Source: a virus. From it: a stretch of DNA of 64,000 nt. This document shows, in pieces, positions 1-64,000 of this stretch. The translations under genes and the position numbers were made by a program. Location of the stretch: positions 124,001 to 188,000 of IMG/VR virus record IMGVR_UViG_3300008113_000003. The stretch is one strand, 5' to 3'. Each line of letters starts with the position of its first letter. The first letter of the stretch is position 1. Under the pieces are notes generated by a model. The model had not been told where the DNA came from and searched no databases. It worked only from the letters and a program-made list of their open reading frames with translations.

Positions 1-2061
1 TGTGTTTGGGAAAATACTTCTAGTTTGATCAAACCAAAATAATTTAGATGTATTATAAACAAGACTCTTATTATTAAAATTTAATTCTTTAATTGCGGAT
101 GGATCGGTTGTGTTCCCAATAATATATAAATCATCATACCTATCAAGATTTGACGTTACCATTGGGTTTGTTATATTTAATGTGGTTAGACCGTCATTGT
201 AAACAATTTGATTATATTTTGGTAAAAAGAAGTTGTCGTTGTCCGATATTGAGTTTGGTATTGTGCGCTTTTGTGAGTATTTAAGTGCTGATGTTAAAGC
301 TTTTTGATCTAAAAATTCTGAATAAATTGTATTAATTGAAACATTATTAGGGAGATAATCATAAAAAGTTTTATAATTAAAATTTAAAACACCCAATAAA
401 TCATTATTTATATCATCGTAGTTAGTAAATGAAGATATCGTTAGACCAGTTACATATGGATCAACTAAATCGTTTGACCCAATAATGGTTGACACATTAT
501 TTGTTTTATGGTAGGTATAATTTTTATTTGAAAATAATTCTTTAACACCTATCTCACCACCGCAACTTGGGTAAACGACATATGTACCTTGTTTATCCAA
601 TGATGATAATTTAGAACTTTTTTCTGTGTTAAATTCTTTTGACCATATCGATAATAATAAAAGACCAATTTGTTCATGTTGTTTTTCAGTTGTTGCTGTT
701 AATATATTTGATAAAAAATCTGTTAATTGCAAAAAAACATTTGTTCCATGAGCAATAACTGGCATGAAGGAATTTGGGTCAACATCATATAATGATAACA
801 CCCTAAGAGTTTTATTAGGTCTTCTAGAATCTTTTTCAGCACCATCTGGGTGAAAAAGTAAATGTATTAATAAGGCGGCAAAATCTGATAAAACTACGTT
901 ACCATTTTTTGCGTTTAAATTATTAACAGTACATAAGTCTTTTATTAATGTAAAAAAATAATCTGTTGTAATATAACCGCCAAGATAATTAGCTTTAATT
1001 TTTGACAGCATTAAAAAAAACTCCGTTTTTTTGGGTGATTTTGAAAATACAAAATTAGTGTCAAACGTAATTGTTTTTGTTAATGTATCTAAAGCAGCTT
1101 TTATCCCATTAAGATCGTGTTGGATTGTGGTTCCATAACTATTGTATGAAGCTAAGAAATTAATTTGTGTATCATTGTATGTTTTAAATGTTTTTAGATT
1201 ACCTTTAAAATTACCGATAATATGGTATGGTATACCGTTATCATTTAAATTAGTACCCTCATCTGTTTGTCCATCAAGACCTTCATTAAAGAAAAAATAT
1301 GACATCGCATTCATATAATTATTTAATACACCGTACCCACTAAAAGGTATGTGTGATGCGATATTATTATTTAAAGATATATAGGTATTAAGATTATAAT
1401 CGTAATATTTTTCTCTATAATTTTTACTTATATTAGTTTTACTGAAAGAATCGCTACCATTACTAACCGAATCATCAATATGTCTTGGTGTGATTGGTTT
1501 AACAAAAGGTGCTGTTGCTAATATAAGATTTTTATCGTCATACACATACGAACCATAATGTTTATTTTTTATGATCGGGTCATCAAATAAATCATAACCG
1601 TTTTTTGCTTTTAAACCATTTATTAAATCAAGATCGATTTTAGTGTCTTTTTCATAATCATTATAGTAATAAAAATCATACATACCACCAATATATAATA
1701 TTGTGTGTATCGGTAGTTCAACTAAACCTTGTGTTGTTTTAAACGCTGTTGATAAAAATTTAAGATCTAATGGCCCACCCACGTTAGATGGGCAAGAAAT
1801 ATGTCTTAAAAACATTTGGCTGCTTTTAAAAAATTTACCTGTATTAATTTCTTTTACGATATTTTGTGCAAAAATAGCGTGGTTATTAGGTGTATTAAAA
1901 CCTAAAGTACTACCATCTGCATCATCTCTTTCTTTTTTAAGTGTATCAAAAGTTCCATCAATAGTTTCCCCTGTAACACTACTCATCATAGCGTTTATAT
2001 CAATATCAGTGTTTAACAGATATCTTTTATCTAAAAAATCTTTATTGTTATAAAATGCCAT
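1..2061 (-). CDS. Large virion (probably baseplate/tail) protein, C-terminus beyond the window
   Basis: An open frame of 687 codons runs without a stop from ATG at 2061 to the left edge, so the protein is cut by the window and its real length is unknown. It begins MAFYNNKDFLDKRY and is rich in Asn, Asp and Tyr, like the neighbouring structural proteins. No enzyme motif, signal peptide or membrane segment is visible. It starts three bases after the stop of the 979-residue baseplate gene and lies last in the minus-strand tail cluster. A baseplate wedge or peripheral tail role is inferred from position only; I do not recognise the family. Confidence 0.75.
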   Translation of the reverse strand, partial: MAFYNNKDFLDKRYLLNTDIDINAMMSSVTGETIDGTFDTLKKERDDADGSTLGFNTPNNHAIFAQNIVKEINTGKFFKSSQMFLRHISCPSNVGGPLDLKFLSTAFKTTQGLVELPIHTILYIGGMYDFYYYNDYEKDTKIDLDLINGLKAKNGYDLFDDPIIKNKHYGSYVYDDKNLILATAPFVKPITPRHIDDSVSNGSDSFSKTNISKNYREKYYDYNLNTYISLNNNIASHIPFSGYGVLNNYMNAMSYFFFNEGLDGQTDEGTNLNDNGIPYHIIGNFKGNLKTFKTYNDTQINFLASYNSYGTTIQHDLNGIKAALDTLTKTITFDTNFVFSKSPKKTEFFLMLSKIKANYLGGYITTDYFFTLIKDLCTVNNLNAKNGNVVLSDFAALLIHLLFHPDGAEKDSRRPNKTLRVLSLYDVDPNSFMPVIAHGTNVFLQLTDFLSNILTATTEKQHEQIGLLLLSIWSKEFNTEKSSKLSSLDKQGTYVVYPSCGGEIGVKELFSNKNYTYHKTNNVSTIIGSNDLVDPYVTGLTISSFTNYDDINNDLLGVLNFNYKTFYDYLPNNVSINTIYSEFLDQKALTSALKYSQKRTIPNSISDNDNFFLPKYNQIVYNDGLTTLNITNPMVTSNLDRYDDLYIIGNTTDPSAIKELNFNNKSLVYNTSKLFWFDQTRSIFPNT

Positions 2062-2064
2062 ATT

Positions 2065-5004
2065 TTATATTATTATTTTACTATATTTAGTCTGAGTTTT
2101 AATTTTATTTTCTGGCATAAGCTGTTTATTAAACACCTCAGTTTTAGCCGATATTGCAAGTGCGTTTGAATTTTCATTATTAGCCGCAACTTTATTGTCA
2201 ATTTTAAAATCTATCGGATAGTCCGTTAAATTAATACCATAAGTATTATTGTGCAAACCATTGCTATTTTTTGTTGTTGGTGTGTAATTTGCCCTAATTT
2301 CAGTTGGTAAATTAAACATTGTTGGGTCATTTCCCTCAATTTGATCATGGGTATCTAAACCATTAAAAAACACAGCGTGTAGTCTATCTGGCTTGTTTGG
2401 GTTTTTTCTACTCTTATACTCTAAAGGATCATAATTATACAACGATTTAAATATCTCTAAATTAGTTGCACTATTGATATAACCTTCTATTTTTTCTTTA
2501 TTAGAATTAATGTCGGCTATTGTGTATTGTACATCCATTAATTTATTCATTTCAACAATGATGTTGTTAATGTTGTTAACCAAACCAATAGAATTATTCG
2601 CACTACCAGCCATTGTTCTGGCAAAAGCATCATAATGTGTTTCTGTTGTACCAGCAGTTGGGGTAATTTTATTTTTTATGTTATTAAAAAAAACACTAAC
2701 ACTTGTTTTATCCGCATTTCTAATTGAATCATCCAGCATTAAAAATTCATGGTTTGTGATCATGTCAACCAATTTTGTGTTTATTTTTTCGGTTGACCCG
2801 AACGAAAAACCACAATATAACATTAGTTTGTCAACAAACTCATAAATTGTTTCGATTGGTGTTTGTTGTGTATCGTAATGGTCAAGGTTGTTTATAACCA
2901 ATAAAGATGATATTAAACCGTTTATCTGATTACTTACTTTAATAGCCGTTTTGTTTCTTATGTTTTCGTTATATATTTGAGACTCGCTACTAGATGTGTC
3001 GATTTGCTTATCACCAATAGCAGTCATTCTCTCTAAAGCACGAAAAATTTCTTCGGTAAACTGAACCTCAAACCAATCTTTTGTCTTACTATTCCCTGGA
3101 TACGTTTTTTTAAAAACATATGTATTACTAGCAGTGTCCAATTCTTTTTGAAAATAATTCGGAAACGGGTAAAATTTTTGTATGTCTGGGTTATTAATGT
3201 CTATTTCATATTCACCAAAAAGTGATTGTATTTTCTGTCTACTGTTACTATCAGCAATTTGTCTAAATGAGTTTAAAGCTGATAAATTTAACAACGTTAA
3301 AAATACTTGCATATTATTCATTAATATTCGAATAACATTGTCGATATTTGGTACAAACCCTATCTTTTCTTGTAATTGAAAGAATAGTTCATCTTCGGTA
3401 ATTGACTCAACCTTTTCAAAGAAAAGAATTAAGTTGGTTGTTATGATTTTATGTACCTCTCTAAAAAATTTATCGCTGAAGTATACCTCTCTAAGGTCAT
3501 CAATGTTTGTTGATGAAACATCGTTAAACAGTATTAAATCATCATTAAAAATAGTTTTTATATTATTAGTATCTATTTTTTGTATATATGAAACCTCATT
3601 TTTAAAACCAGCTGCTGCTGTTAGTTTTAATTTAATTTCATTAATGATACTTTGTTTTAAACTAATATTAGCGCCAGCGGTTGTTGTATAGTCATCCCCA
3701 GAAAATAAATCAATTTTTGTGGAAACTGTATCAGCGTAATCCCTTATTAAACGATACGGGTCAATTTTATTTTGACCAGTTTCGTTGATCATTGTTTCAT
3801 TCTTTAAATTAACCAAACTACCAGTATTTAACCTAGTTATTAAATCATCGTTAAGATAATAATCATTTACTGACCTTTTATTTTGTCTTAATAACTTTTG
3901 CCAAAGTGGTAATTGTTGTTTTAAAGACTCATTAAACTTATCTTCTAATATTGAATACGTCTCTAAAGCAACAGATCTATCATTATTAATTTTTTTAAGC
4001 TCGTCATTATAAGCTAATTCGTTTTTACCCAGAACATTACTAGTTCTAATCATATCTAATATAGATGGGTATTTTGCAAAAAAATGTTTTCTAAACTCAT
4101 TTTTACTTTTTTCGTCTGGGCCGTCTATGACTAGCTTACCATCAACCTTTTTAGTGGTTACACCGTATAAAGCTTCATATTTTTTGTTTTGTTTTTCGTA
4201 TAAACCCTGTAATAATCTTTTACCTAGATAATCGTTGCTACCCGCATCACCTATTCTATACATGTATGGTGCTAAATATGCATACACCATCAAGAAGTTG
4301 TTATATATTGAAAAGGTTCTTGATAAGAATTCAGCTCTGATTATGTAATTACCTGTGGATGAGTCAAACGTTGTTGACGTTTTTGTCATGGATAGTGGGT
4401 ATTCAATACCCTTACCATAATAACCCTTTATTGTTAAACTAAATAACGGGTATGGAAACCTATAAAAAATGTTATATGGGTTTGTTGGGTCATTTCCTCT
4501 CTCAAGCAACGTCCTACCCTGTACATCAACAAATTCTATCTTTATGATAGGTGTCATTGATGCGTTATGTGATATATCGATATTTGTTATACCAAATGTT
4601 TCTGGGTCAAAAAAGTTTTCCTGATCACTGTTAGTGGTAAAAAAATCACTCCAGTCTGTTGTAAAAACACCTTTATTTCTTTTTTTATCAAAGTTTATGG
4701 TACCATCATTGTTTTTTGTGGCTTCTTTTAGTGGGTTCATAAAATTAACCCCTATTTGACCTATCGTTACAACGTTAAAACTAGCATCATCTTGTATAAT
4801 AGCACTATCTGGATTTAAACGGGCGGTAAGATTTGCATACATAACAAGATCTTCCTGTTTAACATACCTAGGTATTATATCATTTTCGCTATTAATAACT
4901 TTATTAGGGTCAACAACAAAAACGCCATTTTTTATGGCGCTATTTGCTTCAACCGACCTTCTACCAAAACTAGATAGTATCTTTTCATCATATTTATTAT
5001 CCAT
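2065..5004 (-). CDS. Putative baseplate structural protein (979 aa)
   Basis: This 979-residue protein lies directly downstream of the gp53-like gene and overlaps its end by 8 bases, which suggests translational coupling. Residues about 150-240 hold an aromatic, beta-rich segment with FYRFPYPLFSLTIKGYYGKG, followed by stretches of charged helix. There is no signal peptide or membrane segment. The position after a LysM-like wedge protein and the size fit a T4-type baseplate wedge or hub component, but no motif decides which T4 gene product it replaces. The structural role is inferred from context; the exact function is unknown. Confidence 0.75.
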   Translation of the reverse strand: MDNKYDEKILSSFGRRSVEANSAIKNGVFVVDPNKVINSENDIIPRYVKQEDLVMYANLTARLNPDSAIIQDDASFNVVTIGQIGVNFMNPLKEATKNNDGTINFDKKRNKGVFTTDWSDFFTTNSDQENFFDPETFGITNIDISHNASMTPIIKIEFVDVQGRTLLERGNDPTNPYNIFYRFPYPLFSLTIKGYYGKGIEYPLSMTKTSTTFDSSTGNYIIRAEFLSRTFSIYNNFLMVYAYLAPYMYRIGDAGSNDYLGKRLLQGLYEKQNKKYEALYGVTTKKVDGKLVIDGPDEKSKNEFRKHFFAKYPSILDMIRTSNVLGKNELAYNDELKKINNDRSVALETYSILEDKFNESLKQQLPLWQKLLRQNKRSVNDYYLNDDLITRLNTGSLVNLKNETMINETGQNKIDPYRLIRDYADTVSTKIDLFSGDDYTTTAGANISLKQSIINEIKLKLTAAAGFKNEVSYIQKIDTNNIKTIFNDDLILFNDVSSTNIDDLREVYFSDKFFREVHKIITTNLILFFEKVESITEDELFFQLQEKIGFVPNIDNVIRILMNNMQVFLTLLNLSALNSFRQIADSNSRQKIQSLFGEYEIDINNPDIQKFYPFPNYFQKELDTASNTYVFKKTYPGNSKTKDWFEVQFTEEIFRALERMTAIGDKQIDTSSSESQIYNENIRNKTAIKVSNQINGLISSLLVINNLDHYDTQQTPIETIYEFVDKLMLYCGFSFGSTEKINTKLVDMITNHEFLMLDDSIRNADKTSVSVFFNNIKNKITPTAGTTETHYDAFARTMAGSANNSIGLVNNINNIIVEMNKLMDVQYTIADINSNKEKIEGYINSATNLEIFKSLYNYDPLEYKSRKNPNKPDRLHAVFFNGLDTHDQIEGNDPTMFNLPTEIRANYTPTTKNSNGLHNNTYGINLTDYPIDFKIDNKVAANNENSNALAISAKTEVFNKQLMPENKIKTQTKYSKIII

Positions 5005-5317
5005 AATACGCTACCCTGTTTTTTAATTTAGTCTCATACTCTCTTAATGTATCCTGTAATGGATATGGTACCCTAAGTGTGGTATTATCAGGTATTTCCC
5101 ATTCACTAGACGCTACATCTGGATTGGCCATTAAAATCAACCAACCGTAATATGGTACGGAATAATATTGCTGACTGATTTTATCCAACCTACTTTTACC
5201 TGTATTATATACGGTAAATAAATCGGTCGTTTTTTCAGTTAACTTAATAAACGGTGCGGATATGTGTTTTGAGTCACTATCCAATGTTTTGTATCTGTTA
5301 AAGTATCTAAGTGCCAT
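4997..5317 (-). CDS. Baseplate wedge protein, gp53-like with LysM-like fold
   Basis: This is a 106-residue protein. Residues about 31-85 follow a LysM-like pattern: DLFTVYNTGKSRLDKISQQY, then YYGWLILMANPD, then a proline-flanked strand ending in TLRVPYP. T4 gp53 (about 196 aa) has a comparable segment in which a Tyr/Trp-rich 'YW-LLM-N' motif follows a short helix. LysM-like phage proteins usually sit in the baseplate and join wedge or hub parts. It lies between the giant repeat protein and the 979-residue baseplate protein, and the latter's start overlaps its stop. The gp53 assignment is moderate because the protein is much shorter than T4 gp53. Confidence 0.7.
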   Translation of the reverse strand: MALRYFNRYKTLDSDSKHISAPFIKLTEKTTDLFTVYNTGKSRLDKISQQYYSVPYYGWLILMANPDVASSEWEIPDNTTLRVPYPLQDTLREYETKLKNRVAYYG

Positions 5318-5325
5318 ATTAATAA

Positions 5326-8300
5326 TTAATTAGAGAGCTCTGGGTAAAGTTCTGGGTAAAGTATTGATAATTGTGTTTGATCATTTTGTTTTATAGACTC
5401 AGCCTCATTTGTCGTACATAAGTTAATAATAGGATCATTCTTGTATTTTGTAAAGAGTTTTAGGTTTTTAACAATAACAGGATCTGGTTTACTTGTTTCT
5501 CTAAATGTTACTAAATAATCCTCTACACCACCTTTAAACAATTTAGCACGCATTTCTGATATACCCAATACTTTGTTTTGATTGTCAACACCAAAAACAT
5601 TTTTATTTATGTTTTTAATCGTATTGTCGTTTATATTTGACATATAACTCAGAACATCACCTAGATCAGCATCGTATTTTTTAACAAAACTCTCAATAAG
5701 TTTAAAGGTATCCTCAATTGATTTTTTTATCTTTTTCTTTTGAGCCTCTACATACGCTTCACTTCTTTTTGGGTCGTTTTTAATACTAGCTGGTGGGTTA
5801 ATACCAGTTTTTTCTATTTTAGCCATGATAGCCTCAATATGTGTTGGTTTATTTATGTATAAGTTATATAAAAACTCAATGAATAAAACCTCATGCATTG
5901 CTGACATTTTTACAGTTTCACCGTATGTTATACCAGTTGTTACACCAGTTGTTATACCACTTGTGGAACCACTAAAACCATTTAATTTAATTTTTTGTTG
6001 GTCTGGTAATGAATTAACATACTCTTCTGTTATGGTATAATCATAAGCCATTAAAGTGTTAAGATTTTTTAATTGCGTATTTAATGTTGTGCCAGTTATA
6101 TTAGGGTTGTTATCATTAAATAGGTAATAATTTATATCCTTTATAAAACTATTTTGTGAATTTGTTTTTTTGTTTACACCGTAATAGAACAAAATATTAG
6201 AAACTGTATCACCTGTTGTTGAACCAGTTGGGTTTAATGTTACACCAGTCAAATTATTAACTTGTAAATCAAATCCATAAGACGGTGTATAAGCTAAATC
6301 AATATCATTGTTTTTGCTCTCAAACTGGTCAGATAACATAACCTCTAAAGTCTTATTACTAAAATCTAAAACTTCATAGTTTATTTTTTCAAACGTATAT
6401 CTCATTTGATAAACACCATCGTTATACACGTTATTAGCTGTATTTGATATACTACCATCATTTGCTCTTGTAACTAAAGAGTATGAAGTTGTTTCTAGTG
6501 ATCTGGCACTATCTGTCGTACCATATTCATATGGGTTAAATGAAAAATTTTCACTTGTTATAGGACCAGTTACTGGTGGTGTTACCTGCCCAAACTTAAA
6601 GGTGTTTGTGGCAGTTGTTCCGTTAGAATCTAGTATATTATTTGTTGGTAAGAAGTTATCAAAATCGTATTGGTTTGGTAAATCATTAAGTGTTGTGTAA
6701 CCAAACACTTTTTTGATGTACTCCATGTTTCTATTGTACTCTTTTATTATATCATCAGATGCGCCATTATCTATGTTATTTTTCATTTGTTTAAAGAAAT
6801 ACAAACCATTACCTAATGAAGCATACTGATTTATCGTGAAACCAGTCGTTGGTGATAGAGAATTTGCGTCATTAATAATATTGTACACATCCGATAAACT
6901 AATTAAATTACCACCGTCTATTGATAATTTTTTGTACTCATCATAAGGGTTATAACCAAACATAGTACTACCAGTTACTGGCGTTTTTAATTTTTTACCA
7001 TTAGGTATTACTTCATATAATTTAGCCCTACCTTCTGAATACGTGGCATCATATCCGTACAATGGTAATGATAAACCAGCTAATACAACTGACATTTTGG
7101 CCACCGAATCATTTAAAGCGTTTATAGTTGTCTCATCATCCGCATCTTTTATAGACATGAATTTTGTATACTCAACATCAAAATAAGACGTAAAATCTTT
7201 AATGTGCTGTGTGTCTAAGTTTTTATAAAAAGATTTAAATGTTTTAAGAGTGTCATCAGGGCTAAACCAAAAAGCTAAAGTGTTTGTAGCGATTTTAGTT
7301 CTAAATTCGTCTTTAAATGAACTTATGATATCTCTATATATTTTTATACCGTTAGTGTCTCTAAAGAAAATACCACCTGTTTCAGATATACCATTAAAAT
7401 TATTAGTATACCCATTTGTAAAACTACCTTGGAAATATTTACTACTTCTACCATTGTTAGTGGCACCAGTTAATGCTGTAAAATTGTAAGGTAAACCTTT
7501 ACCGTCACCAATTTTAAACATGTATTCTTGTGGGTGTAAATTAAGTTTTAACGCCTCAAATTCCTCTGGTTTGTTATTATTCTTAGTTAAGAAAAACGGG
7601 TGTTGTCTAAACACGTCACCAAGTTCAAAATATCTTTTTTCTTCAGCAACGGTATTAAATATTTCTGAGTACGTTAACCCGCTAAGGCTTACGCTAGGGA
7701 TTGTAGTACCAGAGATATTATTAATTATTTCACCTATAGTTGTACCACTAACAGATAGAGGTTTTTTATAGTTTTTATTCTTTAATACATTATCAATAAC
7801 TTTATATTTGGCCGTTGGTGTGTTATTTAAACTTTCTTTTTTACCAACTAAACCACCAAAAGCTGTTATGTATTCACCAAAAGTTGTATACAATGAATCA
7901 AATAAATCATAATATTGTACATCATATCTTTGTATGTAATACCTACCATATTCTTGTCTAAATGCAAACTCACCAAAATTAGAGTGATCTATTGCTGTCC
8001 AAGTTGTTGTATCTGTTGGTAACGTTTTTGTATATACACCATTAACAATAGGGTACTGGCTAGCTTTTCTAACATAATATTGGCCTTGGTATATAACGCA
8101 AGTTTCCGCCTTGTATTCTTTGGTTGGGTCAAATGTTGTTGCTCCAGTTAAATAATGATAGTAAGTACCACCAGCTAATTTTGGTAGTAATCTTTCGCTA
8201 ACAACCCCAATTGTACCATAAGGTATTGGTAAATTTTCGGTTGAGGGTGTTATTAACTCAGCCGCTGCAACTATTGGTATTAAATCCAATGAATTTTCAG

Positions 8301-11300
8301 CAAAGAAATCTTGTTCTAGATTTATTAGATCTCTTTCTCTTCTATCTGTGTTAGCAAAAGTTCTTTCATCATACACATCAGTGTTGGCGTAATAGTTAAA
8401 TGTTAATGCATTTTGTAATTGATCAACATATCTTCTTAAACCTTGCCCACCAATATATTTAAACGACATGTTGACTTTCGCTAACATTGGTTGTACACCA
8501 ATACCTTCTGGGTTTAAATCCCATAATAAAGGATCATAACTAATATTTAAACTATTAACTATGATTTTTGTGTGGTAAAAATCACCAATTCTTAAAACAG
8601 AAACTGGTGGTCTACCAAATGCCGTATTTTTAGCGTCACAACCTGGAACACCAATATCCTTTGTGATTGTATCACCAGGTCTCATACATTGCTGTAAAAA
8701 GGTTAATCTTGCATTTAAACCCTCGGGTGTCATTGCATGAAAAGCTGGACTAAAATATTTTAATTTTTGTTTTAAACTATCAAAAATAATAGGTGATTCC
8801 TCTGATAAATAATCGAAATAATCACACTCAGTTAATAGTTTATTAAGTATTCTTTGCGCTATTTCTCTTTTTGTTACGTTTGTTGTTGGTACCTCTTCTT
8901 CACGATACAATGGTGGCGTTTCAGCTGGTGGTTCTTTTCTTTCTAAAGGTATTTCTTTTGGAATCAAAGTTGCGTTAATTTCAACCCTTCTAGCAAAAGA
9001 CGCTATAGGTGATAAATTACCACAAACAATATCAGCCTCTCTTCTGGAAACTTGTTGGAAAGGTGCCGTATTAACAGCTATACATGTACCAATAAGTTGA
9101 CTATTTATCGGTGAAGTAATTCCAGCTGGTACCGATGGTATAAAATTATTTTTTACTTTATCAAACTCATCATAAGTTTTAACCATATAATAAGTTTTGT
9201 TGTCACCATAACTTATTGGAAAATATTCTATACCAGCAGATGTTTTTAGTGGTCTACCGAATAAAGTTGTATACTCATTTGGTTCTGGGTTTGTCTGAAA
9301 TAAATCATCAAGTGTTTGACCTCTTGAGACAATATCAAAACTGATTTCTTGTTTAGAATTAATATCACCCCTTAAGATAACAATTTTTTTAGATTTTTCT
9401 AAGTCACCGTGTAGTTTATTAACATCCGCTTCAGTTAATATAGGTTCACCATTTATTGTATAACATTTAACGTCATCATCAGACATGACATCAAGTATTA
9501 ACCATTTTGTAACCGAAACAAATCTTCTTGATGCTAATTTATCATTATATCTTTGTAATTCCGCTAAGTTTTGACCAGGAGCTGATGGTGATGCGTGTGC
9601 AACCATACTAAATCTTAAGTTATAGTCTTTAGTGCTTGCATAATTTTTCGCTGAATAAGCTTTTGCAATGTTTAAATACTGTTCCTCATAACCATAAGAT
9701 TTTCCAGGATAAGTTTTTCTATCCGTAGTAAAAAAGTGTTGGTGTTCTTTTGCCGCATTTGTACCTATTGTGTAATCGTATCTAATCCAAGCCAATCTTT
9801 CTGATGGGTCTAAGTTAGAACCACCGCCAACAGCAACTTCTTTAAACTCAGAGTTTTGATCGAGTTTTTGTCCTCTAGCTAAATTTTGATAGATATCATA
9901 ATAATCAGAATATTTGTCAACGACAAAATTCGCTTGATTTTTATACGAATTTTTTTGTATAGGGATGTCATTCTCAAAAAATAAGTTAAATTGTGTTATC
10001 TTTTGGGTTTCTAATTTCGGGGTTTCTATCGTAATACCTTCTTGTTTAAAGCTACCTGATGATTCAACTTTGGTTCTTATTTTTTCATTTGGTAATCTAA
10101 TATCCAAATCAGATATAACCTTTTTAAAATACTCAATATCACTATCACTAAACACACCCCATATTCTAGCTAATTCAAAAATATCGTAATCTAAACAACC
10201 TGCCCAGAAAGCTGCTAATAATTCATCAACTTCACCATCTGTTAATTGAGCAAATTCTTTATCTACTAATAAGTTCATTATTGTTGGGTGATCGACAACT
10301 ATATCCCATGACAATGTGCCAGATCTTTCTGTGTTGTTGTAGGTATAAATTGGTTCTGGTCTACCTAAAAATTGGTGTGTTGTCCAGTTTGTTGTTGTAT
10401 CATCTGTGAATCTAATATTGTATGGCGGGAACCACATTATTCTACCACCATTAGCACCCTTTTCACAAGGTGGTAATTCATTAAATTGAGATGAATCTCT
10501 CCAAGCTAAATTCTCAATGGAGAACATATATTTTCTGGCCCTTTTCTCACCAAAAGCCTCAACAACAGCGTCTCCAAGACCATCACCTAACCTACCGTAA
10601 CCTTCGTTAACGTTAAGCGCTGATGGGTGTATATTTAAGTTTCCGTATCTATCCAATACAGAATTTCTTTCTTTTCTATTTAACTCTTTCCATCTAATAA
10701 GATCCGTTATCTTTGAAAATGGTTTTGCTTTTGTCCAGGCTCTACAAAGAGTAACCTCATTGTACATTCTTTCGTCATCTCTTTTACCAGCTGTATCTAA
10801 ACCAGGTACTAAATAAGTGTACCCGATAACCTCATCTTTTTTATTTTTTCTTGGTGTTTTAAACGGTGTAATAACCCCAGAGCTTTTTGGGGAAAAATGA
10901 TAACCATCGGTAAATTTAGTTTTAGTTTGGTCAATAGATCTTATTGCACGATTACTTGTACCAGATTTCAATAATTGTTGTGTAACCCCCATTATTGAGC
11001 AATCTCTAAATCTACCAGTTGAGGTTGGGTCATTTGGATCCCCGCCCATTGTTCTGGATAATATATCATCGTCAAGTTTACCTAAAGAATCCCATTTAAG
11101 TACACCATTTTTACCGTCTTCTATTGTCCAACGTTGTTCATCAGTGCTACCTCTCCAAATAAATGATGTTTGTATTGATCCGTATTTAGAAACATTTTCA
11201 ACACCTGGTTCTACATAATAATCAGGAACACCATCGTTTATTCTAATAGACCTTGTTAATTCACTATTACTCTTAACTTGTAAACCGTTATTATCTTGTA

Positions 11301-14091
11301 ATAAATTAAATATGCTAACATTTTTACCTGTTGTTATATAAGGTTTAAAAACAACGTCCTCAGTACCTTTTTGTGCTTTAGTTGTTCTTTCAAATATTCT
11401 TCTATCAGTAGCACCCATTTTACTTGTATAATCTGGGGAATATTTGTTATTACCTAAATTTGAAAATAGAAAAAATCTTTGTGATCTACCTGTTTCATCT
11501 AATCTATCAATAACCCTATTATCAAGTTTATTTTCAATATTTGAATCACCGAAACAAGATGGTCTTAAAACAATTGAGTCATCGGTAAAAAAAGCAGATG
11601 TTAAACCACCCAAACCACCAATGTCCGAAATAAAACTCGCTAATTTACCCAATCCACCTTTAAATGTTGTAATATCGGCATTACCCCTTTCAAGAATTGA
11701 TGATGGGTCTTTAATAAATTCAATAACTTTAAGTGGATTTGTTAACATGTCATCGATGGTTGTTAAACCAGCAACTTCTTGTGCACTTTTTGCTAATAAT
11801 CTTGTGTTTAAATGAAACTTTAATTCTAAAGCCGCTATTTGTGCTAATAAAGTGTCATTCTTTAAAGTTGGTTCTGTTAGTAAGTTTGCAATATCCAAAT
11901 CAGCGCCCAATAAAGCGCTTAACGGTGTTGATGCCGTTGGCACGTTTAAGAAATCACCCATTCTTATTTCTGTTGGATCGGCATTACTTAGCTTGTCTTC
12001 AGTAAGATATGGATTTTGTGGTGTGTTTGGGGCTTGATTTAGTAATAAATTTTGTAAAATTTCATATACAACAACGTTTTCCGCACCATATTTATTGGTT
12101 GTTATGTTAGTTGTGTAGTTTGGTGTTAAACCAGATAATTGAGCTTGGTTTGGTACAATAAAATCGTTTATAATTGTTTGTGAACCAACTGGTACAATAC
12201 CTGGATTAGCCAATGTAAACGCATCGGTTGGATCTGTTGGATCCTTAACCATGTTTTTGTTGAACAAGCTAATCATTATTGGTCCAGCTAACGTAACAAC
12301 ATCACCAGGGTTAACATTTGAAAATGTGCTTATTTGTGCTAAGGTACCTCTACCAGCCAAATATTGTGCAGCGATTGAAGCACTTGGTGATAAAGCTGTT
12401 AAACCAGCAGAAACATCCGCTGGCGTATTTAACGTCATTGATAAGTTCAATGTTCTTGGCGCAAGTGCGTCTGTTAATACATTACCAGGGTTAACAACAT
12501 TAAAGTTATTGATTGTTGTATCTAAACCTCTACCACCCAAATACTGTGTTGCTATTAAAGCTGATGGTGTTAAATCAAAAATACCAGTGGTGATATCAGC
12601 TGGCGTGCTTAAATTCATTGCAAGATCCAAAGTTCTTGGTGCAAGTGAATCAGTAACAACATTACCAGGGTTTACGTTTATAAAGTCATTGATAACACTG
12701 TCCAAACCTCTACCAGCCAAATACTGAGCGGCCAAAGCACCACTTAATGATGTAAGACCAGCTGTAATATCTGTAGGTGTATTGAGTGTATGTGAAAAGT
12801 TTAAGTTTCTTGGTATCACTGAATCAGTAACAACATTACCAGGATTTACGTTAGGTGATGTTGTAATTGCAACAAATGTACCTTTACCTGAAAGATATTG
12901 CGCAGCATAAGCACCACTTAAATTTGTCAACCCAGCCGTAATGTCGACTGGTGTATTTAATGTTTGTGCAAAGTTTTGTGTCCTTGGTGTAATAGCCTCA
13001 CTTAATACATCGCCAGGATTTACGTTAGGTGATGTTGTGATTGCAACAAATGTACCTTTACCTGAAAGATATTGTGCAGCTAAAGTAGAGTTGGGCGACA
13101 AATCATTTACACCTGCGGTAATATCCGTTGGTGTATTTAATGTTTGTGCAAAGTTTTGTGTTCTTGGTGTGATAGCATCTGATAAAACATCACCAGGGTT
13201 AACAACATTAAATGTGTTGATAACACTAAATGTTCCAAGTCCAGCCAAGTATTGAGCCGCATAAGCAGCGTTAGGTGTTAAATCATTTACGCCAGCGGTA
13301 ATGTCCGTTGGGGTACCAATATTCATAGCAAGATCTAAAGCTCTTGGTACGATGGCATCTGTTAATACATCCCCAGGGTTTATATTAGCAAATGTATTGA
13401 TTACAGTAAAAGCGCCTTTACCTGAAAGGTATTGGGCAGCGTAAGCCGCATTAGGTGTTAAATCATTTACACCAGCTGTAATATCCGTTGGTGTGTTCAA
13501 AGTCATGGCAAAATCCAAATTTCTTGGTGCCACGGCATCTGTTAACACATCACCTGGGTTTACGTTTACAAAATCATTTACAACGGTAAATGAACCTCTA
13601 CCTGAAAGGTATTGAGCGGCAAACGCAGCGTTAGGTGTTAAGTCATTTACACCAGCAGTAATATCTGTAGGTGTGTTTAATGTGTGTGATAAATCTAAAG
13701 TTCTTGGTGCAACAGCTTCTGTTAATACATCACCAGGGTTTAAGTTAGCAAAATCGTTTATAACTGTTAATTGACCCTTACTATTAACTAAAGCGGCAAC
13801 ATAAGCGCCACTCGCTGTCGTATCTAATAAACCAGCATTAATATCAACTGGTGTATTTAATGTTTTATTAAGATTAGCTATTCTTGCTGGTATGCCGTCT
13901 GTATCAACATTACCAGGGTTTTGTACATTATAAAAATGTATAGCAGCGTCTTGTCCTAACGAACTTAAATAAGCGTTAACTGTTACCGAATTAGTTAGAT
14001 TAACTAAACCAGTTACAACATCAGGTGGTGCTTGTAAATTTAAATTAAGGATCACGTTTCTAAACTGTCCCGATATACTATTTAAGCTCAT
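5326..14091 (-). CDS. Giant multidomain baseplate protein (2921 aa) with ten N-terminal repeats
   Basis: This is the longest gene in the window. Residues 1 to about 600 are ten imperfect repeats of about 58-62 residues built on LNTPTDITAGVNDLTPNAA, then AAQYLSGKG, then NPGDVLTDA. At about 1200-1300 lies a segment with MWFPPYNIRF and GTLSWDIVVDHP that resembles the tail-tube-like beta fold of baseplate/tube initiator proteins. Residues about 1490-1540 (FSMVAHASPSAPGQN, then SRRFVSVTKWL) resemble an OmpA-like peptidoglycan-binding domain. Residues about 1987-2031 (Y..ETCVIYQGQYYVRK with a late Trp) resemble a chitin-binding-type carbohydrate module. The C-terminal 900 residues are unassigned. 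A motif like GATATTTATA lies just upstream. It probably forms a baseplate or hub element that contacts the cell wall; domain calls are by eye. Confidence 0.8.
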   Translation of the reverse strand: MSLNSISGQFRNVILNLNLQAPPDVVTGLVNLTNSVTVNAYLSSLGQDAAIHFYNVQNPGNVDTDGIPARIANLNKTLNTPVDINAGLLDTTASGAYVAALVNSKGQLTVINDFANLNPGDVLTEAVAPRTLDLSHTLNTPTDITAGVNDLTPNAAFAAQYLSGRGSFTVVNDFVNVNPGDVLTDAVAPRNLDFAMTLNTPTDITAGVNDLTPNAAYAAQYLSGKGAFTVINTFANINPGDVLTDAIVPRALDLAMNIGTPTDITAGVNDLTPNAAYAAQYLAGLGTFSVINTFNVVNPGDVLSDAITPRTQNFAQTLNTPTDITAGVNDLSPNSTLAAQYLSGKGTFVAITTSPNVNPGDVLSEAITPRTQNFAQTLNTPVDITAGLTNLSGAYAAQYLSGKGTFVAITTSPNVNPGNVVTDSVIPRNLNFSHTLNTPTDITAGLTSLSGALAAQYLAGRGLDSVINDFINVNPGNVVTDSLAPRTLDLAMNLSTPADITTGIFDLTPSALIATQYLGGRGLDTTINNFNVVNPGNVLTDALAPRTLNLSMTLNTPADVSAGLTALSPSASIAAQYLAGRGTLAQISTFSNVNPGDVVTLAGPIMISLFNKNMVKDPTDPTDAFTLANPGIVPVGSQTIINDFIVPNQAQLSGLTPNYTTNITTNKYGAENVVVYEILQNLLLNQAPNTPQNPYLTEDKLSNADPTEIRMGDFLNVPTASTPLSALLGADLDIANLLTEPTLKNDTLLAQIAALELKFHLNTRLLAKSAQEVAGLTTIDDMLTNPLKVIEFIKDPSSILERGNADITTFKGGLGKLASFISDIGGLGGLTSAFFTDDSIVLRPSCFGDSNIENKLDNRVIDRLDETGRSQRFFLFSNLGNNKYSPDYTSKMGATDRRIFERTTKAQKGTEDVVFKPYITTGKNVSIFNLLQDNNGLQVKSNSELTRSIRINDGVPDYYVEPGVENVSKYGSIQTSFIWRGSTDEQRWTIEDGKNGVLKWDSLGKLDDDILSRTMGGDPNDPTSTGRFRDCSIMGVTQQLLKSGTSNRAIRSIDQTKTKFTDGYHFSPKSSGVITPFKTPRKNKKDEVIGYTYLVPGLDTAGKRDDERMYNEVTLCRAWTKAKPFSKITDLIRWKELNRKERNSVLDRYGNLNIHPSALNVNEGYGRLGDGLGDAVVEAFGEKRARKYMFSIENLAWRDSSQFNELPPCEKGANGGRIMWFPPYNIRFTDDTTTNWTTHQFLGRPEPIYTYNNTERSGTLSWDIVVDHPTIMNLLVDKEFAQLTDGEVDELLAAFWAGCLDYDIFELARIWGVFSDSDIEYFKKVISDLDIRLPNEKIRTKVESSGSFKQEGITIETPKLETQKITQFNLFFENDIPIQKNSYKNQANFVVDKYSDYYDIYQNLARGQKLDQNSEFKEVAVGGGSNLDPSERLAWIRYDYTIGTNAAKEHQHFFTTDRKTYPGKSYGYEEQYLNIAKAYSAKNYASTKDYNLRFSMVAHASPSAPGQNLAELQRYNDKLASRRFVSVTKWLILDVMSDDDVKCYTINGEPILTEADVNKLHGDLEKSKKIVILRGDINSKQEISFDIVSRGQTLDDLFQTNPEPNEYTTLFGRPLKTSAGIEYFPISYGDNKTYYMVKTYDEFDKVKNNFIPSVPAGITSPINSQLIGTCIAVNTAPFQQVSRREADIVCGNLSPIASFARRVEINATLIPKEIPLERKEPPAETPPLYREEEVPTTNVTKREIAQRILNKLLTECDYFDYLSEESPIIFDSLKQKLKYFSPAFHAMTPEGLNARLTFLQQCMRPGDTITKDIGVPGCDAKNTAFGRPPVSVLRIGDFYHTKIIVNSLNISYDPLLWDLNPEGIGVQPMLAKVNMSFKYIGGQGLRRYVDQLQNALTFNYYANTDVYDERTFANTDRRERDLINLEQDFFAENSLDLIPIVAAAELITPSTENLPIPYGTIGVVSERLLPKLAGGTYYHYLTGATTFDPTKEYKAETCVIYQGQYYVRKASQYPIVNGVYTKTLPTDTTTWTAIDHSNFGEFAFRQEYGRYYIQRYDVQYYDLFDSLYTTFGEYITAFGGLVGKKESLNNTPTAKYKVIDNVLKNKNYKKPLSVSGTTIGEIINNISGTTIPSVSLSGLTYSEIFNTVAEEKRYFELGDVFRQHPFFLTKNNNKPEEFEALKLNLHPQEYMFKIGDGKGLPYNFTALTGATNNGRSSKYFQGSFTNGYTNNFNGISETGGIFFRDTNGIKIYRDIISSFKDEFRTKIATNTLAFWFSPDDTLKTFKSFYKNLDTQHIKDFTSYFDVEYTKFMSIKDADDETTINALNDSVAKMSVVLAGLSLPLYGYDATYSEGRAKLYEVIPNGKKLKTPVTGSTMFGYNPYDEYKKLSIDGGNLISLSDVYNIINDANSLSPTTGFTINQYASLGNGLYFFKQMKNNIDNGASDDIIKEYNRNMEYIKKVFGYTTLNDLPNQYDFDNFLPTNNILDSNGTTATNTFKFGQVTPPVTGPITSENFSFNPYEYGTTDSARSLETTSYSLVTRANDGSISNTANNVYNDGVYQMRYTFEKINYEVLDFSNKTLEVMLSDQFESKNNDIDLAYTPSYGFDLQVNNLTGVTLNPTGSTTGDTVSNILFYYGVNKKTNSQNSFIKDINYYLFNDNNPNITGTTLNTQLKNLNTLMAYDYTITEEYVNSLPDQQKIKLNGFSGSTSGITTGVTTGITYGETVKMSAMHEVLFIEFLYNLYINKPTHIEAIMAKIEKTGINPPASIKNDPKRSEAYVEAQKKKIKKSIEDTFKLIESFVKKYDADLGDVLSYMSNINDNTIKNINKNVFGVDNQNKVLGISEMRAKLFKGGVEDYLVTFRETSKPDPVIVKNLKLFTKYKNDPIINLCTTNEAESIKQNDQTQLSILYPELYPELSN
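12270..14060 (-). repeat. Ten in-frame ~180 bp coding repeats
   Basis: The 5' end of the 2921-codon gene is made of ten tandem units of about 175-185 bp. Each encodes a ~60-residue unit with the conserved blocks TPTDITAG, AAQYL-G-G and NPGDVLTDA-PR. Neighbouring units are most alike in the middle of the array, while the first and last are degenerate. This is what recent unequal exchange or slippage between inner copies would leave. Confidence 0.9.
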
Positions 14092-14093
14092 AT

Positions 14094-14104
14094 ATTATAA
14101 ATAT
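14094..14104 (-). promoter_or_regulatory. Late-promoter-like motif before the giant baseplate gene
   Basis: The coding strand reads aatatttataa a few bases before the ATG at 14091. It matches the recurring GATATTTATA-type motif in orientation. The call is by motif and position only. Confidence 0.45.
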
Positions 14105-14129
14105 TATTCAAATTGTTTTTTATTAAGAA

Positions 14130-16889
14130 TTATATCGGTGAAATACCAAAATCAACAATATAATTTGCGGTACCACCATCATTTTGTGACATAGTTCTTT
14201 TTATCCATTCACCCATCATAACAGGATCTGAATCATAAAACTCTTTAGCGTTTATTTTTTGTACCCCGCTTTTAGTTTTTGCTTCAATCTCTCCATTCAC
14301 AACAACTGTAATTGTTTGTTCACTAGAGTTAGTAGCGTTTGAATACTTATTGGCGTTTAATTCTGAAATTAACGCCATTGCTGATCCAGCATTTCCAGAT
14401 AATATTTTACCGTTTGATAAAGCCAAAGCATCTTGCACTTGTGACATTTCAGCACCCATTGATTCAGGTACAGCATCGAGACCAGCTAATTCTAAGAATT
14501 TTCTATCCGTATAACCACCACCTTTTAAAGCTTCAGTTGTTAAAGCTTGTTTATATTCATTACCACCAGTAAAAGCGTCAGCAAAATCAGCACCGCTTCT
14601 TCTAAATCTTGCACCAGACGTTTGATAAAAATCTTGTGCAACACTTTCCATACCCATGGCTGAAGTAACTAATCCACCAGCGCCATCAAGAACACCCATA
14701 ATACCATTACCTAGTCCACCAAAAAAATCACCAAAAAAAGAAGAATCTTCATCTTCCTTTCTAAAGTTTTTTACGATTTCTGTTAAAGCACCTTTATTAT
14801 CAATACCAATATTTTCTGTTATTTTTCTTGTTTTTTCATCACCCATTTCCATTTTAATACCAGCTTTCCATAAAGATTCACCAACGTATGGCACCTCTTT
14901 CATAGATTTAAGTATTTCACCAAAAATAACTTTTACGTATGGCATAACACCATCTAAAACAAAACGTATAACTTTATCGAATATGGTACCTATTTTATCA
15001 AAAAAGCTTTTGTTTTTATCACCCATAATAGCTCTTATGTCTGTAATAAAACCCTTAAAACCAGCTAAAAACATATCCATACCAGTTCTAAATTTACCAC
15101 CTGGGCTAAATAAGTCCCTCATAAGCGGTATTAATGTTGCGGCTATTTCTTTACCTAAGGTTTCAATTTCATTTAATAACCCACTATCAGCTAAAAGCTT
15201 ATTTAATTCCGTAAATAAAGGTGTTAAACCAATTGCGAATCTTTCTAATATATTATTAAATCTGTCCTGTAAGGTTAATCTTTGTTTTGCAGCTTCGTCA
15301 TTAGCGGTTCTTTGTGCTAATATTTGTTTTAATTGATCTTGGCTTGTTATGTTACTAACTAATTGGCTAACACCGTTAGCCATTTTAATTTCATATTGAC
15401 CTTTATCGTTGACTGTCATTAAATTAGCCAATGCCTGTTGGTCGTCATCGCTAAAACCGATTAAAGAACCTGTAGTTTTTGTTAAGTTATTTAATTTGTC
15501 AGCTGTTTTAGCTTGCTCTATACCAGCATTAACAATATCATCATAATTTTGTCCAAGTGCTTCAGCGGTCTCTCTTAATATTTGACGTTGCGCTGGTGGT
15601 ATTATAAAATCACCATTTTTGTTTTTAATAGCTAAACTTTTTGCTGAAGTTATTAATTTTTCGGCCATACCGTCCGCATTGTTCATCGAATCGTACATTA
15701 ATTGGAACGGGTCACCAAACATTTGTGCAAACTCACCACCAAGAACTTGTATCTTAGCCGCAGCTTCTACGGCCTTTTCTGGGCTAAAAAAAGCATCTTT
15801 AAATGATTTAATTGATTCGGCTAAGTTAAATCTTAATGATTCGGCTTTAGCGGCTAGTTTTGTTAAACCCTCAACGCTTCTACCAAAACCAGACCCTGTT
15901 AAAGCTTTAACAACATCTGTTGTTGTTTGTAATAATTTTGTTTGATTAATATTAAATCTAGCAGCTTCATTTCTACCTTTTTGGGCAACTTTAAGTGTTG
16001 TACCTAATGAATATCCAACATTATCAAATTCAGCAACCATTTTGGTTATACCCTCAACAGCTAATCCAGTACTATTACCAAGATTAACAATATCAGTAAT
16101 TTCTTTAGTACTAAAAATTCTGTTTTTACCAGTTGCTTCACTAAAGCCTTTTATGATCTTGCCAACGTCTTCTATTTTACCACCATACTCGAGTATTTCG
16201 TTGTATATTGTCGGCATTGCATCTAATAACTGGTAATACTCTTTACTCGTCATACCAATATCAGCGGATAAGGCACCTACGACTTTTTGCATTTCCAAAA
16301 ACAATTTCCAAGCTCTTTCTATTGGGAAGATGATTTTAAAAATTGCTTTACCAATATCCCAAGCAACACCCAAAATACTACCAAACAAACTAAATAAACC
16401 ACCAAATATGTTAGTTAATGTACCACCAACTTTACCAAATAAATCAAATGCTTTACCCAAACCACTTACGGAACCTTTAGCTGTTTGATAATTTACTTCT
16501 TGTATTTCTTTTTCAAGTTCCTTTTGTTCTTTTTTCTTTTTAACTAATTTAGCCGCTTCTTTATTACCCCTTTTTTCAAGTTCGTTAGCAACTTTACCCA
16601 GATTAACAATTTCATCTTCGGTTTTTTTAAGATTTTTCTTAGCTTTTTTAAGGTTATCAGCATCTTCAGCCATTTCCTTGGCAAATCTTTTTAAATTACC
16701 CCATATTGATTGTGTTTTTAAATCCCACTCTCTACCAGCAGCCTTTTTAGCATTTATGGCATCATACATAGACAACATCTTATTGATGTGGTCCTCTTCT
16801 TGTTGTTGGCTTATAATACCCTTTTTTCTGGCATCTGTTAACTTGTTTAAAGCCCCGTCCAAATTGTTAAAAAAATCCGCTTGCGCCAT
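14130..16889 (-). CDS. Tape-measure-like tail protein A (919 aa)
   Basis: The N-terminal ~135 residues are a charged coiled coil rich in Lys/Glu. A Gly/Phe-rich hydrophobic segment follows at about 150-195 (LTNIFGGLFSLFGSILG), then long helical sequence. This layout is typical of phage tail tape measure proteins, which set tail length and pass through the tube during injection. From about residue 195 it aligns by eye through most of its length with the next gene upstream (shared blocks: LFLEMQ, MPTI.NE, LGY.L..TLK, LGG.FA, LANLMT/LTNLMT). The C-terminus differs and ends in a beta-like tail. A late-type motif precedes it, so it may be expressed independently. Confidence 0.75.
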   Translation of the reverse strand: MAQADFFNNLDGALNKLTDARKKGIISQQQEEDHINKMLSMYDAINAKKAAGREWDLKTQSIWGNLKRFAKEMAEDADNLKKAKKNLKKTEDEIVNLGKVANELEKRGNKEAAKLVKKKKEQKELEKEIQEVNYQTAKGSVSGLGKAFDLFGKVGGTLTNIFGGLFSLFGSILGVAWDIGKAIFKIIFPIERAWKLFLEMQKVVGALSADIGMTSKEYYQLLDAMPTIYNEILEYGGKIEDVGKIIKGFSEATGKNRIFSTKEITDIVNLGNSTGLAVEGITKMVAEFDNVGYSLGTTLKVAQKGRNEAARFNINQTKLLQTTTDVVKALTGSGFGRSVEGLTKLAAKAESLRFNLAESIKSFKDAFFSPEKAVEAAAKIQVLGGEFAQMFGDPFQLMYDSMNNADGMAEKLITSAKSLAIKNKNGDFIIPPAQRQILRETAEALGQNYDDIVNAGIEQAKTADKLNNLTKTTGSLIGFSDDDQQALANLMTVNDKGQYEIKMANGVSQLVSNITSQDQLKQILAQRTANDEAAKQRLTLQDRFNNILERFAIGLTPLFTELNKLLADSGLLNEIETLGKEIAATLIPLMRDLFSPGGKFRTGMDMFLAGFKGFITDIRAIMGDKNKSFFDKIGTIFDKVIRFVLDGVMPYVKVIFGEILKSMKEVPYVGESLWKAGIKMEMGDEKTRKITENIGIDNKGALTEIVKNFRKEDEDSSFFGDFFGGLGNGIMGVLDGAGGLVTSAMGMESVAQDFYQTSGARFRRSGADFADAFTGGNEYKQALTTEALKGGGYTDRKFLELAGLDAVPESMGAEMSQVQDALALSNGKILSGNAGSAMALISELNANKYSNATNSSEQTITVVVNGEIEAKTKSGVQKINAKEFYDSDPVMMGEWIKRTMSQNDGGTANYIVDFGISPI

Positions 16890-16917
16890 ATATTAAATTT
16901 AATGATTATTGCTTAAC

Positions 16918-16927
16918 TATAAATATT
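16918..16927 (-). promoter_or_regulatory. Late-promoter-like motif before tape-measure-like gene A
   Basis: The coding strand reads aatatttata about 30 bases before the start at 16889. It is a variant of the recurring late motif, in the 54-bp gap between the two paralogous genes. Confidence 0.45.
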
Positions 16928-16942
16928 AAACATTCTGTTTTA

Positions 16943-19516
16943 TTATGAATTGTAGACCATTTGATTTATTATTTGTTTAGATACAATATTCGTTGCATCT
17001 TTAACACCATTATTATCCAAATCATGTTTTGTTAAATCTATTGTACCAGTTAAATTTAATTTAACAACTGGTTTTTTTACTGAAGCAATTTGATTAGCTT
17101 TTTCGTCAAAAAATAAAATAGCGTCATCTTTTCTACCTTGTAATAATTGACCATTTGCAAAAACAACAGGCCTTGTTGGATCAAATAAGGTTACACCAAA
17201 TTGACTTTCTTTTTTAAAGGGTATATTTACGTTTGATGAATTTTGACCATAATTCATAAAACTAGGTGTGGGTATCATCGTATTCGGTTCATTTTTTTTA
17301 ACACCTTTATTGGCATCCTCAATTTTTGTTTTTAAGTCTGTTAATTTACCTAAATCAATTTTATCTTCAATATCATCGGTAGAATCGTTATATTGTATAA
17401 TATCGTTAATTAAGCCAGGTAAAGCTTCTTTCGCTAAAAAACTGTCTTGGCCACCAGATAAAACACCCTTTTCTTTCATTTTTAATCCATAACTTCTCAT
17501 TGAGTCGGATTCAAAAAAGCTACCAAGACCTTCTATAATTGTACCCGATGCGTATTGAAAATATGGGACAATGTCACTAACAAAAAAGCCTAAAATTAGC
17601 GCACCAGATTCACCAATTTTTTGACCGATGTCTTTTTTAGGGTCTTTAAAAATATTAAATATTTTACCAAATAAATCCGTTAAAATTGTTAAACCGTGCA
17701 TAATAGTTTCACGAAAAGAACCAGAGCTAGAAAATATACCATGTATAAATTCAATCATACCAGTTGATATGTCTTTGACCAAACTATCAAGATCACCAAT
17801 TGTATTATGGTTATTAAAAAGATTATTTAATTCAACAAAAAATTGTGAAAATCCGATTGAGAATCTATCGAGTACAATTGATAATCTTTCCGCCAATGTT
17901 TTTCTAAGTAACGCAGACTGTTCGTTTTTTCTCTCTTGATTTAAAATACCATATATTTCTGAGGTGCTTGGGGTTTCAGATAAATTTTGTATAACCCCAT
18001 TTGATAACCTTATACTATAAGATCCATCTTCATTCATTGTCATTAGGTTTGTCAATAAATCTTTTTGGTCATCATTTAAACCAAATGTCGCTACACCTCT
18101 TTTTCTTAAAGCTTCTATTTTATCCTCATATTTAGCATCCTCAATCGCTGCGTTAAATAATTCGTCAGCATCTTGGTTCATTGCCGTTGCAAACTCCCTA
18201 ATTAATTCACGATCAGCTGGTGATATTTGAAATCCGTTTTTACCTTTAAAAGCCTTACCTTTAACAACTTCCATTAAATCAGCTGTTAACTGTAAAGGGT
18301 CTTCAATACTTTTAGCCATCAACATCATTGGGTCGCTAAAATAAAAAGCAAATTTACCGCCAAGTAATCTGGCTGTTGCAGCCGCCTCAATTGCTGTTTC
18401 TGGATCAGTAAAAGCGTCTTTAAACGCCCCTACACTTTTTTTAACATCAATTCTAGCTTTTTGGGTTTTGATAATTAGTTTGGTCATACCTTCTAAACCC
18501 TTCTCAATACCAAAACCAGTTAATTCAACAACCAATTCACCAGCTTTCTTAAGAATCGTTGTTTGGTTTTGAGAAACCGACATTGATTTGTTTCTAACAA
18601 AATCGGTGAATTTTAATGTTCTGTCTAAAGAATATCCAAGGTTTTCAAAATTACCTATAAGTTCACCAGCAGCATCAACACCAAGCCCTGTACCTAAACC
18701 TAGCTCAATTATTGATTTAAATTCAGTACCACTAAAAACTCTATTCCTGTTTGTTAATCTATTATAGGCATCGTAAGCCTCACCAACTTGCTCAATGGTA
18801 CCACCAACATCTAAAACTTCGTTCATTATTGTTGGCATCTGATCTAAAAAATTTTTAGATTCACTTGCAATTAAGCCAGAGTCAGCCGCAACACGACCAA
18901 CCAATCTTTGCATTTCTAAAAATTTTTCATAAACCGCAGCAACCCCAAATTCAAAATCAAGTAAATTTTTTGCAAAAGAAAAAGCAACTTTTACGATACT
19001 TAAAGCTACTCTAAATAAAGCTTTTAAAGCACTCCACGCTAATTTAGCAACAAGCATTATTATTACCACATATGGGTTACCACCTTTGGCGCTTGATTGA
19101 ACAGAATCAGCAACGTCATCCATTGCATCTTTAATATTTTTTTCAATTTCAAGTTGTACCCTTTTTTTAAATAGCTCTTGGCTTAATTGCGTTTTATTAT
19201 CTTTTATCGCCTCGTTTTCTTTTTCTTTAAAAAGGTTTATTTGATCTTGAAGAAATATTAAATTTTCCTTTCTTTTTTGTCTTTCTTTATATAGTTTATG
19301 TTTTTCAGCTTGGATTCTTTTAAAATAAGCGTATAAACCCTCATTCTTAGAATCCCATCTATACATTTCTTTTTTCTGGGCAATAGCATCGTTATACGCA
19401 TCAATTACATCTTGTACGTACCCCTCAATCATTTGTTGTGAATCGGTTGAAGCTGCTGTGTTAACTTGCAACTTTTTAACCATTTCATCTATCGCTGATG
19501 CTATATCCCCTTGCAT
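16943..19516 (-). CDS. Tape-measure-like tail protein B (857 aa), paralogue of the adjacent gene
   Basis: The layout is the same as its downstream neighbour: an N-terminal coiled coil (to about 125), a hydrophobic segment near 150-190 (VVIIMLVAKLAWSALKALFRV) and a long helical body. Shared landmarks include KFLEMQRLVGRVAADSG, QMPTIMNEVLDVGG, ENLGYSLDRTLKF, LLGGKFAFYFSDP and LTNLMTMNEDGSY. Overall identity is low, so the duplication is old. It begins 2 bases beyond the stop of the upstream 252-residue gene. The tape measure role is inferred from architecture; one of the two may instead be a tail-core or baseplate-plug protein. Confidence 0.7.
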   Translation of the reverse strand: MQGDIASAIDEMVKKLQVNTAASTDSQQMIEGYVQDVIDAYNDAIAQKKEMYRWDSKNEGLYAYFKRIQAEKHKLYKERQKRKENLIFLQDQINLFKEKENEAIKDNKTQLSQELFKKRVQLEIEKNIKDAMDDVADSVQSSAKGGNPYVVIIMLVAKLAWSALKALFRVALSIVKVAFSFAKNLLDFEFGVAAVYEKFLEMQRLVGRVAADSGLIASESKNFLDQMPTIMNEVLDVGGTIEQVGEAYDAYNRLTNRNRVFSGTEFKSIIELGLGTGLGVDAAGELIGNFENLGYSLDRTLKFTDFVRNKSMSVSQNQTTILKKAGELVVELTGFGIEKGLEGMTKLIIKTQKARIDVKKSVGAFKDAFTDPETAIEAAATARLLGGKFAFYFSDPMMLMAKSIEDPLQLTADLMEVVKGKAFKGKNGFQISPADRELIREFATAMNQDADELFNAAIEDAKYEDKIEALRKRGVATFGLNDDQKDLLTNLMTMNEDGSYSIRLSNGVIQNLSETPSTSEIYGILNQERKNEQSALLRKTLAERLSIVLDRFSIGFSQFFVELNNLFNNHNTIGDLDSLVKDISTGMIEFIHGIFSSSGSFRETIMHGLTILTDLFGKIFNIFKDPKKDIGQKIGESGALILGFFVSDIVPYFQYASGTIIEGLGSFFESDSMRSYGLKMKEKGVLSGGQDSFLAKEALPGLINDIIQYNDSTDDIEDKIDLGKLTDLKTKIEDANKGVKKNEPNTMIPTPSFMNYGQNSSNVNIPFKKESQFGVTLFDPTRPVVFANGQLLQGRKDDAILFFDEKANQIASVKKPVVKLNLTGTIDLTKHDLDNNGVKDATNIVSKQIINQMVYNS

Positions 19517-19518
19517 TA

Positions 19519-20277
19519 TTAATAAGTAACAATTATCTGGCCACCACTTTTTCTAATATTTCTTATTTTTTTTGGTAGCGCTTTATTAACAAAATCCAAA
19601 TTACTTCTATCATTAAAATAGGCTATAATTTTGTCTATTGTTGACGGTAATATATTATTGATCTCTACTTTCCTCGTAACTTTTTGTTTATTTGTGTGTA
19701 TAACAATCGTGTTATTTAAAGTATGTACTCTAATATCATCTGGGTTATTTGGGTCCACATTTATTTTTACTTGTGTTTTTGTAAAATCATCCGATAAAAG
19801 CGCTCTTAAATTTTTATTATTTAAGTGTATTAAATTTTTATCATACTTAAGTTTAACGTCCTGATATTTCTTTTTATCAACAAAATATGCTATTGTAATA
19901 ATAATTGCCGCTAAATCCTCACCATCACCCAAAACACTTTTATCATACATTAATGTGTACGAGCTAATATTTCTATAGTGTTTACCAGCAATTTTTAATA
20001 AGTGGTCTTCGGCTTTATCTAAATAAGCATCAGCCCTATTAGCGCTAACTTGCGCTTGAACATTTGCTTTTATGTCAGGTCCACCAACATTTGGGTCATT
20101 TTGTGAATCTTCTTCAGATTTTGCTATAAACTCTTGGAAGCTTAAAGGTTTTACATTAGTCATATCTTCGTTTGGTAAATCCTTAAACTTAACTTTACTA
20201 CTCCAAGGCCAACTTATCTCACTAAGATTCTCAACTATCTTTTCTAATTGAGCTTCTGTTATAACATATTTTTTCAT
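19519..20277 (-). CDS. Unknown protein starting with an ITEAQL motif (252 aa)
   Basis: This 252-residue protein opens with MKKYVITEAQLEKIVENL, a short N-terminal helix. A long polar helical stretch follows (about 60-110), then an alternating beta-like C-terminal half ending in a basic tail (KALPKKIRNIRKSGGQIIVTY). No catalytic motif or membrane segment is visible. A GATATTTATA motif and a terminator of the preceding unit lie just upstream, and tape-measure-like gene B follows two bases later, so it probably opens a tail operon. I do not recognise the family; the tail role is inferred from context. Confidence 0.65.
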   Translation of the reverse strand: MKKYVITEAQLEKIVENLSEISWPWSSKVKFKDLPNEDMTNVKPLSFQEFIAKSEEDSQNDPNVGGPDIKANVQAQVSANRADAYLDKAEDHLLKIAGKHYRNISSYTLMYDKSVLGDGEDLAAIIITIAYFVDKKKYQDVKLKYDKNLIHLNNKNLRALLSDDFTKTQVKINVDPNNPDDIRVHTLNNTIVIHTNKQKVTRKVEINNILPSTIDKIIAYFNDRSNLDFVNKALPKKIRNIRKSGGQIIVTY

Positions 20278-20290
20278 AAACGTATTTTAA

Positions 20291-20300
20291 TATAAATATC
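20291..20300 (-). promoter_or_regulatory. Late-promoter-like motif GATATTTATA
   Basis: Exact GATATTTATA on the coding strand, about 13 bases before the start at 20277 and just after the terminator at 20311-20336. The terminator-then-motif order supports a new transcription start here. Confidence 0.55.
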
Positions 20301-20310
20301 GAATAAAACA

Positions 20311-20336
20311 AAAAACCCACCTTGATAGTGGGTTTT
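20311..20336 (-). terminator. Intrinsic terminator after the gp26-family unit
   Basis: A CCCAC / GTGGG stem with a 7-base loop, extended by A/T pairs. On the minus strand it is followed by a T-rich run. It lies a few bases past the end of the overlapping +1-frame ORF. Confidence 0.75.
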
Positions 20337-20338
20337 AT

Positions 20339-20587
20339 TTATCTTCTTCCAGCTTTCGCTTTATTCATCTCTCTTTCTCTTGCTTCTTTTATTTTTTCGT
20401 TTTCTTCCATCAAGATATCAATAAATTTCCTTCTCTCAAAAACTGGCATAACCATTACGTCTGAATAAGTAAAATTAGCATGCTTAACCAATATGTACGA
20501 TTCGTACATCATTTGGTTTCTATACTCATACGTAAGGCCAAAGAAATTTGGCTGTAATAGGAAGTTCACCAAAAAAAAACTCTCCAC
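20339..20587 (-). CDS. +1-frame extension of the gp26-family protein, probably made by frameshifting or slippage
   Basis: An 82-codon frame overlaps the last ~60 bases of the upstream gene in the +1 frame. Its formal first codon (GTG at 20587) is unlikely to be a start, because it lies inside the upstream gene beside a run of nine Ts (20571-20579). Shifting +1 (or -2) in that run would join residue ~237 of the upstream protein to this frame and give a ~314-residue fusion. The segment FFGLTYEYRNQMMYESYILV, then FTYSDVMVMPVFERRKFIDIL, reads as a genuine conserved helical domain of the kind found in phage tail-assembly chaperone extensions. Independent translation from internal ATG codons (MMYES) is the alternative. 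Confidence 0.6.
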   Translation of the reverse strand: MESFFLVNFLLQPNFFGLTYEYRNQMMYESYILVKHANFTYSDVMVMPVFERRKFIDILMEENEKIKEAREREMNKAKAGRR

Positions 20588-21284
20588 TTGGAGCTTCTAC
20601 ATTAATGGTCAAATCAAGACCTGGTTCGTTATCTGATAAGTGCTTCCTAAATTCAGCAGAATCCATTGGTGACATAGTGTCAATGAACTGGGCAATTGCA
20701 GCCTTTTCTCTAATACCATCAACTTCAGTGATTTGACTTTGTAATCTAAGTGTCATCAATTGGCTAATAGCGTTTGAACCCATCTTTTTGGTTCTTGCCT
20801 GATCCTCTTTAACCAATTTATCATCCTCATCAGATGTCAAATATCTAAACTTAACTGTTTTCTTACACTTTGGTAGTGTAAATGAACATTCACCGTTTTC
20901 ATCTGGTTGTAAACTATTTTCTTTTGTTGGTAATTGACTAATATCAATATCCTCGATAAATTTTTCCCCTGTTTTAGGGTCTGTTAATTCCACTGGGTAA
21001 ATTTCACCATAACCTGTGGCTCTCAAAAAGAAGATAATAGCGTTTCTATCACCTGGTAATAATTGTCCAGCTTTGATATCTTTATCTAAAATCTTTTTTT
21101 CCAATAAAATATCTAACACCTTACCACTTTGCAATAAGTTTGGTGATGTCAAAATGTTTTCATCAGCAGCGGTCATATACGCAACCTTAATGGTGTCTTT
21201 TTTATTTTTGTAAAATTTACCACCTGAAGGTAAACCAATTACGTCATGTGCTGGTTCAAAGTAAACTTGTTGTCCGTTATCCAT
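20526..21284 (-). CDS. Baseplate hub assembly protein, gp26/T4_baseplate family
   Basis: This 252-residue protein opens with the signature of the T4 gp26/gp51 family: DVIGLPSGGKFYKNKKDTIKV, then MTAADENILTSPNL, then a helix KVLDILLEKKI. Members act as chaperones or assembly factors for the baseplate hub. Charged helices follow and the C-terminus is short and hydrophobic. Near the 3' end it reads through GAG followed by nine Ts, where the frame may shift into the overlapping downstream ORF. It lies downstream of the tube gene, across the oppositely oriented nuclease gene, and has an A-rich leader (aaataaataagaaat) before ATG. Confidence 0.8.
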   Translation of the reverse strand: MDNGQQVYFEPAHDVIGLPSGGKFYKNKKDTIKVAYMTAADENILTSPNLLQSGKVLDILLEKKILDKDIKAGQLLPGDRNAIIFFLRATGYGEIYPVELTDPKTGEKFIEDIDISQLPTKENSLQPDENGECSFTLPKCKKTVKFRYLTSDEDDKLVKEDQARTKKMGSNAISQLMTLRLQSQITEVDGIREKAAIAQFIDTMSPMDSAEFRKHLSDNEPGLDLTINVEAPSGEFFFGELPITAKFLWPYV

Positions 21285-21400
21285 ATTTCTTATTTATTTA
21301 AATTAATTATAGTACATTATTAAATAGTGTAAACGGTATTTTTTTCAAAATTTACCCTTTACTCGTTTTTTGACGGTACTTATTATAATAATACGCACAT

Positions 21401-21802
21401 ATGACCAAAAAGAAAAGAAAAATTGGAAAATTATTTAAAAAAATGGGTGGTACCTCAAATCTTGAAGTATCTTTTGCTGAAATACTTACAAGTTTAGGTG
21501 TTAAATTTGAACAACATTTTGTCTTTAAGAAGAGAGAATTTGATTTTTTATTAACCGAACACAACATTTTAGTTGAAACTCATGGTTGTTTTTTTCATTG
21601 TTGTAAAAAACACAATCCAGAGCCAAAATACGCCTTTCAAAGAAGAAACTTAAAGAATGATCAGTATAAGGTTAAAATCGTCAAATTTGACCTAACATAC
21701 ACCTTGTTGGTCATTTGGGAACATGAGTTGGATAAAGAGAAGGTGCTAACCGAAAGAATTAACACTTTTATTGAAAAGCACAGCAAATTGCTTAATGGAT
21801 AA
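21401..21802 (+). CDS. Vsr-like / DUF559-type PD-(D/E)XK endonuclease
   Basis: This 133-residue protein has the order of conserved residues seen in very-short-patch-repair and related nucleases: an N-terminal basic segment, Glu22 in the first helix (SNLEVSFAEIL), REFDFLL with Asp48, ILVETHGCFFH with Glu59 and His61, then a C-terminal YTLLVIWEHEL strand. Such small nucleases in T4-type phages are often stand-alone homing endonucleases. It is the only plus-strand gene among minus-strand tail genes and sits between the tube and gp26-family genes, as expected for a late insertion. The nuclease fold is fairly sure; repair versus homing role is open. Confidence 0.75.
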   Translation: MTKKKRKIGKLFKKMGGTSNLEVSFAEILTSLGVKFEQHFVFKKREFDFLLTEHNILVETHGCFFHCCKKHNPEPKYAFQRRNLKNDQYKVKIVKFDLTYTLLVIWEHELDKEKVLTERINTFIEKHSKLLNG

Positions 21803-21829
21803 AAAAAAAGGGGTCGCATAGCGTCCCCT
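21801..21829 (-). terminator. Intrinsic terminator (bidirectional stem) after the tail tube gene
   Basis: An AGGGG-(T)-CGC / GCG-(T)-CCCCT stem with an ATA loop. On the minus strand it ends in nine Ts, so it should stop transcription from the tube gene at 21854. On the plus strand it follows the nuclease stop codon immediately and has a shorter T tract. Confidence 0.8.
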
Positions 21830-21853
21830 CTTTGTAAAATGTAATTGCAAATC

Positions 21854-22342
21854 TTAGTAAACCAATATACAACGGTCCATTCTTAATGTTGCGGTGATAT
21901 CTGCGATTTCGTCATCGCTGTATTCTAACGATCCAAAGTCAACGTTGGTCATAAATGTACCTTGAAGGATCCATTTTTCCACAACAACACCTGTTGGATC
22001 AAGCATTTCTAATTCAATATCTTTTTTATAACCAGCAGCGTAACCCATTCTACCTGTTACAGATTCAGCGTGTAGACGAACCCATTCCATTAATGCTTGA
22101 GCAGCTGAAGGACCAATAGGGTCTTTAAACGTAACGTCAATAGCATCCCAAGTAAATCTACCAGCAACCCAAGTAGATGTATTTAAGAAAGGAATCTCAA
22201 CTTCGTTTATTGCAATTTTTGGTCTTGACGTAGAGATTACAAACCACTCGTTAATTCCAAGTGAGCTTGGGAATCTTAAAATAAACCTGTTCTTTCTTTT
22301 TGGTTCGTAAGGAACAGGCATTTTCATTAATAAGTTAGCCAT
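21854..22342 (-). CDS. Tail tube protein, gp19-like
   Basis: This 162-residue protein matches T4-type tail tube subunits in size (gp19 is 163 aa) and layout. It has an N-terminal KRKNRFILRFPSSLGI strand, a WVAGRFTWDAIDVTFKDPIG hairpin, then the helix QALMEWVRLHAESVTGRMG and the C-terminal beta strands with GTFMTNVDFGSLEYSDDE. Hexameric rings of this protein form the inner tube inside the sheath. It follows the sheath gene, as in T4, but is separated from it by a terminator and a 300-bp spacer, so it has its own transcript. The A-rich leader aaattaaataaag precedes ATG. Confidence 0.92.
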   Translation of the reverse strand: MANLLMKMPVPYEPKRKNRFILRFPSSLGINEWFVISTSRPKIAINEVEIPFLNTSTWVAGRFTWDAIDVTFKDPIGPSAAQALMEWVRLHAESVTGRMGYAAGYKKDIELEMLDPTGVVVEKWILQGTFMTNVDFGSLEYSDDEIADITATLRMDRCILVY

Positions 22343-22378
22343 ATTTTTTCTTTATTTAATTTTGTTTTATTGTTTATT

Positions 22379-22388
22379 AATAAATATC
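22379..22388 (-). promoter_or_regulatory. Late-promoter-like motif before the tube gene
   Basis: The coding strand reads gatatttatt about 36 bases before the tube start. It is followed by an A-rich leader like those of the sheath and gp26-family genes. Confidence 0.5.
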
Positions 22389-22435
22389 TTTGTTTTTGCT
22401 TTTGTACACCTTTTTAAAAAAATATTTCAAAATAC

Positions 22436-22466
22436 TTGACTTTTGCCTGTTTTTATCTTATTTTTG
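22436..22466 (+). promoter_or_regulatory. Bacteroidetes-type promoter-like element pointing into the spacer
   Basis: TTG, a 20-base spacer, then TATTTTTG fits the Bacteroidetes -33/-7 pattern (TANNTTTG). It points away from the tube gene and towards the end of the sheath gene, so it would make either a short non-coding RNA or antisense RNA. It overlaps the first base of a 6-bp inverted repeat. Confidence 0.35.
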
Positions 22467-22613
22467 TTAAGGGTCTTAACCAAAGTACTCTATTCTTATA
22501 GTACTATAATATAATACTTATTATATTCTATTCTATATATGTACTATATATTATTTTTTCTTTGTTACTTTCTTTTTTACCGTTAGCGGAAAACCACCTG
22601 TGGTAAAAAAATA

Positions 22614-22638
22614 TGGGGGTACTATTAAGGCACCCCCA
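22614..22638 (-). terminator. Intrinsic terminator after the tail sheath gene
   Basis: A TGGGGGT / ACCCCCA stem with an 11-base loop. On the minus strand it is followed by tat and six or more Ts. It begins a few bases past the sheath stop codon. Confidence 0.85.
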
Positions 22639-22644
22639 GTTTTA

Positions 22645-25600
22645 TTATATGTTATCGAATGATACGTTTTGTGGAGTTACTGTAAATTCAAGTTCAATGA
22701 ATTCCAAAGTAGGTGTTGGTTTGATAAAGATTTTACCTTTTAAAGTATTTCTATCGTTATCTTCAACGTCCATTGCAACGCTAACTCTAAAGTCTGTTAA
22801 ACCTCTTTCTTTTCTGATGTTATCCAAGATTGGGTTAACCAAAGACAAGAATTGATTTCTAACTGTGGTATCATTTGGATCGAATAATAATCTCTTAGAT
22901 ACACTCATGATCAATCTTCTCGCTTGTAACAACAATCTTCTGATGTTCAATCTATCAAGAGCACTTGATTTAACCTGCAAGTTTCTGTTACCCCAGATAA
23001 CAACCCCAACGTCTGAATAAGTCGCTAATGGGTTAATTCTACCTGGATATAAAATATCTCTTGCTTCTTGGTCAAGAACTATACGAGCTCTATTACATTT
23101 AACTAAACCTCTATTGTAACCAGCAGTTGCAAACCAAGGGAACGCTACGTTATCTGTATAAGCCATATTTCTTACTACCTCAGCAGTAGGTGGGATATAC
23201 AAGTTTGCGTTATTGTCTGTATCTGTGATTTGTATCCAAGGATAGTAAACCGCAGTGTAGTTAGAATCGATGTCAGTGTTTTCTAATTCATCAACGATAT
23301 CTTCAGCAAAATACCAGTTTTCAGTATCTGATGGGTTGTTGTTGTTTAACAACTTGATATCAGGTAATGTTGGTAAATAAATCGCATCCAATCTCTTTTC
23401 TTCAACAACTTCAATAGCGTCTCTAACCAAATCAGTGTTGTTTAACACGTCAATACCAGGAGTTGCCAAGATGTTGATAGCGGTTTCTTCTGGGTTTTGG
23501 AATGTTCTGATACCGTACATTGTTGCATAGTAGTCAGAAGTACCGAATAACTCAGCGTACTCAACATTTGTAAATGTATCGAATGTACCAGCTACGAAAC
23601 CAGTTCTACCGATTTTGTACTCATCTGTGTTTGTTCTGTTAACTCTATAAGCATCCCAACCATCAAAACCACCAGCAAATAAAGCTGTGAATTTTCTTGT
23701 TCTCATGTTATTATAAGGGTGAGTTGTTGTTCCGTCAACCACAATTGGGTCAACAAATGAAGCAACACCAACCGCAAAAACTTGTTCTCCAGTAACAGAG
23801 TCAACAATGGTACTAGCATTGATATCCATGTGGAAACCTTTTGTTTTTGTTGTATAATCATCACCAGTATTGTAGGCGTTGTCACCTAAGATACTAATTT
23901 TACCTTTAAACAATAATAGGTCTTTATCAAATCCAAATTGGCTTGAGAAACCTAAATAGTTTTTAGTTACTCTATCACCACTAGAAACTGTAGCATTAGC
24001 AAATGGTGGGTTGTAAATTGTGTCACCAGGTGCATAATATTTCAATTTGTAAGGCATTTCAGGAACAGCTGTTGCTGTGTAACCACTAGCACTATTTGTT
24101 CTAAATTCGTAACCTTCAAAACCAGCTGGTACACCATCAGTTGGTGCGTTTACAGCCATTTCAAGAACAACATAAGCGCTCTTTAATGGGTATTTGTTAT
24201 CAATTGTACCTATTTTTCTACCAACGAAATTGTCTAATGACTCATCCATCGTACAATCAACAAATTTTTCAATTATTGATACAGCTCTATCTGTGTCGCT
24301 AAATGATCTGATGTAGATATCAAAAGTTTTCTTAGATAAATCAACATTAGCGATTGAAGCTTTGATTTCAGTGTTAGCACTTGTACCGTCAGAAATTGAA
24401 ATTAATCTGAATAATCTTTGTGGTAAACCACCTCTTAACTCAGATACAAAGAAAGGTGTTACTGGTGATTGATATTGGAATCTATAGTGATCCCAGTTAT
24501 TAACAGATGTTAATTCACTGTATAAACCTTTAATTTTACCACTTAACCAACCAAATTTCAGAGAGTTATCATAAACTTCCTCAACATAGATTTGAGAATC
24601 TTTGTCAGATGGTGTAGTACCGATTACTTTTTTGATATAGTTAGATTTTGTGCTATCTAAAGAAACTGTATAAGAGAATGTACCGCCAGTTGGGTTTGCT
24701 GTTGTACCAGTTAAATCAAAAGCTAAATATGGGTCGTTAACAACACCTGTTGGAGCGACCATATCTAATGAATTAACTTTATAACCTAACACATCTGAAG
24801 TGTAAGTACCTCTACTTCTAACGGTTGCAACGTTTTTGTTGTGACCTTCAGCGAAAGGATCAGCTGTTAACGTAACAGTGAACAATTCTAATTTACCGTT
24901 AAGTGTGTGAGCACCAGCACCTGTAAATGTATGGCAATATAAAGCAAATGATGGTCCACTGTATGTCTCGGTAGCGGTATTGTACGCTAACTCATTATTT
25001 AAAATATAAGCGTCTCTATCACTTGTTGGAACTGTGAACGGTAATTCATATGCGTCAATATAAACTGGGGTTATACCATGTGTAGCCGCATCAACCGTTA
25101 AATCAGTATCCATATCGTCAGTCAAAAGACCCCAATATAAAGCGTTTCCGTTATAGAAATCAGCATTAATGTAACTACCAACAGTTGTAAAGAATTGGTT
25201 AAACACGGTGTCAAAGTCAGTTGTAGCAACACCAGTTAAGTTAGCGATATAATCAATAAGATCGGTGTTACCAGAGTTACCAGTAACATAAAAACTATTG
25301 TTATTCGTGTCAACTTTAAAATTAATGGTTGTTTGTGTAATACCAGTGTGTGATAATGTTGATTCATCACATGCACCTAATGTTTTAATAACCCAAGCCA
25401 TACCAGCATCATAGCCAGATAATCCTAAAAGTCTTGTAACATACAATTGGTTTGATTGTGTTAAATACTGTTTTGCTATGTATGGTAATTCATACTTAAC
25501 AATTTGTGTATTTTTAAATTTTTCTGGATTAGTACCACCAAAAGTAGTCTTAAATTCATCAAAATTTCTGATGAATATTGGTTGGAACGCTGGACCCTTT

Positions 25601-25710
25601 AAGGTTTCACCCACTACACCTAATGTTGTAACACCAACTGTCTCAGTTGTGAATGTTAAATCTTTTTCGGTTGTGTAGACACCTGGAGATGCATAAACTT
25701 TGTTTGCCAT
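22645..25710 (-). CDS. Contractile tail sheath protein, gp18-like (1021 aa)
   Basis: The first 30 residues (YASPGVYTTEKDLTFTTETV) and the last ~170 carry the sheath core pattern: PGRINPLATYSDVGVVIWGN, then LDRLNIRRLLLQARRLIMSV, then RLLFDPNDTTVRNQF, and a final strand pair EFTVTP. The sheath contracts to drive the tube through the cell envelope. At 1021 residues it is much longer than T4 gp18 (659), and the extra length is in the middle, where surface domains are usually inserted. It ends at a strong terminator and its leader has a late-type motif and the A-rich block aaattaaataaat. Confidence 0.93.
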   Translation of the reverse strand: MANKVYASPGVYTTEKDLTFTTETVGVTTLGVVGETLKGPAFQPIFIRNFDEFKTTFGGTNPEKFKNTQIVKYELPYIAKQYLTQSNQLYVTRLLGLSGYDAGMAWVIKTLGACDESTLSHTGITQTTINFKVDTNNNSFYVTGNSGNTDLIDYIANLTGVATTDFDTVFNQFFTTVGSYINADFYNGNALYWGLLTDDMDTDLTVDAATHGITPVYIDAYELPFTVPTSDRDAYILNNELAYNTATETYSGPSFALYCHTFTGAGAHTLNGKLELFTVTLTADPFAEGHNKNVATVRSRGTYTSDVLGYKVNSLDMVAPTGVVNDPYLAFDLTGTTANPTGGTFSYTVSLDSTKSNYIKKVIGTTPSDKDSQIYVEEVYDNSLKFGWLSGKIKGLYSELTSVNNWDHYRFQYQSPVTPFFVSELRGGLPQRLFRLISISDGTSANTEIKASIANVDLSKKTFDIYIRSFSDTDRAVSIIEKFVDCTMDESLDNFVGRKIGTIDNKYPLKSAYVVLEMAVNAPTDGVPAGFEGYEFRTNSASGYTATAVPEMPYKLKYYAPGDTIYNPPFANATVSSGDRVTKNYLGFSSQFGFDKDLLLFKGKISILGDNAYNTGDDYTTKTKGFHMDINASTIVDSVTGEQVFAVGVASFVDPIVVDGTTTHPYNNMRTRKFTALFAGGFDGWDAYRVNRTNTDEYKIGRTGFVAGTFDTFTNVEYAELFGTSDYYATMYGIRTFQNPEETAINILATPGIDVLNNTDLVRDAIEVVEEKRLDAIYLPTLPDIKLLNNNNPSDTENWYFAEDIVDELENTDIDSNYTAVYYPWIQITDTDNNANLYIPPTAEVVRNMAYTDNVAFPWFATAGYNRGLVKCNRARIVLDQEARDILYPGRINPLATYSDVGVVIWGNRNLQVKSSALDRLNIRRLLLQARRLIMSVSKRLLFDPNDTTVRNQFLSLVNPILDNIRKERGLTDFRVSVAMDVEDNDRNTLKGKIFIKPTPTLEFIELEFTVTPQNVSFDNI

Positions 25711-25746
25711 ATTTAGTTAATTTTATTTATTTAATTTTATCTTATT

Positions 25747-25756
25747 CATAAATATC
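25747..25756 (-). promoter_or_regulatory. Late-promoter-like motif before the sheath gene
   Basis: The coding strand reads gatatttatg about 37 bases before the sheath start. The spacing matches that of the tube gene, so the two abundant structural genes seem to share a leader design. Confidence 0.5.
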
Positions 25757-25813
25757 AGATTTTTTACCAAAAAACCAGAATACCTCTTCATTTTTAAAAT
25801 TCTTTATTTATTT

Positions 25814-26581
25814 TTAAGTATTTTCCGTTATTGTAAAAGTTCTACTAATCGCTGGTGTTACAATATAATCATCGGGATCTGATATAAACCCTTGTAGGTT
25901 AAAATTGTATAACTGTACGTAAAACCTTTTATTATTAAGGTCAGTAACTTGACTTTCATCTGAAGAGTCTTCTAACACAATTGGTATATAGTGTCCGTTA
26001 ACTACAGTATATGCCTGCCTGCTTTGAAAATTTTTTAAAACAGTGGCGTTAAATTTGTTTAGTTCTTGCTGTCTATAAGCAAAAATTCTAACATCATAGG
26101 TAATATCAACTGGAATTGGTTGAGGTATTTTATAAACATCAACCCCCATTTTATTACCATCCCAAGTAGGTACTTCCGCATATGTATAATGTCTACCAGT
26201 TGGTATATTATAAATCAAAGAAGGGTTTGTGCCGTATTTCGTATCTGGGTTTCTAACAATATTAACAAAAGGTATTTTTAAATTTTTATACTCATCTGAA
26301 AATTTCCATGTTTGTGAAAATTCGTTCCATTTTTGAATACCCATCATAAACACAGGGACTTTTTCACCATCAATTGAAATTGCCAATTGATTAGTTACAA
26401 AATCTTTAAAACCCCTATCCAAATCAATATGCATAACACCTTTTGGTAGGTAGGTATCGTTGTTGATGATCATATCTTTCATATTTTCAGCAGCACCGCT
26501 TTGCATTGAGTAAGGATACTCGATGTTAGCACGTTGTTGTGTTAGATTGATCTTCTTTTTAAATGAACCTGGTAAAGCCAT
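25814..26581 (-). CDS. Tail completion / sheath terminator protein, gp15-like
   Basis: This 255-residue protein shows the middle-to-C-terminal pattern of T4 gp15: a strand VDITYDVRIFAYRQQELNKF, a helix leading to LKNFQSRQAYTVVNGHYIPIVLED, then YVQLYNFNLQGFISDPDDY. gp15 caps the finished tail and joins it to the neck. It lies between the neck-like protein and the sheath gene, close to the T4 gene order (14-15-18), and starts two bases after the upstream stop. The gp15 call rests on pattern and synteny, not on an alignment. Confidence 0.7.
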   Translation of the reverse strand: MALPGSFKKKINLTQQRANIEYPYSMQSGAAENMKDMIINNDTYLPKGVMHIDLDRGFKDFVTNQLAISIDGEKVPVFMMGIQKWNEFSQTWKFSDEYKNLKIPFVNIVRNPDTKYGTNPSLIYNIPTGRHYTYAEVPTWDGNKMGVDVYKIPQPIPVDITYDVRIFAYRQQELNKFNATVLKNFQSRQAYTVVNGHYIPIVLEDSSDESQVTDLNNKRFYVQLYNFNLQGFISDPDDYIVTPAISRTFTITENT

Positions 26582-26583
26582 AA

Positions 26584-27105
26584 TTATACCCCTTTAAATA
26601 CGTTAGGATCAACGTTTGTACATTTTATTCTTCTAAAATAACCAGAATAACCAAATTGAGTACTTGGGTTATCCGTATTTACAGTATCGTCATCAAACAC
26701 AGTAAAATATTTAAAATTATTTTGTCTGTCAGAATAACCGATAATATCACCGTAACTTATCTCAGCATTTTTTTCGTCAAGTTGTTTTTGTAAAACAGTA
26801 AACTCAAGATTACCATAGTCTTGGTACCTTAAATTTCCGTTTGGTGAGTATGATTTATTTTCACCGTTTTCAAGGCTAAGTATAACTTTTAATTCAACTG
26901 GTGATAAAAATCTAATATCGTTTACATTACTTTCACCGTAAACGTCATCCATTTGGGTGTTAACTCTGTCAACTCTAAATAAAACAACAGTAAAGTTCAT
27001 GTCCCCCTCGATTAGTTCTGTTGCCATATCAAGCTCAAGTTGAAAATCCTCTTCATCGTAAAACCTATTCAACCTTGTATTTGGTATTCTAGTTTTTCTT
27101 TCCAT
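26584..27105 (-). CDS. Neck protein, probably gp14-like
   Basis: The frame opens at 27117 (MKRTMERK), but that first ATG lies inside the late-type motif, so the second ATG at 27105 is the likelier start and gives 173 residues. The sequence has an N-terminal helix (NRFYDEEDFQLELDMATELI) and beta-rich segments with LRYQDYGNLEFTVLQKQL and ISYGDIIGYSDRQNNFKYF. T4-type neck proteins join the portal vertex to the tail. The location directly upstream of the gp15-like and sheath genes supports this. The choice between gp13-like and gp14-like is uncertain. Confidence 0.6.
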   Translation of the reverse strand: MERKTRIPNTRLNRFYDEEDFQLELDMATELIEGDMNFTVVLFRVDRVNTQMDDVYGESNVNDIRFLSPVELKVILSLENGENKSYSPNGNLRYQDYGNLEFTVLQKQLDEKNAEISYGDIIGYSDRQNNFKYFTVFDDDTVNTDNPSTQFGYSGYFRRIKCTNVDPNVFKGV

Positions 27106-27116
27106 TGTTCTTTTCA

Positions 27117-27126
27117 TATAAATACT
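27117..27126 (-). promoter_or_regulatory. Late-promoter-like motif before the neck gene
   Basis: The coding strand reads agtatttata, overlapping the first in-frame ATG (27117). This argues for translation from the next ATG at 27105. Confidence 0.4.
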
Positions 27127-27205
27127 TTGATTTATTAATGAATTGACTTTGTCAGAAAAATTTATTATTATTAGATAATAATAAATTAAAGGAAAAGGAA
27201 CGTAA

Positions 27206-28984
27206 ATGCAGTTACCGATAGAAAAGAGAGCGCTGGATATATTAAAAACATATAAAGGGTCAAATGACTACATATTGGGTATACAAAAGACCTACTTTAC
27301 GAGTAAAAGTTTTATACCAACAAAAAACCAAAGTGATTACATTATTAAAAACGGTAATGTTGATCCAGTTGTTGTTAACAAATTATTCGACATTAGTAAA
27401 TCTTGTAGACCTTTTATTGCTGAGCAATTAAAACTAGATTTTATACCAGACAAAATATTCATAAACAAATTACTTAGCAGAAAGGAGAACTTTTTACACA
27501 TTTATGGTTGTTTTGAAGAGGGTTGTGATCAATACTACACCTTCTATATTTCAAAGGAATGTGTTAAAGTTAGCAGACCTGAACCAGAAATTGACCCAAC
27601 AAAATATGAAAGGGACCCAAAACCGCACCAAATAACAGCGATTAAAAAATTATTGACAAACGATAAATTTATCTTGGCCGATGAAATGGGCCTTGGTAAA
27701 ACCACGTCAGCTATTATTGCGGCTATGGAAGGTCAATTCAAAAAAATATTGGTTGTTTGTCCAGCATCACTTAAACTTAACTGGAAAATTGAGATTTCAA
27801 ACTATGATTCTCCAGATAATATCAGTGTTGTTGACGGAAGTAATCTTACTGTAAAAAAATGGACAATTGTAAACTACGACATTCTTAAGAATTTTCACCA
27901 TTTACCTAGACGTGGTGTTAAAACAGCTGATCTACCTATTTCACCGATTGACTATCATAAATTTGATTTAGTTATTGCTGATGAAGCTCATTATCTTAAA
28001 AACGCTGCATCAAATAGAACCAAAATATTTAATGATTTTGCCATGAAAATACCAGTAAGATGGTTATTGACAGGTACTCCGATCACAAATAAACCAATCG
28101 ATTTCTATAATCTTTTATATTTGTGTGAATCACCTGTTGCCTCTAACTGGGTTGGTTATGTTAAAAGATATTGTGCTGGTAGACAATTTAACCGAAAAGG
28201 TACCAAACAAAAGTATTGGGTTTGTTCAGGATCATCAAACCTAGAAGAGTTGAAAGATTTTTCAGCCGATGTAATTTTAAGAAGAACTAAGAACGATTCT
28301 ATTGATTTACCACAAAAGACGATCAAACCTGTTTATTTACCACTAGAATTCTCAACTAGCTATAACGCCTATATTGATGAGTATGAAGCTTGGATTGAGG
28401 AAATGGAAGCTGCTGGTGAAAAACCAACAATTACCGATCACTTAACAAAATTGATCAAAGTTAGGCAGTTATTATCTTACGATAAGATTGCACACACAAT
28501 TGAAATGGCGGAAGAAATGTTGGAGAATGGTCAGAAAGTAATTATATTTAGTTGTTTTACAAACACAATCAAAGAGTTACAAGCTCATTTTGGTAAAAAA
28601 GCTGTGACAATTGATGGGTCGGTTTCAAAAGAAAAAAGACAACAAGCTGTTGATGCATTTCAAAATGATGATAAAATAACTGTTTTCTTGGGTAATATTG
28701 TAGCCGCTGGGGTTGGTTTAACTTTAACTGAAAGTAGCGTTGTAATATTCAATGATTTGGATTGGACACCAGCTAATCACATGCAAGCTGAGGATAGGGC
28801 ACATAGAATTGGTCAACAAAACCAGGTTCATATCATTTACCCATTATTTGCCGACACCTTAGATATGATTATGTATAAGGCGCTCCAAAGTAAAATGAAG
28901 ATTATTAGTACGATTATGGGTGATAACCCATCTGAAGAGGAAATATCAGTTGGTAAAGAGGTTATTATGCACCTTAGACGTTAA
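27206..28984 (+). CDS. SNF2-family DNA helicase/translocase (SMARCAL1-like core)
   Basis: This 592-residue protein has the complete SF2/SNF2 core: motif I ADEMGLGKT (158-166), DEAH (259-262), LLTGTPIT, then in the second lobe VIIFSCFTNT, a GSVSKEKRQ segment, GLTLTESS and HRIGQ (533-537). Such proteins move along duplex DNA and remodel forks or recombination intermediates, a role UvsW fills in T4. About 135 residues precede the core and have no known motif. It begins with a GGA-rich leader (aaaggaaaaggaa), unusual here. Its stop codon overlaps that of the convergent GP88-like gene. Confidence 0.88.
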   Translation: MQLPIEKRALDILKTYKGSNDYILGIQKTYFTSKSFIPTKNQSDYIIKNGNVDPVVVNKLFDISKSCRPFIAEQLKLDFIPDKIFINKLLSRKENFLHIYGCFEEGCDQYYTFYISKECVKVSRPEPEIDPTKYERDPKPHQITAIKKLLTNDKFILADEMGLGKTTSAIIAAMEGQFKKILVVCPASLKLNWKIEISNYDSPDNISVVDGSNLTVKKWTIVNYDILKNFHHLPRRGVKTADLPISPIDYHKFDLVIADEAHYLKNAASNRTKIFNDFAMKIPVRWLLTGTPITNKPIDFYNLLYLCESPVASNWVGYVKRYCAGRQFNRKGTKQKYWVCSGSSNLEELKDFSADVILRRTKNDSIDLPQKTIKPVYLPLEFSTSYNAYIDEYEAWIEEMEAAGEKPTITDHLTKLIKVRQLLSYDKIAHTIEMAEEMLENGQKVIIFSCFTNTIKELQAHFGKKAVTIDGSVSKEKRQQAVDAFQNDDKITVFLGNIVAAGVGLTLTESSVVIFNDLDWTPANHMQAEDRAHRIGQQNQVHIIYPLFADTLDMIMYKALQSKMKIISTIMGDNPSEEEISVGKEVIMHLRR

Positions 28985-30156
28985 TGTTGTAGCAAATAGC
29001 TCCCTTTAACATCTTTTCTCTGAGCACCAACATCACTATCACCAGTTGGTAATACAATCACATTGTATTTAAGTGGTTCTCCTTGCGTTGTTGGTAGTTC
29101 ATCTGTGTATACGATTGATTCGTAAGGTACGTTGTATTTAACACTTATACGGTTCTTTAAACTTTCTTTAGCCGCATCATCAATAAATGTCGCTTTACCT
29201 TTTTCATCTTTAACATAATGAGGACCCTCTTTTTTGAAAATATCTTTAAATAATTCTTTTGGTACTATTTTAGAAATTTTAGCTGTTTCTGTATCGACTT
29301 TAGCTGTTTCTTTCTTATTTGCATCATCCGAAAAATTCATAACAAAGTTTGGATCAGCAATATTAGCGATATCCCCCATTTTTGTATACGCATAAGACTC
29401 AACGTTGTAACCAGCTTCAAGTAATTGATTTGTTACACTAATTGCTATATCATAGTATCTTTTAGCAAAAAAATCACCCGCATCGTTCCATCTCAAGATT
29501 AATTTAATATCAACCTTATCTTTTTTTGATTGTCTTTTAAGACTATAAGCTAAAGGGTCTAATTCATCCATTATTATGTTTTCATAAGTTTCTGGATCGT
29601 TTAATAGTAAATTAAGTCTTTGTGTATATTTTAGGTTTTTACCATCGTTCATAATGTAGAAACCTTTTCTAGCGTAGCAATCAATCGCACAAGATCCAGC
29701 CCCAGGACAAGTATTTATTGTGTAGAATTTACCTTGGTCCTTATCGTAAAGAATACTTCTTAACGCTGGTATACCAGTATTAACAGTATATTGTAAACCA
29801 CCCCTATCACTTTTTTCCATTTTAGGGTTTCTATCAAATATTTGTTTTGGTAATGCCGTAATTTGTTTAATAAAATGGTCGATATCTATTTCACCCTCGT
29901 TATCAGTTGGTATATTACCACCACTAATAATAGGTTCATTTGCACTTATCTTACCCCTATCTTTTGACGGTTTACCTAATCTATCTAGTTGCGAATTTAA
30001 CATACTAACAACAGATTCTGGGGATAAACAACTCTTTTTAACATCACTAAAATCCTTTTCCCAGTCAACCTCAGATATATTTGTAGACTCATTTAAACGA
30101 AAACTAAATAATTCTTTTGTTCTGAGTATTGCGTTATTAAATTTGTTATTGGTCAT
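28981..30156 (-). CDS. GP88-family protein with Cys cluster (391 aa)
   Basis: The start was placed at 30156 (MTNNKFNNAI); the 30 upstream codons of the open frame read across the divergent promoter and are unlikely to be coding. The core has TCPGAGSCAIDCYARKGFY (Cys150, Cys156, Cys160), then a helix with repeated Arg/Leu, then LRWNDAGDFFAKRYY at about 222-235. That order is the signature of the 'gene product 88' family known from actinobacteriophages, whose function is unknown. The Cys spacing is not that of radical SAM enzymes (CX3CX2C). About 100 N-terminal residues and ~100 C-terminal residues extend the family core. Confidence 0.7.
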   Translation of the reverse strand: MTNNKFNNAILRTKELFSFRLNESTNISEVDWEKDFSDVKKSCLSPESVVSMLNSQLDRLGKPSKDRGKISANEPIISGGNIPTDNEGEIDIDHFIKQITALPKQIFDRNPKMEKSDRGGLQYTVNTGIPALRSILYDKDQGKFYTINTCPGAGSCAIDCYARKGFYIMNDGKNLKYTQRLNLLLNDPETYENIIMDELDPLAYSLKRQSKKDKVDIKLILRWNDAGDFFAKRYYDIAISVTNQLLEAGYNVESYAYTKMGDIANIADPNFVMNFSDDANKKETAKVDTETAKISKIVPKELFKDIFKKEGPHYVKDEKGKATFIDDAAKESLKNRISVKYNVPYESIVYTDELPTTQGEPLKYNVIVLPTGDSDVGAQRKDVKGSYLLQH

Positions 30157-30174
30157 AATATTCCCGTATTTAAA

Positions 30175-30193
30175 AGTATTTATTATAAATATT
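30175..30193. promoter_or_regulatory. Overlapping divergent late-promoter-like motifs
   Basis: The 43-bp gap between the divergent starts at 30156 (minus) and 30200 (plus) contains agtatttatt on the plus strand (30175-30184) and aatatttata on the minus strand (30184-30193). Together they form the near-palindrome tatttattataaata. Each faces its own gene. Confidence 0.5.
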
Positions 30194-30199
30194 AGGAAC

Positions 30200-31291
30200 A
30201 TGAGAATAAATCCAACCGAAAAGCAAAAAATATACAAACAAGCCAAACATAGGCTTGGGGCTCCTATTAGGAAGATTCAATTAGAAGATGAACAAATGGA
30301 CTCACTTCTTGAAATCGCTACAGAAGATTATGTTGAGTTTATTAATAATTGGTTGATTGAACACCAATGGCCGAGTTTGATTGGTTTAAGCGTTAGCGAA
30401 GCTGATTTAACCAGGGCTTTTATTTATAGAACTTTTGATTTAGTCACACAATACACATACTCCTACTCAAAAATTGTTGGTTTGGGTGCTGGTGAGGGTG
30501 GTTATGTTCTTAAAAAAGATTACGTTGAGTTAGTTAAGGGTCAACAAATATATGAGATTCCAGCAAATAGAGAGATAAATGAAGTGTTATGGTTTACACC
30601 AGCTTCATTGGATCAATCTGTAATCGACCCATTCTTAGGTGTTTGGAACAATCAATTCGGTGCCGAATATATGGGTTTGGGTAGTTATTACATTTTACCA
30701 GCTTTTGACATTTTAATGAGAACAACGGATAGAAACCTTAAAAATAGGATGATTCGTTCTGAGTTAATATATAAGATCACAAATGCGCCTGATGGCAAAA
30801 AATATCTTCATTTAATGAATACGCCAGGTGGTAAATTTGACTTTAGGGGTTCAATGCTAGATCAAGGTAAATGTTGGTATTGGTATTATGATATTAACCC
30901 ATTAATTAAAGATGATTGTTTGGCAAAAAACAAAGATATCATTAAATCACCAGCTGATGTTCCTCTGGATGATATATCATTTGATGACCTAAATGATCCA
31001 GCTAAAGTTTGGATTAGAAGATATTTTATTGCTTTGTGTAAAGAAACTTTGGGTAGAGTAAGAGGTACTTTTGGTGGTAAAATACCAGTTCCAGACGCAA
31101 ATATGGAAATTGAATACCAGTCACTTTTATCAGAAGGTAAGGATGAAATGGTTACACTTAAAAAAGAATTAGAGGACAGAATGTTCAAATTAAACCCATT
31201 GGAAATTCTTAAAAGAATGTCTACTGAGGCTGAAGAAATTAACAAAGCTCTTAAATACAGAGCGTTCCAAAAACCAATTAAGATTATATAA
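30200..31291 (+). CDS. Virion structural protein, possibly neck or head-tail connector (363 aa)
   Basis: The start was set at ATG 30200 (MRINPTEKQKIYKQ), after the divergent promoter; the longer frame from 30143 reads back through it. The N-terminus (HRLGAPIRKIQLEDEQMDSLLEIATEDY) is a two-helix pattern common in phage head-tail connectors, and aromatic beta segments follow (LKKDYVELVKGQQIYEIPANREINEVLWFTP). It ends with a helix of alternating charges. It shares a one-base stop/start overlap (TAATG) with the next structural gene. I recognise the style of a structural protein of Bacteroidetes phages but not a T4 counterpart. Confidence 0.6.
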   Translation: MRINPTEKQKIYKQAKHRLGAPIRKIQLEDEQMDSLLEIATEDYVEFINNWLIEHQWPSLIGLSVSEADLTRAFIYRTFDLVTQYTYSYSKIVGLGAGEGGYVLKKDYVELVKGQQIYEIPANREINEVLWFTPASLDQSVIDPFLGVWNNQFGAEYMGLGSYYILPAFDILMRTTDRNLKNRMIRSELIYKITNAPDGKKYLHLMNTPGGKFDFRGSMLDQGKCWYWYYDINPLIKDDCLAKNKDIIKSPADVPLDDISFDDLNDPAKVWIRRYFIALCKETLGRVRGTFGGKIPVPDANMEIEYQSLLSEGKDEMVTLKKELEDRMFKLNPLEILKRMSTEAEEINKALKYRAFQKPIKII

Positions 31292-32946
31292 TGTTTTATA
31301 CAGCCCTAGATAATAGTGATTATTTTGATTTAATTGTCACAAAAGATTGTCGTGATTTTTATCGTGATTATAACGAATGTAATTTAATAAATATTAATAT
31401 TACTGAAAATCTATGCTCAATACCTGGGAGTATTCAAACAGAAGAAGTTGAATTAAAAAACATAACGTTAACAGGTTATGATAATTTTTTTATACCCAAC
31501 GGAGAGATATCAAATATCAATAATTTCACGGGTGACACAATAGGATACACTGTGAATGAAAATATTGTTGTTGACGTTAATAAAGATTTAACATATGTTA
31601 TTGAAACTGGTGATACTTTTTGTTTTCATGAAATATCTGGTTATAGCGGAAATTACTGTTATGAGATTGATCACCTAAATGTTGACAATGGTATATACTA
31701 TAATAAATTAAATGGCGGTTTTTACCAGGGATTCTACAAAATTTTTGGTGAAAATGTTGAGTGGTTCCCAGCTAGAGCAAAAATGGGTTGGACCGTTGAT
31801 ATGGTTGTCCATTTCCCAATGGATGTACCAGGTAGTTCAGGGTCATCTGGTAGTTCAGGGTCTTCTGGATCATCTGGCAGTTCTGGTTCTTTTGGGTCTT
31901 CTGGATCATCAGGTAGTTCTGGGTCATCTGGTAGTTCAGGGTCTTCTGGATCATCTGGTAATTGCGTAACTCTAAATAAAGTATATCCAAATAATAGCGG
32001 TTTTATTTTTTATCTGGGGACAAGAGCTGAAAATAAATTTGCTGATAAAACTGATATTGAAATTCAAAGATTTGAGGATAATTACGACATAGTACCTCTA
32101 AACACAACAAATTTATTTACCTATAATAACCTAATAACATTAAATGGTTTAACGAATTATATTGGTTATTTTAATTATTATAATGGTTTAATGTATACTG
32201 GTAGAAATTATACAGTAGACTCACAACCTTTACAATACCACCAAGAATATAGTGATCTCACGTATAATGCGTTTGGTATAAGAGTCACCAATGATGGTAG
32301 AATCGGTTACAGAACAATATACCCAACTGATATATGTTATACAGGCGTAACCCAAGAAGTTAGTGGTATAACAAACAACTCGTTTATTATGGACCCAATT
32401 GATGACTGTGTTAATTATACAAGATCACTAATTGTTACAAAATATTTTACAATAGAGGAGTGTTATACAAAAAACCCTGTTATTGATGTAACGGAAAATA
32501 AATTCTTGAATATAACTGGTGTATTTGAAAGAGATTTTTCTTATGGGAATAACTGTCAGTTAAAATATGGTGATTATAAAAAAGGTACCTTCTCAATATA
32601 CCTTAATGGGTTCTTAGTTTTTAGGAATAGGAATTTTGTTGAGGTGATACCACATGAATTAGATATTGATTCGAAATACCAGGAAGGTGTCCCCTTTAAT
32701 ATTTCATTTGGTGGTGGGACCCAAAGCTTAATCGACCCTGTGGTATTTGATGAAAACAAAGTACTTGGTACTGTTTTAGAAAGATTTTTTGCTGGAACAT
32801 TCCTAGGTGGTGTTAAATCAATTAAAATGTATTGTGTACCATTGTACACTGTTGAGGTTAAAAAAGAATTTAGAAATATTGCGGGTATATATAATTTGCC
32901 GATAATAAAGGGTGGTAGACAGATATTTATAAAAAATTTATTCTAA
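31291..32946 (+). CDS. Virion structural protein with a Gly-Ser-Ser repeat linker (551 aa)
   Basis: A beta-rich N-terminal part (1-180) ends in GWTVDMVVHFPMD. A low-complexity stretch of SGS/GSS triplets (about 181-223) follows, then the chain resumes with a FIFYLGTRAENKFAD segment and more beta-rich sequence. The two flanks look like two halves of one domain separated by a flexible loop. There are no enzyme motifs or membrane segments. It overlaps the upstream gene by one base and the downstream gene by one base, so the three are one unit. A tail or head surface protein is the likeliest role. Confidence 0.6.
   Translation: MFYTALDNSDYFDLIVTKDCRDFYRDYNECNLININITENLCSIPGSIQTEEVELKNITLTGYDNFFIPNGEISNINNFTGDTIGYTVNENIVVDVNKDLTYVIETGDTFCFHEISGYSGNYCYEIDHLNVDNGIYYNKLNGGFYQGFYKIFGENVEWFPARAKMGWTVDMVVHFPMDVPGSSGSSGSSGSSGSSGSSGSFGSSGSSGSSGSSGSSGSSGSSGNCVTLNKVYPNNSGFIFYLGTRAENKFADKTDIEIQRFEDNYDIVPLNTTNLFTYNNLITLNGLTNYIGYFNYYNGLMYTGRNYTVDSQPLQYHQEYSDLTYNAFGIRVTNDGRIGYRTIYPTDICYTGVTQEVSGITNNSFIMDPIDDCVNYTRSLIVTKYFTIEECYTKNPVIDVTENKFLNITGVFERDFSYGNNCQLKYGDYKKGTFSIYLNGFLVFRNRNFVEVIPHELDIDSKYQEGVPFNISFGGGTQSLIDPVVFDENKVLGTVLERFFAGTFLGGVKSIKMYCVPLYTVEVKKEFRNIAGIYNLPIIKGGRQIFIKNLF
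31830..31962 (+). repeat. Tandem short repeat encoding (GSS)n
   Basis: About 15 units of the 9-base type ggttcatct / gggtcttct / ggtagttca encode a Gly-Ser-Ser tract, with one Phe interruption (GSFGSS). The copy number is likely to vary between relatives by slippage. Confidence 0.85.
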
Positions 32947-33347
32947 TGATATTCAGTATAAGACAAAATGCAACATTACCTATCTTAAAAATGAAAGTTT
33001 TTAGAGATGGACGCAACGATTTTAGACGCTTTGAGGAGTTGATTGAAAATTGTGTGGCCACATTTGCCATGAAAGATGAAAAAACTGGTATATATAAAGT
33101 TGCTAATAAAGCTGCAAATGTTGTACTTGAAAATCCTTGTGATGAAAATGGTTACAAACATTATATCATAACATACCAGTTTACAAAAGATGACACGGAC
33201 AAACCTGGGGTTTTTCTTGGTGAGTTTAAATTAACGTTATTCGATCTTGCCAACCCAACAGAAGTCTATGGCGAACTAATAGCCCCTATTCAAGAGGAAC
33301 TATACATACACATCTTAGATTCATTCGTAAAAACAGATATTATTTAA
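32946..33347 (+). CDS. Small beta-sandwich-like structural protein (133 aa)
   Basis: The sequence begins MIFSIRQNATLPILKMKVFRDGRNDFRRF and alternates short strands: FAMKDEKTGIYKV, AANVVLENP, YIITYQFTKDDTDKPG and FLGEFKLTLFD. That reads as a BppU-like or Ig-like fold often used as a tail or decoration module. It overlaps the previous structural gene by one base and is the last gene before the DNA polymerase promoter. No terminator is visible between the two, so read-through is possible. The structural role is inferred. Confidence 0.6.
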   Translation: MIFSIRQNATLPILKMKVFRDGRNDFRRFEELIENCVATFAMKDEKTGIYKVANKAANVVLENPCDENGYKHYIITYQFTKDDTDKPGVFLGEFKLTLFDLANPTEVYGELIAPIQEELYIHILDSFVKTDII

Positions 33348-33352
33348 GTTTT

Positions 33353-33383
33353 TTTGTTTTTTTAGATTTTATACTTATATTTG
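33353..33383 (+). promoter_or_regulatory. Bacteroidetes-type promoter for DNA polymerase
   Basis: TTTG (33353-33356), 19 bases, TATATTTG (33376-33383) matches the primary-sigma consensus TTTG-N19/20-TANNTTTG. It lies 10 bases before ATG 33394 and 16 before ATG 33400, so the leader is very short. It indicates host-RNAP (early or middle) transcription. Confidence 0.7.
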
Positions 33384-33393
33384 TGCCAAAATA

Positions 33394-36300
33394 ATGATTA
33401 TGGCCGAATACAAGATTTCCCTTGAAGAGATAGAAAAGTTTTTAAATGGGCACGATGATGAGAAATACATCGTGAATGTTGAGTACGATGCCGAAACTAA
33501 TCTGATCCATAAAGTTAAACAAGATCCAGAAAGGGGTAATTATATTGAAACCGAACCATTACTCGCTTTCATGTGGATTAAAAACCTTAATAAAATTAAG
33601 GAACTAACCAATTTTTACGGTAATAGTGATGCCAAAATTAAGTCCGCTAGACAAAGATTTGGTATTGAAATCAAAGCTTTAGGTGGTGACCACCCAAAGT
33701 TAATTGACGGTTATAGGTATTTGGTTACATGTAATCAGGGTCACAAAAGAATGTTAGATTTTTTTAGAGAGGGTGGTATTTTTGTTTACGACAAAAGACA
33801 TGATATTAACACTCATTTCTTAATGATATCACCTGTCGAGCAGTATTTTATACATACTGGTAAGCGTTTGTTTAAGGGATTTGAAGAATACGATGAGATT
33901 CACAAATTTATATTTGACTTAGAGACAACAGGGTTAGACCCAGCCATCAATCGTATTTTCTTGATTGGTATCTACACCAATTTAGGCGTTAGAGAAATCA
34001 TACCCGTTGAAGATGATGATGAATCTGAAAGACAAGCCATTACAAAATTCTTTGAGAAAATTAATGAGATTAAACCAACCATCATTGCTGGTTATAATAG
34101 TGCAAACTTTGACTGGCCATTCTTCTTTAAAAGATGTGAAATTCTTGGTTTAAATATTCAGGATATCGCAATTACCTTAAAAGTTGGTGAATTAATCAAC
34201 AACAAAGATAGTATTTTAAAGCTGGGTAACGAGGTTGAGGACTACACCCAAACTAATATGTTTGGTTATAGCGTTATCGATATCATACACTCAGCTAGAC
34301 GTGCACAAGCAATTGATTCAAGCATGAAATCGGTTGGTTTGAAATATGTTTGTAAGTATAACAAGATTGCAAAAAAGAATCGTGTTTATATTGTTGGTGA
34401 TAAAATTGGTAACACATGGTACTCAAAAGATAAATTTTATTTTGATGATAGAACAGGTGCCTACTCTAAAACAAAACCAGCTTTGGAGTTCATGGATTAC
34501 ATTCGTAGAGAAGATGTTCAGGCTAACCCAGATAAAGTGTTTGTTTTTGGTGATAATATTTTAAGACAAGGACTTGGCGGTCAGGCAAAAGAAATGCGTG
34601 GAGAACCGAATGTCATTGGTATCGTAACCAAGCACACCCCAGAATCAACACCAGAATCTTATTTCAATGATAAGGATTTTGAAATACTTAAAAAACACAT
34701 AGATTCCGATATTAATCAAATAATCGAAAAGATTAAAGAAGGTAAGACAATCGTTTTCCCTAAAATGGGTATCGGTACAGGTTTGGCTCAGTTAGATATG
34801 AGAGCCCCAAAAACATTCAAGTATCTAAAGGGTTTATTAAGTGCGTTACGTGATTACATTAATACTTTTCAAGAAGTTGATGGTAGATATATCGTTGAGC
34901 GTTACTTGATTGATGACTTATGGGAAACTATGGAAGTGGACGATGTTTATAACCAGTCATCGTTCTTGTTAGCTAAATTAGTACCAACAACATATCAAAG
35001 GGTTTCTACCATGGGTACAGCTGGTCTATGGAAATTATTGATGATGACGTATTCATTTGAAAATGATTTGGCAATACCAGTATCGGATGTTAAAAGAGAT
35101 TACACAGGTGGTTTATCAAGATTATTTAAAGTTGGTTATTCAACCACTTTAAGAAAGATGGACTACAACTCACTTTACCCAGCTATTCAGTTGGCCCATG
35201 ATGTATTCCCAAGTGTTGATGTTAACGGTGCGATGAAATCGATGTTAAAGTATTTCCACACCGAACGTTTTAAAGCTAAAAACTTAGCCAGCAAATACAA
35301 AAAAGAAGGTAATTACCAATTGGCTGACAAATATAAACGTAAACAATTACCACTTAAGATCTTTATTAACTCGATGTTCGGTGCCCTTGGTGCACCTATG
35401 GCTTTCCAATGGGCTGAAATTGATGTCAGTGAACGTATTACTTGTACGGCAAGACAATACTTAAGATTAATGGTTACATTCTTCCTTAAACGTGGGTACA
35501 CGCCTTTAGTACTTGATACGGATGGTGTTAACTTCATGGCACCAAAGAACGGTGAGCCATTTACCTATATCGGTAAGGGTTTAAATGATGAGGTTGAAGC
35601 TGGTAAAGAATATACTGGTGTTAAAGCTGTGGTAGCTGAATTTAATGACACCTATATGCGTGGTGAGATGGGTCTTGGTTTAGATGGTATTTGGCCAGCG
35701 ACAATTAACTTATCTAGGAAAAATTACGCTTTACTAGAAGATGACGGGTCAATTAGTTTAACTGGTAACAGTATCAAATCAAAAGCTATGCCCGTTTACA
35801 TTGAAGAGTTTTTGGGTAAGGGTATGAAAATGTTATTGAATGGTCATGGCTATGAGTTTGTACAATATTACTACGAATACGCTGAGAAAGTGTGTAATAG
35901 AGAAATACCTTTAGCTAAGATTGCCACAAAAGCTAGGGTTAAGAAGTCGATAAATGCTTATATAAATCGTGGTGGTGATAAAAATGGTAAGCAGTTGGCA
36001 AAACAAGCTCACATGGAGTTGGCAATAAAACATAATCTTGATGTTAATCTTGGTGATACAATTTATTATGTTAATAATGGTAAAACAAAATCACATGGTG
36101 ATGCCCAAGAAAATAAGGATGGGGAAATGTATGCAACATTGGTACCAAATGAAATTATTGAAAACCAACCAGATTATATTGGTGAATACAATGTACCTAA
36201 ATATTTAGAAGCCTTAAATAAAAAGGTTGAACCTTTATTAGTTGCGTTTCCACTTGAAGTTAGAGATAAAATTTTAATTAAAAAATCTGGCGAAAGAACA

Positions 36301-36498
36301 ATGTTCTTAAGATCTGAGTTAGATTTGGTAAACGACCAACCTACAGATATTGAAGACCAAGACACTTTAGAAGAATTTTTTACCCCATCTCAAATGGAAA
36401 AAGAATTCTGGGCTAAAATGAATTATGAATCAGATTATTGGTTTTCAGATAAAATAACTTTCAAAATACCTGGTTTAGACGAAGAATTTACGGTATAG
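33394..36498 (+). CDS. Family B DNA polymerase with an inserted extra domain (1034 aa)
   Basis: The proofreading exonuclease is intact: Exo I FDLETTG (Asp175, Glu177), Exo II NSANFDW (Asp240) and Exo III YLIDDLWETMEVD (about 504-516). The polymerase has motif A MDYNSLYP (Asp590), motif B K-x3-NSMFG (Lys655) and motif C VLDTDGVNF (Asp708, Asp710), where the usual Ser after DTD is Gly. Between Exo II and Exo III, residues about 362-490 are an extra module with VFVFGDNILRQGLGGQAKEM and FPKMGIGTGLAQL, not part of any polymerase. It is the phage replicative polymerase, driven by its own host-type promoter. ATG 33400 is an alternative start. Confidence 0.93.
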   Translation: MIMAEYKISLEEIEKFLNGHDDEKYIVNVEYDAETNLIHKVKQDPERGNYIETEPLLAFMWIKNLNKIKELTNFYGNSDAKIKSARQRFGIEIKALGGDHPKLIDGYRYLVTCNQGHKRMLDFFREGGIFVYDKRHDINTHFLMISPVEQYFIHTGKRLFKGFEEYDEIHKFIFDLETTGLDPAINRIFLIGIYTNLGVREIIPVEDDDESERQAITKFFEKINEIKPTIIAGYNSANFDWPFFFKRCEILGLNIQDIAITLKVGELINNKDSILKLGNEVEDYTQTNMFGYSVIDIIHSARRAQAIDSSMKSVGLKYVCKYNKIAKKNRVYIVGDKIGNTWYSKDKFYFDDRTGAYSKTKPALEFMDYIRREDVQANPDKVFVFGDNILRQGLGGQAKEMRGEPNVIGIVTKHTPESTPESYFNDKDFEILKKHIDSDINQIIEKIKEGKTIVFPKMGIGTGLAQLDMRAPKTFKYLKGLLSALRDYINTFQEVDGRYIVERYLIDDLWETMEVDDVYNQSSFLLAKLVPTTYQRVSTMGTAGLWKLLMMTYSFENDLAIPVSDVKRDYTGGLSRLFKVGYSTTLRKMDYNSLYPAIQLAHDVFPSVDVNGAMKSMLKYFHTERFKAKNLASKYKKEGNYQLADKYKRKQLPLKIFINSMFGALGAPMAFQWAEIDVSERITCTARQYLRLMVTFFLKRGYTPLVLDTDGVNFMAPKNGEPFTYIGKGLNDEVEAGKEYTGVKAVVAEFNDTYMRGEMGLGLDGIWPATINLSRKNYALLEDDGSISLTGNSIKSKAMPVYIEEFLGKGMKMLLNGHGYEFVQYYYEYAEKVCNREIPLAKIATKARVKKSINAYINRGGDKNGKQLAKQAHMELAIKHNLDVNLGDTIYYVNNGKTKSHGDAQENKDGEMYATLVPNEIIENQPDYIGEYNVPKYLEALNKKVEPLLVAFPLEVRDKILIKKSGERTMFLRSELDLVNDQPTDIEDQDTLEEFFTPSQMEKEFWAKMNYESDYWFSDKITFKIPGLDEEFTV

Positions 36499-36520
36499 TT
36501 GAAATATTACTTAAATTACC

Positions 36521-36530
36521 GATATTTATA
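36521..36530 (+). promoter_or_regulatory. Late-promoter-like motif GATATTTATA
   Basis: Exact GATATTTATA, 13 bases before ATG 36544, in the 45-bp gap after the polymerase gene. It probably starts the operon of small genes that follows. Confidence 0.55.
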
Positions 36531-36543
36531 GATAAAATATCGA

Positions 36544-37116
36544 ATGTCACAAAGTAATAATATAAAAGAATTTATTGATCAGGATGGTGATATAATCAGT
36601 GGTGACAAAAAATACATTGATTACACTAGCACAACCCATGATACAACCGATGCTACTATTTTGAAAACAAGACAACCGTTTGTTTTTCAAAACTATAGAA
36701 GATATTACGGTGAATCTGTACTACCTTTTAATAACGAAGCTGACTATTGTAAAGGTAACCCTAAAAAGTTTTATGAGTTTTTAGAAAAAAAGGGTATGGA
36801 GCATACTTTTGAGGACTACTTCACTGAGGTAAAACCCAAAAAAGATGTTAAACCAGTAATTGACCCAAAAGATAAGCTAAAAGAAATCGCTAAAGAAAAA
36901 GCGTTTAAAATGCTTGAAGACCTTCTTTCAAAAAGAACTGATAGTGATTACCTTATCTCGAAAGAGATGCCAACGAGCATTGAAGAGGTTAAAGATAAAG
37001 AAAAATTACTTTTTGATAAATTTGACAAGATAGTTGAATTTTTCAGAGACAACCTAAATGAAGGGGAGAAAAAATTATTACTTTCTTATTTTGAAAACTC
37101 ATTAAAAAATGGATAA
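36544..37116 (+). CDS. Unknown late protein (190 aa)
   Basis: The N-terminal ~90 residues contain aromatic beta-like sequence (FVFQNYRRYYGESVLPFNNEADY), followed by a Lys/Pro-rich hinge and a C-terminal helical half (DKLKEIAKEKAFKMLEDLL). No catalytic motif, signal peptide or membrane segment is visible. It is the first gene after a GATATTTATA motif and overlaps the next gene by 8 bases, so late expression is likely. I do not recognise it; a virion or assembly role is only an inference from late expression. Confidence 0.6.
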   Translation: MSQSNNIKEFIDQDGDIISGDKKYIDYTSTTHDTTDATILKTRQPFVFQNYRRYYGESVLPFNNEADYCKGNPKKFYEFLEKKGMEHTFEDYFTEVKPKKDVKPVIDPKDKLKEIAKEKAFKMLEDLLSKRTDSDYLISKEMPTSIEEVKDKEKLLFDKFDKIVEFFRDNLNEGEKKLLLSYFENSLKNG

Positions 37117-37597
37117 TATACATGAAGAAAACTCAAAACTTTTAGGTAATTTCTATGAAGTACCTGAGGAAGTGTTGGTTTACGTAAAGTACGCTTTAAA
37201 TAAACATGGTGAGGATAATAAAACGGCTAAGGGTTATAAAAGAGCTAATCATATTGTTAATAACCCAAATCAACCGTTTGTTAATTTAGTTAACATTAAA
37301 AACTATTTTGACACCCTTGATCCAAATAACATTAATAACGTTGAGTTTGATTTGCATGGTGGTAAAGTAATGAATACTTGGGTCCAGGATTTAATAAAAA
37401 GGGAGAGAGAGCGAGTTGAGGGTAATAAAGTTGCTAGAACAAACGCTGGTATGGATGGTCAATTTAGAAAAGACTCTGAGGGTGATGAATTTAACACCGA
37501 TTTACCAAAAAACGTAATGGATACACCAGACATAATGTTTAATAGTGCATTACTTGAGGATATCAATAAAATAAAAAATTTAATAAATAAAATCTAA
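37109..37597 (+). CDS. Unknown protein (162 aa)
   Basis: The protein has an N-terminal helical region with FYEVPEEVLVYVKYALNKHG, a middle segment NNVEFDLHGGKVMNTWVQDLIKRE and a polar C-terminus ending in an Ile/Lys-rich helix. The segment after VEFDLHGGK through a run of charged residues is typical of DNA- or protein-binding helices. No family is recognised. It overlaps the upstream gene by 8 bases and is followed two bases later by the next gene, so all are one operon. Confidence 0.6.
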   Translation: MDNIHEENSKLLGNFYEVPEEVLVYVKYALNKHGEDNKTAKGYKRANHIVNNPNQPFVNLVNIKNYFDTLDPNNINNVEFDLHGGKVMNTWVQDLIKRERERVEGNKVARTNAGMDGQFRKDSEGDEFNTDLPKNVMDTPDIMFNSALLEDINKIKNLINKI

Positions 37598-37599
37598 TC

Positions 37600-37863
37600 A
37601 TGGCTGACAATATTTTAAAAGTACCAGCGTCAGAGCAATTAAGACAAGTTGCTTTTGAGGAAAGAGAGGGTAAATTAGTCCCAATCAACGAATATAAACC
37701 GAACTCTTTTGAATATAGCGCAACAAACCCTAACGCACTTAGTGGTGACGCTAAAGGAAAAGGTGACATTGGTAATACTACTGATGTTGAAGAAAGATCA
37801 AAATTAGTTGCTGTTAACAATTATAAAGATACCAACACATATCCAGATTCATCTGTAGTTTAA
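37600..37863 (+). CDS. Small unknown protein (87 aa)
   Basis: An 87-residue polar protein without cysteine, signal peptide or membrane segment. It begins MADNILKVPASEQLRQVAFEE and the rest is rich in Asn, Gly and Ser, suggesting a largely unfolded tail. Its close spacing (2 bases after the previous stop, 12 before the next start) supports it as a real operon member. No function can be assigned. Confidence 0.55.
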   Translation: MADNILKVPASEQLRQVAFEEREGKLVPINEYKPNSFEYSATNPNALSGDAKGKGDIGNTTDVEERSKLVAVNNYKDTNTYPDSSVV

Positions 37864-37875
37864 TTTTTTTTATTT

Positions 37876-38442
37876 ATGCTTATTATTGAACAAAACGAGA
37901 ATGAAAAATTGTCCTTATTACGTCAAGCAATTGAAGATAAGGTAGAAATTTCATTTTGGTATAGAGGTGTCAAAGTTAGCGACCCTAAGAATAAGAAATA
38001 CACCAAACAAAACTGGAGATTTGCTCAACCAACCGATTTAGGTAAGAGTAAAGGTGAAGGTAATAGATGGATGTTAAGGGCTTATCAAAAAAGTGGAGTT
38101 AGCAACACCAATAATAGAGCGTGGAAAACATTTTTAGTGGATGAAATGAATAACATAACCCTGTTAAACGCAGATAATAAGGCATACGTTTTACAAAAAT
38201 ATGGCTATTTTGAAAAACCAGACGGATCTGGTTTTAGTTTGAGTGGGGATAAAAAAATGGTTAATGATAAACCAGAAATTAAAATAGATATAAATAAAAA
38301 AAGACCAGAAAATAAACCAGAAGAAAAACCAGCTGAACCTCAAGCTCAAGTACAAAATGTGCCTGGGACCACAGATGATAAGGAAACAATAGCTGAACAC
38401 AGTTCTGGATTCTTAAAATGGATATATAATATATATGGATAA
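37876..38442 (+). CDS. WYL-domain-like protein (188 aa)
   Basis: Residues about 13-115 follow the WYL-domain pattern: a helix (LLRQAIEDKVEISFWYRGV), a basic strand WRFAQPTDLG, WMLRAYQKSG and AWKTFLVDEMNNITLL. WYL domains bind nucleic-acid or nucleotide ligands and usually form part of transcription regulators with a helix-turn-helix, which is absent here. The C-terminal ~70 residues are a Pro/Glu/Lys-rich linker (KPEEKPAEPQAQVQ) ending in an amphipathic helix. It overlaps the next gene by 8 bases. The domain call is moderate. Confidence 0.55.
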   Translation: MLIIEQNENEKLSLLRQAIEDKVEISFWYRGVKVSDPKNKKYTKQNWRFAQPTDLGKSKGEGNRWMLRAYQKSGVSNTNNRAWKTFLVDEMNNITLLNADNKAYVLQKYGYFEKPDGSGFSLSGDKKMVNDKPEIKIDINKKRPENKPEEKPAEPQAQVQNVPGTTDDKETIAEHSSGFLKWIYNIYG

Positions 38443-39043
38443 TCAAGATAAAGCTGCACTATTAGCGCAAGGAATCGCTAAAGCAAGAATGGTGATGGAA
38501 AAAGTTGAGGCCAACACAGGCGGTAAAATGGCTCAAGATAGAGGTATGTCTGGAATCAACAGAGAAATCTATTCAGACAATTACCAAGAACGTGAACCAG
38601 AATACTTAACCGAAGAGGAAGTTGCTGCAAGAACAAGAAATGCCGCTGGTAATGTACCAAAAAACACAATGAGAAATTTAGCAACATCAAAAATGCCAAA
38701 AGAAATACTACAATCATTCATCGACAACCCGATTGTTGATCCAACAATCCCAGTTGGGATGGATAGTTTAATGGAGCAAGTTGCTAAAACGCAACCTAAA
38801 ATGAAACAAATTGAGGAAATGGCTCAACCAAGGCCTGCTGCACCAGCTCAATCGGCACCAGCTATAACAATGGATAAGGAATTAATTGAATATATCATTA
38901 AAAAGACTGTTGAGACTGTTCTTGAAGAACAAGCTAAAAAAACAAGTATTGATGAAAATTTTCAAATTAAAATAGGTGACAAAGTATTTGGTGGTAAACT
39001 AAATGTTTTGAAAGAAAATAATAATAAAACAAATAAAAAGTAA
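38435..39043 (+). CDS. Unknown protein with a Pro/Ala hinge (202 aa)
   Basis: The N-terminal half is helical and charged (AQGIAKARMVMEKVEANTGG, then EPEYLTEEEVAARTRNAAG). A short Pro/Ala/Gln linker (QPRPAAPAQSAPA) leads to a C-terminal helix (LIEYIIKKTVETVLEE) and a small beta element FQIKIGDKVFGGKLNVL. Two modules joined by a flexible hinge are typical of phage head or tail adaptor proteins, but no homologue is recognised. It overlaps the upstream gene by 8 bases. Confidence 0.6.
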   Translation: MDNQDKAALLAQGIAKARMVMEKVEANTGGKMAQDRGMSGINREIYSDNYQEREPEYLTEEEVAARTRNAAGNVPKNTMRNLATSKMPKEILQSFIDNPIVDPTIPVGMDSLMEQVAKTQPKMKQIEEMAQPRPAAPAQSAPAITMDKELIEYIIKKTVETVLEEQAKKTSIDENFQIKIGDKVFGGKLNVLKENNNKTNKK

Positions 39044-39047
39044 AACT

Positions 39048-39212
39048 ATGACAAAAGAACAAGTATTAGGAATCGTAAGACACTTATTAACATTTGTTGG
39101 TGGTGTTTTGGTCGCAAAAGGTTTAGCGACTGATGTTTTGTCTAACGAATTAATCGGTGCCGCTATGACATTAGTTGGTGGTATATGGTCAATCGTAGCA
39201 AAAAATAAATAA
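39048..39212 (+). CDS. Small membrane protein, putative holin (54 aa)
   Basis: A 54-codon gene starts at ATG 39048 and ends with TAA at 39212. The sequence has a short polar N-terminus (MTKEQVLGIVRH), a first hydrophobic segment LLTFVGGVLVAKGLA and a second LIGAAMTLVGGIWSIVA, ending in a basic tail KNK. Two membrane segments, small size and a Lys-terminated tail fit small class-II-type holins. It lies at the end of the late unit, but no endolysin gene is visible nearby, so the lysis role is inferred. Confidence 0.6.
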   Translation: MTKEQVLGIVRHLLTFVGGVLVAKGLATDVLSNELIGAAMTLVGGIWSIVAKNK

Positions 39213-39229
39213 CTAAAAAAGGTAAAAAC

Positions 39230-39418
39230 ATGCATGTAATTAAATTTTGTAAGAATAAGTGTTGCCCAGTTATCGAGGTTCAAGAAAACGCCATAGTATT
39301 AGGCGACAAAGATGGACCAGAAGGTATAACAACATGGACCAAAAACCAATTTGCTGACTTTGTTGAAGCAGCTAAAGAAGGTAAATTTGACGAGATTGTT
39401 AACGAATCTGAAAACTAA
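39230..39418 (+). CDS. Small conserved-looking protein with N-terminal Cys pair (62 aa)
   Basis: The 62-residue sequence begins with FCKNKCCPVIEV, then a GDKDGPEGITTWTKNQFADFVEAA segment. The fold is probably one beta-hairpin followed by a helix. Small proteins of this pattern (Cys-rich start, 'WTKxQFxDFVEAAKEGKFDE') look like conserved phage accessory proteins, but function is unknown. It is the last gene before the terminator at 39443. Confidence 0.55.
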   Translation: MHVIKFCKNKCCPVIEVQENAIVLGDKDGPEGITTWTKNQFADFVEAAKEGKFDEIVNESEN

Positions 39419-39442
39419 GATTCTAACTAGAAAAAATAAATG

Positions 39443-39473
39443 ATGGGGGATTTGATATTCCCCATTTTTTTTG
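39443..39473 (+). terminator. Intrinsic terminator before the glycosyltransferase island
   Basis: An ATGGGG / CCCCAT stem (39443-39448 and 39460-39465) with an AT loop, followed by eight Ts. It ends the polymerase-to-holin block. Confidence 0.85.
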
Positions 39474-39531
39474 TACTTTTGTTTTGATTTTTCCTTAATT
39501 TTTACTATTATTATGGAAACATAGTCAACTT

Positions 39532-40752
39532 ATGAGTAAAATTAACATATTGGTACAACCAAATGACCGAGCTGGTTCGGGTAAATATAGATGCGTAGAT
39601 CCTCACGTGACTTTACAAAATAATAATCCAGATGATTTTTTTGTTGAAATTAATGAAAACGTTAATTTTAATGATGATAGCTATTTAAAAAAGTTCCAAT
39701 TATTCTTTTTCCATAGGGCTCCAGGCGGTAACTATCTACAGGGTGTTGAGATTATTAAGAAGATTAAGTCATTTGGTGGTAAAGTAATCATTGACTTGGA
39801 TGACCATTGGAATTTAGACCCATCACACGGTTTATATCAAACTTCAAAAAAGAATGATATTCCGCTACACACAATTAATATTGTAAGAGAGGCTGATTTA
39901 GTAACAGTTTCAACCCACTTTTTACAGAAAGAGGTTTTAAAATATAACAAAAAATGCGTTGTATTGGCAAACGCTATAAACCCTAACGAAACACAGTTTA
40001 AACCACAACCCAGTCAGTCTGATAAATTAAGATTTGGTTGGTTAGGTGGTTCTTCACACGTTAAGGATATCGAATTGTTAAAAGGCGTACCACAAAGATC
40101 AAATGAGTACGGTGATAAAATGCAAATTGTTTTATGTGGGTATGACACCAGGGGTAAAGTTAAAGCAATACACCCAGAAACTGGTCAGGTTATGGAAAGA
40201 GATATGCAACCTGTTGAAACAACTTGGTTTATGTACGAAATATTTTTAACAGACCACTTTAAAACCATCAAAGATCAAGAGTACATCAAACATTTATTAA
40301 AATTTGATCAAACCCTTAATTATGATGATAAGAACATGCCGTATAGAAGAATATGGACTAAATCTATTGATACTTACGCAAAGGGTTATAATGAATTTGA
40401 TGTGGCTTTAGCGCCATTAAACGATAGTTCTTTTAACATGTATAAATCACAATTAAAAGTTATTGAGGCTGGTTTCCATAAAAAGGCTATTATTGCACAA
40501 AATTATGGCCCTTACACTATTGATCTAATTTCTTCAATTGAAAAAGGTGGTGGATTTAACCCAAAAGGTAACGCTTTGTTAGTTGAGCCGAGTAAAAATC
40601 ACAAACAATGGAGTCAACATATCAAAAGATTAATTGATAATCCTAATCTTGTTGAGGATCTTGGTGAAAAATTATACGAAACTGTTAAAGACAGATATGA
40701 TATAAATTACGTAACAAAATTGAGAGTTGAAATTTATAAAACATTAATATAA
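39532..40752 (+). CDS. Glycosyltransferase, GT4/GT-B-like (406 aa)
   Basis: The protein has a two-lobed GT-B layout. The N-terminal lobe includes a DLDDHWN motif and SSHFL-type segments (VSTHFLQKEVLK), and the C-terminal lobe has RFGWLGGSSHVKD and an EAGFHKKAIIAQNYGPY region, where GT4 enzymes bind the nucleotide sugar. It probably transfers a hexose from an NDP-sugar to an unknown acceptor. It is the first gene after a terminator; its leader is T-rich without a clear GATATTTATA motif. The dUTPase gene follows one base after its stop. Confidence 0.78.
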   Translation: MSKINILVQPNDRAGSGKYRCVDPHVTLQNNNPDDFFVEINENVNFNDDSYLKKFQLFFFHRAPGGNYLQGVEIIKKIKSFGGKVIIDLDDHWNLDPSHGLYQTSKKNDIPLHTINIVREADLVTVSTHFLQKEVLKYNKKCVVLANAINPNETQFKPQPSQSDKLRFGWLGGSSHVKDIELLKGVPQRSNEYGDKMQIVLCGYDTRGKVKAIHPETGQVMERDMQPVETTWFMYEIFLTDHFKTIKDQEYIKHLLKFDQTLNYDDKNMPYRRIWTKSIDTYAKGYNEFDVALAPLNDSSFNMYKSQLKVIEAGFHKKAIIAQNYGPYTIDLISSIEKGGGFNPKGNALLVEPSKNHKQWSQHIKRLIDNPNLVEDLGEKLYETVKDRYDINYVTKLRVEIYKTLI

Positions 40753-40753
40753 C

Positions 40754-41338
40754 ATGAACGATAGATTAGAAAATTTAAACATGGACGATCTTTTTGATGA
40801 TGAAACCAAAAATGAACTGGATAATATCCTAAAACAAACCCAACATATGATGGGTGATTGGGATTATGATCCAAATGACATGACAATTAAATTAAAGGTT
40901 TCTTTTATTAATAAATCAAATAACCCCGATCCAACTTATGAAAAAGAGGGTGATAGTGGTTTTGATATCAGAGCGAATAATGATAAAACGATTGAAATTG
41001 AGCCTGGACACAGAGCTTTAATACCAACAGGCTTGTATTTTGAAATACCCATGGGTTATGAATTACAAGTTAGGTCCAGAAGTGGACTTGCATTAAAAAA
41101 TGGTATTATGGTTTTAAATAGCCCTGGCACCGTTGATTCTGGTTATAGGGGTGAGGTTGGTGTTATTTTACATAACTCAGATAAATCAGCACCTTTTTAT
41201 GTTCACAAAGGTGATAGAATAGCACAAGGTGTTATCGCTGCTGTACAAACAATGGGTAAAACTAAATTTATAAAAACAAACGAACTATCAAGTAGCGACA
41301 GAGGTACTGGTGGTTTCGGATCAACTGGTATTAATTAA
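40754..41338 (+). CDS. dut: dUTP diphosphatase
   Basis: All five dUTPase motifs are present: DSGFDIR (67-73), the PTGL strand (91-), RSRSGLALKNGI (107-118) with PGTVDSGYRGE carrying the general-base Asp128, DRIAQ (154-158) and RGTGGFGSTG (183-192). The enzyme hydrolyses dUTP to dUMP, protecting the genome from uracil and feeding dTMP synthesis. An extra ~43-residue acidic N-terminus precedes the usual start and may link it to another protein. It sits inside the glycan island, between two glycosyltransferase blocks, and its stop overlaps the next ATG by one base. Confidence 0.96.
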   Translation: MNDRLENLNMDDLFDDETKNELDNILKQTQHMMGDWDYDPNDMTIKLKVSFINKSNNPDPTYEKEGDSGFDIRANNDKTIEIEPGHRALIPTGLYFEIPMGYELQVRSRSGLALKNGIMVLNSPGTVDSGYRGEVGVILHNSDKSAPFYVHKGDRIAQGVIAAVQTMGKTKFIKTNELSSSDRGTGGFGSTGIN

Positions 41339-41643
41339 TGGTAGTATTTAAAGATCAAATAAAAGCTTATAAAGCGATCACACAAGATATCTTAAACCAG
41401 ATAGAATATAAAACTGTTTGGTCTGGTAAAAGAATTGAGGTGGGTGATAAAGTTTTGTACGCATTTGTATACCCTTTAAATTCAGAGGACTATAAATTAG
41501 CAACGTTCCTTGAACGTGAATTAGATGAAGTTAACCAAATCTTCACCTATGTACAAACAATAAAAGGTATTATACCTGTATTAAAATATAAAAATGATAA
41601 TCTTGTGAGAGATTTAATCATAGAGGAAGAGGATGAGTCATAA
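41338..41643 (+). CDS. Unknown protein (101 aa)
   Basis: This 101-residue protein has alternating strand-like segments (GKRIEVGDKVLYAFVYPL, IFTYVQTIKGIIPVL) and an acidic C-terminus EEEDES. No catalytic motif or membrane segment is seen. It shares a one-base overlap with the dUTPase stop and overlaps the next glycosyltransferase by 11 bases, so it is translated from the same transcript. It is not recognised. Confidence 0.6.
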   Translation: MVVFKDQIKAYKAITQDILNQIEYKTVWSGKRIEVGDKVLYAFVYPLNSEDYKLATFLERELDEVNQIFTYVQTIKGIIPVLKYKNDNLVRDLIIEEEDES

Positions 41644-43069
41644 AATTAGTATCGTTTTCTCAACGAGAAAAATAGAAAATAGTTTCATTGAACATGTTAA
41701 AAAAACATGTATGTATAAGGGTGTTGAAGTTTTGCCTTATGAAAATAAGGGTGAATATTCTTTAACCGAAATATATAATAAGGGTTTAAACGAGGCATCA
41801 AGCGATATTGTTATTTTTTGTCATGACGATATCTTGTTTGAAACAAAAAATTGGGGTGAAAAAGTTTTAAAAGCTTTTGAAAAAAACCCTGAATATGGTA
41901 TTCTTGGTGTTGCTGGTACTAACCACATGATTAGTGGTATGTGGTGGGAAGTGCGTAATGCGATGCATGGAACTGTTAAACATACCGATGGTGTAAAAAC
42001 ATGGACAAACAAATACTCCGCAAATTACGGCAACCAATTAAAAGAAATGGTTGCTGTTGACGGTTTATTTATTGCTGTTAATAAGGCCAAAATAGAAAAT
42101 GTTTTTGATGATAGATTTAAAGGTTTTCATTTTTATGATATATCATTTTGTTTATCAAACCATATTAACGGTGTCAATATTGGGTTAATATCAAATATAA
42201 CAATATTACATAAATCTGTTGGCCAAGTTAATGAACAATGGATGGAAAATAAAACTTTGTTTGAAGAAATATATGGCGATAAATTACCTATTTGTTTAAA
42301 CGAAGAAACAAAACATATTATCTTCGATAAAGAATTACCAAAGATTGATATGCATGTTCTTTGTTGGAATGAGGAAAAGATTATACCATACTTCTTAAAT
42401 CACTATGAAAATTTTGTTACAAACATTATTGTTTACGATAATAAATCAAATGATAACACCAATAAACTTTTAAAAGCGCACCCAAAGGTTACTATTATAC
42501 CTTATGACACAAATGGGGAAATAAGAGATGACGCTTATCTTCAAATAAAAAACAACGCCTGGAAAAATTCAATCGGTAAAGCTGATATTGTTATAGTTTG
42601 CGATATGGATGAATTTTTGTATGCGGAAGATTTTAAATCAGCGATTATTGAGTTTAATAACAGCGATGCCACGATAGTTAAACCAACTGGGTATGATATG
42701 ATTGTTTCTGATTTTAATTTTGATTATACAAATAAATTAACAGACCTTGTTAAAACTGGTTATAAAAACAACCTCTTTGATAAGATGGTTATGTTTAAGA
42801 CAAAAAACATAACTGATATGAATTATAACGGTGGTTGTCACGTAGCGGCACCTAGAGGTAACAAAGTTAGTCTATTTGAAAATAAATTCTTATTACTACA
42901 TTATAAAAGACTTGGGTTAAAATATTTTTTAAATAAAATGTCTGCTTACAGAAAAAGGTTAAGTGATTTTAATAAAAAATATAAGCTTGGTTATGAATAT
43001 GAATTTGATAACAATAAACATACCGAAGATTTTAATGAGTCTTTAAATAAAATAGTTGAGGTTATTTAA
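41633..43069 (+). CDS. Two-domain glycosyltransferase (478 aa)
   Basis: The N-terminal domain (1 to about 230) has a GT-A-like pattern: KISIVFSTRKIENSF, a nucleotide-binding HDDILFE at the DXD position, and NWGEKVLKAF; it resembles the StrF/GT2-like family. The C-terminal domain (about 235-478) begins IDMHVLCWNEEKIIPYFLNHY and carries CDMDEFLY, a second DXD-type metal site. A single chain could add two sugars in turn. Substrates are unknown. It overlaps the previous gene by 11 bases. Confidence 0.8.
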   Translation: MSHKISIVFSTRKIENSFIEHVKKTCMYKGVEVLPYENKGEYSLTEIYNKGLNEASSDIVIFCHDDILFETKNWGEKVLKAFEKNPEYGILGVAGTNHMISGMWWEVRNAMHGTVKHTDGVKTWTNKYSANYGNQLKEMVAVDGLFIAVNKAKIENVFDDRFKGFHFYDISFCLSNHINGVNIGLISNITILHKSVGQVNEQWMENKTLFEEIYGDKLPICLNEETKHIIFDKELPKIDMHVLCWNEEKIIPYFLNHYENFVTNIIVYDNKSNDNTNKLLKAHPKVTIIPYDTNGEIRDDAYLQIKNNAWKNSIGKADIVIVCDMDEFLYAEDFKSAIIEFNNSDATIVKPTGYDMIVSDFNFDYTNKLTDLVKTGYKNNLFDKMVMFKTKNITDMNYNGGCHVAAPRGNKVSLFENKFLLLHYKRLGLKYFLNKMSAYRKRLSDFNKKYKLGYEYEFDNNKHTEDFNESLNKIVEVI

Positions 43070-43102
43070 GTTTAGCAACTATTTAATTTAAAAAAATATT
43101 GT

Positions 43103-44110
43103 ATGGGATTTTTTAGGATAAAAAAAAGAGTAAAGACTGATAATAATTCTGAGGTCAATACCGTTGATTTTAATAATGAAAGTGATGACATTGTGGAAGA
43201 AAGATTACCTGAAACGCAAAAATCTTCAATCAGAAAAAAATATACAGGTGATAACACTGGTGAACCATACATGAGTAAGCAACCAAAAATTATTAAAGTA
43301 GAAACCGAAAAACCTATAAATAAGTTTTTTAAGAAGAATGATCGTATTATAGATTATTCAATGCCAGATATAACTGAAACGTTTGGTGTTATCGATAACA
43401 TTAATAAAGTAAAACCTTACCCTTTTAGACAAAGAAGATTAGCGGTCTTTATACATATGTATTACCCAGATTTATGGGATACACTAGATTCATACTTAAA
43501 TAATATCAGGTGTGATTTTGATTTATATGTTAATATTGTTATAGATAACTATGATCAAGAAACTGTGTATAAAATAATTGACAAATACCCAAATGCTAAA
43601 ATAATAAAAAATATTAATAAAGGTAGGGATATCGGTGGGTTAATAACGATGTCAAAATATATTATTAAAAATCAGTATGACTCCATATATTTTATACACA
43701 CAAAGAAAAGCCCGCATTTAAAAAGTGGTCATGTTTGGAGAACTGATATGTTAAACACTTTAATGGGTAGTGAAACAAAAATAACTAATTTTATAAAAGA
43801 TATAAGATATAACGATGTTGGTTTAATAGCACCTGGATTATATCTGACAAAATCAATGGGTAGTAACTACAATAACCTAAAAAGACTTTTAAATTTATAT
43901 GAAATCGAATATGATTTAAATAATTTAGAGTTTTCGGCTGGAACTTTTTTCTTATGTAGTGCGGAATTAATTGAAGAAATAGGTTCATTAATGGATTTAT
44001 CTTATTTTGAAGACGGTTCTGATTTAGATGGGCAGATGGCTCATGCTTTTGAAAGATTTTTACCTATACTAATAACAAAGAAAATTAATAAAACAACAAA
44101 ATATGTCTAA
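43103..44110 (+). CDS. RgpF-like rhamnan synthesis protein / glycosyltransferase (335 aa)
   Basis: The first ~110 residues are polar and variable. From about 112 the RgpF family pattern appears: AVFIHMYYPDLWDTLDSYLN, then FDLYVNIVIDNYD, NINKGRDIGGL, and YFIHTKKSPHLKSGHVWR. RgpF-type proteins take part in rhamnose-glucose or other surface polysaccharide assembly, probably as glycosyltransferases. It overlaps the next gene by 8 bases. The N-terminal extension has no recognisable domain. Family assignment is good; the acceptor is unknown. Confidence 0.8.
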   Translation: MGFFRIKKRVKTDNNSEVNTVDFNNESDDIVEERLPETQKSSIRKKYTGDNTGEPYMSKQPKIIKVETEKPINKFFKKNDRIIDYSMPDITETFGVIDNINKVKPYPFRQRRLAVFIHMYYPDLWDTLDSYLNNIRCDFDLYVNIVIDNYDQETVYKIIDKYPNAKIIKNINKGRDIGGLITMSKYIIKNQYDSIYFIHTKKSPHLKSGHVWRTDMLNTLMGSETKITNFIKDIRYNDVGLIAPGLYLTKSMGSNYNNLKRLLNLYEIEYDLNNLEFSAGTFFLCSAELIEEIGSLMDLSYFEDGSDLDGQMAHAFERFLPILITKKINKTTKYV

Positions 44111-45185
44111 GCCAAAAATTATTTGTTTTTATTTACCACAATTCCATCCTTTTGACGAAAACGATACTTTTTGGGGGCGTGGTTTTACCGAGTGGAATAA
44201 TTTATATGATGTAAAAACATTTCACAAAGACCAAAAATTTATGAGAACATCATATGAATTTGGGGATTATGATTTAAGAAGTTATAAAGTTAGAAAAAGA
44301 CATGCTGAATTAGCTAAAGAGCATGGTATTGACGGTTTTTGTCTTTACCATTATTGGTTTTATGGGCACCCAGGTAATAAAGTTATGTACGAAGTTGCGG
44401 AAAGGATGTTAGAAGACGGTGAACCAAACATAAATTTTTGTTTTGAATGGGCAAATGAACCGTGGACAAAAACATGGGATGGGATGGAGAAAAACTATCT
44501 GATTAAACAAGAGTATGGTTCTGAAAAAGACTGGACCGAACATTTTAATTATTTACTTAAGTTTTTTAAACATAAAAATTACATAAAAGTGGATAATAAA
44601 CCAATGTTTCTTGTTTATAGAATGGAGCATTTTAAAGAGTTTGATAAATTTAAAGATTTTTTTAATCAACTGGCTATAAAAGAAGGTTTTGACGGAATTA
44701 TTTTTTCACAAACATTAAACCATTTTAACCAGGATGGTAGTAATTATGGTGTTAATAAAAACGCTGATGCTTATATTGAATACCACCCAATGTTCATAAA
44801 TAGGTTTTCTAAACCAGAACCAGAAAGCAATGAAAAAGCGACAATTTTTTATGCGCCAAAAAAATGGGAAAAAATTGTTAAATTTAAAAAACCAGAAGAA
44901 ATTGGTGACAAGCCGTACATACGTGGTTTTTATAGCGGTTGGGATTCTTCGCCAAGAGCTAAGAATAGATCGGCTACTATTGATCTTTACAATGACCCAA
45001 AAACCTTTGAATTTTATTTAAAACAACAAATAGAAAATGTTGTTGAAGATAACAACGAACCGTATAATTATTTATTTATTTTTGCCTGGAATGAGTGGGG
45101 TGAAGGTGCGGTAATTGAACCAAGTGATTTATACGGAAATCAATATTTACTTGCTATAAAAAATTCATTGAATGGCGTTAAATAA
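44103..45185 (+). CDS. WbsX-like glycosyltransferase (360 aa)
   Basis: The WbsX family signature is clear. The N-terminal strand is followed by ICFYLPQFHPFDENDTFWG and GRGFTEWNN, with the helix-loop HAELAKEHGIDGFCLYHYWF, then FCFEWANEPWTKTWDG and, near the end, FIFAWNEWGEGAVIEP. These TIM-barrel-like proteins accompany O-antigen and extracellular polysaccharide clusters of bacteria. It is full length and its termini overlap both neighbours (8 and 14 bases), so it is embedded in one operon with them. Confidence 0.88.
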   Translation: MSKPKIICFYLPQFHPFDENDTFWGRGFTEWNNLYDVKTFHKDQKFMRTSYEFGDYDLRSYKVRKRHAELAKEHGIDGFCLYHYWFYGHPGNKVMYEVAERMLEDGEPNINFCFEWANEPWTKTWDGMEKNYLIKQEYGSEKDWTEHFNYLLKFFKHKNYIKVDNKPMFLVYRMEHFKEFDKFKDFFNQLAIKEGFDGIIFSQTLNHFNQDGSNYGVNKNADAYIEYHPMFINRFSKPEPESNEKATIFYAPKKWEKIVKFKKPEEIGDKPYIRGFYSGWDSSPRAKNRSATIDLYNDPKTFEFYLKQQIENVVEDNNEPYNYLFIFAWNEWGEGAVIEPSDLYGNQYLLAIKNSLNGVK

Positions 45186-45813
45186 AGTCTGCATAATATC
45201 ATTAAAATATTTAGAACCGTATTGGGAGTCAACGCAAAAAAATATAGTTGACTCGAAATTGCCAGTAATATACGTTGACAGGGGTGGTGTTGGCTCAATG
45301 ACAACAGCTTTTAATAGTTGCATACCAAAATTACACGAATTGTTTAATGATAATTTACCAGAATATTTGTTTTTTGTAACAAATAATAATTTTACATTAG
45401 ATACTATTAATAGATTAGTTGAATCAATGGATAGTACAGGTTTTGCTGCAATACACCCAACACATGATAGTGATCACCCATCTCATGTGAATAATAAATC
45501 TGGACAAGTTATTGAAACAAAATACATTGAGTGGACATCACCAATTGTTAGAACTGATTTGTTTTTAAAATATCCTTTAAATGAAAATTATCATTATTGG
45601 TTTTTTGATTTGGTTTGGAGTTTTGAAATCAAAAAGCTTGGTTATAAAATTGGTGTCGATCATGGCGCTTTTGTTGATCACAGGTATCTTGTGAAAGATT
45701 TATCAAACCCAATATCCAAAAAAAGAAAAGAATTAAGAGACGCTAGAAATGCTATTGAATATCAAATACTAAATAAGGATTATGGTAATAATTGGCAATT
45801 AATTCTTATGTAA
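45172..45813 (+). CDS. GT2-like glycosyltransferase, small (213 aa)
   Basis: A compact GT-A-like protein with a first strand KVCIISLKYLEPYWEST, a VIYVDRGGVGSMTTAFNSCI segment and the short NNNFTLD at the DXD position. A conserved-looking tail follows (HYWFFDLVWSFEIKKLGYKIGVDHGAFVDH) in the place where GT2 enzymes bind the acceptor. At 213 residues it lacks the longer C-terminus of typical GT2 enzymes. It overlaps the WbsX-like gene by 14 bases and precedes the phosphatase gene. Confidence 0.65.
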   Translation: MALNKVCIISLKYLEPYWESTQKNIVDSKLPVIYVDRGGVGSMTTAFNSCIPKLHELFNDNLPEYLFFVTNNNFTLDTINRLVESMDSTGFAAIHPTHDSDHPSHVNNKSGQVIETKYIEWTSPIVRTDLFLKYPLNENYHYWFFDLVWSFEIKKLGYKIGVDHGAFVDHRYLVKDLSNPISKKRKELRDARNAIEYQILNKDYGNNWQLILM

Positions 45814-45823
45814 ATAAATTTAG

Positions 45824-46261
45824 ATGGAAGTAACAAAAATATTAATTGATTTTGATGGTGTCTTAACGGATGGTAAGATATATTATACACACAATGGTGA
45901 ACAGTTTAAAGGTACCAACACACGTGATGTTAGGGCTATTAGGGAATTAATATCATATGGATATGATGTTATTATATTAACTGCAAGTAGTTGGCCAGGT
46001 TCAGAAACTTTCGCCAAAAAAACGGGATCGGAGATTGTTATATCAAAGGATAAAAAACTTTTTGCCGACCAGTTAAACGAAAAATTTATTGCTGTTGGTG
46101 ATGATGTCTGGGATCTTGGTTTAATAGAAAAATCAGAAAGATTCTTCGCACCAAAAGATTGCGATAGGGCAATTCGTTATAGTAGTAATAAAATTGAAAT
46201 ACTTAACTGTAAAGGCGGTGAAGGCGTTATAGCCGAACTGGTATGGTTATTATGTAAATAA
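45824..46261 (+). CDS. KdsC-like HAD phosphatase
   Basis: This 145-residue HAD protein carries motif I DFDGVLTDG (Asp9, Asp11), Thr53 in IILTASS (motif II), Lys77/78 in SKDKK (motif III) and motif IV GDDVWD (Asp93, Asp94). The size and the short cap fit the KdsC family (Kdo-8-phosphate phosphatase and its N-acylneuraminate relatives), which dephosphorylate a nine- or eight-carbon sugar. No Kdo or sialic acid synthase or cytidylyltransferase gene is seen nearby, so the true substrate is open. It follows the glycosyltransferase block. Confidence 0.8.
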   Translation: MEVTKILIDFDGVLTDGKIYYTHNGEQFKGTNTRDVRAIRELISYGYDVIILTASSWPGSETFAKKTGSEIVISKDKKLFADQLNEKFIAVGDDVWDLGLIEKSERFFAPKDCDRAIRYSSNKIEILNCKGGEGVIAELVWLLCK

Positions 46262-46280
46262 ATAAAAACAAAAAAAATCT

Positions 46281-47045
46281 ATGAACACAAACAAAACAAA
46301 AACATCTTCTAGAAGAACAAGAAAAAAATTAACACCTGAAGAGGAGTATGAAGCTTTTGAGGCTATTAACAGAGCGCATAGCGGCAACGTTCTTGATAAG
46401 ATGAAAATTGACATCAAGTGTAAAACACAAAATCAAAAAAAATTAGTAACTGAAATAAAAAACAAAGAGATTGTTATTTGTTCTGGGTTACCAGGTACTG
46501 GTAAAACCTTCTTATCTTGCGCTGTAGCGCTAGAACTCCTTAAGACTGACCCTAAATACCGAAAAATTGTTATCGTTAAATCTGTAACAACTTTGAAAGA
46601 TGAGGAGATTGGGTTTTTAAAAGGTACTATGAAAGAAAAGATGGAACCATTTATGTACTCATTTATGCATAATTTTGAAAAAGTGGTTGGTAGACATAAT
46701 GTCGAGCTTTTAAGGGCTAATAATATGATTGAGGAAATGCCTATTGCTTATATGAGAGGTATTAATATTGATAACTCAATCACAATTATTGACGAGGCCC
46801 AAAACATCTCAATTGATAATATTAGAACTATTATGACCAGACTTGGTGAGAATTCTAAAATGATATTCTTGGGTGACGAGAATCAAATTGATATGAAAAA
46901 GAAGGGTGAAAGTTCTTTAAATTTCATTATCCAAAAATTTAGCGATTTTGACGAAGTTGGTACAATTACTTTGGGTGAGGATGATGTTGTTAGAAACCCG
47001 CTAATTAAAAAAATCGAAAAAATATTTAACGAAAGTAAAATGTAG
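46281..47045 (+). CDS. phoH: PhoH-like ATPase
   Basis: This is a PhoH-family P-loop protein of 254 residues. Walker A is GLPGTGKT (69-76), Walker B is SITIIDEAQN (Asp170, Glu171), and EIGFLKGTMKEKMEPF sits between them. A polar N-terminal 50 residues precede the core. PhoH proteins are common in phages and have ATPase and sometimes RNA helicase-like roles; the phage function is unsettled. It starts 20 bases after the phosphatase gene and is followed by a 52-bp gap with a palindrome. Confidence 0.92.
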   Translation: MNTNKTKTSSRRTRKKLTPEEEYEAFEAINRAHSGNVLDKMKIDIKCKTQNQKKLVTEIKNKEIVICSGLPGTGKTFLSCAVALELLKTDPKYRKIVIVKSVTTLKDEEIGFLKGTMKEKMEPFMYSFMHNFEKVVGRHNVELLRANNMIEEMPIAYMRGINIDNSITIIDEAQNISIDNIRTIMTRLGENSKMIFLGDENQIDMKKKGESSLNFIIQKFSDFDEVGTITLGEDDVVRNPLIKKIEKIFNESKM

Positions 47046-47069
47046 ACTTTATTTTAGGCTGAAACCATG

Positions 47070-47089
47070 TTATTTTTATACAAAAATAA
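47070..47089. repeat. 8-bp perfect palindrome upstream of the HAD-like gene
   Basis: TTATTTTT-ATAC-AAAAATAA is a perfect inverted repeat in the 52-bp gap before the gene at 47098. It could form a weak hairpin or an operator. It is AT only, so chance is possible. Confidence 0.35.
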
Positions 47090-47097
47090 TCCATAAT

Positions 47098-47733
47098 ATG
47101 GTAATAGGTATTACGATAAATAACATTTTAAGAGAACACGTTAGTAAGTTAAAGGATTTATATGAATTTGAGTTTGAAAAAGAACCTATTTTACCTATAA
47201 ATCCTTTTGACTTATCTAAATCATTCCCAGATATTGAGGGTGAAACTGTTGACACAAATTTTGAAGTTGACAAAGAATTGGAGCTGTCCGAAAATAAAAA
47301 AGACACTTCTTTTAATTTAAGTAGATTCATGTATGAAGATGCGTGTTTTGAAGTATTTGGCCGTGTTGAGGAGAGCCAACCTGGGATTATTAAACAGATA
47401 TCCGATTTTTCAAATAAAAACAAAATAAAAATCGTTTTATTGAATAACGAGAGTCAAAGATCCAAATCAGCCACACTATTTTTTCTAAGTAAAAATTATT
47501 ACAATCTTGAGCAAATAATCTTCCCAAGTAAGTGGAAAGATTTTTGGTCGCATTGCGATGTTTTGGTTACAGATAACCCTAAACTGTTAAAAACCAAACC
47601 AAAGGATAAAATATCGATAAAATACAAAAATGATTTTAATGTTGACATTAAATCAGATTATACTATAATTAACATTGAAGAATTATTTAAAATCCTAAAA
47701 AAATTAAAGAAAGAACAAAATGGAAAAAACTAA
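47098..47733 (+). CDS. HAD-like protein with degenerate active site (211 aa)
   Basis: The fold order resembles a 5'-nucleotidase-like HAD protein: IGITINNILREH in the motif I position, KIVLLNNESQRSKSATLFFL in the motif II/III region and HCDVLVTDNPKLL in the motif IV region. The two catalytic Asp residues expected near residue 5-10 are replaced by Thr and Asn, so phosphatase activity is unlikely. It may be a structural or regulatory relic. The next glycosyltransferase overlaps its end by 14 bases. The assignment is by fold pattern, not alignment. Confidence 0.55.
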   Translation: MVIGITINNILREHVSKLKDLYEFEFEKEPILPINPFDLSKSFPDIEGETVDTNFEVDKELELSENKKDTSFNLSRFMYEDACFEVFGRVEESQPGIIKQISDFSNKNKIKIVLLNNESQRSKSATLFFLSKNYYNLEQIIFPSKWKDFWSHCDVLVTDNPKLLKTKPKDKISIKYKNDFNVDIKSDYTIINIEELFKILKKLKKEQNGKN

Positions 47734-48802
47734 CGAAATAGTTAAAAACATTGAATCAGCTATAAGTAAGATTCAAAACAAAGAACAAAAAATTGTTTTT
47801 TTGGTCCCAGACACTAAGGGTAATGCTAAATCAAGCGTTATTCACTTATATAAGCAAGCGTTAACACTTAAAAACTTAGGTTATAACGTTAGTATGCTAC
47901 ACGAAAAAAATGACTACATTAAAGTTGGGTCATGGTTAACGCCAGAATGCGATGAACTAGAGCATCTATCAATCGAAGATAACAATTTGGTTGTTGGTGC
48001 GTCAGATTTTATTATTGTACCAGAGGTGTACGGTAGTGTTTTTGAACAAATAAATAAAATGCCTTTAGAGAAAGTTATTTACGTACAATCATTTGATTAC
48101 ATGCTTGAAGCTTTTGCTCCTGGTAAATCTTGGGTTGATTTAGGTGCTGAGGAATGTATCACAACATCAAACACACTTAAAACAATGATTGAAGATACGG
48201 TTCCAGTTGAAGATGTTCAATTTATTGAACCAGCTATTTCAAACGAAACTTTCAATTTAAACGACAAACCGCAAAAACCTATTATTGCAATATATTGTCG
48301 TGAAGCTAGAAAAGCGGCTAAAATGATTAAGTCGTTTTACTTAAAATATCCAATCTACAGGTTTGTTTCTTTTAAAGATATGCACACAATGCCACAGGAT
48401 ACTTTTGCTAAGAACTTAAAGGAATGTTGTGTTTCTATATGGATTGATGATGACTCATCATTTGGTAGATACCCAGTTGAATCAATTAAATGTAATGTAC
48501 CTGTTATCGGTAAAGTACCTAATATTATCCCAGAGTGGATGACAGATGAAAATGGGGTTTGGGTTTATGACGAAAATCAAATACCTGAAATTTTATCTAG
48601 TTACATTAAAAATTGGTTAGAAGATACTTTACCAGAAAATTTATTAAATGTGGCAAAAACTGTCGATGGTAGATATACTGAAGAGACTTTTGAAAAAAGT
48701 ACTAAAGAGGTTTATGAATATCTTTTTAACAAGAAAATTTCAAAACTAGAAACAATAAAAGAAAATTTTAAAAAAGACCTAGAACAAAATGAACAAAACT
48801 AA
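47720..48802 (+). CDS. Glycosyltransferase, GT4-like (360 aa)
   Basis: The GT-B pattern includes an N-terminal IVFLVPDTKGNAKSSVIHLY segment, LKNLGYNVSMLHEKN, the inter-domain VIYVQSFDYM and a C-terminal CVSIWIDDDSSFGRYPVESIKC followed by VPVIGKVPN, the acidic region that contacts the nucleotide sugar in GT4 enzymes. The C-terminus is a long helix. It overlaps both neighbouring genes by 14 bases. Donor and acceptor are unknown. Confidence 0.75.
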   Translation: MEKTNEIVKNIESAISKIQNKEQKIVFLVPDTKGNAKSSVIHLYKQALTLKNLGYNVSMLHEKNDYIKVGSWLTPECDELEHLSIEDNNLVVGASDFIIVPEVYGSVFEQINKMPLEKVIYVQSFDYMLEAFAPGKSWVDLGAEECITTSNTLKTMIEDTVPVEDVQFIEPAISNETFNLNDKPQKPIIAIYCREARKAAKMIKSFYLKYPIYRFVSFKDMHTMPQDTFAKNLKECCVSIWIDDDSSFGRYPVESIKCNVPVIGKVPNIIPEWMTDENGVWVYDENQIPEILSSYIKNWLEDTLPENLLNVAKTVDGRYTEETFEKSTKEVYEYLFNKKISKLETIKENFKKDLEQNEQN

Positions 48803-49619
48803 TTTAACCGTTATAATTCCCGTACACTCAGTTGCTGATATTGGGAAACAAAAATTTGATGATTTATTCGATATAGCTTTATCATCAATCAGTAGAAATG
48901 AAACCAAACCAGAAAAGGTATTAATTGTAAGATGTAATTGCGTTGAAGTTGACGCTAAGTTAGAATCAATGGATTTTTCAAAATACGATTTGAACGTTGA
49001 AGTCATAGCAAATGATGGGGATACCGACTATCAAAGTCAAATAAATTACGCAGCAAAGCATGTTGACACAGAATACATGTCGATCTTAGAGTTTGATGAT
49101 GAGGTATCAAAAACATGGTATGGTAACGTTAAAACACATATTGAAGCTTATCCAGAAGTTGATATGTTTTTACCTATTGTTAATGATGTTTCTGAAGATA
49201 ACAGTTTTATAGGTTTATCAAATGAAGCTGTCTGGGCCTACAACTTTACCGAATCACTTGGTAATGTTGATTTAGAATGTTTATTGGAATACCCAAACAT
49301 CAGTCTTTGTGGTATGGTTATTAAAACAGCTGTTTTTAACGAAATTAACGGGTTTAAACAAATTAAGTTAACATTTAATTATGAATTTTTGTTACGTTTT
49401 CATAAAAACGGACATAAATCAATGGTTATTCCAAAAATTGGTTACAAACATGTTAACATGAGACAAGAATCATTGTTCTGGTTATATAAAAACAGTGAAG
49501 CTGTTGAATATAAAATGGACCCTAAACAAGCTTTATTTTGGATGGAAACCGCTAAAAAAGAATATTTGTTTAACGATGATAGGTATATAATATATGAGGA
49601 AAATGAAGTTAGTGAATAA
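48789..49619 (+). CDS. GT2-family glycosyltransferase (276 aa)
   Basis: A classical GT2 start LTVIIPVHSVADIGKQKFDD, a SRNETKPEKVLIVRCN helix-strand, then VIANDGDTDYQSQINYAAKH and a metal-site LEFDDEVSKTW (D-D type). The acceptor half includes NEINGFKQIKLTFNYEFLLRF. It is the last gene of the glycan island; the late sigma gene's ATG overlaps its TAA by one base, so sugar and sigma genes share a transcript. Confidence 0.82.
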   Translation: MNKTNLTVIIPVHSVADIGKQKFDDLFDIALSSISRNETKPEKVLIVRCNCVEVDAKLESMDFSKYDLNVEVIANDGDTDYQSQINYAAKHVDTEYMSILEFDDEVSKTWYGNVKTHIEAYPEVDMFLPIVNDVSEDNSFIGLSNEAVWAYNFTESLGNVDLECLLEYPNISLCGMVIKTAVFNEINGFKQIKLTFNYEFLLRFHKNGHKSMVIPKIGYKHVNMRQESLFWLYKNSEAVEYKMDPKQALFWMETAKKEYLFNDDRYIIYEENEVSE

Positions 49620-50332
49620 TGGCAAGACAGAAAAAAGATCGCAACTACTATGGTGTAGACCAGGAAAAAGCGGTGATCATGTTTCTGGAAGCTAAAACGG
49701 TTGGTGAAAGAGAAAAAATTTATAGAGAATACTTACAAGAACCTATCAATACCATGATAGAAAGTATTATCAGAACTTATAAATTATATAGACAATCATA
49801 CGAATTCCACGATTTACATGCTGACACGCTGTCATTCTTGATGACAAAATTTGATAAATTTAAACCTGAAAAGGGTAAAAGATCATTTTCGTACTTCGGT
49901 ACAATATGTAAAAATTACCTTTTTGGTGAAATGGTCAAAGAATATAAGAAAAATACATCTATCGTTGACATTGATCAATCAGAGGGTGATATTTTAAAAA
50001 GAGATGAATTATTATATCGTATTGATAATGAAGATCTTGACCTAACACTTTTTATTGAAACTTTAGCCAGCAATATAAAAGATGAATTGAAATCGGATGA
50101 TTTAAGTGAGAACGAATTTAAAGTCGGCCATTCACTGGTTAAAATACTTGAGGAGTGGCGTGAGCTATTTTCACAAGTTAATGACGGTAAAAACTCACCA
50201 AAATTCAATAAAAACCTAATATTATTATACATTCGTAATATGACTGGCCTAAATACTAAGGAAATTAGGAACAGTATGAAAAGATTTAAGTCATTATACC
50301 GTATTTTTAAGGATAATTATTTAGATGGTTGA
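49619..50332 (+). CDS. Late sigma factor, gp55-like
   Basis: Residues about 62-110 read as sigma-70 region 2: EFHDLHADTLSFLMTKFDKFKPEKGKRSFSYFGTICKNYLFGEM, with the aromatic/basic core that melts promoters. It is 237 residues, against 185 for T4 gp55, and no region 4 is visible. The C-terminus is helical and basic (LNTKEIRNSMKRFKSLYRIF). gp55 binds host RNA polymerase and recognises a simple late element, and this window has such a candidate, GATATTTATA. It is expressed with the glycosyltransferase operon by a one-base overlap. Confidence 0.75.
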   Translation: MARQKKDRNYYGVDQEKAVIMFLEAKTVGEREKIYREYLQEPINTMIESIIRTYKLYRQSYEFHDLHADTLSFLMTKFDKFKPEKGKRSFSYFGTICKNYLFGEMVKEYKKNTSIVDIDQSEGDILKRDELLYRIDNEDLDLTLFIETLASNIKDELKSDDLSENEFKVGHSLVKILEEWRELFSQVNDGKNSPKFNKNLILLYIRNMTGLNTKEIRNSMKRFKSLYRIFKDNYLDG

Positions 50333-50340
50333 TATTTATA
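50331..50340 (+). promoter_or_regulatory. Late-promoter-like motif GATATTTATA
   Basis: Exact GATATTTATA overlapping the sigma gene's stop region, 16 bases before ATG 50357. It begins the structural block that follows. Confidence 0.55.
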
Positions 50341-50356
50341 TGAAATAACATTTATT

Positions 50357-50743
50357 ATGGTACCAAAAAAGAAAAAAGTTGACGTTTCAGAGGATAGCAT
50401 GAAAGAGCTCATGCAAGAGACTTATAATGAAATTGTTGACGAAAGAAATAGAGCCTTAACAGCTTACAAAAAGTTTACAAAGGATATCAATGAAAATTCT
50501 GATATTGCTTTAGTTGGTAAAATTACGAATGATTTATTAAAAATAATCGATTCATCAATTGAAAAAAAACTAAGGTTAATCAAAATCCAAGGTGACATAC
50601 TTTATAAATCTGGTAAACCATCCGATGCCGCTGGTGTTGGAAATATGACAATTACCGATGAGGATAGGAAATGGGCTGAGGATTTTATCAAAAAACAAGC
50701 AACTACAAGTGAATCGGATACGAACGAAAAAGAGTATGAATAA
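50357..50743 (+). CDS. Small helical protein, possibly terminase small subunit (128 aa)
   Basis: The protein is almost entirely helical: MKELMQETYNEIVDERNRAL, VGKITNDLLKIIDSSIEKKLRLIK and a C-terminal WAEDFIKKQATTS. Size and a central helix pair resemble T4 gp16-type small terminases, but it lies 8 kb from the large terminase and no DNA-binding motif is visible. It opens a late unit and is followed by a large structural gene three bases after its stop. The terminase idea is tentative; an assembly chaperone is equally possible. Confidence 0.5.
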   Translation: MVPKKKKVDVSEDSMKELMQETYNEIVDERNRALTAYKKFTKDINENSDIALVGKITNDLLKIIDSSIEKKLRLIKIQGDILYKSGKPSDAAGVGNMTITDEDRKWAEDFIKKQATTSESDTNEKEYE

Positions 50744-50745
50744 TA

Positions 50746-52650
50746 ATGGGTTCACAAAGCGAAATATTCTCAAGATATAGATCATTAGTGGTTTCTAATA
50801 AACAGAAACCATACGCTACCGATGCGCAAAAAAAATTAGATAAATTAGAATTTGTTGATTTTTTAATTGAACTAATCAAATCAACCAGGGGTCAAAAAGA
50901 ATTTAAAAGTTTAATTCTAAAAGGTAGTTTATCCCAATTAAAAAAATTTGATGAAATCAACAAGGTTATTGTTGATAGTTTTATAGCAGCATTTGGTTGT
51001 GACAGTAATTTAATTATACCGCAAAAATATACAACATTAGCGGTTGGTGGTATAGAAATAACCAAACAAGAAATTGACTCTTTTGGTTTATTGAATATTG
51101 ATCCTGACACAAAAACAGGTAAATTAATGTATGAGGGTAATGATATTACCAAACATGCAAATTACTTTTTCAGTAAAGCACAAAATGCTATAAGTGACGC
51201 ACCTTTAGTTTTAAAAAAGGGTAGTAGGGTTTTATTCACACTATACGCAAAAGATTCATCAACGTTTGTTTTTAAATTTGGTGAATTTTACTCTAAAAAA
51301 CAATTTTCAATTTTTTTAGAAGATTATTTATCCGTTGCAACACCAGTTTTTAATTTCCCTAATTTTATGGCCATATTAATGGACATATTAACTGGTTCAT
51401 TATCAGTTAAAGCTAAACTAAATAAAAAAATAATAGTTAAACAAAGTGCTTTAATTAAAGGTTTAAAAAAAATGTTTGGGTTCTGTAATGAGGATGATAA
51501 TGAAAATCCTGATTCCTCAAACAAATCTTTTTTAGATAAAGAGTTTAATCCAGCTGACGCACAAAAAAATGGCGAAGATGGCGGTGTTTTAAATAATGAC
51601 GCTGATTTTGATAACGTATTTAACTTTAATAAAAAGGAGTTAGACGATATAGAGAATACTGGTAATCTTAGAGCCAATGGGTTTTTAAGATTTTCATCTT
51701 GTGGTAATCTTGATATTGCTATAAACCCAGATGACATTATAAACTCATTAGAGGAGTTATTTAATAATAGTCAGGGTAATAAACTATTATTTCCTGATGA
51801 AAACCCACAAAATGTTGTACCGCAAGAAAATAATCCTTTAATTGATAACTCAAAAAAAATACCAAATTTAGATCAAGCATCCGATGTTTTGGACAAAGCT
51901 TTAAAAAATGGTATCAATGATGTTGTTAATTCTGGTGAAATAGGTGTGTCACTTAATTTACCTAATATAAATGCCGAGATTCAATTAAATATATTAAAAG
52001 CAATACCATATGCGTTAATGCAAATGATTGCAACACCTAAATTACTGCTGGTGCCTAAACTATTTTTAGTTTTAAAAGGTGATAACACGAAAAAAACACC
52101 AGAAGAAATGATTTCTTTTATAAAACCATTAATTAAAAAAATTGGTAGCTTTATAACAGATTTATTAATTAAGAATATATTTAATTTAATAAAAAAGGAT
52201 TTAATTGGTTTAGCTAAAAAAATCAGCGCTGATTTCTTAAAACAAAGAGGTCTTGATTATATATCATCACTAAAAAGTTTATTATCATTATTAAAAGCTT
52301 TAAAAGGTTTTAAAGTTGGTGGTTGCCAATCAATAATAGAACAAATACTTCGTTTGTTAAAATTATTAAATGTGGCACCAATGCCACCAATGCCACCACC
52401 ATTGGTATTATTGGGTGGTGCACTAAAACCTGGTTTAAATCAAATTGCTATGATTAATGATCTTAAATCTAATTTAAGTGAAAAAGGTATTGAAACAGCC
52501 GCAACTTTTCCAGACGGAACACCAAACCATCTTATGATTGCTTTGGAAGAAAGTATGAAAGTTATGATTGGACATATAAAAACAAACGCAAAAATTGAAG
52601 TAACTACAGTTGGTGCTGGTTTTACAACAGGATTCGGACAAATACAGTAA
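50746..52650 (+). CDS. Virion structural protein with hydrophobic helices and Pro-rich segment (634 aa)
   Basis: The N-terminal ~210 residues are mixed alpha/beta, followed by a polar acidic linker (about 245-310) and a C-terminal half rich in Leu/Ile helices (LIKKIGSFITDLLIKNIFNL, YISSLKSLLSLLKAL) and a PMPPMPPP stretch near 545-552. The C-terminal helices are amphipathic rather than clear membrane spans. This looks like a tail or baseplate protein, and the genes next to it are structural. No T4 counterpart is recognised. Confidence 0.6.
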   Translation: MGSQSEIFSRYRSLVVSNKQKPYATDAQKKLDKLEFVDFLIELIKSTRGQKEFKSLILKGSLSQLKKFDEINKVIVDSFIAAFGCDSNLIIPQKYTTLAVGGIEITKQEIDSFGLLNIDPDTKTGKLMYEGNDITKHANYFFSKAQNAISDAPLVLKKGSRVLFTLYAKDSSTFVFKFGEFYSKKQFSIFLEDYLSVATPVFNFPNFMAILMDILTGSLSVKAKLNKKIIVKQSALIKGLKKMFGFCNEDDNENPDSSNKSFLDKEFNPADAQKNGEDGGVLNNDADFDNVFNFNKKELDDIENTGNLRANGFLRFSSCGNLDIAINPDDIINSLEELFNNSQGNKLLFPDENPQNVVPQENNPLIDNSKKIPNLDQASDVLDKALKNGINDVVNSGEIGVSLNLPNINAEIQLNILKAIPYALMQMIATPKLLLVPKLFLVLKGDNTKKTPEEMISFIKPLIKKIGSFITDLLIKNIFNLIKKDLIGLAKKISADFLKQRGLDYISSLKSLLSLLKALKGFKVGGCQSIIEQILRLLKLLNVAPMPPMPPPLVLLGGALKPGLNQIAMINDLKSNLSEKGIETAATFPDGTPNHLMIALEESMKVMIGHIKTNAKIEVTTVGAGFTTGFGQIQ

Positions 52651-52653
52651 TAT

Positions 52654-52872
52654 ATGAATAACCCAAAACTAAAAGAAATTTTTGAAAACGTTGATAAAAA
52701 ATCAAATAAAGATTTAGCAACATTATTAGTTGCCTTAAAAAATGATTTTGAGGACGTTAAAGAAACTGTTTTAAAATTAACAGCAACCATGGAAGAACTT
52801 GAGATTACATATGACAAAGTTTACAATGAATTAAAACAAAGATTAAAATTCGAAGATAAAAATGAAGGGTGA
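52654..52872 (+). CDS. Short coiled-coil protein (72 aa)
   Basis: A 72-residue, highly charged heptad-like sequence (ATLLVALKNDFEDVKETVLKL, then MEELEITYDKVYNELKQRL) with no cysteine. It starts three bases after the previous stop and overlaps the next gene by 11 bases. Such short coiled-coil proteins often bind or cap a neighbouring structural protein. Function is not known. Confidence 0.6.
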   Translation: MNNPKLKEIFENVDKKSNKDLATLLVALKNDFEDVKETVLKLTATMEELEITYDKVYNELKQRLKFEDKNEG

Positions 52873-54535
52873 ATTTAGTTTAGGTATTTGTTTTAACAAC
52901 AACGATCCATTGAATCATGGTAGAATTCTTGTGGCTCCGTATGAAGAATACAAGGGGCAAGTCTCGTACACGTCTATTGAGAATGCTATTGATCGTTTAA
53001 ACATAGGGTCAACCAAATATACAAAATGGTCCGATAGGGGTTCAGCTAACAATAAAACAGCCGATCCTTATATCGCCACCCCATTTTTACCTAACCAAAT
53101 ATCAGTAATACCAAAACCTGGTCAAGTTGTTAGATTAATTAAATACGATGACGGTACTTTAAATTATATTGGGCCAGTAACGCAAAACCCAGTAACATTA
53201 AACACAACTTATTTCGAAGAAAATAGTAGACGAAAATTCCCAGTATCGGATGACATATCAAATAGTGTCAATGACGCTGTTTTTTCTGGTTACAATAATG
53301 AACAACTTTCTTTAGGTAACAATAGAATTTTATTAAGGTTAGACCATTTATCAAATCGTTCTAGAAAAAAAACTTACCCAATATTTCAAATATCAAAATT
53401 TACAAAAACCATAAACTATTCTGTTAAAGATGTTACTGAAACTGTTAAACCAGACGTTTTTTTGGATTATATAGTAGAAATAACCTTTGATTATAAAAGA
53501 AAAGATGATTTTAATAGTAAAAACATTGTTTGTAGTATTAATTTATACAATACTTTAGAAATTGTAACTAGTAAGCAAAGTAATCAATCGACAGTTGTTA
53601 GAGGTTTAATGAAAAAAGATTATAACAGATTCCAAGATTACACATCAGGTTTAAATTATAACCAATATACTGTTAGTCATACATTAGAATTCAATGATAT
53701 CGAATCAATGGATAAAGCTATCGAAGATATAATATCTTCGTACAAGACAAAAAAAATTAAATATTACAACCCACAATTAGTTGGTACTCAAAAAATTGAA
53801 ACCGCAGCTAATACAATTGTTTTAAGTAATAGAATACCATCTAAAGCCAATAATTCTGGTGCTAATCACGACACACCAGATGAGGTTGCTGATTTAAAAA
53901 ACTTTGTTATTAGAATAAACCCAACGAGCAGGGATTTATACACTAATCCAAGCGCTGACTTACAGAATAAACTTAACATACCAGCAACTCAGCCAGTTGA
54001 TACAACATCATTGAATTATATTAGGTTTAATGAATTTAACAATTTTATACGTAAAATTAAAAAATATAACAATGAAAGATTTTTGGGTGATCAGGAACTA
54101 CAAACACCTATTACAACAACAAGCAAAAAAACTCAACAAAATTTAAATGATAAAGAAGTTACTGTAAATGTTAACTATTCCGATAAATTTTTGTTTTTAA
54201 GCAGTATTAACTCAGTAGATTATCTTGAAAATGCCAGGGAAGGGATGAGTAATGAAACCGTTTCAAAATTTTTATCAAATTTAACTGTAGATGATTCAGG
54301 TAGAAGTTACCAAACATATGGCTTCATTAGGGGAGAAAAAGTTCTCGAGCTTTTAGACCAGATACTGTCTATTTTCTTGTCTCACGGACATTCTATTGGG
54401 CAATCTGAGGGTTCTTTAAGTAAAAACGCTGTTGAATTAATCAAAAATTTGAGGGGTGATATTGCTCAAGAAATAAACGGAAATACAACAAATTCAACAA
54501 CAAAGATAATTAATCATAACTTACGTCTTAATTAA
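52862..54535 (+). CDS. Baseplate hub/spike-associated protein with N-terminal OB-fold-like domain (557 aa)
   Basis: Residues about 1-110 (SLGICFNNNDPLNHGRILVAPYEEY, then VIPKPGQVVRLIKYDDGTLNYIGPV) resemble the OB-fold of gp5-type baseplate hub/spike proteins, in which a 'D-L--GR--V' pattern is followed by a paired-strand 'P-PG--V'. The rest is polar beta-rich. No lysozyme motif or beta-helix repeats are visible, so it is not a complete gp5. It is followed by a late motif and another structural gene. Confidence 0.55.
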   Translation: MKGEFSLGICFNNNDPLNHGRILVAPYEEYKGQVSYTSIENAIDRLNIGSTKYTKWSDRGSANNKTADPYIATPFLPNQISVIPKPGQVVRLIKYDDGTLNYIGPVTQNPVTLNTTYFEENSRRKFPVSDDISNSVNDAVFSGYNNEQLSLGNNRILLRLDHLSNRSRKKTYPIFQISKFTKTINYSVKDVTETVKPDVFLDYIVEITFDYKRKDDFNSKNIVCSINLYNTLEIVTSKQSNQSTVVRGLMKKDYNRFQDYTSGLNYNQYTVSHTLEFNDIESMDKAIEDIISSYKTKKIKYYNPQLVGTQKIETAANTIVLSNRIPSKANNSGANHDTPDEVADLKNFVIRINPTSRDLYTNPSADLQNKLNIPATQPVDTTSLNYIRFNEFNNFIRKIKKYNNERFLGDQELQTPITTTSKKTQQNLNDKEVTVNVNYSDKFLFLSSINSVDYLENAREGMSNETVSKFLSNLTVDDSGRSYQTYGFIRGEKVLELLDQILSIFLSHGHSIGQSEGSLSKNAVELIKNLRGDIAQEINGNTTNSTTKIINHNLRLN

Positions 54536-54545
54536 AATATTTATT
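54536..54545 (+). promoter_or_regulatory. Late-promoter-like motif (aatatttatt variant)
   Basis: aatatttatt three bases before ATG 54549, within the end of the preceding gene and the 13-bp gap. It is a weaker match than the exact copies. Confidence 0.35.
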
Positions 54546-54548
54546 ACT

Positions 54549-55922
54549 ATGGGCATATACAGAACATATTTTGATAAAAACAACACTATTGTTAGAGATA
54601 GTGATGTTAATACTGGCAGAAACCAAGTGTCAGAGCTATATTTTGGTAATCTCATCAGTAGATTTTTGTTCTATTGCTCATTTGATGAGATTAGAAACCT
54701 TGTAAATTCTGGTGTTATAAATCCAAGCGGTAATATAAAACATATCTTAACGATTAAAAATACAAGTAATTTTAATATTAAGGATATATTGAGTATCGAT
54801 AATAATTTAATGTTTGGTGATTATTTCAGACCAACCTCATTTGACCTTGAATTACACGGAGTCAACCAATTTTGGGATGAGGGTAATGGGTATGATTTTG
54901 CCACTGGAATTCAATCATTTCCACAAAATATTGAATATGTTTTAGGGCCATCAAACTGGACTAAAGCAACAAATACGACAAATTTTTCAACACCTGGTGT
55001 TGTCCCTAATAATTCAATACCAATTGCAACCCAACATTTGGATCTAGGTAATGAAGATATTAAAATGGACATAACCAATTTTGTTAATGCTATTATAACT
55101 GGAACCACAAATGGTACGCACAATGGATTTTGTTTAAAATATTCAAACGCCATTGAATCTTTGACATTTCCAGATAGTAGAGTTTGTGCACTTGGTTTGT
55201 TCACAAGACACACACAAACCTTTTTTGAACCGTATATTGAAACAGTATATGATGATCATATTGATGATGAGAGAGTTACTTTTTATTTAGGTAAAGACAA
55301 TAAAATTTTCTTTTACTCAGTAATTAATGGTAAGCTAGAAAATTTAGATCAATTACCAACATGCACAATTAATGGTACTGGATATACTGTCAACCAAAAA
55401 ACAAAGGGTGTTTATTATGTAACGGTTAATGGTGACGAATCAAATTTTGTGAGTTATACAGAGTATAATGACATTTGGAGTGATATTGTTTATAATGGTA
55501 ATACTAGACCAGACGTAAAATTAAGATTTGTTCCAATTGATGCTGATAAGTATTATAATTTTAACATAGATGCTTTGGATGATACGAGATATGGTTTATC
55601 TTTGAGCGGTATTAAAGTTGGTGAGGGTTTGCAACAAGGTGAACAAAGAAAGGTTAACATTCTTTTAAGAAAGCCTTACACCGTATCAGAATACTATGTA
55701 AGTAATAGTGTTTATTATAAACTTTACGTTAAACAAGGGCCAGCTATTATTGATATTTTTGATTGGCAGCCAGCTAATAAAGCCTTAAATAATAACTATT
55801 TTACAATAGATACAACTTGGATGGTACCACAAAGATATTTTGTTGACATCAAGATCGAAACCAACGGTGAAACAACATTACATAGTAATGAATTGCATTT
55901 TGACGTTGTAAATAAAGCTTAA
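54549..55922 (+). CDS. Virion structural protein (457 aa)
   Basis: A beta-rich, Asn/Thr/Tyr-rich protein. The N-terminus is YRTYFDKNNTIVRDSDVNTGRN, a pattern I associate with stalk-like phage surface proteins, then long polar strand-loop sequence to about residue 350, with a C-terminal segment including KLYVKQGPAIIDIFDWQP. No enzyme motif. It is followed four bases later by the next gene. Role: tail fibre, fibre attachment or baseplate periphery, inferred from composition and context. Confidence 0.6.
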   Translation: MGIYRTYFDKNNTIVRDSDVNTGRNQVSELYFGNLISRFLFYCSFDEIRNLVNSGVINPSGNIKHILTIKNTSNFNIKDILSIDNNLMFGDYFRPTSFDLELHGVNQFWDEGNGYDFATGIQSFPQNIEYVLGPSNWTKATNTTNFSTPGVVPNNSIPIATQHLDLGNEDIKMDITNFVNAIITGTTNGTHNGFCLKYSNAIESLTFPDSRVCALGLFTRHTQTFFEPYIETVYDDHIDDERVTFYLGKDNKIFFYSVINGKLENLDQLPTCTINGTGYTVNQKTKGVYYVTVNGDESNFVSYTEYNDIWSDIVYNGNTRPDVKLRFVPIDADKYYNFNIDALDDTRYGLSLSGIKVGEGLQQGEQRKVNILLRKPYTVSEYYVSNSVYYKLYVKQGPAIIDIFDWQPANKALNNNYFTIDTTWMVPQRYFVDIKIETNGETTLHSNELHFDVVNKA

Positions 55923-55926
55923 CAAC

Positions 55927-56331
55927 ATGTATTTAATTTATATAAACCCACTTAATAAGAATTTTAAAGGTCAATACACCTACGAGTTTATCTTTACAAA
56001 GCGTTTAGATAATGTCGAGTATGGTGATGATTGGGATGTTCAACCAGCTTCAAGCGGAACACCAACACCACCAAGTGTTAGACAGATCGAATCAATTGGT
56101 ATGTTAAAATCAGATGATATTGAATTGGATCTCGCAATGAATTCGGACACATTTTCAATGTATGACTGTGTTGAAGGTATTATCGCACTTGGTTGGGAAT
56201 CAGAATCACCTGAAATCGAAGATAGACTAGTGTTCAGATATGGGGAAACCATTGAATCGATAAAAGAAAAAATATATAGTAGAGATAAGCTACTAACAAT
56301 AATAAATAAAGAAGAAATAGATAAATTCTAA
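55927..56331 (+). CDS. Unknown small structural-context protein (134 aa)
   Basis: Begins MYLIYINPLNKNFKGQYTYEF, with a Pro/Ser/Thr-rich loop (SSGTPTPPS) and an acidic middle (LKSDDIELDLAMNSDTFSMYDC), then a C-terminal helix SIKEKIYSRDKLLTI. No motif. It lies between two late structural genes with spacings of 4 and 8 bases. No function assigned. Confidence 0.55.
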   Translation: MYLIYINPLNKNFKGQYTYEFIFTKRLDNVEYGDDWDVQPASSGTPTPPSVRQIESIGMLKSDDIELDLAMNSDTFSMYDCVEGIIALGWESESPEIEDRLVFRYGETIESIKEKIYSRDKLLTIINKEEIDKF

Positions 56332-56339
56332 CGGAAAAT

Positions 56340-57176
56340 ATGGAAACAAATAACAATGATGATGTAATGGGTAAAGCAGCTGCCTCAGCAATTGAAAACC
56401 CAGAGGGTATGGCGCAAAGTTTGGATAATTTAAAAAATACATTACAACAACTTGCGGATAAAGCTAAAGAAGTAAAAGCTACTGCTGGTGTACAAGATAC
56501 AAACACTGGGGTACAAACAGAAGGTGAATCGGGAAGTCCTTGGACTGAAGAGGATACTATAGATGAGTTAATGTCTAAAGTTTTAGGTTATACCTATTAC
56601 GACTCACCATGGAACCAAAGAAATAGATTAAAATCTAGCAGTGAAAGGTATAATATTAATGATGAATCTGGTAAGACAGTTAAAGCAAACGCTTCCGAAG
56701 AAGACGTTATTGAATACGCTAACACCGTTTATCATTACGATATGGTTGATAACGATGGCGAGGAAATTAAAAGCTTTGAGGACGCTAAAAACGCTTTAGA
56801 GAATGAAGGTAGTTTTAAACTTGTTAATGTTAAAGACACTAAACAAATGAGTTTGTTCCCAGCAGAGAAAAAACAAGAAGTGGAAAAACCAAATACCGTT
56901 ATTAGTAAAATGGACGATGCTTCATACCAACGCTTTCTTGATGGTATTAGTAATGCTTTTGTACGTAACAGAGTTAGTGAAGTGATTGAAATGTTAAAAG
57001 CTGGGGATAAAAAAGGTGCCTACGTTAAATTAAGAAGTTTGGTTGATTCATTAAAAGAATCAAAAGAAAATTTGGTTAATTCAGAAACATTTCGTATTAT
57101 TGCAGAGTCAGAAAGACCAAAATTGACAAAATCAGATATTTTGGAATTTGTTAAACAACGTAAAAATACACTATAA
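56340..57176 (+). CDS. Unknown acidic protein (278 aa)
   Basis: The N-terminal ~65 residues form a helix (SLDNLKNTLQQLADKAKEVKA) and a disordered Gly/Glu stretch. A central segment (WTEEDTIDELMSKVLGYTYYD) and a C-terminal helical part (YQRFLDGISNAFVRNRVSEVIEML, then FRIIAESERPKLTKSDILEFV) follow. No catalytic motif. A role as an internal head or scaffold-like protein would fit its charge and place upstream of terminase and portal, but this is inference. Confidence 0.55.
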   Translation: METNNNDDVMGKAAASAIENPEGMAQSLDNLKNTLQQLADKAKEVKATAGVQDTNTGVQTEGESGSPWTEEDTIDELMSKVLGYTYYDSPWNQRNRLKSSSERYNINDESGKTVKANASEEDVIEYANTVYHYDMVDNDGEEIKSFEDAKNALENEGSFKLVNVKDTKQMSLFPAEKKQEVEKPNTVISKMDDASYQRFLDGISNAFVRNRVSEVIEMLKAGDKKGAYVKLRSLVDSLKESKENLVNSETFRIIAESERPKLTKSDILEFVKQRKNTL

Positions 57177-57177
57177 A

Positions 57178-57309
57178 ATGAAAAATAATCAAATGCCACT
57201 ACCGACAGAAACGCCTGTTGAAACACCAGTAAAAACACCTAACCCAGTTAAGGACCCGTCAAAAATTGACATACCAAAACCAAAAGCTGATCCGAAACCA
57301 AAAGCATAA
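57178..57309 (+). CDS. Pro/Lys-rich short protein (43 aa)
   Basis: The ATG at 57178 follows the previous stop by one base. The sequence is repetitive in Thr-Pro and Lys-Pro (ETPVETPVKTPNPVK, DIPKPKADPKPKA) and ends with TAA at 57309. It is too short and simple for a fold call; it could be a linker-like or adaptor peptide, or a spurious ORF kept open by composition. Close spacing slightly favours a real gene. Confidence 0.45.
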   Translation: MKNNQMPLPTETPVETPVKTPNPVKDPSKIDIPKPKADPKPKA

Positions 57310-57312
57310 AAA

Positions 57313-57344
57313 TTTGGTTATTTAAAAAGTTTTACTTATATTTG
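57313..57344 (+). promoter_or_regulatory. Bacteroidetes-type promoter with leader hairpin
   Basis: TTTG (57313-57316), 20 bases, TATATTTG (57337-57344) fits TTTG-N19/20-TANNTTTG. A hairpin and T run sit immediately after it (57344-57375). Confidence 0.65.
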
Positions 57345-57375
57345 CCTTGTTAATAATAAACAAGGCATTTTTTTT
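57344..57375 (+). terminator. Hairpin plus T run in the leader (terminator or attenuator)
   Basis: GCCTTGTT / AACAAGGC (57344-57351 and 57359-57366) with a 7-base loop is followed by ATTTTTTTT ending one base before ATG 57376. It has the form of an intrinsic terminator for the upstream unit, and the 3' part lies in the leader of the next gene. Confidence 0.65.
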
Positions 57376-58512
57376 ATGAGAAAATCAGGACTACAATTGG
57401 GTGATTACCCAAACTACATCGCTAAATCAACGGTTGATAAACTATCTAAGCGAACTCACCCATTGGCTAAAATGCCATACTATGACCAATCTACTCATCC
57501 AGAAACGTGGAGAGAAGAAGTTATTGCATCAGATCGTTATAAAGAATTGGTTGATTCTTATTGTAACACATTTGGTATGGACAAATCCCAGTTAAACCCA
57601 ATGGATGTTATGATGTCCGCTGGCTCAGCTAATTATATTGCTGTTAGTAAAGAAAATGGTAAGAGACCAGCGCTTTGCAATTTAGCCGAAAAAATCATTA
57701 GAGATGAATGGTTTATTGGTAAAGATGAGGTTATTTTTGACCTTGAGATACTAGAACCAGGTAAAATTAAACTACCTGAAAACATGAGTATGGAATCACC
57801 TTTAAACGAAGAAGAGAAAGAGGAGATTGAAAATGAGATGGGTGATGAGGTTGTGAAAAGAAGAACAATTAATGCGCTTGCACAAGGTGCTTCATTAAGG
57901 GGTCATTACTTATTCCATTTATATCGTACTGAAATTGAAGAAATTGTACCCGATATTACAAGCTATTACCAAAAAGCTTTAATTGCAAATGATTTATTTT
58001 ATTACTTGATTAGTGACGAAATGTTCCAAAAGCAAATTGAGGCTGACGATTCAAATAACGCTGGTTACGTTAAGCTTGACTTTAGCGGAGAAATACCTAA
58101 AATTATAGCAAAAGCGATTAATTTGCCGATATTAATCCATGAAATGATAAAAGGTATTATCTCTTTGTTATCTGTAGCTGGTTTACCAGAAGAAGATGCG
58201 GATAAAGTGATTGAATATACTGATACTATCATTGCTGAATTGTGGGATATTCGTTTATTTCCTGTTGTATGGGCTAATTTTCACGCTTTAATTGATGACG
58301 AAGATTATGACATTAAAAAATTAATCTTAATTGATCTCTTTAAACGAGATGCTGAAGATTTTATTGATTTTATGTCATTGTTGGAACATCGACCTGATTA
58401 TGCAAGAAAAGAGATAAAAGATATTGTTAAGGAAAAAAGAATGGAAATTATGGAATATAATTTTATTAAAGATGACCTTGATAATCTTGATTTAAGCGAT
58501 TTAGGACTATAA
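57376..58512 (+). CDS. Unknown protein upstream of terminase (378 aa)
   Basis: The protein begins MRKSGLQLGDYPNYIAKSTVD. The middle has an acidic helix (LNEEEKEEIENEMGDEVVKRR) and the second half has helices such as LPILIHEMIKGIISLLSVAG and KVIEYTDTIIAELWDIRLFPV. No catalytic or DNA-binding motif stands out. It is driven by its own host-type promoter and is followed by terminase, with a 28-bp gap. A DNA-packaging accessory or early regulatory role is possible; I do not recognise it. Confidence 0.65.
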   Translation: MRKSGLQLGDYPNYIAKSTVDKLSKRTHPLAKMPYYDQSTHPETWREEVIASDRYKELVDSYCNTFGMDKSQLNPMDVMMSAGSANYIAVSKENGKRPALCNLAEKIIRDEWFIGKDEVIFDLEILEPGKIKLPENMSMESPLNEEEKEEIENEMGDEVVKRRTINALAQGASLRGHYLFHLYRTEIEEIVPDITSYYQKALIANDLFYYLISDEMFQKQIEADDSNNAGYVKLDFSGEIPKIIAKAINLPILIHEMIKGIISLLSVAGLPEEDADKVIEYTDTIIAELWDIRLFPVVWANFHALIDDEDYDIKKLILIDLFKRDAEDFIDFMSLLEHRPDYARKEIKDIVKEKRMEIMEYNFIKDDLDNLDLSDLGL

Positions 58513-58517
58513 TAAAC

Positions 58518-58527
58518 TATTTATATG
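58518..58527 (+). promoter_or_regulatory. Late-promoter-like motif before terminase
   Basis: ctatttatat, a weaker variant, lies 13 bases before the TTG start at 58541. Confidence 0.35.
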
Positions 58528-58540
58528 GAAACAATAGGCC

Positions 58541-60349
58541 TTGGCAAAACAAATTACCGATAAAAAAGAATTACTTTTAGAGTTCGCAAAATGTTCTCAA
58601 GACCCTTGCTATGTCATAGAAAGTTATTTTGAAACTTTTGATAAGACTAGAGAGGGTTATGTACCTTTCGAACTTTTTGATGGTCAAAAAAAGCTTGTTT
58701 CCAATTATAGAAAACATAGGTTTAACCTAGTTCTAAAATATCGCCAGGCTGGTATCTCAACAGTAACAGCGGCATATTCTGCTGTACTTACAGCTTTTGC
58801 TAGCCCAGATCGACCTGAAAAAGTTTTGATCTTAGCAAACAAGCAGGAAACAGCAATTGAATTCCAAAACAAAATCATTAACTTTATTAAACAATTACCT
58901 GACTGGGTAAATGTTTCGTTTGATAAATCATCACAAAAACACGTTAGATTATCTAACGGTTCAGAAATTAAAGCCGTTGCAACATCACAAGATGCTTTGC
59001 GTGGTTATACACCTACTGTCCTATTAATTGATGAGGCTGCCTTCGTTGAAGGTGGACAAGAACTATGGACAGCGTGTTTGGCTTCAATTGGTACTGGTGG
59101 TAAAGCTGTATTAATTTCAACACCTAACGGTTTAGATCCTATCTACTACGCCTCATATGAAGGTGCTATTAAAGGTGATAATAGTTTCTGTGTAACACAC
59201 TTAAAATGGTGGCAAGATCCACGATTCAACAAAGATTTACGTTTAATTAAAACTAAAGATATTGTAGACTGGATTCAAAAACCAAATACAGAAAAACACG
59301 AAGAGGTTGTTGAATCTGTAATCGATCTACACCCTGATGTTATAGCTAAATTTATTAGCGATGGCTATAAACCACACTCTACATGGTATGAAAACATGTG
59401 TAGAGACATGAACTTTAACAAACGTATGATCAACCAGGAGTTGGAATGTGCGTTTATTGGTTCTGGTGATAACGTTATTGAGGGTGAGGTAATTAGAAAA
59501 CAAGAACAAGAGAATGTTATTGACCCAATTGTTAAAGACAAAGCTTGGGATAGTAATTTATGGATATGGAAACTACCTGAAAAGGGTCATAGGTATATCT
59601 TAGCACTTGACGTATCTCGTGGTGACTCTGAGGATGCCACTGGTATGTGTATTATTGATTATGATACATTCGAACAGGTTTTAGAGTATCATGGTAAAGT
59701 TCCACCAGACGTTGCAGCGCTAATAGTTGATCAGTATGGAAGAATGTACGATGCGTTATCAACTTTTGATATCACTGGTGGTATGGGCATAGCGTCAACA
59801 CAAAAACTTAAAGAACTAGGGTTCCCTAAAAAACTATTACACTATGATAATGATGGTGATAGTAACAGCATGTATTACATGCCAGATGAAAATGCTATAC
59901 CAGGTATAAATTTTGCGTCTAAAAATAGAAGAAGTCAAATTGTGGCGGCTTTAGAAGAAGCTGTTGCTAGAGGTGGCTTTAAAATACGTAGCGAAAGATT
60001 GACAGCTGAGCTAAAAAAATTCGTTTATAAAAACGGTAAACCAGACCACATGAAGGGCTCACATGATGACCTTATCATGGCTCTTGGTATGTGTTTGTTT
60101 GTTGCCAATACATCATTTAAAAGATTACAAGAATCTGATAATATGACTAGGGCTATGTTAGATAGTTGGAAAATAACAACTAGTAACACAAAAACAGATG
60201 CAGACTATTTATTAAAAGACGTGACTAGTTCACCAAATCCAGATAAATCATATTATAATTCGGATGAATTTGCCACCAATAATAATATGATGAACACAAA
60301 AGAATTTGGTTGGCTATTTGGCGTAACTAAACCTAAACCTAATAATTAA
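58541..60349 (+). CDS. Terminase large subunit, gp17-like
   Basis: The DNA-packaging motor carries an N-terminal ATPase: Walker A-like KYRQAGIST (66-74), Walker B LLIDEAAF (Asp164, Glu165), and the coupling SVS-type ISTPNG. The C-terminal nuclease has ALDVSRGDSEDATG (Asp357), then SHDDLIMALGM (Asp509, Asp510). Length (602) is close to T4 gp17 (610). The likely start is TTG at 58541, giving AKQITDKKELL; the upstream in-frame codons lie in a short gap and ATG 58525 is out of frame. It packages the genome into preformed heads through the portal encoded next. Confidence 0.95.
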   Translation: MAKQITDKKELLLEFAKCSQDPCYVIESYFETFDKTREGYVPFELFDGQKKLVSNYRKHRFNLVLKYRQAGISTVTAAYSAVLTAFASPDRPEKVLILANKQETAIEFQNKIINFIKQLPDWVNVSFDKSSQKHVRLSNGSEIKAVATSQDALRGYTPTVLLIDEAAFVEGGQELWTACLASIGTGGKAVLISTPNGLDPIYYASYEGAIKGDNSFCVTHLKWWQDPRFNKDLRLIKTKDIVDWIQKPNTEKHEEVVESVIDLHPDVIAKFISDGYKPHSTWYENMCRDMNFNKRMINQELECAFIGSGDNVIEGEVIRKQEQENVIDPIVKDKAWDSNLWIWKLPEKGHRYILALDVSRGDSEDATGMCIIDYDTFEQVLEYHGKVPPDVAALIVDQYGRMYDALSTFDITGGMGIASTQKLKELGFPKKLLHYDNDGDSNSMYYMPDENAIPGINFASKNRRSQIVAALEEAVARGGFKIRSERLTAELKKFVYKNGKPDHMKGSHDDLIMALGMCLFVANTSFKRLQESDNMTRAMLDSWKITTSNTKTDADYLLKDVTSSPNPDKSYYNSDEFATNNNMMNTKEFGWLFGVTKPKPNN

Positions 60350-60364
60350 AAACAATTAAACAAA

Positions 60365-60604
60365 ATGGCAAACATAATTAAACAAGGTAGAAGCACTGGT
60401 CCTGGATCAACATCAATCGTTAGAGGTATTGACCCAAAAAATTTAGATAAAAGAGATGGTAGAGCGTTGCAAAGAAATGTTGACGCTATCAAATGTTCTA
60501 TAGAATCTGATGGTACAACAACTTATGTGCAAAAAAAAGAATGGGATGAAGCTGTAGAAAACTACAAGTTTCCACCATATGTAGAATGTGAATACGTAAA
60601 TTAA
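60365..60604 (+). CDS. Small unknown protein between terminase and portal (79 aa)
   Basis: A 79-residue protein. N-terminal GRSTGPGSTSIVRGIDPKN, a basic segment RDGRALQRNVDAIKCSI, and a C-terminal WDEAVENYKFPPYVECEYVN. Spacing of 15 and 6 bases shows it is a real member of the packaging operon. No family recognised; an assembly factor or terminase partner is possible. Confidence 0.6.
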   Translation: MANIIKQGRSTGPGSTSIVRGIDPKNLDKRDGRALQRNVDAIKCSIESDGTTTYVQKKEWDEAVENYKFPPYVECEYVN

Positions 60605-60610
60605 AAATAT

Positions 60611-62467
60611 ATGGCAGATAATAGATTAACAATATTCCAAAGGTTAAATAAGGTTCTTGGCAATGAAGTCGATGGGCCAAAATATGTCATTGACCCTAGT
60701 TCGTTTAATGGGTTAAGTGGTGACGATTTGGAACAAAAAAAGTTAGAGGCGCAACAAACGCTATATCTACAAAATCAATGGAAAAAAATTGATAATGAGC
60801 TTTATCAAAAAGCTGTTTATTACGAACCAACAAGAATTGCATCGTATTATGATTACGAAGCTATGGAATATACGCCAGAAATTTCTGTTGCATTGGATAT
60901 TTTTGCTGAAGAGGCTACAACAGCAAATGAAAACGGTAAAGTTTTAACAATTTATTCTGATAGTACCAGAATAAAAAAAGAATTAACAGATTTATTTGAA
61001 AATGTGTTAGATATTAACGCTAACCTAACATCTTGGGCTAGAAACGTATGTAAATATGGTGATAACTTTGTTTACAACAAGATTGTACCTAACCAAGGTA
61101 TCGTGGGTGTTACCCAATTACCAAATATTGAAATGACAAGATCTGAACCTGGTTTTTCAAAGATTACCAGTTTAGATGATCAACAAAAAGAAAAGAACAT
61201 TAAGTTTTTCTGGAAAGATAAAAACGTTGAATTTAATTCATTTGAAATTTCTCACTTTAGATTACTTGGTGATGATAGAAGATTACCTTACGGTACATCA
61301 ATGCTTGAAAAAGTAAGAAGAATTTGGAAACAATTGTTGTTATCTGAAGATGCGATGTTAGTTTATCGTGTTACCAGAGCACCAGAAAGACGTGTTTACA
61401 AAGTATTCGTTGGTAACATGGATGATAAAGATGTTGATGCTTATGTTGACAAAATCGCAAATAACTTTAAAAGAGTTAATATGGTTGATAAGAGCAACGG
61501 ACAACAAGACACACGTTATAACGCACTAGCTGTTGACCAAGACTACTTTATACCTGTTAGAGACCCAAGCCTTGCAATGCCAATTGAAACGCTTCCTGGG
61601 GCTCAAAACCTATCAGAAATAGCCGATATCGAATATATCCAAAAGAAAATGCTTGCCGCACTTAGAGTACCTAAAGCTTTTATTGGTTTTGAAGAAACTA
61701 CTGGTGACGGTAAAAACTTGGCCATTCTTGATGTTCGTTTTGCAAGAGCGGTACATAGGATACAAAAAGCTCTTATCCAAGAGTTAAATAAAATGGCTAT
61801 TATCCATTTATACACCAAAGGATTTACTGATGATTTGGAAAACTTTACATTAACGTTAACAAGCCCATCAACACAGGCTGAAATGCTTAAGATCCAAAAC
61901 TGGAAAGAGAAAGTTACTTTATATCGTGATGCGGTTTCTGACGCTGGTAACGGATTCTCAGCTATGTCAATGACTTATGCTAAGAAAGAAATCTTAAATA
62001 TGAGCGATGATGAGATTAAACTTGATATCCAAAGACAAGCTGTTGAAAAAGCTGGTGGTGAGGAAATTAAAGCTCTTGGTGAAACGATTAAACAAACTGG
62101 TATATTCAGAGACATTTATAAGATTTATAAAATTGACCCTAACAACATGACGCTTGGTGCTTCTGGAACTGGTAGTGATATGGGTGCTGCTGGTGGTGGC
62201 GGTGGTGGTAGTATGTCTGACATGGGTGGTGGTGATACCGCTGGTGGAACCGATTTTACAGCACCATTGGAAGTTCCTGGGGCTGAAGCTGGAGCTGAAA
62301 TACCTGGTCCTGAAACAGGTGGTGAAACACCCGAAGCTGGAGCTGAAATACCTGGTACTGAGGAACCTTTGGCTGAAATAACCAAAAGAAAATTAGAGGC
62401 TAAAAATAGATTAATCAACGAAGCTCTTAAAAAAACAATTGACGAAATTGATGATTTATTAGTATAA
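60611..62467 (+). CDS. Portal protein, gp20-like
   Basis: A 618-residue portal with the family landmarks: YYEPTRIASYYDYEAMEYTPE and ALDIFAEEATTANENGK near the N-terminus, LTSWARNVCKYGDNFVYN in the core, ISHFRLLGDDRRLPYGTSML, then VTRAPERRVYKVFVGNM and MLAALRVPKAFIGFEET. The portal ring is the entrance for DNA and the base for the neck. The last ~110 residues are a Gly-rich and Ala/Glu/Pro-rich tail with an internal repeat (GAEIPG) followed by a charged helix. It follows terminase and a small gene on one strand. Confidence 0.95.
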   Translation: MADNRLTIFQRLNKVLGNEVDGPKYVIDPSSFNGLSGDDLEQKKLEAQQTLYLQNQWKKIDNELYQKAVYYEPTRIASYYDYEAMEYTPEISVALDIFAEEATTANENGKVLTIYSDSTRIKKELTDLFENVLDINANLTSWARNVCKYGDNFVYNKIVPNQGIVGVTQLPNIEMTRSEPGFSKITSLDDQQKEKNIKFFWKDKNVEFNSFEISHFRLLGDDRRLPYGTSMLEKVRRIWKQLLLSEDAMLVYRVTRAPERRVYKVFVGNMDDKDVDAYVDKIANNFKRVNMVDKSNGQQDTRYNALAVDQDYFIPVRDPSLAMPIETLPGAQNLSEIADIEYIQKKMLAALRVPKAFIGFEETTGDGKNLAILDVRFARAVHRIQKALIQELNKMAIIHLYTKGFTDDLENFTLTLTSPSTQAEMLKIQNWKEKVTLYRDAVSDAGNGFSAMSMTYAKKEILNMSDDEIKLDIQRQAVEKAGGEEIKALGETIKQTGIFRDIYKIYKIDPNNMTLGASGTGSDMGAAGGGGGGSMSDMGGGDTAGGTDFTAPLEVPGAEAGAEIPGPETGGETPEAGAEIPGTEEPLAEITKRKLEAKNRLINEALKKTIDEIDDLLV

Positions 62468-62480
62468 TAAAAAAATAACG

Positions 62481-62490
62481 GATATTTATA
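62481..62490 (+). promoter_or_regulatory. Late-promoter-like motif GATATTTATA
   Basis: Exact GATATTTATA 16 bases before ATG 62507. Expression of the gene after the portal can thus be independent of the packaging operon. Confidence 0.55.
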
Positions 62491-62506
62491 TAAAAATATT
62501 AAACAA

Positions 62507-63220
62507 ATGTTTGGACAATTAAAAGAAAGTATTCTTTCAGATTTAGAAAAAACTTACCAAGAAAAGGGTGAAAAAGATTTTAAAAAATCTTTTGCTAAGT
62601 ATGTTAAAGTATTAAAAGAAAATAATGTGTTGAGAGAATTTAATGAGGTTTACAACTTATTAAATACAATGAGATTTGAAAACGAAGATATAGCAAAAGA
62701 GTTTGTTGAAGAATCAATTGCACACTTAAAATCTTTTGATTTAACAAAAGTTGATGCGTTAAAAACTTTAACCGAAAATATTACCATTGTTAATAATGTT
62801 GTTAATGAGAGCATCGACCAATTAATCTTTAATAAAAAATTATCGCTTATTGATAAGGTTAAATATAAAACAAACTTAATTAAGCATTTAACTAGAGTTG
62901 ATGAGAATATTGTTTCAATAAAAGAATCAATTGACAAGATCAATGAAAGTTTATCTGATAAAATTTCAAAATTAAATGAGGAGCAAGTTAAAGTTTTAAA
63001 TTTATTCGCTGAAAACGATGAATCGGCTATTAATAGCTATTACGCAACATTGATCGAAAGCACACAAAACGTGGTTGAGGAAACAATAAATAAATCTGAT
63101 GATATTATTGTTGTTAAAAAACTGTTAGAAGTCAGATCAAAGTTAAATGAGATGAAAAATCAAAAACCATCTTTAGATGTTATTGATAATGTTCTTGATT
63201 TAAAGAAAAGTTTCGAATAA
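62507..63220 (+). CDS. Helical protein after the portal, possibly head scaffold or core (237 aa)
   Basis: Almost entirely charged helix (LKESILSDLEKTYQEKG, TLTENITIVNNVVNESIDQL, IVSIKESIDKINESLSDKIS), without Cys, Trp or a membrane segment. In T4 the genes after the portal are the prohead core and protease (67, 68, 21, 22), and this protein's all-helical make-up and position fit a core or scaffolding protein. No protease motif is present. It has its own late motif and ends at a strong terminator, so it is a single-gene unit. Confidence 0.55.
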   Translation: MFGQLKESILSDLEKTYQEKGEKDFKKSFAKYVKVLKENNVLREFNEVYNLLNTMRFENEDIAKEFVEESIAHLKSFDLTKVDALKTLTENITIVNNVVNESIDQLIFNKKLSLIDKVKYKTNLIKHLTRVDENIVSIKESIDKINESLSDKISKLNEEQVKVLNLFAENDESAINSYYATLIESTQNVVEETINKSDDIIVVKKLLEVRSKLNEMKNQKPSLDVIDNVLDLKKSFE

Positions 63221-63244
63221 AAAACACATTTTACCATAAAAAGT

Positions 63245-63275
63245 AAAGCCAGGGTAGCGAATCCTGGCTTTTTTT
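63245..63275 (+). terminator. Intrinsic terminator
   Basis: AAAGCCAGG / CCTGGCTTT (63245-63253 and 63263-63271) with a 9-base loop and a run of Ts ends the plus-strand unit. An additional small stem CCGCTTATAGCGG at 63303-63315 may stop the convergent minus-strand gene. Confidence 0.85.
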
Positions 63276-63322
63276 GTTCCATAACTGGAACGGTCCTAAA
63301 ACACCGCTTATAGCGGAATATC

Positions 63323-63634
63323 TTATTTGGTTTCCTCAACCGTAGTATCAACCTCATTAGCCGAAGCTTCAGCATTTGATTTTGCTATTGATACTTTGTG
63401 ACCCGTATAGTTTTTATAACCGATTAAAGCAGCGCCAATCATGGTAAAAGCCACCGCTTGGTTAATTACGTCCATACTTTTGTCAATGAACATTTTATCA
63501 ATCACCCCCAATAAGAATGATAAGCAGCCAATCATAACGATGATAAAGCCTGATGTTGATGTTACAGATGTTTTTCCGTCTGGGTTCGATGTCATTTCAC
63601 CGAAAGACCATTTTTTGATGTCTCCTATTTTCAT
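63323..63634 (-). CDS. Two-TM membrane protein, possibly holin-like (103 aa)
   Basis: Two hydrophobic helices (about 29-47 GFIIVMIGCLSFLLGVID and 58-74 NQAVAFTMIGAALIGYK) are separated by a charged turn. A polar N-terminus with SNPDGKTSVTS and an acidic C-terminal tail (ASANEVDTTVEETK) flank them. Size and topology fit holins or small phage inner-membrane proteins, but no lysis gene is adjacent. It is read on the minus strand, convergent with the post-portal gene, with a late-type motif upstream. Confidence 0.6.
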   Translation of the reverse strand: MKIGDIKKWSFGEMTSNPDGKTSVTSTSGFIIVMIGCLSFLLGVIDKMFIDKSMDVINQAVAFTMIGAALIGYKNYTGHKVSIAKSNAEASANEVDTTVEETK

Positions 63635-63650
63635 AATATGTGTGTTTAAT

Positions 63651-63660
63651 TATAAATATC
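63651..63660 (-). promoter_or_regulatory. Late-promoter-like motif GATATTTATA
   Basis: Exact GATATTTATA on the coding strand, 16 bases before the start at 63634. Confidence 0.55.
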
Positions 63661-63681
63661 TGAAATTTGCTTTAATGAACA

Positions 63682-63710
63682 TTTTTTCTTATTATTATAA
63701 TAAGAAAAAA
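63682..63710. repeat. 13-bp perfect inverted repeat in a divergent intergenic region
   Basis: TTTTTTCTTATTA-TTA-TAATAAGAAAAAA lies between the divergent starts at 63634 (minus) and 63741 (plus). Such a perfect dyad could be an operator or a hairpin. Confidence 0.55.
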
Positions 63711-63740
63711 ATAAAATATACTAAAACATGAAGAAACAAA

Positions 63741-64000
63741 ATGCAATGCAAATTTGGGAAAGAAAAGAAACTCTTTACAGACGAGAGATTTCGAGTTAAA
63801 TACGGTACAATTGATGCTGTTAAATTAAACGCTGTGTATCTAAATGTTGAATCATGGGTCCAACCCAAAGAGATAGACAACTACGATTCATACATTAGAA
63901 TAATGAGAAGACAGATTATTGTCAAAATAAAGGATAATATTGACGTAACAACGTTTAACGAAAATTTTATTGTTGATCTAGACTTAAGAGCATCTGGTAT
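63741..64000 (+). CDS. Partial unknown protein, runs off the right edge
   Basis: An open frame of 86 codons from ATG 63741 (MQCKFGKEKKLFTDERFRVK) has no stop before the window end. It holds VKYGTIDAVKLNAVYLNVES and MRRQIIVKIKDNIDV. The neighbouring ATG at 63728 gives only a short ORF. No domain is recognised. The upstream dyad at 63682-63710 may regulate it. Confidence 0.55.
   Translation, partial: MQCKFGKEKKLFTDERFRVKYGTIDAVKLNAVYLNVESWVQPKEIDNYDSYIRIMRRQIIVKIKDNIDVTTFNENFIVDLDLRASG

Follow-up and report, generated by a model that had tools for sequence, protein, structure and literature searches.

The window analysed here comprises 64,000 nt, positions 124,001-188,000 of IMG/VR record IMGVR_UViG_3300008113_000003 (206 kb). 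The phage is a large, T4-like, contractile-tailed virus of bacteria, since the window carries T4-type structural genes (baseplate protein, tail sheath, terminase and portal genes at 20526-21284, 22645-25710 and 58541-62467). The subject of this analysis is a family B DNA polymerase gene with an additional domain embedded in its reading frame (Table 1). A second ATG at 33400 is a possible alternative to the start at 33394. A Pfam scan of the polymerase found DNA_pol_B_exo1 (residues 210-318), RNase_H_2 and DNA_pol_B (612-693), and the presence of Exo I-III, motifs A and C and the PolB fold identifies the protein as a member of family B. The catalytic residues of all five motifs are kept, and do not vary across 38 aligned relatives. 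The protein encoded by a separate gene at 31291-32946 has two parts joined by a low-complexity linker, a long Ser/Gly repeat (SGSSGSSG...).

Table 1. Features of the polymerase gene, in window coordinates; residue numbers are those of the polymerase.
Feature	Position (nt)	Strand	Basis or remark
Family B DNA polymerase ORF, DUF7831 domain embedded	33394..36498	+	1034 aa, single open frame
Exo I, FIFDLETTGL, D175/E177	33907..33936	+	sequence; D175 and E177 invariant across relatives' alignment
Exo II, GYNSANFDW, D240	34090..34116	+	sequence; N235, F239 and D240 invariant across relatives' alignment
Inserted segment, residues ~356-496	34459..34881	+	short loop at this site in sister polymerases
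DUF7831 (PF25176) domain, residues 365-479	34486..34830	+	Pfam match; predicted fold
Conserved motif 1, FGDN-x4-G-x-GGQAKEMRGEPN, residues 385-406	34546..34611	+	family conservation
Conserved motif 2, Thr-Lys (T412 K413)	34627..34632	+	family conservation
Conserved motif 3, PKMGIGTGLAQL, residues 456-467	34759..34794	+	family conservation
Exo III, Y504LIDD508, right behind insert	34903..34917	+	sequence and relatives' alignment
Polymerase motif A, DYNSLYP	35161..35181	+	sequence and relatives' alignment
Polymerase motif C, DTDG	35515..35526	+	sequence and relatives' alignment

A preliminary description of this DNA had placed an extra domain at residues 362-490 (nt 34477-34863), between Exo II and Exo III, within an otherwise normal exonuclease. 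Both observations held: Exo I (FDLETTG), Exo II (GYNSANFDW) and Exo III (Y504LIDD508) are as described, and comparison with insert-free relatives extended the limits of the insert a little further on either side (Table 1). Between the exonuclease and polymerase matches, Pfam detected PF25176 (DUF7831) with an E-value of 2.6e-44; a score of 150 bits against a cut-off of 27, and coverage of model positions 2-116 of 118, assign the segment to this family. PHROG 2072, a function-unknown family, covers the same stretch of the polymerase. The Pfam scan found no Hint family, and the insert consists of DUF7831 plus short flanks; an intein, already discounted in the preliminary description, was rejected.

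The same description had proposed that a free-standing family was captured inside the exonuclease, and had looked to a profile search and a structure prediction for support, with a segment that cannot fold separately or that is native to the exonuclease of close relatives as the contrary outcomes. The profile search matched a stand-alone family, and the insert is predicted to fold independently: modelled in isolation with AlphaFold2 from an alignment of 108 family members, it reached a pLDDT of 92.2 and a pTM of 0.85. A model of the full polymerase (pLDDT 87, pTM 0.76) showed the elements of the insert much as in the isolated model, and its top fold matches were archaeal family B polymerases over ~1000 alignment columns. 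No solved structure resembled the isolated insert at E<=0.001. Matches to Rossmann-like, P-loop and tyrosine-phosphatase structures, with TM-scores of at most 0.42, were rejected as too weak, and a sequence search of the PDB found no relative of the insert, returning triosephosphate isomerase noise only.

Among IMG/VR relatives, polymerases that share 62-100% identity with the window protein carry a segment of 146-147 residues at the insert site, and at about 42-56% identity a 23-43-residue loop takes its place wherever the region is complete (two rows of the comparison start within or behind the insert region). The insert is therefore found throughout the window subclade but is absent from sister polymerases at ~50% identity, so it is a derived insertion and not a native part of the exonuclease. 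In a tree calculated with the insert columns left out, a branch with a support of 100 separates the insert-bearing polymerases from the others. The outer branches of this tree lack the insert, so that gain is the economical reading, and on the tree the insert reconstructs as gained once. Likewise, polymerase-borne DUF7831 domains form one clade, with a support of 100, in a tree of 113 DUF7831 sequences. Among the records of insert-free relatives, many of which are fragments, DUF7831 occurred anywhere in 0 of 22 tested, and these 22 records of sister phages yielded no stand-alone donor copy; 13 insert-bearing records, many of them again fragments, hold exactly one DUF7831 copy, that of the polymerase. 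We regard it as nearly certain that a complete DUF7831 domain was acquired once, in the polymerase linker just before Exo III. Other irregularities were seen among the relatives: in L028 and L029, which are insert-free, the polymerase gene is broken near the DTDG motif by an intein-like sequence; L027 carries a much longer polymerase ORF; and the ORF of an insert-bearing polymerase in L207 (4429-6819) ends early at 773 aa, possibly through an intein, a frameshift or a split gene.

As a stand-alone gene of ~120-160 aa, DUF7831 is present in many phages (Caulobacter, Rhizobium, Roseobacter-group and cyanobacterial) and, among bacteria, in some genomes and elements of Acidobacteria, Methylobacterium and others, a distribution that, with the single capture, bears out the proposed origin from a free-standing family. 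It was also found in giant viruses, on the basis of a fold match, and as a part of giant phage-type proteins ~2400-3100 aa long. One of these (L081/L084, 155-8326) is an N4-type virion RNA polymerase with DUF7831 at residues 1285-1398; the others are encoded in L070, L071, L103, L108 and L156, and the evidence for a virion RNA polymerase concerns L081/L084 only among the giant carriers. In the L071 protein, a cpYpsA SLOG domain lies directly upstream of DUF7831. The giant carriers have little else in common, so their fusions look separate. The literature searched, which mostly lay outside subscription journals, contained no mention of DUF7831; its function and apparently this fusion are thus undescribed.

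The genes surrounding stand-alone copies of DUF7831 provide clues to its role. NadM-type (cytidylyltransferase-like plus Nudix) and NadV (NAMPT) genes lie near DUF7831 in L061, L075, L062 and L110, in L090 and L128 its immediate neighbour is a Nudix gene, and SLOG genes are nearby in L056, L063, L067, L096 and L049, at a distance of ~5 bp downstream in L067. At least one NadM, NadV, Nudix or SLOG neighbour was found at 13 of 68 viral DUF7831 loci. Two control sets, insert-free polymerase loci and DarG-type viral loci (the latter with shorter flanks), gave 0 of 54 and 1 of 80 (Fisher p ~3e-4 and ~2e-4, respectively, values that are optimistic because L061, L062 and L110 are related, as are L090 and L091). 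SLOG, Nudix and Nad genes are parts of a viral NAD+/ADP-ribose conflict network (PMC9503650), and such neighbours lend circumstantial support to a link between DUF7831 and NAD or ADP-ribose. A search of the window phage record for three families, Macro, NADAR and NadV, found none of them, so the NAD link rests on the stand-alone relatives. A search for DarT in 42 bacterial genomes with DUF7831 found it in just 2 of them, and co-occurrence of the two is not supported. The suggestion in the preliminary description that the insert ties nucleotide or ADP-ribose chemistry to replication thus stood in part: the neighbours and the giant SLOG-DUF7831 protein favour it circumstantially, but hhalign, Pfam Macro, fold and PDB sequence searches gave no significant homology to a known ADP-ribose enzyme.

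Two further arrangements were noted at stand-alone loci. A compact phage cluster in L096 (3561-5448) has two cytidylyltransferase-like genes around DUF7831, with SLOG ~2 bp away. An acidobacterial element combines DUF7831, single-strand-binding-like, RNase H-like and SLOG genes, the last ~1 kb upstream of DUF7831, with a gene for a function-unknown protein of ~550 aa; it is present in L132, L137, L139-L144, L147, L152 and similar loci, sometimes in several copies per genome.

DarT of the DarTG system ADP-ribosylates phage ssDNA, which may block the phage polymerase, and mutations in phage polymerases allow escape from DarTG (PMC11481870, PMC11348598). The mechanism we prefer, with a probability of roughly 35%, is that the insert is a counter-defence module whose targets are adducts or derivatives of ADP-ribose at the fork where phage DNA is replicated. 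Within the phage NAD+/ADP-ribose counter-defence network, DUF7831 would bind or hydrolyse small molecules, and its fusion to the polymerase would put it at the fork, where it might process ADP-ribose-type adducts that DarT-like ADP-ribosyltransferase defences leave on the template or replisome; alternatively, its substrate there might be NAD-derived products nearby. The N4-type virion RNA polymerase, a second template-reading polymerase with DUF7831, was counted in favour of this mechanism. In a bolder version, which we consider quite unlikely, the embedded domain would be an eraser: while the phage replicates, it would strip the template DNA, or the polymerase itself, of ADP-ribose or a similar NAD-derived adduct and so make the fork resistant to ADP-ribosylating defences, and the N4-type virion RNA polymerase would carry the same device for early transcription.

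Conservation of the family signature bears on the main rival, a doubtful but serious one, in which the insert is a chemistry-free structural or protein-interaction module that stabilises the exonuclease or contacts DNA, the clamp or the helicase. Residues conserved in the family include FGDN, GxGGQA, MRGEPN, TK and PxxGxGTG, and the signature was defined from 101 non-polymerase DUF7831 members as the 32 positions at which at least 85% of them agree. In the window copy 30 of the 32 are retained, so that it qualifies as a family member by its residues as well; outer polymerase clades keep 28-30, the L008/L020 inserts 28, and the L107 insert, classed as intact, 29 by position. A purely structural role would not need such retention, seen in the window and outer clades over deep divergence, and from its intact signature we read the window insert as functional. 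It is under purifying selection and constrained about as tightly as the remaining enzyme: in pairwise Nei-Gojobori comparisons of the window with near relatives, dN/dS was 0.04-0.07 for the insert and 0.03-0.06 for the remainder, values that are approximate because several dS estimates are near saturation. Between the window group and L008/L020, dN of the insert was ~4x that of the remaining polymerase.

A related subclade (L009-L015, L017 and L018) is what makes the structural rival serious, as it retains the domain with a degraded signature. Just 20-23 of the 32 positions are left in the L009-like and the L013/L014/L015/L018 inserts, with GDN, GGQ and GxGTG altered, so that 9-12 family-conserved residues are changed, many of them in the GDN, GGQ and GTG motifs. 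The insert is nonetheless retained; its length does not vary, and purifying selection still acts on it, with dN/dS of 0.07-0.09 among L013, L014 and L018, at ~2x the evolutionary rate of the remaining enzyme. Its chemistry has probably been lost or changed in this subclade, in one or two losses, and would thus not be essential there. Under the counter-defence mechanism, the domain would have been kept in these phages as part of the enzyme after a probable loss of activity.

The neighbourhood data fit equally well with an unlikely alternative, that DUF7831 acts on soluble NAD-derived molecules such as immune signals or breakdown products, and that the polymerase is a carrier ensuring early and abundant expression. 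The neighbours of stand-alone copies (NadV, NadM, Nudix and SLOG) are soluble-NAD genes, giant proteins that may be delivered with the virion contain DUF7831, and phage ADPr domains have been argued to act mostly on soluble derivatives (PMC9503650). A position inside the exonuclease would, however, be odd for a mere carrier, as a stand-alone gene would suffice.

It is improbable that DUF7831 is a true macro domain of the DarG/TARG1 type, a smaller version of this DNA ADP-ribosyl glycohydrolase. On visual inspection, the motifs of DUF7831 (N..GxA, TK, P..GxG) follow an order resembling that of DarG, and hhalign placed TK and P..G in comparable register when DUF7831 was aligned with 86 DarG-type macro domains from bacteria and phages. 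The resulting score of 22.65 (E=0.005) nevertheless lies within the range of column-shuffled decoys, which reached 24.84, and MacroD-type macro domains gave E=0.7. None of the 108 DUF7831 members had a Pfam Macro match, and no macro structure was present among the 50 listed of 335 weak fold matches; a macro-domain relationship is thus not supported, and we do not claim membership in that family. There is practically no chance that the insert is an artefact of chimeric assembly or a misread intein, since the same architecture recurs in more than 20 contigs from many metagenomes at 62-100% protein identity, with a constant region of 146-147 aa, open frames and no Hint domain.

Both component families are known; what is new is their combination, its single origin, the decay of the signature in one subclade and the neighbourhood evidence. 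The window copy is the same domain end to end as the stand-alone PF25176/PHROG 2072 proteins, with which it shares 30 of 32 conserved residues, but these are usually encoded by a separate gene of ~120-160 aa whereas the window copy sits inside a DNA polymerase. That polymerase shares its motifs and overall fold with family B replicative enzymes, both archaeal (Pfu/KOD-type) and of insert-free sister phages (L209-L262), and differs from them in the extra ~140-residue domain before Exo III. The N4-type virion RNA polymerase and other giant phage proteins likewise hold DUF7831 inside a large phage protein, although they are unrelated to the window polymerase and represent separate fusions. With the macro domain of the DarG antitoxin we propose a functional analogy only, the handling of ADP-ribose near phage DNA replication, as the comparisons yielded no significant relationship between the two in sequence or fold.

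Through the fusion, a widespread but uncharacterised phage family becomes linked with the replication fork, and its stand-alone relatives connect it with NAD/ADP-ribose genes; the subclade with degraded motifs offers a natural control for inserts with an intact signature. The presence of DUF7831 inside the polymerase suggests that the replication machinery itself carries a counter-defence activity. If this is true, such a polymerase would answer DarTG in another way than by escape mutations, bringing along a counter-defence domain of its own.
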